In this document: positions 1-14,740 of the stretch, one piece after another | How the letters are laid out: each line of letters opens with the position of its first letter | How positions within the stretch are numbered: position 1 is the stretch's first letter | Source: Acidobacteriota bacterium | GTDB lineage: Bacteria; Acidobacteriota; Vicinamibacteria; Vicinamibacterales; UBA8438 | Direction of reading: 5' to 3' | NCBI GenBank assembly: GCA_011523485.1 | Contig: WTGR01000720.1 | Location: 1-14,740, forward strand | Length of the DNA stretch: 14,740 nt | Made by a program: the position numbers and the translations under genes | Notes under the pieces: generated by a model | What the model saw: the letters and a program-made list of their open reading frames with translations, nothing else | The model's database searches: none | Told to the model about the DNA's origin: nothing

Positions 1-1
1 A

Positions 2-421
2 TGGACGAGTGCCGCAACGGCTGGGACGGCGCGGCTCTGGCCCCAACGACAGGCTCTCTTGGACTCGATGACCAACAACAATGCGCTGACCGACTTGGAC
101 AACACGCTATTCCCTAATGACGGCTCTCACTATCGAGCCAACCAACTTCGGACGATCTGGAACATATTCGGCATAACGCTTCCAATTGTACCCAACATAC
201 AGTTAATTGGCCGCATTGATGAACTTGTAGACAAGCGCAACGCTATAGCCCACGGCAGGGAGACCGCTCGCGCTGTTGGGTCGCGGCATAGCACTGCAGA
301 AATGGAGGTGCGGTTTAGAGATACGGAGATCATCGCCTACTATGTGATAGATACGATGAACACCTACTGTTTGACCGGAGGGCTATTGCGCCCCCACAAT
401 AAGAGCGCCAAGTCAAAATAG
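2..421 (+). CDS. HEPN-domain RNase-like protein, 5'-incomplete
   Basis: The frame is open from the first bases of the window to a TAG at 419-421, so the N-terminus is probably outside the window. The first ATG in frame is at 68 and a TTG lies at 59. The diagnostic segment is DELVDKRNAIAHGRE, encoded around 215-260. It holds an R-N-x3-H (RX4H) motif, the catalytic signature of HEPN ribonucleases, and the surrounding pattern resembles the RiboL-PSP/MAE_28990-type HEPN families. Such proteins usually act as toxins or defence effectors that cut RNA. Families of this kind are roughly 200 residues or longer, so about 140 visible residues would be the C-terminal part. Composition is clearly AT-richer than the rest of the window from about base 60 onward, which suggests horizontal transfer. 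No antitoxin partner is visible. It could also be a decayed remnant whose GC-rich first 20 codons are not native. Confidence 0.62.
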   Translation, partial: WTSAATAGTARLWPQRQALLDSMTNNNALTDLDNTLFPNDGSHYRANQLRTIWNIFGITLPIVPNIQLIGRIDELVDKRNAIAHGRETARAVGSRHSTAEMEVRFRDTEIIAYYVIDTMNTYCLTGGLLRPHNKSAKSK

Positions 422-434
422 TACCCTCCTACTC

Positions 435-1730
435 CTATCCCATCGCAGCGGTGACCGCAATCTCCGACGCCACGCGAAACGTGAGCCGGTCGTGGGCGGC
501 GCGGACGGCGGTCACGACGTCCTCCGGACTTCTCCCCCGCGCGAAGATGAATCCGGGATAGCTCGCTCCCTCCGGCCACGGCACCAGCCGCTGGCCGGGC
601 TTGGTCGTGATGACGATGTCCTCCACCAGCGGAACCGCGCGTGCGGCGTCGAGCCCCACTACGCCCTGGCAGATTCCGGGGGCCGGCACCGGGATCATCA
701 TGACCGCCGACGCCTCTCGTGTCACGGCATAGTGACGGGCCACCGGGCGGCCGAGTGCGTGCTGGAACAGCACCTCCTCCAGGGAATGGCTGTCGCCGGT
801 GGGTCCGTCGAAGCGGAGGACCCGAGAGCAGAGCCCGCCGATGGGCCGCGCGGCCACCTCGATCACGACGGCGCCGCGGGGGCCGAGTCGGCACTCGGCG
901 TGGATGGGACCGTGCGCCAGACCGAGCGCCTCGACCGCGCCGCCCACCTGCTCGACCACATCTCTCCGTTCCTCGCGACGCAGGCGGTCGGGCGTAACGT
1001 AGATGGTCTCTTCGAAAAAGGGACCGTCGAGCGGGTCCGGCTTGTCGAAGATCGCGAAGATCTCCAGCTCTCCGTTCGTCACCACGCCTTCGACGGCGAC
1101 TTCGCGGCCCGGAATGTACTCCTCGATCGCCATCGAGTCGTTGGCCGGATCCTGGAGCAGCCGAACCTCCGGCGACGCGAGCAGCCGCCGCAGCCGCTCG
1201 GCCGCGCCAACCAGCTCGACCGGGGTGTCGGCGCGGATGACGCCCCGGCTGGCGACCAGCCCGAGCGGCTTGACGACGCAGGGATAGGCGACCCGCTCGA
1301 GCAGCACGCCGTTGTCGCGGTCCACGGGAATGGACCGGAACCACGGCGTGCGCAGTCCCGCCGCCCGCAACCGCATGCGGGTCTTCAGCTTGTGCCCGGC
1401 GACGCGGACGGCGGCCGGGGAATGCGCGGGCAGCCCGAGCATGCGCGCCGCGAGGGCGCCGATCAGCGCCGGCCTGTCGCCGACCGCCAGCACCCCATCG
1501 AACGGCGCCGCCGCGGCCGCGCCGGCGATAGCCCGCACAGCCGCATCTTCGTCGTGGAACCGGATCGGCACCGCGCCGTCCCGCCACGGGTCGTCCAGCC
1601 GGTGACACCGATCGGTGGCCAGAATCAGCTCGGCGCCGAGGCGCTCGGCCGCCGCACCGAACGACCGGATCTGATAACCGGTGGTGGCGGCGACCAGCAG
1701 CACACGGGGCGCACGGGTTGGCAGGCGCAT
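435..1730 (-). CDS. ATP-grasp domain ligase (carboxylate-amine ligase type)
   Basis: This is a 431-residue protein starting at the ATG at 1728-1730. The frame continues upstream to a TTG at 1934, but that extension has no family-like character. Residues 8-100 form a Rossmann-like N-domain starting with RVLLVAATTGYQ. The ATP-grasp core follows: GHKLKTR (112-118), ATP-binding lysine in CVVKP (K154), hinge EEYIPG (203-208), and metal/ATP ligands in HAE (277-279) and IEVAARPIGG (290-299). Residues 340-430 resemble the C-terminal extension of ATP-grasp enzymes of the L-amino-acid ligase/BacD group. These enzymes activate a carboxylate as an acyl phosphate and join it to an amine. The substrate cannot be told from sequence. 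No Shine-Dalgarno is obvious. It lies 220 bp downstream of the radical SAM selenoprotein gene on the same strand, so a shared pathway is plausible but inferred. Confidence 0.85.
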   Translation of the reverse strand: MRLPTRAPRVLLVAATTGYQIRSFGAAAERLGAELILATDRCHRLDDPWRDGAVPIRFHDEDAAVRAIAGAAAAAPFDGVLAVGDRPALIGALAARMLGLPAHSPAAVRVAGHKLKTRMRLRAAGLRTPWFRSIPVDRDNGVLLERVAYPCVVKPLGLVASRGVIRADTPVELVGAAERLRRLLASPEVRLLQDPANDSMAIEEYIPGREVAVEGVVTNGELEIFAIFDKPDPLDGPFFEETIYVTPDRLRREERRDVVEQVGGAVEALGLAHGPIHAECRLGPRGAVVIEVAARPIGGLCSRVLRFDGPTGDSHSLEEVLFQHALGRPVARHYAVTREASAVMMIPVPAPGICQGVVGLDAARAVPLVEDIVITTKPGQRLVPWPEGASYPGFIFARGRSPEDVVTAVRAAHDRLTFRVASEIAVTAAMG

Positions 1731-1950
1731 TGGAAGCGGGATTCGTGTACCGAGCACGGACTCGGCCGACGGCAACCGATGCCGGAGTTCGTGCGAGCCG
1801 TATGATGCCCCAGAGCAACCACCCAACGCAAGGGTGACGCGCGCAGAGAACGCCAGCCCGCCGGGCCGCCAGCCCGGAGCCGGCGTCACGTCTTCCGCGG
1901 CGGCGGCCACGGCTACAGCCCGGCCGCGGAACAACAGGGCACGCGCCGGT

Positions 1951-3321
1951 TCAGACCAGGGCCACCTGCCCGGTCGTGGGCTCGGCTCAGCAGTACCACG
2001 GTTCGTTCAGATACGGAACCTCCGCTCTCCGCCTCGCCCCCCTCGAGAACGCCGGTGGCGGGACGCATCCTTCGTGTGCACACGATAGAACGGCGTCGAA
2101 CACGTCGCGCCGGGAGGCGGTCAGGCGCCGGCCGACCAGGGCCGCCACTTCCTCGGCCATTCGGTCGACGCGGGGGTCGGGATGCCGCCACGGATAGACG
2201 AGAAGCTCGCGATCGAACGGGCCGATCCACCCGCGGAGGTCCTCCAGCTCGAGCAGCCGGGATCCGGCCGTCACGAGCAGTCGCAGCGCAAGCTGGATCG
2301 GGGCGACCTGCTCGACCAGATCGAGCGCTTCGATCTCGGCCAGCATCCTGCGGTAGCCGTCGAGCGTGGTCCACGGCGTGAAGGCCACGAAGGTCGGCGC
2401 CAGGGTCAGACCGGCCTTGCGGCACAGCCCCGCGGCGCGGGCGACGTCGTCGCGCGTGTGGCCCTTCTCCAGACGGCGCAGAATCGAATCGTCGAACGAC
2501 TCGACGGCGCTGGTGACGAAGAGACAACCCGTCTCGCGCAGGCGCGACAACAGGTCGGCATGGGCGACCAGGTGTTCCACCTTGATCGTGACGTCGTAGG
2601 TCAGGCCGGGAAACCGTCGTGCGATCCCCTCGACCACCCGCATGGCGTGCCCGACGCCGTTGAAGAAATCCGGATCGCCGAACGTGACGTGCTTCGCTCC
2701 CTGCTCCACCTGCGCCGCCACGTCGGCGATCACCACGTCCGGGCTCACGACGCGGAATCGGCCGCCGTAGACCGGGACGACCGGACAATGCCGGCACGCG
2801 TGCTTGCATCCACGGCTCGCCTCCGTATAGCCGGCGATCTTCCGGACTGCGCCCTGCTGCAGCGCCGCGTAGCGATCGAGCGGCGGGAGCCCCGCGCGCC
2901 AGGGGGGCATCAACGCCAGCCTCGGGAGACCGGGCGCCGGGACGAAACCCGTTCCACCGGTCGAGACCTCGGTTGCCAGGCGGACCAGATCGGCCTCGAA
3001 CTCGCCGCCGAGCACGTGCTCGACACCGATCGAGCGGAGGAGCTCCCCGTTCAGCGGCGCGTAGAGGCCGTAGGCGCACAGTCGGGCGTCGGGATTGAGT
3101 CGTCGGACCCGCTCCATCACCGGGACCGCGAGCCTCGTCGCGGTGTGCATGGGCAGGTGGAACGCCACGAGATCGGCCTCGACCACACCGGCATCGAACG
3201 GCTCGCGCGACAGGTCGAGACAGGCGACGTCCATCCCCGCGCGGCGCAGCCAGGCTGCCGGCGACGCGAGGCCGAACGGCTGGCGGCCCAGCTCGTAGGT
3301 GGCGACGAGAGCGACTCTCAT
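1951..3321 (-). CDS. CUAEP-tail radical SAM selenoprotein (in-frame UGA = Sec445)
   Basis: A 456-residue radical SAM protein when the TGA at 1987-1989 is read as selenocysteine; a conventional call stops at 444 residues. Residues 1-115 form a Rossmann-like domain of the cobalamin-binding type. The radical SAM core begins with ASRGCKHACRHCP, where C172, C176 and C179 (CX3CX2C) would hold the 4Fe-4S cluster that cleaves S-adenosylmethionine. Later segments DPDFFNG (216-222), VTIKVEH (244-250) and SAVESFDD (271-278) fit the barrel. C414, C419 and C444 are further cysteines near the C-terminus. The frame reads EPWYC-TGA-GCC-GAG-CCC, giving C-U-A-E-P, then ends at TGA 1951-1953. From memory this matches a named family, the CUAEP/CCAEP-tail radical SAM (seleno)proteins, whose reaction is not established. 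The ATG overlaps the symporter stop as ATGA, implying translational coupling. Radical SAM assignment is secure; Sec decoding is strongly indicated but untested. Confidence 0.88.
1954..1975 (-). promoter_or_regulatory. Bacterial SECIS hairpin
   Basis: Starting at the 12th base after the UGA, the mRNA can fold as GACC-GGGC, loop AGGUG, GCCC, bulged U, GGUC. This gives eight Watson-Crick pairs with one bulged U (1958) and a five-base loop at 1963-1967. An alternative fold has seven pairs and an eight-base loop. The loop starts 20 nt after the UGA. Known bacterial SECIS elements place the SelB-binding apical loop about this far downstream and carry G-U/GGU in it; the Escherichia coli fdhF element has an AGGUCU loop and a bulged U, on the other stem side. 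The final TGA stop follows the hairpin directly. Confidence 0.75.
1987..1989 (-). other. UGA recoded as selenocysteine (Sec445)
   Basis: On the minus strand the codons read TGG TAC TGC TGA GCC GAG CCC ACG ACC, that is W-Y-C-U-A-E-P-T-T. The residues after the TGA spell the AEP of the CUAEP tail, which would be an unlikely coincidence in untranslated sequence. The frame then continues to another TGA at 1951-1953. A SECIS-like hairpin begins 12 nt downstream. Adjacent Cys444-Sec445 could form a selenenylsulfide redox pair; that role is inference. Confidence 0.85.
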
Positions 3322-4754
3322 GGCGCGGCGGGTCGCAGCTCGACCTCGGCGTCGGTGGGCGGCGGGGTCGCGAGACTGACGACCACGAGGGTCGCGATGG
3401 ACAGGGCGAGCGCCGGGTACGCGGTCTGCCAACCGAAGAGGTACTCCGGGTTCCCGTCGACGGCCCGCGCCAGGCCCACGATCTCCCAGACGAGCGTCGT
3501 GAGCATGCCGGCCAGGATGGACGCGACGCCCCCCGCGCGCGTCGCCCGCTTCCACAGCAGAGCGCCGAGCAGCGCGGGCGTGATGCCGGCCCCGTACATC
3601 GTGTAGGCCCACAGCGCCATCGCGAGGATGGTCGGGAAAAAGCTCCCGGCGACGTAGCCGAGCGCGCCGACCGCGACCACGATGAGGCGCGTGTAGAGCA
3701 CCACCTGCCGGTCCGTGACCGCGGGGTTGACGAAGCGCTGATAGACGTCGCGGATCAGGTTCGTCGACGGCGTCAACAGGAAGCTGTTCGCGGTGGAGAC
3801 GACGATGGCCGCGGCGCCGCAGACCAGCAGCACGCCGAGCACCGGCGGCAGCGCGTCGGTGGCGACGCGGATGACTATCTCCTCCGATTCGGCCACGCCG
3901 AGTCCGCCGAGGGACAGGCTGCCGAAGATGCCGATCGAATCGATCAGGGTCTCGACGACGATCGTCCCGGCGATCCAGCCGACGACGGCCAGGCGCGCCG
4001 CCCGCTCGTCCCGCGCCGAGAAGAACTTCTGGTACATGTTGGCTTCGCCGAGCAGCAGGAACATCGTCGGCAGGAACAGAGCGAACGCGGCCTGCGCGCC
4101 CATGTCCCCGAACAGCGACACCTGGTGCGGCTCCAGGGCCGCGAGCGAAGCCGAGAGGCCTCCCGCATCGCCGATCAGGAACGCGACGCCGAACATCACC
4201 GCAACGGTCATCACCAGGCCGTTGCCGACGTCCAGGTAGGCGATCGACAGCATGCCGGCGAGCGACGTGAAGAGGATGCAGAACACCGCCGTGATCAGGG
4301 CGCCGGTATCCGGATCGACCCCGGCCACCAGGGCCAGCAGGCGACCGCCGCCGCGGAACTGGTACGCCGCGATGGTGGCGTAGGCCAGCACCGTGGTCAG
4401 CGTCCCGAGCACGCGCGCGGCCGGCCCGTAGCGCAGCTCGAGGATGTCGGGCACCGTGTACTGCGCGATGCGGCGCACGCGCGGGGCGATGAAATAGACG
4501 AGCGCGATGCCCACCCACGCGCCGGCCGACTGCCACAGCGCGGAGAATCCGGAGCGATAGCCGAGCCCGGCCCCGCCGAACAGACTGCCGGAGCCGATCC
4601 AGGTGGCGAGCAGCGTGAAGACGAGCACGCGCGCCGGCAGCCGCCGCCCCGCGACCAGGAAATCGTCGCCGGTCCGGACGCGGCGACTGCGCCACGCGCC
4701 GACCAGCACCAGCACCGACATGTAGACGATGACCGCCGTCAGCATGCCGGCCAT
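3318..4754 (-). CDS. Sodium/solute symporter (SSS family)
   Basis: A 478-residue polytopic membrane protein of the SSS (SLC5-like) family, which uses the sodium gradient to import small organic solutes. Landmarks are the first helix followed by SRRVRTGDDFLVAGRRLPA (23-41), the segment LLATWIGSGSLFGGAGLGY (48-66), and the later helix STANSFLLTPSTNLIRDVY, where serine and threonine residues normally form the Na2 sodium site. About 13 hydrophobic segments fit the family topology. Substrate is not predictable; relatives carry proline, pantothenate, sugars or others. The ATG at 4752-4754 fits the family N-terminus exactly. The stop TGA overlaps the radical SAM start (ATGA), so the two are almost surely one operon, and the transporter may supply that pathway's substrate (inference). 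No clear Shine-Dalgarno is present and the gene starts only 22 bp from the divergent phosphoesterase gene. Confidence 0.92.
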   Translation of the reverse strand: MAGMLTAVIVYMSVLVLVGAWRSRRVRTGDDFLVAGRRLPARVLVFTLLATWIGSGSLFGGAGLGYRSGFSALWQSAGAWVGIALVYFIAPRVRRIAQYTVPDILELRYGPAARVLGTLTTVLAYATIAAYQFRGGGRLLALVAGVDPDTGALITAVFCILFTSLAGMLSIAYLDVGNGLVMTVAVMFGVAFLIGDAGGLSASLAALEPHQVSLFGDMGAQAAFALFLPTMFLLLGEANMYQKFFSARDERAARLAVVGWIAGTIVVETLIDSIGIFGSLSLGGLGVAESEEIVIRVATDALPPVLGVLLVCGAAAIVVSTANSFLLTPSTNLIRDVYQRFVNPAVTDRQVVLYTRLIVVAVGALGYVAGSFFPTILAMALWAYTMYGAGITPALLGALLWKRATRAGGVASILAGMLTTLVWEIVGLARAVDGNPEYLFGWQTAYPALALSIATLVVVSLATPPPTDAEVELRPAAP

Positions 4755-4776
4755 TGTGGATCATAATGAGCGGTCG
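4755..4776. promoter_or_regulatory. Very short divergent intergenic region with overlapping -10-like boxes
   Basis: Only 22 bp separate the start codons of the symporter (minus) and the phosphoesterase (plus). Within them the AT-rich core ATCATAAT (4760-4767) reads as CATAAT on the plus strand (4762-4767) and TATGAT on the minus strand (4765-4760), each 5 of 6 matches to TATAAT. Transcription from either would begin at or within a few bases of the ATG, so both mRNAs might be leaderless or nearly so. The -35 positions fall inside the opposing genes and match the consensus poorly. Confidence 0.4.
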
Positions 4777-5496
4777 ATGGCGCTCGACGAGTACCGGCGC
4801 AAGCGGGACTTCAGTCGGACGCCGGAACCGGAGGGCGCCGCGGCCCGCAGGAACCGGCGGCGGCAGGCGGCCACGGACGGTCCGGAGGGCTACTTCTGCG
4901 TCCAGAAGCACCTCGCCAGCCATCTCCACTACGACCTGCGGCTCGAGCACGACGGCGTCCTGCTCTCGTGGGCCGTACCCAAGGGGCCGTCGCTGCAGCC
5001 GGCCGACAAGCGGATGGCGGTGCGGACCGAGGACCATCCGTACGAGTACGGGAGCTTCGAGGGCGTCATCCCGGAGGGCTACGGGGCCGGCATCGTGATG
5101 CTGTGGGACCACGGCGCCTGGAAGCCGGAGGTCGACGACGTGGGCGCCGCCCTGGAGAAGGGCGATCTGAAGTTCTCGCTCGACGGCTACAAGCTCAAGG
5201 GCTCCTGGGCGCTGGTGCGCACCCGGGACCGCACCGGAACCGCGCCGCGGCAGCGCGGCCGCAACTGGCTGCTCATCAAGCACGCCGACTTCTGGTCGGG
5301 GCCGATCGACATCACGGCGGTCGCGCCCCTCAGCGTGAAGAGCGAGGGAGACTTCGACGACATCCTGGCCGCGGACATGCCGGAGCTCTGGATCACCGGC
5401 CGTCCCGCAACGGCCGCCGGCAACGGCCGCGCCGCCGCCCTGACCCGTGAGGTCATCGAGCGGGCCGCGAGGAAGATCCTCGCCCGCCGGGGTTGA
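4777..5496 (+). CDS. Stand-alone LigD-type 3'-phosphoesterase
   Basis: A 239-residue protein consisting of the LigD 3'-phosphoesterase domain, with no ligase or polymerase domain attached. In bacterial non-homologous end joining this domain trims 3'-phosphate or 3'-ribonucleotide ends so they can be ligated. The core reads QKHLASHLHYDLRLEHDG (43-60), AVPKGPS (66-72) and EDHPYEYGSFEG (85-96). H45, H51, D53, R55 and H87 keep the spacing of the Pseudomonas aeruginosa LigD residues H42, H48, D50, R52 and H84, a constant offset of three, so the manganese site looks intact. The family-typical start MALDEYRRKRDFSRTPEP picks the ATG at 4777 over upstream in-frame ATGs at 4729 and 4744. No ku or ligase gene lies in the window; partners would be elsewhere. 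It is divergent from the symporter and convergent with yvcK. Confidence 0.92.
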   Translation: MALDEYRRKRDFSRTPEPEGAAARRNRRRQAATDGPEGYFCVQKHLASHLHYDLRLEHDGVLLSWAVPKGPSLQPADKRMAVRTEDHPYEYGSFEGVIPEGYGAGIVMLWDHGAWKPEVDDVGAALEKGDLKFSLDGYKLKGSWALVRTRDRTGTAPRQRGRNWLLIKHADFWSGPIDITAVAPLSVKSEGDFDDILAADMPELWITGRPATAAGNGRAAALTREVIERAARKILARRG

Positions 5497-5499
5497 CGG

Positions 5500-6474
5500 C
5501 TATTGCAGGAGCCGCTGCGCCAGGACGCTCCAGACGGCGTAGGCGAGGCGCCGGCGCGAATGACGGGCGATCTGGCGCTGGGAGAAGTGACCTGTGACCA
5601 GCTCGCACGCCGCGGGAATGTCGCCGACGGGCAGCAGCTCCTTGTGCTCCTTCGCGTACCGGGCGAGAACGTCGGGCGGCGGGGTGGCGTTGTTGGCGAT
5701 GGCGACGTCCACGGGCCGGCCGATGGCGTCACCGACGCGGCGCACCGCCTCGCCCACCGAGAAGCCGTGCATTCCCCGGCCCTCGGTCAGGATGTTCGTC
5801 ACGAGCACGATGGGCCCCGCGGTCGCGCGAACCGCCTCCGCCACGCCCCGGACCAGGAGAATCGGCATCAGGCTGGTGTAGAAGCTTCCCGGCCCGATCA
5901 CCACGGCGTCGAACCCGCGGATGGCCTCCGAGGCGGCTGTGTGCACGTTCGGCTCCGGATCGAGCCAGATCCGCCTGATTCGCCGCCCATCGGTCTGCTC
6001 GCGGTCCACGCCGACCTCGCTGACCGCGCGTGAGCCGTCCTCGTACTCCGCGTAGAGGGTCGACTGCTCCACGCTGACCGGCAGGACGCGGCCGTTGCAG
6101 TCGAGCAGCGTCCGCAAGCCGTCCACGGCGGCGAGAAAATCGCCGCTGTACTGCTCCATCATCGAGAGGAGCAGGTTGCCGCCGGTGTGCCCGCGAAGCC
6201 GGCCGTTCTCGAGGGCCGGCAGGCGCGAGAGGAGCAGGCGCCGGGCTTCGCCCTCGTTCCTGGCGAGCGCGAGGGCGCACTTCAGCACGTCGCCGGGAGG
6301 CAGGACGCCGAGCTCGTCCCGAAGCTGACCCGAGCTGCCGCCGCTGTCGAACATCGTGACGACGGCGTTCACCCGCAGCCACGGGTTCTGCTTGAGGCCG
6401 CCGAGCAGGCTGGGCAGCCCGGTTCCGCCGCCCAAGCACCCGACGTTGACTTCCCGCAACCGCACGCGGCGCAT
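5500..6474 (-). CDS. yvcK: YvcK/CofD-family UDP-GlcNAc-binding gluconeogenesis factor
   Basis: A 324-residue YvcK-type protein. Hallmarks are GGGTGLPSLLGGLK (15-28), the segment DSGGSSGQLRDELGVLPPGD (43-62), HTGGNLLL (96-103) and, further on, VVIGPGSFYTSLMPILLV followed by the NILTEGRGMHGFS region. In Bacillus and mycobacteria YvcK (CuvA in the latter) binds UDP-N-acetylglucosamine and is needed for normal cell shape and growth on gluconeogenic carbon. The related CofD transfers a lactyl-phosphate group in F420 synthesis, but the signature here fits YvcK better. I chose the ATG at 6472-6474 because it leaves a short lead before the glycine-rich loop; a GTG at 6540 and an ATG at 6510 are also in frame. 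The usual rapZ and whiA neighbours are absent. Its stop lies 3 bp from that of the phosphoesterase, so there is no room for a separate terminator. Confidence 0.93.
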   Translation of the reverse strand: MRRVRLREVNVGCLGGGTGLPSLLGGLKQNPWLRVNAVVTMFDSGGSSGQLRDELGVLPPGDVLKCALALARNEGEARRLLLSRLPALENGRLRGHTGGNLLLSMMEQYSGDFLAAVDGLRTLLDCNGRVLPVSVEQSTLYAEYEDGSRAVSEVGVDREQTDGRRIRRIWLDPEPNVHTAASEAIRGFDAVVIGPGSFYTSLMPILLVRGVAEAVRATAGPIVLVTNILTEGRGMHGFSVGEAVRRVGDAIGRPVDVAIANNATPPPDVLARYAKEHKELLPVGDIPAACELVTGHFSQRQIARHSRRRLAYAVWSVLAQRLLQ

Positions 6475-6565
6475 TATGCCACACACCCCGCCGGCCCCCG
6501 CCCGTTGCATGCCCCGGAACGACCGCCGCCGGCCCGGCACGGCCCGCGCGGCAGAATTCGCCCCT

Positions 6566-6581
6566 GCACGAAACTTCGTGC
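6566..6581. promoter_or_regulatory. Perfect inverted repeat in the divergent yvcK / membrane-protein intergenic region
   Basis: The sequence GCACGAA-AC-TTCGTGC is a perfect 7+2+7 bp dyad in the 149-bp gap between divergent genes. It lies 43 bp before the rightward ATG at 6624. A TATA-containing stretch (TATATC, 6598-6603) sits 17 bp beyond the right arm and could be a -10 box, placing the dyad over the -35 region as an operator would. The -35 match itself (TTCGTG) is poor. A regulator is not identified. Confidence 0.4.
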
Positions 6582-6623
6582 CGTGTCGATAAACCCTATA
6601 TCCCGTCGCCCGACCATCGAGAC

Positions 6624-8195
6624 ATGCAACCGACCACTGCCCGCCGCGTCGCTCTCTCCCTTGGCGCTCCGGCCTTCTGCCTGCTGGCGCTGCTCAACGT
6701 GGGCGGCTACCGCTACGGCGTTTCCGACCAGGCCTTCTACATTCCCGTCGTCCTGCTGGGGCTCGAACCGGGCCTGTTTCCGCACGATGCGGCGCTGCTC
6801 GCAGTCCAGAACCGGTTGCTCGCGTTCGACGACTGGTTCGCACCCCTCGTGAGGATCAGCGGCCAGAGTCTGCCGGTCGCGTTCTTCGCCGCCTACCTGG
6901 CGGGGCTGACTCTGCTCTATGCCGCGTGCGTGGTGCTCGGACGTTCGCTGAATCGGACCTGGTGGGGCGTTGCCGCGCTGGCCGCGGCTCTGACTCTGCG
7001 CCATCGGATTCCGGACACGGCCGTCAACTCCATCGAGGCGTACCTGCATCCGCGGCAACTCGCCTTCGCCGTCGGGCTGCTGGCGGTGGGCCTCTTCCTT
7101 CGCGGCCGGACGGCCGGGGCAACGGCGGCGGTCGCCGGCGCGTGCCTGTTCCATCCGACGACCGCGCTGTGGTTCGTGCTGCTGGTCGGCGTGGCCGGCC
7201 TCGTCGCCGATCCCGCGGCCCGCCGGCCGATCCTCATCGTGGTCGCCGCGTTGCTGCCGGTGACCGTCGTGCTCCTGGTCGGAGGGTTCCGCGAGCAACT
7301 CGACGTGATGAGCCCGTCCTGGAGCACGCTGCTGGAGTCCAAGGACTATCTGCTGGCGACGCAGTGGCCGATGATGACCTGGTTCGCCAACCTGGGCCTG
7401 GCGGCGATCATCGCCGCCGTCTACGACTATCGCGTGTCGCTCGGCATGGCCACCGACCGGGAGACGGGAATCGTCACCGGCTGCCTGGTGCTTCTGGCGC
7501 TCTTTCTCGTCTCGGTTCCGCTGGCCTCCATCGGCGTGGCGCTCGTCGTCCAGTTGCAGCTCAGCCGGATCTTCTGGTTGCTCGACGCCGTTGCCATCGC
7601 CTACGGGGCGTGGCTCGTGGTCGAGAGCCCCCTGGCGGTTCGCGGGCACGGGCTCCTCCGGTCCACGGCCGCCCGTCTGCTCCAGCCGCGCGTGCGCCGC
7701 GCCGCCATCGCCCTGATCGTTCTCGCGTCCCTGACGCGCGGAAGCTACGTGGCGTTCGTCGAACGCGCCGGCCACCCGCTGATCGAGATCGACCTGCCGG
7801 CGTCGGAGTGGACCGACGTGATGCGATGGGCCGGCGAACGACCCGTGGGCACCAACTTCCTGACCGATCCGGGGCACGCCTGGCGCTACGAATCGAGCGT
7901 CCGGGCGGCCGCCAGCCGCGATGTCTACCTCGAATCGGTCAAGGACATCGGCATCGCCATATATTCGAGAGCCATCGCCGCACGCATCAGCAGCCGCATC
8001 GCCGAACTCGGCGACTTCGCAGCCCTCGAGGCGGCCCACGCGCGCTGGCTCGCCAAACGCCACGACCTCGACTACCTCATCACCGAGCACGCCATCGACC
8101 TGCCGCTGGTGCACCGGAACGGTCGGTTCGCGGTGTACGATCTGCGCGACGACGCCCGGATGGCGCGGCGCGATTCCCGGAGCGACGGGGATTGA
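6624..8195 (+). CDS. Polytopic membrane protein, GT-C-like, function unknown
   Basis: A 523-residue integral membrane protein with roughly ten hydrophobic helices across residues 10-385 and a soluble C-terminal domain of about 130 residues. The helices near 85-110, 145-165, 168-195, 198-225, 250-270 and 285-325 are clear. Between them lie polar loops with conserved-looking motifs such as YLHPRQLAF and CLFHPTTALWF. This layout resembles GT-C-fold glycosyltransferases and related unnamed families (a DUF6798-like protein is possible), but I see no decisive catalytic motif. The C-terminal part runs from DLPASEWTDVMRWAGERPVG through a predicted helical stretch to VYDLRDDAR, and probably faces the periplasm. 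The hydrolase gene starts 10 bp after the stop, so both are likely one transcript. The ATG at 6624 has only a weak purine-rich leader. Confidence 0.75.
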   Translation: MQPTTARRVALSLGAPAFCLLALLNVGGYRYGVSDQAFYIPVVLLGLEPGLFPHDAALLAVQNRLLAFDDWFAPLVRISGQSLPVAFFAAYLAGLTLLYAACVVLGRSLNRTWWGVAALAAALTLRHRIPDTAVNSIEAYLHPRQLAFAVGLLAVGLFLRGRTAGATAAVAGACLFHPTTALWFVLLVGVAGLVADPAARRPILIVVAALLPVTVVLLVGGFREQLDVMSPSWSTLLESKDYLLATQWPMMTWFANLGLAAIIAAVYDYRVSLGMATDRETGIVTGCLVLLALFLVSVPLASIGVALVVQLQLSRIFWLLDAVAIAYGAWLVVESPLAVRGHGLLRSTAARLLQPRVRRAAIALIVLASLTRGSYVAFVERAGHPLIEIDLPASEWTDVMRWAGERPVGTNFLTDPGHAWRYESSVRAAASRDVYLESVKDIGIAIYSRAIAARISSRIAELGDFAALEAAHARWLAKRHDLDYLITEHAIDLPLVHRNGRFAVYDLRDDARMARRDSRSDGD

Positions 8196-8205
8196 ACCGG
8201 CGCGC

Positions 8206-9189
8206 ATGAACGTGGATATCCCTCGTGCGTTCCTACCGGCCCGCGGCCTCGACGGCGGGCACCGGATGACCCTCTACACGTGGGCCAGACCGCGGCACTT
8301 TCCGCGGCTGCCGGCGCCGGTGCGGCGCTACTTCGACGTCGCCCCGGACGCACGCGTGCTGGCCCACTGTCATTGGCAGCGGTCGCCCTCGGCGCGGCCC
8401 ACGCTGCTGGCGCTGCACGGTCTCGAAGGCTCGAGCAGCGCGCACTACATGCGCGGGCTGGCGGACAAGGCCTTCACCGCGGGCCTCAACGTGGTGCTGC
8501 TCAACCAGCGCAACTGCGGGGATACCGAGCATCTGTCGCGAGGCCTCTACCACTCCGGACTCTCGTCCGATCCCGCCGCGGTCATTCGCGAGCTGACCGA
8601 GGTGGACCGCCTGCCGGCCATCGCCGTGGTGGGGTACTCCCTGGGCGGCAACCTCGGGCTGCGGCTGGCCGGCACGGCGCCCCCGCGCGTCCTGCGCGCG
8701 GTCTGCGCCATCTCGCCGACCATGGATCTGGGACGGTGCGTGGACGCTCTCGAGCGACGGCCGAACGCCATCTATCAGTGGAACTTCGTGCGCAACCTGA
8801 AGCGCCGCATGCGGCGGAAGGCGCACGTCCTGCCCGGCGCGTTCAACCTCGACGCGCTCGACCGAATCCGCACCGTCCGCGAGTTCGACGATGCGTTCAC
8901 GGCGCCGCACCACGGGTTCCGGGATGCCGCGGACTACTACCACCGGGCCAGCAGCCTGCGGGTCGTCGACCGCATCGCGGCGCCGACGCTGATCATCAGC
9001 GCCGAGGACGACCCCTTCGTGCCTCCCGAGCAGTTTCGGGATCCGGCGGCGGCCGCGAATCCGAACGTCACCACGGCCATCACGCGCCACGGCGGGCACT
9101 GCGGCTACTATGCGGATCCGACCCCCGGCTTCGACGGGTACTGGGCCGAACGGACGGCGATCGACTTCGCGCGCCGCCATCTCGGCTGA
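8206..9189 (+). CDS. YheT-type alpha/beta hydrolase
   Basis: A 327-residue hydrolase of the YheT / AB-hydrolase-4 group (esterase or lipase-like, natural substrates poorly known). The oxyanion region is LLALHGLEGSSSAHYMRGL (67-85). NQRNCGDTEHLSRGLYHSG (100-118) is the characteristic family segment. The nucleophile elbow is GYSLGG with Ser145, the acid lies in SAEDDPFVP (Asp268 or Asp269), and the catalytic His298 is in HGGHCGYY. All three triad positions are present, so it should be active. It has no signal peptide and is probably cytosolic. The ATG at 8206 lies 10 bp after the membrane-protein stop, suggesting cotranscription. The frame is open upstream to 7921, but that part is out-of-frame reading of the membrane-protein gene. 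It converges on the DUF72 gene with 21 bp between stops. Confidence 0.9.
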   Translation: MNVDIPRAFLPARGLDGGHRMTLYTWARPRHFPRLPAPVRRYFDVAPDARVLAHCHWQRSPSARPTLLALHGLEGSSSAHYMRGLADKAFTAGLNVVLLNQRNCGDTEHLSRGLYHSGLSSDPAAVIRELTEVDRLPAIAVVGYSLGGNLGLRLAGTAPPRVLRAVCAISPTMDLGRCVDALERRPNAIYQWNFVRNLKRRMRRKAHVLPGAFNLDALDRIRTVREFDDAFTAPHHGFRDAADYYHRASSLRVVDRIAAPTLIISAEDDPFVPPEQFRDPAAAANPNVTTAITRHGGHCGYYADPTPGFDGYWAERTAIDFARRHLG

Positions 9190-9210
9190 CGCCGGGCCTC
9201 GCGACCGCGC

Positions 9211-9921
9211 TCAGCCCGGAGCCAGGCGTTCGAGCAGACGCTTCGCGAAGTCGGGTCCCGCCCCGCGCTCCTCGTGCTTGAAGTAGACGTAGACCTCCTG
9301 ACAATCACCGGTGCTGCCGGCAATCGTCTCGGCCCACCGCGCGAGGTCGGCGTCACCGTACCCCTGGTCGCGCAGCCTGAAATAGCCGTGCCGGGCGGTC
9401 ACGTGAATCGGCGTCCGCAGTCGCTCGCTGTCGGCGATGCACAGCGCCGCCCCGTGCGCTGCCAGAAGCTCCGTGACCGCCGGATCGTGCCACGAGGCGT
9501 GCCTGAACTCGAAGGCGGCGCGGGCGTCCGGCGGCAGCGTGTCGAGGAATCGCGCGAGCACGTCGACGTTCTTGCGGAACCACGGGGGAAGCTGGAACAG
9601 CAGCGCCCCGCGCTTGTCGCCGAGGGTCTCCGCGGCGCCGCAGAATGCGCGCGTGATCTCCGCGCAGTCGGCCAACCGCGCCTCGTGCGTGATGCGGCGC
9701 GGCGCCTTGAGCGTAAAGCGGAAGCCGGCCGGCGTCACGGCCGACCAGCCCGCGAGCAGCCGCTGGGTCGGCAGACGGTAGAACGTGTAGTTGATCTCGA
9801 CCGTGTCCAGCCGCTCCGCGTAGTACGGGAGCATCTTCTTCTGCGGGAACCTCTCCGGGTAGAAGGAGCCCTTCCACTCGGGGTAGTTGTAGCCTGAGGT
9901 ACCGACCCGGTAGCGAGGCAT
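9211..9921 (-). CDS. DUF72 (YecE-like) protein
   Basis: A 236-residue member of the DUF72/YecE family, TIM-barrel-like proteins of undetermined function. The start MPRYRVGTSGYNYPEWKGSFYP is typical, followed by the family motifs TVEINYTFYRLP (40-51), FRFTLKAPRRITH (67-79), LLFQLPPWFRKN (107-118), AFEFRHASWHD (135-145) and, at the C-terminal end, VYVYFKHEERG. Length fits the family. The start is the ATG at 9919-9921. It is the last gene of a leftward series headed by the TlpA-like thioredoxin, 80 bp after the small CxxC protein gene. Whether it shares their transcript is unknown. No catalytic mechanism is established for the family. Confidence 0.92.
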   Translation of the reverse strand: MPRYRVGTSGYNYPEWKGSFYPERFPQKKMLPYYAERLDTVEINYTFYRLPTQRLLAGWSAVTPAGFRFTLKAPRRITHEARLADCAEITRAFCGAAETLGDKRGALLFQLPPWFRKNVDVLARFLDTLPPDARAAFEFRHASWHDPAVTELLAAHGAALCIADSERLRTPIHVTARHGYFRLRDQGYGDADLARWAETIAGSTGDCQEVYVYFKHEERGAGPDFAKRLLERLAPG

Positions 9922-10001
9922 TCGGGGAATGGTCGGCCGGGCCGCAGTCGCTCCCTCGGGCCCAACAGCACTTCGCGCCGCTGCGTTCTGCGGCCGGGCT
10001 C

Positions 10002-10304
10002 CTAGTCGAGGTCGAAGTCTCGCGCCGGCCGCGAGACCGGCTCGTCGCGCGCCTGCTTCAGCGCCTCGTCGAAGCGCTTCGACAGGGCGTCGCTACGCCC
10101 TTTCTCATCGGCGAACGAGCGTTCGAAGATCGCCTCCCGGCGCGCGGCTGCGGCGGCCAGAATGCGCTGCGCGTCACCGAGTTCCGGTACATCCTCGCGC
10201 GGGGGCTGGCGATGCGAGATCAGACGCCGCAGCTTGGCGTCGACTACCAGAATCGCGCCGCAACAAGGACAACCGAACTCGAATTCGGAGGAGAGCTGCG
10301 ACAT
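10002..10304 (-). CDS. Small protein with an N-terminal CxxC knuckle, function unknown
   Basis: A 100-residue protein starting at the ATG at 10302-10304; a TTG three codons upstream is also possible. It begins MSQLSSEFEFGCPCCGAILVV, with a CPCCG knuckle resembling half of a zinc ribbon. A basic segment DAKLRRLISHRQPPRED and a charged, probably alpha-helical region rich in Ala, Arg and Glu (about residues 45-90) follow. It ends in the acidic DFDLD. With only one CxxC pair it would need histidines or a dimer to bind zinc. I do not recognise a named family. It lies 34 bp after another small cysteine-containing gene on the same strand, and both are downstream of the thioredoxin gene. Confidence 0.7.
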   Translation of the reverse strand: MSQLSSEFEFGCPCCGAILVVDAKLRRLISHRQPPREDVPELGDAQRILAAAAARREAIFERSFADEKGRSDALSKRFDEALKQARDEPVSRPARDFDLD

Positions 10305-10338
10305 CGGGCTCAACGGCAGGCGCTCCGCGGCGAATCGC

Positions 10339-10563
10339 CTAACCTTCCTCTTCGTAGTCGCCCTCGATGGGCGGAATCAGCCTGGTCGGCGGGCGGAGCG
10401 CTTCCCGGTGGTCGTAGACCGGCAAACCGCCCACGTGGACGGGGACCCGGCACGCCGGCCCCTTGCGGTCGATCACCACGGTCACCGGACTGCCCTCGAC
10501 ACCATCACGAAAGCTGACACGGCACCCGCACGCAAGCCGAGCGTGCTCGAATCCTTTGAGCAT
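10339..10563 (-). CDS. Small cysteine-containing protein, function unknown
   Basis: A 74-residue protein with its ATG at 10561-10563. It starts MLKGFEHARLACGCRVSFRDG, with a CxC pair (C12, C14), has a third cysteine in GPACRVPVH, and ends in an acidic GDYEEEG tail. The middle is predicted beta-strand (VTVVIDRKG). Codon use and GC bias match the neighbouring genes, and the reading frame fills the space between the thioredoxin gene and the CxxC gene. These points support a real gene. No family is recognised. Metal binding through the cysteines is possible but not shown. Confidence 0.6.
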   Translation of the reverse strand: MLKGFEHARLACGCRVSFRDGVEGSPVTVVIDRKGPACRVPVHVGGLPVYDHREALRPPTRLIPPIEGDYEEEG

Positions 10564-10638
10564 ACGGAATGATACTACAGCCGCGCGGAATTCCCGGCCG
10601 GAACCGCGTCCGGCCCGCGCCGCACCGTCGGCCGTCCG

Positions 10639-11202
10639 CTACAGCAACGCCTCGATGTCTCGCTGAAACGCTTCGCGCGTGGCGATGCCCATGTGCGTAC
10701 GGCACAGGGTACCGTCCCGATCGATGAAAAAAGTGACCGGCAGGCCCCAGATCGGCCCGTACGCTTCCTGATGGAAATCCTCCCGCCCGAGCCCCACCAG
10801 CATCGGGTAGTTGACCTGGAACTGGGCGGCGAAGGGCCGGATCTGCTCGGGAGTGTCGTCCACGGAGAGTCCGAGCACGACGAGCCCGTCGTCCCTGTAC
10901 CGGCGCTGGAACTCGACGAACCAGGGAATCTCGATCTTGCAGGGACCGCACCAGGTGGCCCAGAAGTTCAAGAGTATGACATTGCCCTTGAGCTCCGCCA
11001 GGTTCACCGCGTTGCCGTCGATGTCGCGCAGCGTGAAGTCGAGCGGCGCGGGCCTGGCGTCGGCGTCGCAGCGTCCCTCCTGGGTCGTGCCGCGCTCGAA
11101 GGGCGTAAACGAGAGCAACGTGACGCCGCGCACCGCCGGCAGCGTCAGGAACGCGAGGGCGAACGCCGCACCGATTGCTACGATCCACCGCCTGGCTGTC
11201 AT
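10639..11202 (-). CDS. TlpA-like membrane-anchored thioredoxin-fold protein
   Basis: A 187-residue protein with one N-terminal membrane segment (residues 6-26, IVAIGAAFALAFLTLPAV core) and a TlpA/AhpC-TSA-like thioredoxin domain facing the periplasm. The redox motif is FWATWCGPCKIEIP, with C85 and C88. The cis-proline is in WGLPVTFFID (P155). Such proteins reduce or exchange disulfides outside the cytoplasm, often for cytochrome c maturation, though no cytochrome genes are nearby. Two extra cysteines (C45, C167) lie outside the motif. The ATG at 11200-11202 is chosen because AGGAGAGG lies just upstream and it puts the membrane helix at the terminus; an upstream in-frame start at 11259 adds 19 residues without homology-like character. 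Two small cysteine-containing genes follow on the same strand, the nearer one 75 bp away. Confidence 0.92.
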   Translation of the reverse strand: MTARRWIVAIGAAFALAFLTLPAVRGVTLLSFTPFERGTTQEGRCDADARPAPLDFTLRDIDGNAVNLAELKGNVILLNFWATWCGPCKIEIPWFVEFQRRYRDDGLVVLGLSVDDTPEQIRPFAAQFQVNYPMLVGLGREDFHQEAYGPIWGLPVTFFIDRDGTLCRTHMGIATREAFQRDIEALL

Positions 11203-11538
11203 GTCCTCTCCTGCTGAATCGGCGCCCTGCCCGTCCCTGGGACCGCGTCCGGCCTTCACGGGCGGGTAAGCGGCGGCGCCACCCGTCGCCCGCCTTCAGA
11301 TTAACGCCTGCGGCGGGTGAATCTCAAGGCGAACCCGCTTCCACGCGCGGTGTCCTCCTGCGAGTGCGCCGGCGTCACCGGCAGGCGACAGTCTCGGCCG
11401 TCCTCCCGCCGGCAGGAGCGGCACGCGCCTTGCTTCCGAGGATCCCGCAATTGCCGGCGGCCGGACCAGGGGATAAGATGGCTGAAGGTGCTGTCCATCG
11501 GCCAAGCCACCCGGCCCGCCGGCCGCCGTGAGGTTCAC
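11203..11538. promoter_or_regulatory. Divergent intergenic region, 336 bp
   Basis: This gap lies between the leftward thioredoxin gene and the rightward metalloprotease-barrel gene. The rightward frame is open through the last 222 bp, but the translation there is arginine- and cysteine-rich and precedes a normal signal peptide, so I read it as non-coding. It holds the thioredoxin ribosome binding site (AGGAGAGG, minus strand, next to 11203), one sigma-70-like promoter at 11451-11479, and a GTGAGG leader at 11527-11532 before the ATG at 11539. No RNA gene or repeat array is apparent. Confidence 0.6.
11451..11479 (+). promoter_or_regulatory. Candidate sigma-70 promoter for the metalloprotease-barrel gene
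   Basis: TTGCCG (11451-11456) and TAAGAT (11474-11479) are separated by exactly 17 bp; each matches its consensus hexamer at four of six positions. The expected start of transcription near 11486 would give a leader of about 50 nt. Confidence 0.45.
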
Positions 11539-14500
11539 ATGATCCGCAACCACCCCGAACGCCAATCCCGACGGTGGATGACCGCGCTGGTCGCGCTCCT
11601 CATCGCGGCAATCGGCGCGCCGGCCGCCGCTCAGCAGTTTGCGCCGTACTACGGCAAGAACCGCGTCAAGTGGGACAAGTTCGACTGGCACATCTACACG
11701 ACGGAGCACTTCGACATCTACTACTACCCGGAGCTCGAGGAGCACCTCGAGCGCGTGGCCGCCTACGCCGAGAGCGCGTACCAGCAGCTCAGCGCCGACC
11801 TGCGTCACGACCTGGCGTTCAGCGTCCCCCTCGTGGTCTTCAAGACGCACAGCGAGTTCGAGCAGCAGAACATCTTCCCGGGCGGCAGCCCGGAAGGGGT
11901 CGGAGCGTTCGCCGAGCCCTACCGCAACCGCATCGCGCTGCCCATCGACGAGCCGCCCGACGGACTCTACCGCCTGATCACGCACGAGCTGACCCACATC
12001 TTCGAGTTCGACATCATCCCGCGGTCCATGATCCGGCAGACGGTCCCGCTATGGGTCGACGAGGGCCTCGCCGAGTTCATGGCCGGCGTCTGGCGTCCGC
12101 TCGACCTGATGCAGGTCCGGGACGTGGCGGTCGCCGACATCGTGCCGTCGATGACGGAGTTCCAGCGGTACGGCGGCTTCGCGAGCGGACGCGTGGTCTA
12201 CAACCTGGGCCACGCGGTCTTCGAGTTCATCGAGGAGCGCTGGGGACTCGAAGGAATCCGGCAGTTCCTCTTCGCGCTCCGGCGCAATGCAATCGGCGGC
12301 GGCGAGGACCCCTACGAAGAAGCGTTCGACCTCGAGGCGGAGGAATGGGACGACGCGTTCAAGTCCTATCTCGACGACCGGTTCGAGGCGTTTCGCGACA
12401 AGGAGCGCCCGACCGACTACGGGCGCAATCTCGCTCCCGATCCCTTGCGGAGCCGCTATCCGGTGGTCTACTCGCTCGAGGCGTCTCCCTCGGGCGAGGT
12501 GATCGCGGCGATGGCGGTCAACCGGAAGGACCGGGAGGCCGACATCGTGCTGCTGTCGTCCCGGACGGGTGAGGTCATCCTGAACCTGACGGAGGGATTC
12601 GACCAGGAATTCGGGTTCGACTACATCGCCCAGACTCCCCGCTGGAACACCGTGCCCTGGATGTCGTGGTCGCCGGACGGCGATCGCATCGCGTACATCG
12701 TGCGCCACGGCAAGGGCAAGGCGCTCGCCGTCCAGAACGTCGTCACGCGCGAGCTCGAGCGGCTGATCGATCTCGAGGTGGTCGACGAGCCCGAATCGCC
12801 CGACTTCTCGCCGGACGGACGCACGGTGGTCTTCGCCGCGCTGAACCGCGCCGTGGGCGACATCTACGAGATCGACCTCGAGACCGAGGAGATCACCAAC
12901 CTGACCAACAGCGCGTTGGCCGACTACGCGCCCTTCTACTCGCCGGACGGCCGCTCGGTCGTCTACCTGGCGCGCGTCAGCGGCAACAACAAGCTGTTCC
13001 GGCTCGATCGGGAGACCGGACAGCGCCGGCAACTGACCTTCGGCACGCATGACGAGGCCGGCGGGCAGTTCATCGACGAGCGTACCATCGTGTTCGCCTC
13101 GACCGCGGTCGATCCGACGCAGCCGATCGACCCGGAGACGGCCCGCGACGGCGAGATCTTCAATCTCTGGACACTCGACCTCGAGAACGGCGCGCTGCAC
13201 CAGCTCACGGACAATGCCACCGGCGTGGTCAATCCGATCGTCCTCGCGCCGGATGAGGATTCCGACCTGCCACGCATCGGGTTCATCACCTACTTCAGGG
13301 CGGAGTACGGGCTGTACACCATCGAGTACGACGAGCCGCTCTACACGGCCGACGCCACCGATTTCGGCGGGCCGGGCCCACTGATCGACTTCCAGGCGCC
13401 GCTGACCCACACCCTGAATCCCGCCAACTCGCGGCGCAAGGGCCGGTTCGAGAACATGTACATGCAGGGCCGGCCGAACTTCGGCGTCGGCCTGACCAAC
13501 AGCGGCGACGTGCTCGGCGGCACGATGATCAGCTTCGCCGACGTGCTCGGCGACCAGGTGTTCAACATCCAGGCCTACTCCATCCAGACCTACCGCACCT
13601 ACGGTGCGTCATACGTGAATCTGGCCGGCCGGCTGCAGTACGCCCTGCAGGGCATCTCGTCCGAGCAGTATTTCTACGGTCTCGGGGCGTACTTCGCTCC
13701 CAGCCTGGCTTTCCTGAGCCGCGACGACGCCATCGCCACGCGGCGGTCGAACGGCGGCAGCGCCATCGGCATCTATCCTCTCGACCGCTTCCGGCGGGTC
13801 GAGTTCTCCGCGGGCGTCTACAACTTCAACGAGACGTTCGCCAACGAGGCGCTGCAGGCGCAGTCGGACGCGTTTCAACAACAACAGTTCGGAACCACGC
13901 TCTTCCGCGACGGCTCGTTCATGCCGTTCGGCACCCGCTTCTTCCAGGAGACGACCGTCTTCCGGGAGTACGGGCCGGTCGCCGGCAACACGGTGATGGC
14001 GGGCTACGAGTACGCGCCCGGGTTCGGCGGGTTTCTGTCGCGCCAGACCGTCGACCTCGATGCCCGCTACTACCTGCGGGTCGCCGAGAACGGGGTCCTG
14101 GCGTTGCGCGGGCGCGCGTTCAACAGTTGGGGCGACTTCCCCGACTTCATCTTCTTCGGCGGCCAGTCCGAGATGCGCGGCTACGACTACCTGCATTTCC
14201 TCGGCCACAAGGCGTTCTTCGGCAACGTCGAGCTGCGCTTTCCGCTCGTCGAGGCCATGGCGACGCCCATCGGCATCCTGGGCGGCATCCGGGGCACCTT
14301 CTTCTTCAACATCGGCGCGGCGGCCATTGCCGGTCAGCCCTGGAACCTGTGGTCCGCGGGCGACGAATGGGTGCGACCGATCACCGGCTACCGCGCGAAC
14401 TACCTGGCGAACGTCGAGGGGCAGGCCTCGGAGCCGGTCTTCGGTCTGCCCGTCCCGATCAGCGGGTTCCGTCTCAACAACGCACGCGCCTCGTACGGCT

Positions 14501-14682
14501 TCGGTCTCACGACGTTCGCCATCGGTTTCCCCGTCCACATCGACTGGACATGGCCGACGCTCTTCAATCGGGAGTGGGAAGACACGGTTTTCGCGACCGA
14601 GGCGCAGTTCGCCGGCTTCCTGCGCGGCAGTGACTACTTCCGCAGGGTGCGCATGTCGATCTGGATCGGCTACGACTTCTAA
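11539..14682 (+). CDS. Secreted gluzincin-like metalloprotease / TolB-like propeller / outer-membrane beta-barrel fusion
   Basis: A 1047-residue exported protein. Residues 1-31 are a signal peptide (basic RRWM, hydrophobic ALVALLIAAIG, cleavage near APAAAQ). Residues about 40-330 form a peptidase-MA/gluzincin-like domain: LITHELTHIFEF carries HEXXH (H149, E150, H153), and LWVDEGLAEFMAG supplies the third zinc ligand, E175 or E178. Residues about 340-620 are a TolB/WD40-like propeller with SPDG blades near 377, 423 and 467. From about 635 the sequence alternates like an outer-membrane beta-barrel of the BamA/Omp85 type, including GGQSEMRGYDYLHFLGHKAFFGNVELRFPL, quoted here in two parts: GGQSEMRGYDYLHFLGH then KAFFGNVELRFPL. 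It ends WIGYDF with a terminal aromatic, the barrel-assembly signal. The protein would sit in the outer membrane with protease and propeller in the periplasm. Substrate is unknown. The ATG at 11539 is preceded by GTGAGG. Confidence 0.85.
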   Translation: MIRNHPERQSRRWMTALVALLIAAIGAPAAAQQFAPYYGKNRVKWDKFDWHIYTTEHFDIYYYPELEEHLERVAAYAESAYQQLSADLRHDLAFSVPLVVFKTHSEFEQQNIFPGGSPEGVGAFAEPYRNRIALPIDEPPDGLYRLITHELTHIFEFDIIPRSMIRQTVPLWVDEGLAEFMAGVWRPLDLMQVRDVAVADIVPSMTEFQRYGGFASGRVVYNLGHAVFEFIEERWGLEGIRQFLFALRRNAIGGGEDPYEEAFDLEAEEWDDAFKSYLDDRFEAFRDKERPTDYGRNLAPDPLRSRYPVVYSLEASPSGEVIAAMAVNRKDREADIVLLSSRTGEVILNLTEGFDQEFGFDYIAQTPRWNTVPWMSWSPDGDRIAYIVRHGKGKALAVQNVVTRELERLIDLEVVDEPESPDFSPDGRTVVFAALNRAVGDIYEIDLETEEITNLTNSALADYAPFYSPDGRSVVYLARVSGNNKLFRLDRETGQRRQLTFGTHDEAGGQFIDERTIVFASTAVDPTQPIDPETARDGEIFNLWTLDLENGALHQLTDNATGVVNPIVLAPDEDSDLPRIGFITYFRAEYGLYTIEYDEPLYTADATDFGGPGPLIDFQAPLTHTLNPANSRRKGRFENMYMQGRPNFGVGLTNSGDVLGGTMISFADVLGDQVFNIQAYSIQTYRTYGASYVNLAGRLQYALQGISSEQYFYGLGAYFAPSLAFLSRDDAIATRRSNGGSAIGIYPLDRFRRVEFSAGVYNFNETFANEALQAQSDAFQQQQFGTTLFRDGSFMPFGTRFFQETTVFREYGPVAGNTVMAGYEYAPGFGGFLSRQTVDLDARYYLRVAENGVLALRGRAFNSWGDFPDFIFFGGQSEMRGYDYLHFLGHKAFFGNVELRFPLVEAMATPIGILGGIRGTFFFNIGAAAIAGQPWNLWSAGDEWVRPITGYRANYLANVEGQASEPVFGLPVPISGFRLNNARASYGFGLTTFAIGFPVHIDWTWPTLFNREWEDTVFATEAQFAGFLRGSDYFRRVRMSIWIGYDF

Positions 14683-14699
14683 GGGGCGCTAGCCGCCCC
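14683..14699 (+). terminator. GC hairpin directly after the metalloprotease-barrel gene
   Basis: GGGGCG-CTAGC-CGCCCC forms a perfect six-pair stem with a five-base loop immediately after the TAA. There is no T-run after it, so it would be at most a weak intrinsic terminator or an mRNA 3'-end stabiliser. Confidence 0.4.
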
Positions 14700-14740
14700 G
14701 AAACGCCCCGCCGGCTCGGCCCATCCCCCCGCTCCACGAC

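What the first reader, a model, noticed from the sequence alone, without database searches (positions are those of the whole stretch)
1951..3321. Radical SAM gene continues through an in-frame TGA: a Cys-Sec-Ala-Glu-Pro selenoprotein
The sequence shows codons TGC TGA GCC GAG CCC at the apparent end of the radical SAM gene, giving C-U-A-E-P and then eight more residues to a second TGA at 1951-1953. From memory this matches a known family of CUAEP/CCAEP-tail radical SAM (seleno)proteins with no established reaction. Automatic gene calling would truncate the protein by 12 residues, losing the Sec and the tail. It implies that the organism makes selenocysteine. The vicinal Cys-Sec pair after a radical SAM core suggests a redox or metal-binding active tail.
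Basis: partly seen in the sequence, partly recalled or inferred. Interest (0 to 1): 0.85.

Follow-up and report, generated by a model that had tools for sequence, protein, structure and literature searches.

The report
Radical SAM selenoprotein with Cys-Sec tail
A soil-bacterium gene that looks as if it stops early very probably reads its stop signal as the rare selenium amino acid selenocysteine, giving an enzyme of a named but uncharacterised family that is related to an arsenic-antibiotic synthase and sits beside an amino-acid-joining enzyme, which makes its unknown reaction testable.

Summary
At window 1951-3321 (-) a 456-residue radical SAM protein runs through an in-frame TGA (1987-1989): EPWYC-U-AEP-TTGQVALV. 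It passes NCBIfam NF040546, 'CUAEP/CCAEP-tail radical SAM (seleno)protein' (617 bits, cut-off 500), so the family is already named; my literature searches found no function. Of 152 members scored, 110 are Cys-Sec, 41 Cys-Cys, 1 Sec-Cys, with at least 18 switches. A hairpin with covariation follows the TGA in Sec genes, not in Cys genes. The nearest held genome has selA, selB, selD and tRNA-Sec. New here: the nearest characterised family is ArsL, which moves the 3-amino-3-carboxypropyl group of SAM onto arsenic. Both end in a vicinal Cys/Sec pair and both sit beside related ATP-grasp genes. Most arsenic genes tested are absent near CUAEP genes, but the Fe(2+)-trafficking gene yggX is often near, in two phyla. 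Most likely mechanism (inferred, about 0.4): noncanonical SAM cleavage builds an amino acid on an acceptor held by the Cys-Sec tail, and the ligase joins it into a dipeptide. Decisive test: methylthioadenosine or 5'-deoxyadenosine as product.

The parts
1951..3321 (-). radical SAM selenoprotein CDS (456 aa with Sec445), NF040546 family
   Evidence: 617 bits, cut-off 500; Pfam Radical_SAM 8.2e-15, B12-binding below cut-off
1987..1989 (-). in-frame TGA read as selenocysteine (residue 445), after TGC Cys444 at 1990-1992
   Evidence: codon is TGA, TGC or TGT in the 106 homologous loci read; at least 18 Sec/Cys switches
1954..1975 (-). SECIS-type hairpin: stem GACC-GGGC / GCCC-(U bulged)-GGUC, loop AGGUG; family stem is columns 17-22 with 28-33 counted from the T of TGA (1957-1973)
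   Evidence: window fold; family covariation. In the window the pair of columns 18 and 32 is C-U and the fold bulges that U
2785..2808 (-). CX3CX2C motif (Cys172, 176, 179) for the [4Fe-4S] cluster
   Evidence: invariant in alignments A1, A2 and A3
435..1730 (-). ATP-grasp protein of L-amino acid ligase type (431 aa), 220 bases downstream
   Evidence: PF13535, PF18603 LAL_C2, PF18130 above cut-off; nearest solved: L-amino acid ligase BL00235, 3vot, 2.7e-41; homologue within 1 kb downstream in 75 of 98 loci
3318..4754 (-). sodium:solute symporter, stop overlaps the rSAM start (ATGA)
   Evidence: PF00474 3.3e-35; overlap read

Best explanation
Shown by sequence: a radical SAM protein of family NF040546 whose TGA lies in a Cys/Sec column and is followed by a hairpin, next to an ATP-grasp gene of L-amino-acid-ligase type and behind a symporter gene. 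[quoted passage not shown] the C-terminal Cys-Sec pair holds or reduces that acceptor, as the CC of the RCCLKC tail may do in ArsL; the ATP-grasp enzyme then couples the new amino acid to a second amino acid, and the transporter moves product or precursor. Probabilities: selenoprotein of this family 0.97; works with the neighbouring ligase in one pathway 0.8; ACP-type chemistry 0.45; Cys-Sec as acceptor holder rather than pure redox relay 0.4. The confidence below is for the chain up to ACP chemistry plus ligation.
For: Family and motif. Sec. Among NCBIfam families ArsL is the nearest characterised one by far: 257 bits over residues 4-389, next family 54 bits; 31-32% identity to the three ArsL aligned, with Y376, W378, H380, D382 and D386 invariant in all 7 rows. 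ArsL transfers the ACP radical to arsenic (predicted in the PMC8552651 abstract; stated as shown, citing Yao 2024, in a passage of PMC12159101). An ATP-grasp gene lies in 7 of the 7 ArsL regions opened, of 16 ArsL-type plasmid hits; five of the seven are Priestia. The Alicyclobacillus one is 25% identical over 398 residues to the window's ligase, the Priestia one 23% over 250. Used as query in 20 carrier genomes, the Alicyclobacillus ligase finds as best match the gene beside CUAEP in 17; in G001 and G034 the best match lies beside yggX on another contig (G001's is 93% identical to the window's ligase); in G061 another gene scores higher and the CUAEP-linked one is second. CUAEP-ligase linkage: 75 of 98 loci, and 25 of 40 regions in a second phylum, in changed orders.
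Against: No biochemical data. The protein scores under the ArsL cut-off (257 of 450), so the reaction may have changed. The ArsL-linked ligases pass Pfam cut-offs for ATP-grasp_4 but match LAL_C2 only below cut-off, and ATPgrasp_N below cut-off (Alicyclobacillus) or not at all (Priestia), so their own function is less clear. No ArsR, ArsN1, Acr3-like, CobW, CMD or aquaporin homologue in 119 loci, so arsenic is unlikely as the acceptor. 23 of 98 loci lack the ligase within 1 kb downstream and 15 of 40 regions of the second phylum lack it altogether. PMC8552651 reports arsQML as the gene cluster for arsinothricin, so a ligase is not needed there. The best fold match is AprD4, a radical SAM dehydratase.
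Confidence: 0.4

Rival explanations
1. The protein runs ordinary 5'-deoxyadenosyl radical chemistry (dehydration, epimerisation or similar), and the Cys-Sec tail is a redox relay that re-reduces the active site each turnover, like the tail of ribonucleotide reductase.
Against: ArsL is far closer in sequence than any canonical NCBIfam family, and a related ligase partner is shared with ArsL.
Confidence: 0.3
2. The pathway makes an intracellular ligand or low-molecular-weight thiol tied to iron or Fe-S upkeep, not a secreted natural product. It may use either chemistry above.
For: In 301 genomes of the phylum of L161, strong yggX (PF04362, E below 1e-27, a line I drew after seeing the list) occurs in 48 of 75 CUAEP-positive and 2 of 226 CUAEP-negative genomes; with all matches counted it is 50 of 75 and 34 of 226. 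It lies within 5 kb in 40 of the 48 (read by eye), often directly upstream on the same strand. In the 100 relatives yggX is within 6 kb in 41 of 51 carriers. An NfuA-like Fe-S gene adjoins in L150 and L250, in a cluster of 13 of 40 loci of which L250 alone was scanned.
Against: Genomes are related, so counts are not independent. In the relatives yggX is in 88 of 100 genomes anyway and mostly on the other strand (51 of 62 loci). No yggX is found in the window. Importer and exporter neighbours suggest traffic across the membrane.
Confidence: 0.25
3. It makes an organoarsenical like arsinothricin, itself an ArsL in all but name.
For: Homology and a related ligase. In the second phylum 4 of 40 regions have an arsenic-transporter homologue about 5 kb away and 2 a weak ArsM-like match.
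Against: Arsenic gene queries find nothing in 119 loci except weak ArsM-like matches in 3; RCCLKC tail absent; scores under the ArsL cut-off.
Confidence: 0.08
4. The TGA is a real stop and the conserved tail is a coincidence or a relic.
For: None beyond the default code; the window's own stretch folds only slightly better than shuffles, z -0.90.
Against: Codon column, hairpin, synonymous choice, sel genes in the nearest genome, at least 18 switches.
Confidence: 0.01

Closest known systems
NCBIfam NF040546 rSAM_CUAEP, CUAEP/CCAEP-tail radical SAM (seleno)protein
   Same: Full-length match above the curated cut-off; CUAEP tail; Cys variants in relatives.
   Different: Nothing in sequence; this is a member. 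The model's name says nothing of the neighbourhood or of ArsL.
ArsL (NF040542), arsinothricin biosynthesis radical SAM protein
   Same: Homology over residues 4-389, CX3CX2C, C-terminal vicinal Cys pair, ATP-grasp neighbour in the 7 regions opened.
   Different: RCCLKC tail instead of CUAEP; Cys-Cys in the three ArsL aligned; arsenic genes around it; this protein is below the ArsL cut-off.
L-amino acid ligases (BL00235, BacD, DdaF)
   Same: The window's neighbour has ATP-grasp_4, ATPgrasp_N and LAL_C2 and matches BL00235 and BacD in the PDB.
   Different: Below each NCBIfam cut-off listed for it and for the L109 homologue; substrates unknown.
AprD4, radical SAM diol dehydratase (6fd2)
   Different: 20% identity; the aligned range ends at residue 419, before the Cys-Sec tail.

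Membership tests
NF040546 rSAM_CUAEP | score above curated cut-off 500 bits over the full model | tested here: met
   617.3 bits, model 1-467 of 468
NF040546 rSAM_CUAEP | C-terminal C-U/C-A-E-P | tested here: met
   CUAEP at 444-448
bacterial selenoprotein gene | UGA aligned with Cys in homologues | tested here: met
   110 Cys-Sec, 41 Cys-Cys, 1 Sec-Cys of 152 scored; 7 of 159 not scorable
bacterial selenoprotein gene | hairpin just 3' of the UGA with covariation, lost in Cys genes | tested here: met
   paired cells, covariation score and double changes above 500 of 500 shuffles; two further measures (pairs with a double change, pair types) not above shuffles; Sec against Cys genes; window alone z -0.90
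bacterial selenoprotein gene | selA, selB, selC, selD in the genome | tested here: inconclusive
   own assembly not held; all four in nearest genome G001, selB partial at a contig end
bacterial selenoprotein gene | selenium in the protein | not testable with these tools
   needs 75Se or mass spectrometry
ArsL (NF040542) | score above curated cut-off 450 bits | tested here: not met
   256.7 bits
ArsL (NF040542) | RCCLKC tail | tested here: not met
   WYCUAEP instead
ArsL (NF040542) | arsenic genes adjacent | tested here: not met
   0 of 119 loci, the window included, for ArsR, ArsN1 and Acr3-like queries at E 1e-4
ACP-transferring radical SAM enzymes | SAM cleaved to methylthioadenosine with ACP transfer | not testable with these tools
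   inference from ArsL kinship only
cobalamin-dependent radical SAM enzymes | B12-binding domain above Pfam cut-off | tested here: not met
   PF02310 22.8 of 32.1 bits; the fold resembles it, so binding is not excluded

The most novel reading that the evidence does not exclude
A widespread selenium-dependent two-enzyme pathway (radical SAM selenoprotein plus amino acid ligase) builds an unknown SAM-derived dipeptide that binds metal and works with the Fe(2+)-trafficking protein YggX, i.e. an undiscovered low-molecular-weight metal ligand of Acidobacteriota, Chloroflexota and others, made by an arsinothricin-synthase relative that has changed its acceptor atom.
Probability: 0.13. Interest if true: 0.88.

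Novelty: new member of a known kind. Interest (0 to 1): 0.52.

Why it matters
The family is large (7,996 homologues, which is the ceiling of the search), occurs in contigs labelled with several phyla, is cut at its conserved tail in the gene calls I saw, and has no reaction that I could find. Linking it to ArsL and to a related ligase gives a definite, cheap test (methylthioadenosine or deoxyadenosine), and the yggX link gives a physiological one.

Tried and rejected
Rfam scan of the window at gathering threshold: no match. tRNA genes in the window: none. Folding the window's own stretch against dinucleotide shuffles was not significant (z -0.90, 30 of 200 shuffles as stable); the case for the hairpin rests on the comparison. 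Of five covariation measures, two were no higher than in shuffles (pairs with a double change 411 of 500, pair types 429 of 500), and the structure was read from these same sequences, which favours it over the slid versions. The model's atomic coordinates are not given to the script box, so I could not measure how near Cys444-Sec445 comes to the cluster site. PDB search by profile found only 4 distant radical SAM sequences.

Papers: searches for CUAEP, arsinothricin with selenocysteine and radical SAM, arsinothricin with ATP-grasp, and selenoprotein with Acidobacteria and radical SAM found none. CCAEP / NF040546 / 'radical SAM selenoprotein' found one review, PMC13188914, and YggX / selenoprotein / radical SAM (15 of 29 listed) and a search on Acidobacteria selenoproteins (12 of 24 listed) showed no title on this family. 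In PMC13188914 I saw passages: other radical SAM selenoproteins (TIGR04167, TrsS) and no NF0405 entry. The two Haft papers it cites are not held and may describe the family. Of PMC8552651 I saw the abstract and passages; of PMC12159101, PMC9312934 and PMC12013277 passages only; Yao 2024 not at all.

Rows dropped: 136 loci fell to 119 after removing duplicates. 13 of the 119 did not fit the tail pattern (list); ten of them I read: L126 and L175 have WFC with TGA, L129, L137, L143, L156 and L097 have WFCC, L161 has the swapped U-C, L172 is N-masked and L096 is cut; L098, L099 and L101 are partial matches. 7 of 159 rows could not enter the tree. Of the 51 relatives over the family cut-off, G084 was left out of the Sec/Cys count because its contig ends at the TGA. 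Cys forms with selA are 4 of 8, which runs against a strict rule that Cys forms lack the machinery; in three of these (G029, G045, G061) selA and selB lie close together on one contig. Arsenic as the acceptor was considered and set low.

Full report
What is there. On the minus strand, 3321 to 1951, an ORF of 444 codons ends in TGC TGA; read through the TGA it runs 11 more codons to a second TGA. The protein has the radical SAM motif CX3CX2C (Cys172, 176, 179), a B12-binding match below the Pfam cut-off, and the tail EPWYC-U-AEP-TTGQVALV. It passes NCBIfam NF040546, named for this tail, at 617 bits against a cut-off of 500. The 28 best of 120 listed homologues are 443-445 residues long, i.e. 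cut at the TGA.

Is the TGA selenocysteine? (a) Column: of 119 non-redundant loci my pattern read 106, with TGA 87, TGC 17 or TGT 2. On a tree of 152 family members plus 4 ArsL, built without the tail, Sec and Cys switch at least 18 times; 13 changes are forced by well-supported branches alone. The labels are 110 Cys-Sec, 41 Cys-Cys, 1 Sec-Cys (FastTree, local support). (b) RNA: in 84 Sec genes a hairpin lies at a fixed distance, columns 17-22 with 28-33 after the T of TGA. 89.5% of cells pair against 78.9% in shuffles, and the covariation score is 0.321 against 0.159, each with 0 of 500 as high; sliding the partner by 1-3 columns drops pairing to 42-52%. Two of the five measures are not above shuffles. 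Against synonymous re-coding of the same peptides Sec genes fold better (median z -1.55; in 38 of 84 at most 5 of 100 re-codings are as stable), Cys genes do not (median z -0.03; 1 of 19). The Ala codon in the 3' arm is GCT in 61 of the 76 Sec genes with Ala there, while GCT is 8% of Ala codons in the gene bodies. A group with GACC/GGTC arms keeps a hairpin with the register moved by one, read by eye. In the window the U of the mismatched column 32 is bulged and the stem runs on to columns 15-36. (c) Peptide: after AEP, 74 of 87 Sec genes have exactly 8 residues against 9 of 19 Cys genes, as expected if the constraint is on the RNA. (d) Machinery: the nearest held genome, G001, has selA, a selB partial at a contig end, a UCA tRNA-Sec and selD. 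Among relatives over the family cut-off, selA passes its own in 39 of 42 with the TGA form and 4 of 8 with the Cys form (Fisher p 0.0085; the genomes are related). Of the 13 genomes of listed completeness 90 or more without a convincing selA, none has a TGA form and four have the Cys form (read by eye).

Where it occurs. The family passes the cut-off in 51 of 100 relatives and in 71 of 301 genomes of the phylum of L161, whose record is titled Anaerolineae. The 80 named loci kept of 582 include records titled Acidobacteria, Methylomirabilota/NC10, Gemmatimonadetes, Chloroflexi and Solirubrobacter. The nearest genome is G001; another relative of the same order, G031, is a single contig of 7,480,314 bases, which I recall as the size of Luteitalea pratensis (recall, not a call), and names one carrier Vicinamibacterales and another Vicinamibacteria.

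Neighbours. In the window the order is symporter (stop overlapping the start of the rSAM gene), rSAM selenoprotein, ATP-grasp ligase (435-1730). The ligase passes Pfam cut-offs for ATP-grasp_4, ATPgrasp_N and LAL_C2, and its nearest solved relative is the L-amino acid ligase BL00235. A homologue lies within 1 kb downstream on the same strand in 75 of 98 loci with enough sequence, and somewhere in the fetched region in 25 of 40 loci of the second phylum, sometimes upstream or on the other strand. Transporters vary: sodium:solute symporter, POT peptide symporter, DHA2-type MFS exporter, MATE. Some loci carry DUF169. The third recurrent neighbour is yggX (PF04362). In the 301 genomes, strong matches (E below 1e-27, a line drawn after seeing the list) occur in 48 of 75 carriers and 2 of 226 non-carriers; with weaker matches counted it is 50 of 75 and 34 of 226. 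In 40 of the 48 it is within 5 kb (distances read by eye). In the 100 relatives it is within 6 kb in 41 of 51 carriers, but is common anyway (88 of 100) and mostly on the other strand. Shared ancestry inflates all such counts. No yggX is found in the window: similarity to G001 and G003 stops at position 431, just after the ligase, where those relatives have yggX; the bases beyond are 51-56% GC in 300-base windows against about 70% and hold a weak HEPN-like ORF, so something seems to have been inserted or exchanged there.

What it probably does. Among NCBIfam families the nearest characterised one is ArsL (NF040542), 257 bits over residues 4-389; the next has 54. ArsL moves the ACP group of SAM to arsenic: predicted in PMC8552651 (abstract and passages seen) and reported as shown in PMC12159101, citing Yao et al. 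2024 (passage seen; the 2024 paper not seen). ArsL ends in RCCLKC, this family in CUAEP plus a short tail; both have a vicinal Cys/Cys or Cys/Sec pair near the C-terminus. The new point is that ArsL regions also hold an ATP-grasp gene: 7 of 7 opened, of 16 ArsL-type plasmid hits, five of the seven being Priestia. The Alicyclobacillus one is 25% identical over 398 residues to the window's ligase, the Priestia one 23% over 250; they pass the cut-off for ATP-grasp_4 only, among the three domains. Searched in 20 carrier genomes, the Alicyclobacillus ligase has as best match the CUAEP-linked ligase in 17; in two more (G001, G034) it is a gene beside yggX on another contig, and in one (G061) a different gene, with the CUAEP-linked one second. 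Two related radical SAM enzymes thus keep two related ATP-grasp partners. The simplest reading is a shared plan: make an unusual amino acid from SAM, then ligate it. Shown: the sequence kinship and the gene linkage. Inferred: ACP chemistry, ligation of its product, and the role of Cys-Sec as acceptor holder. The acceptor is probably not arsenic, since arsenic gene queries find nothing in 119 loci but weak ArsM-like matches in 3; in the second phylum 4 of 40 regions have an arsenic-transporter homologue and 2 a weak ArsM-like match.

Verdict. Very probably a true selenoprotein gene, and a new member of a family NCBI has already named. What raises it above routine is the ArsL/ligase parallel and the yggX link, which turn 'no established reaction' into specific tests, and one natural Sec-Cys swap (L161).

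Noticed in passing
L161 11351-11356 (Anaerolineae bacterium CHL1 contig): The pair is swapped: TGA TGC, i.e. W-Y-U-C-A-E-P, the only one of 152 scored. The genome (G101) has selB and selD. If real, either place of the vicinal pair can carry Sec; a sequencing error would need two substitutions.
   Followed up: partly
window 1-431: Similarity to G001 and G003 ends just after the ligase gene; GC falls to 51-56% and a weak HEPN-like ORF (59-421, +, 26.2 of 28.4 bits) takes the place where those relatives have yggX: a small island or exchange.
   Followed up: partly
G029, G045, G061: Genomes with the Cys form that carry selA and selB within about 3 kb on one contig, while many relatives have them on different contigs (read by eye); this could be a regained or foreign selenium cassette.
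   Followed up: no
L250-L254, L256, L257 (second phylum): Cys forms with the ligase about 2.6-2.7 kb before the end of the rSAM gene's upstream side. L250 has an NfuA-like gene nearby; L251 a lipoyl-synthase-like gene in a cluster of 7 loci about 0.7 kb downstream (one representative scanned each).
   Followed up: no
L126, L130, L146, L154, L159, L175, L180: DUF169 (COG2043) gene directly downstream by cluster (L130, L154, L175 and L180 confirmed by Pfam), in L154 followed by a CpaM-type methyltransferase; DUF169 homologues also in 9 of 40 regions of the second phylum.
   Followed up: no
window 4729-5496 (+), 5500-6540 (-), 8206-9189 (+), 9211-9921 (-), 10639-11259 (-), 11578-14682 (+): Ordinary neighbours: LigD 3'-phosphoesterase domain, CofD/YvcK-type protein, alpha/beta hydrolase, DUF72, AhpC/TSA thioredoxin-like protein, PD40 propeller protein.
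   Followed up: no
G031 and G101 selD: selD itself reads through one TGA in these genomes, as expected of a selenoprotein SelD.
   Followed up: no
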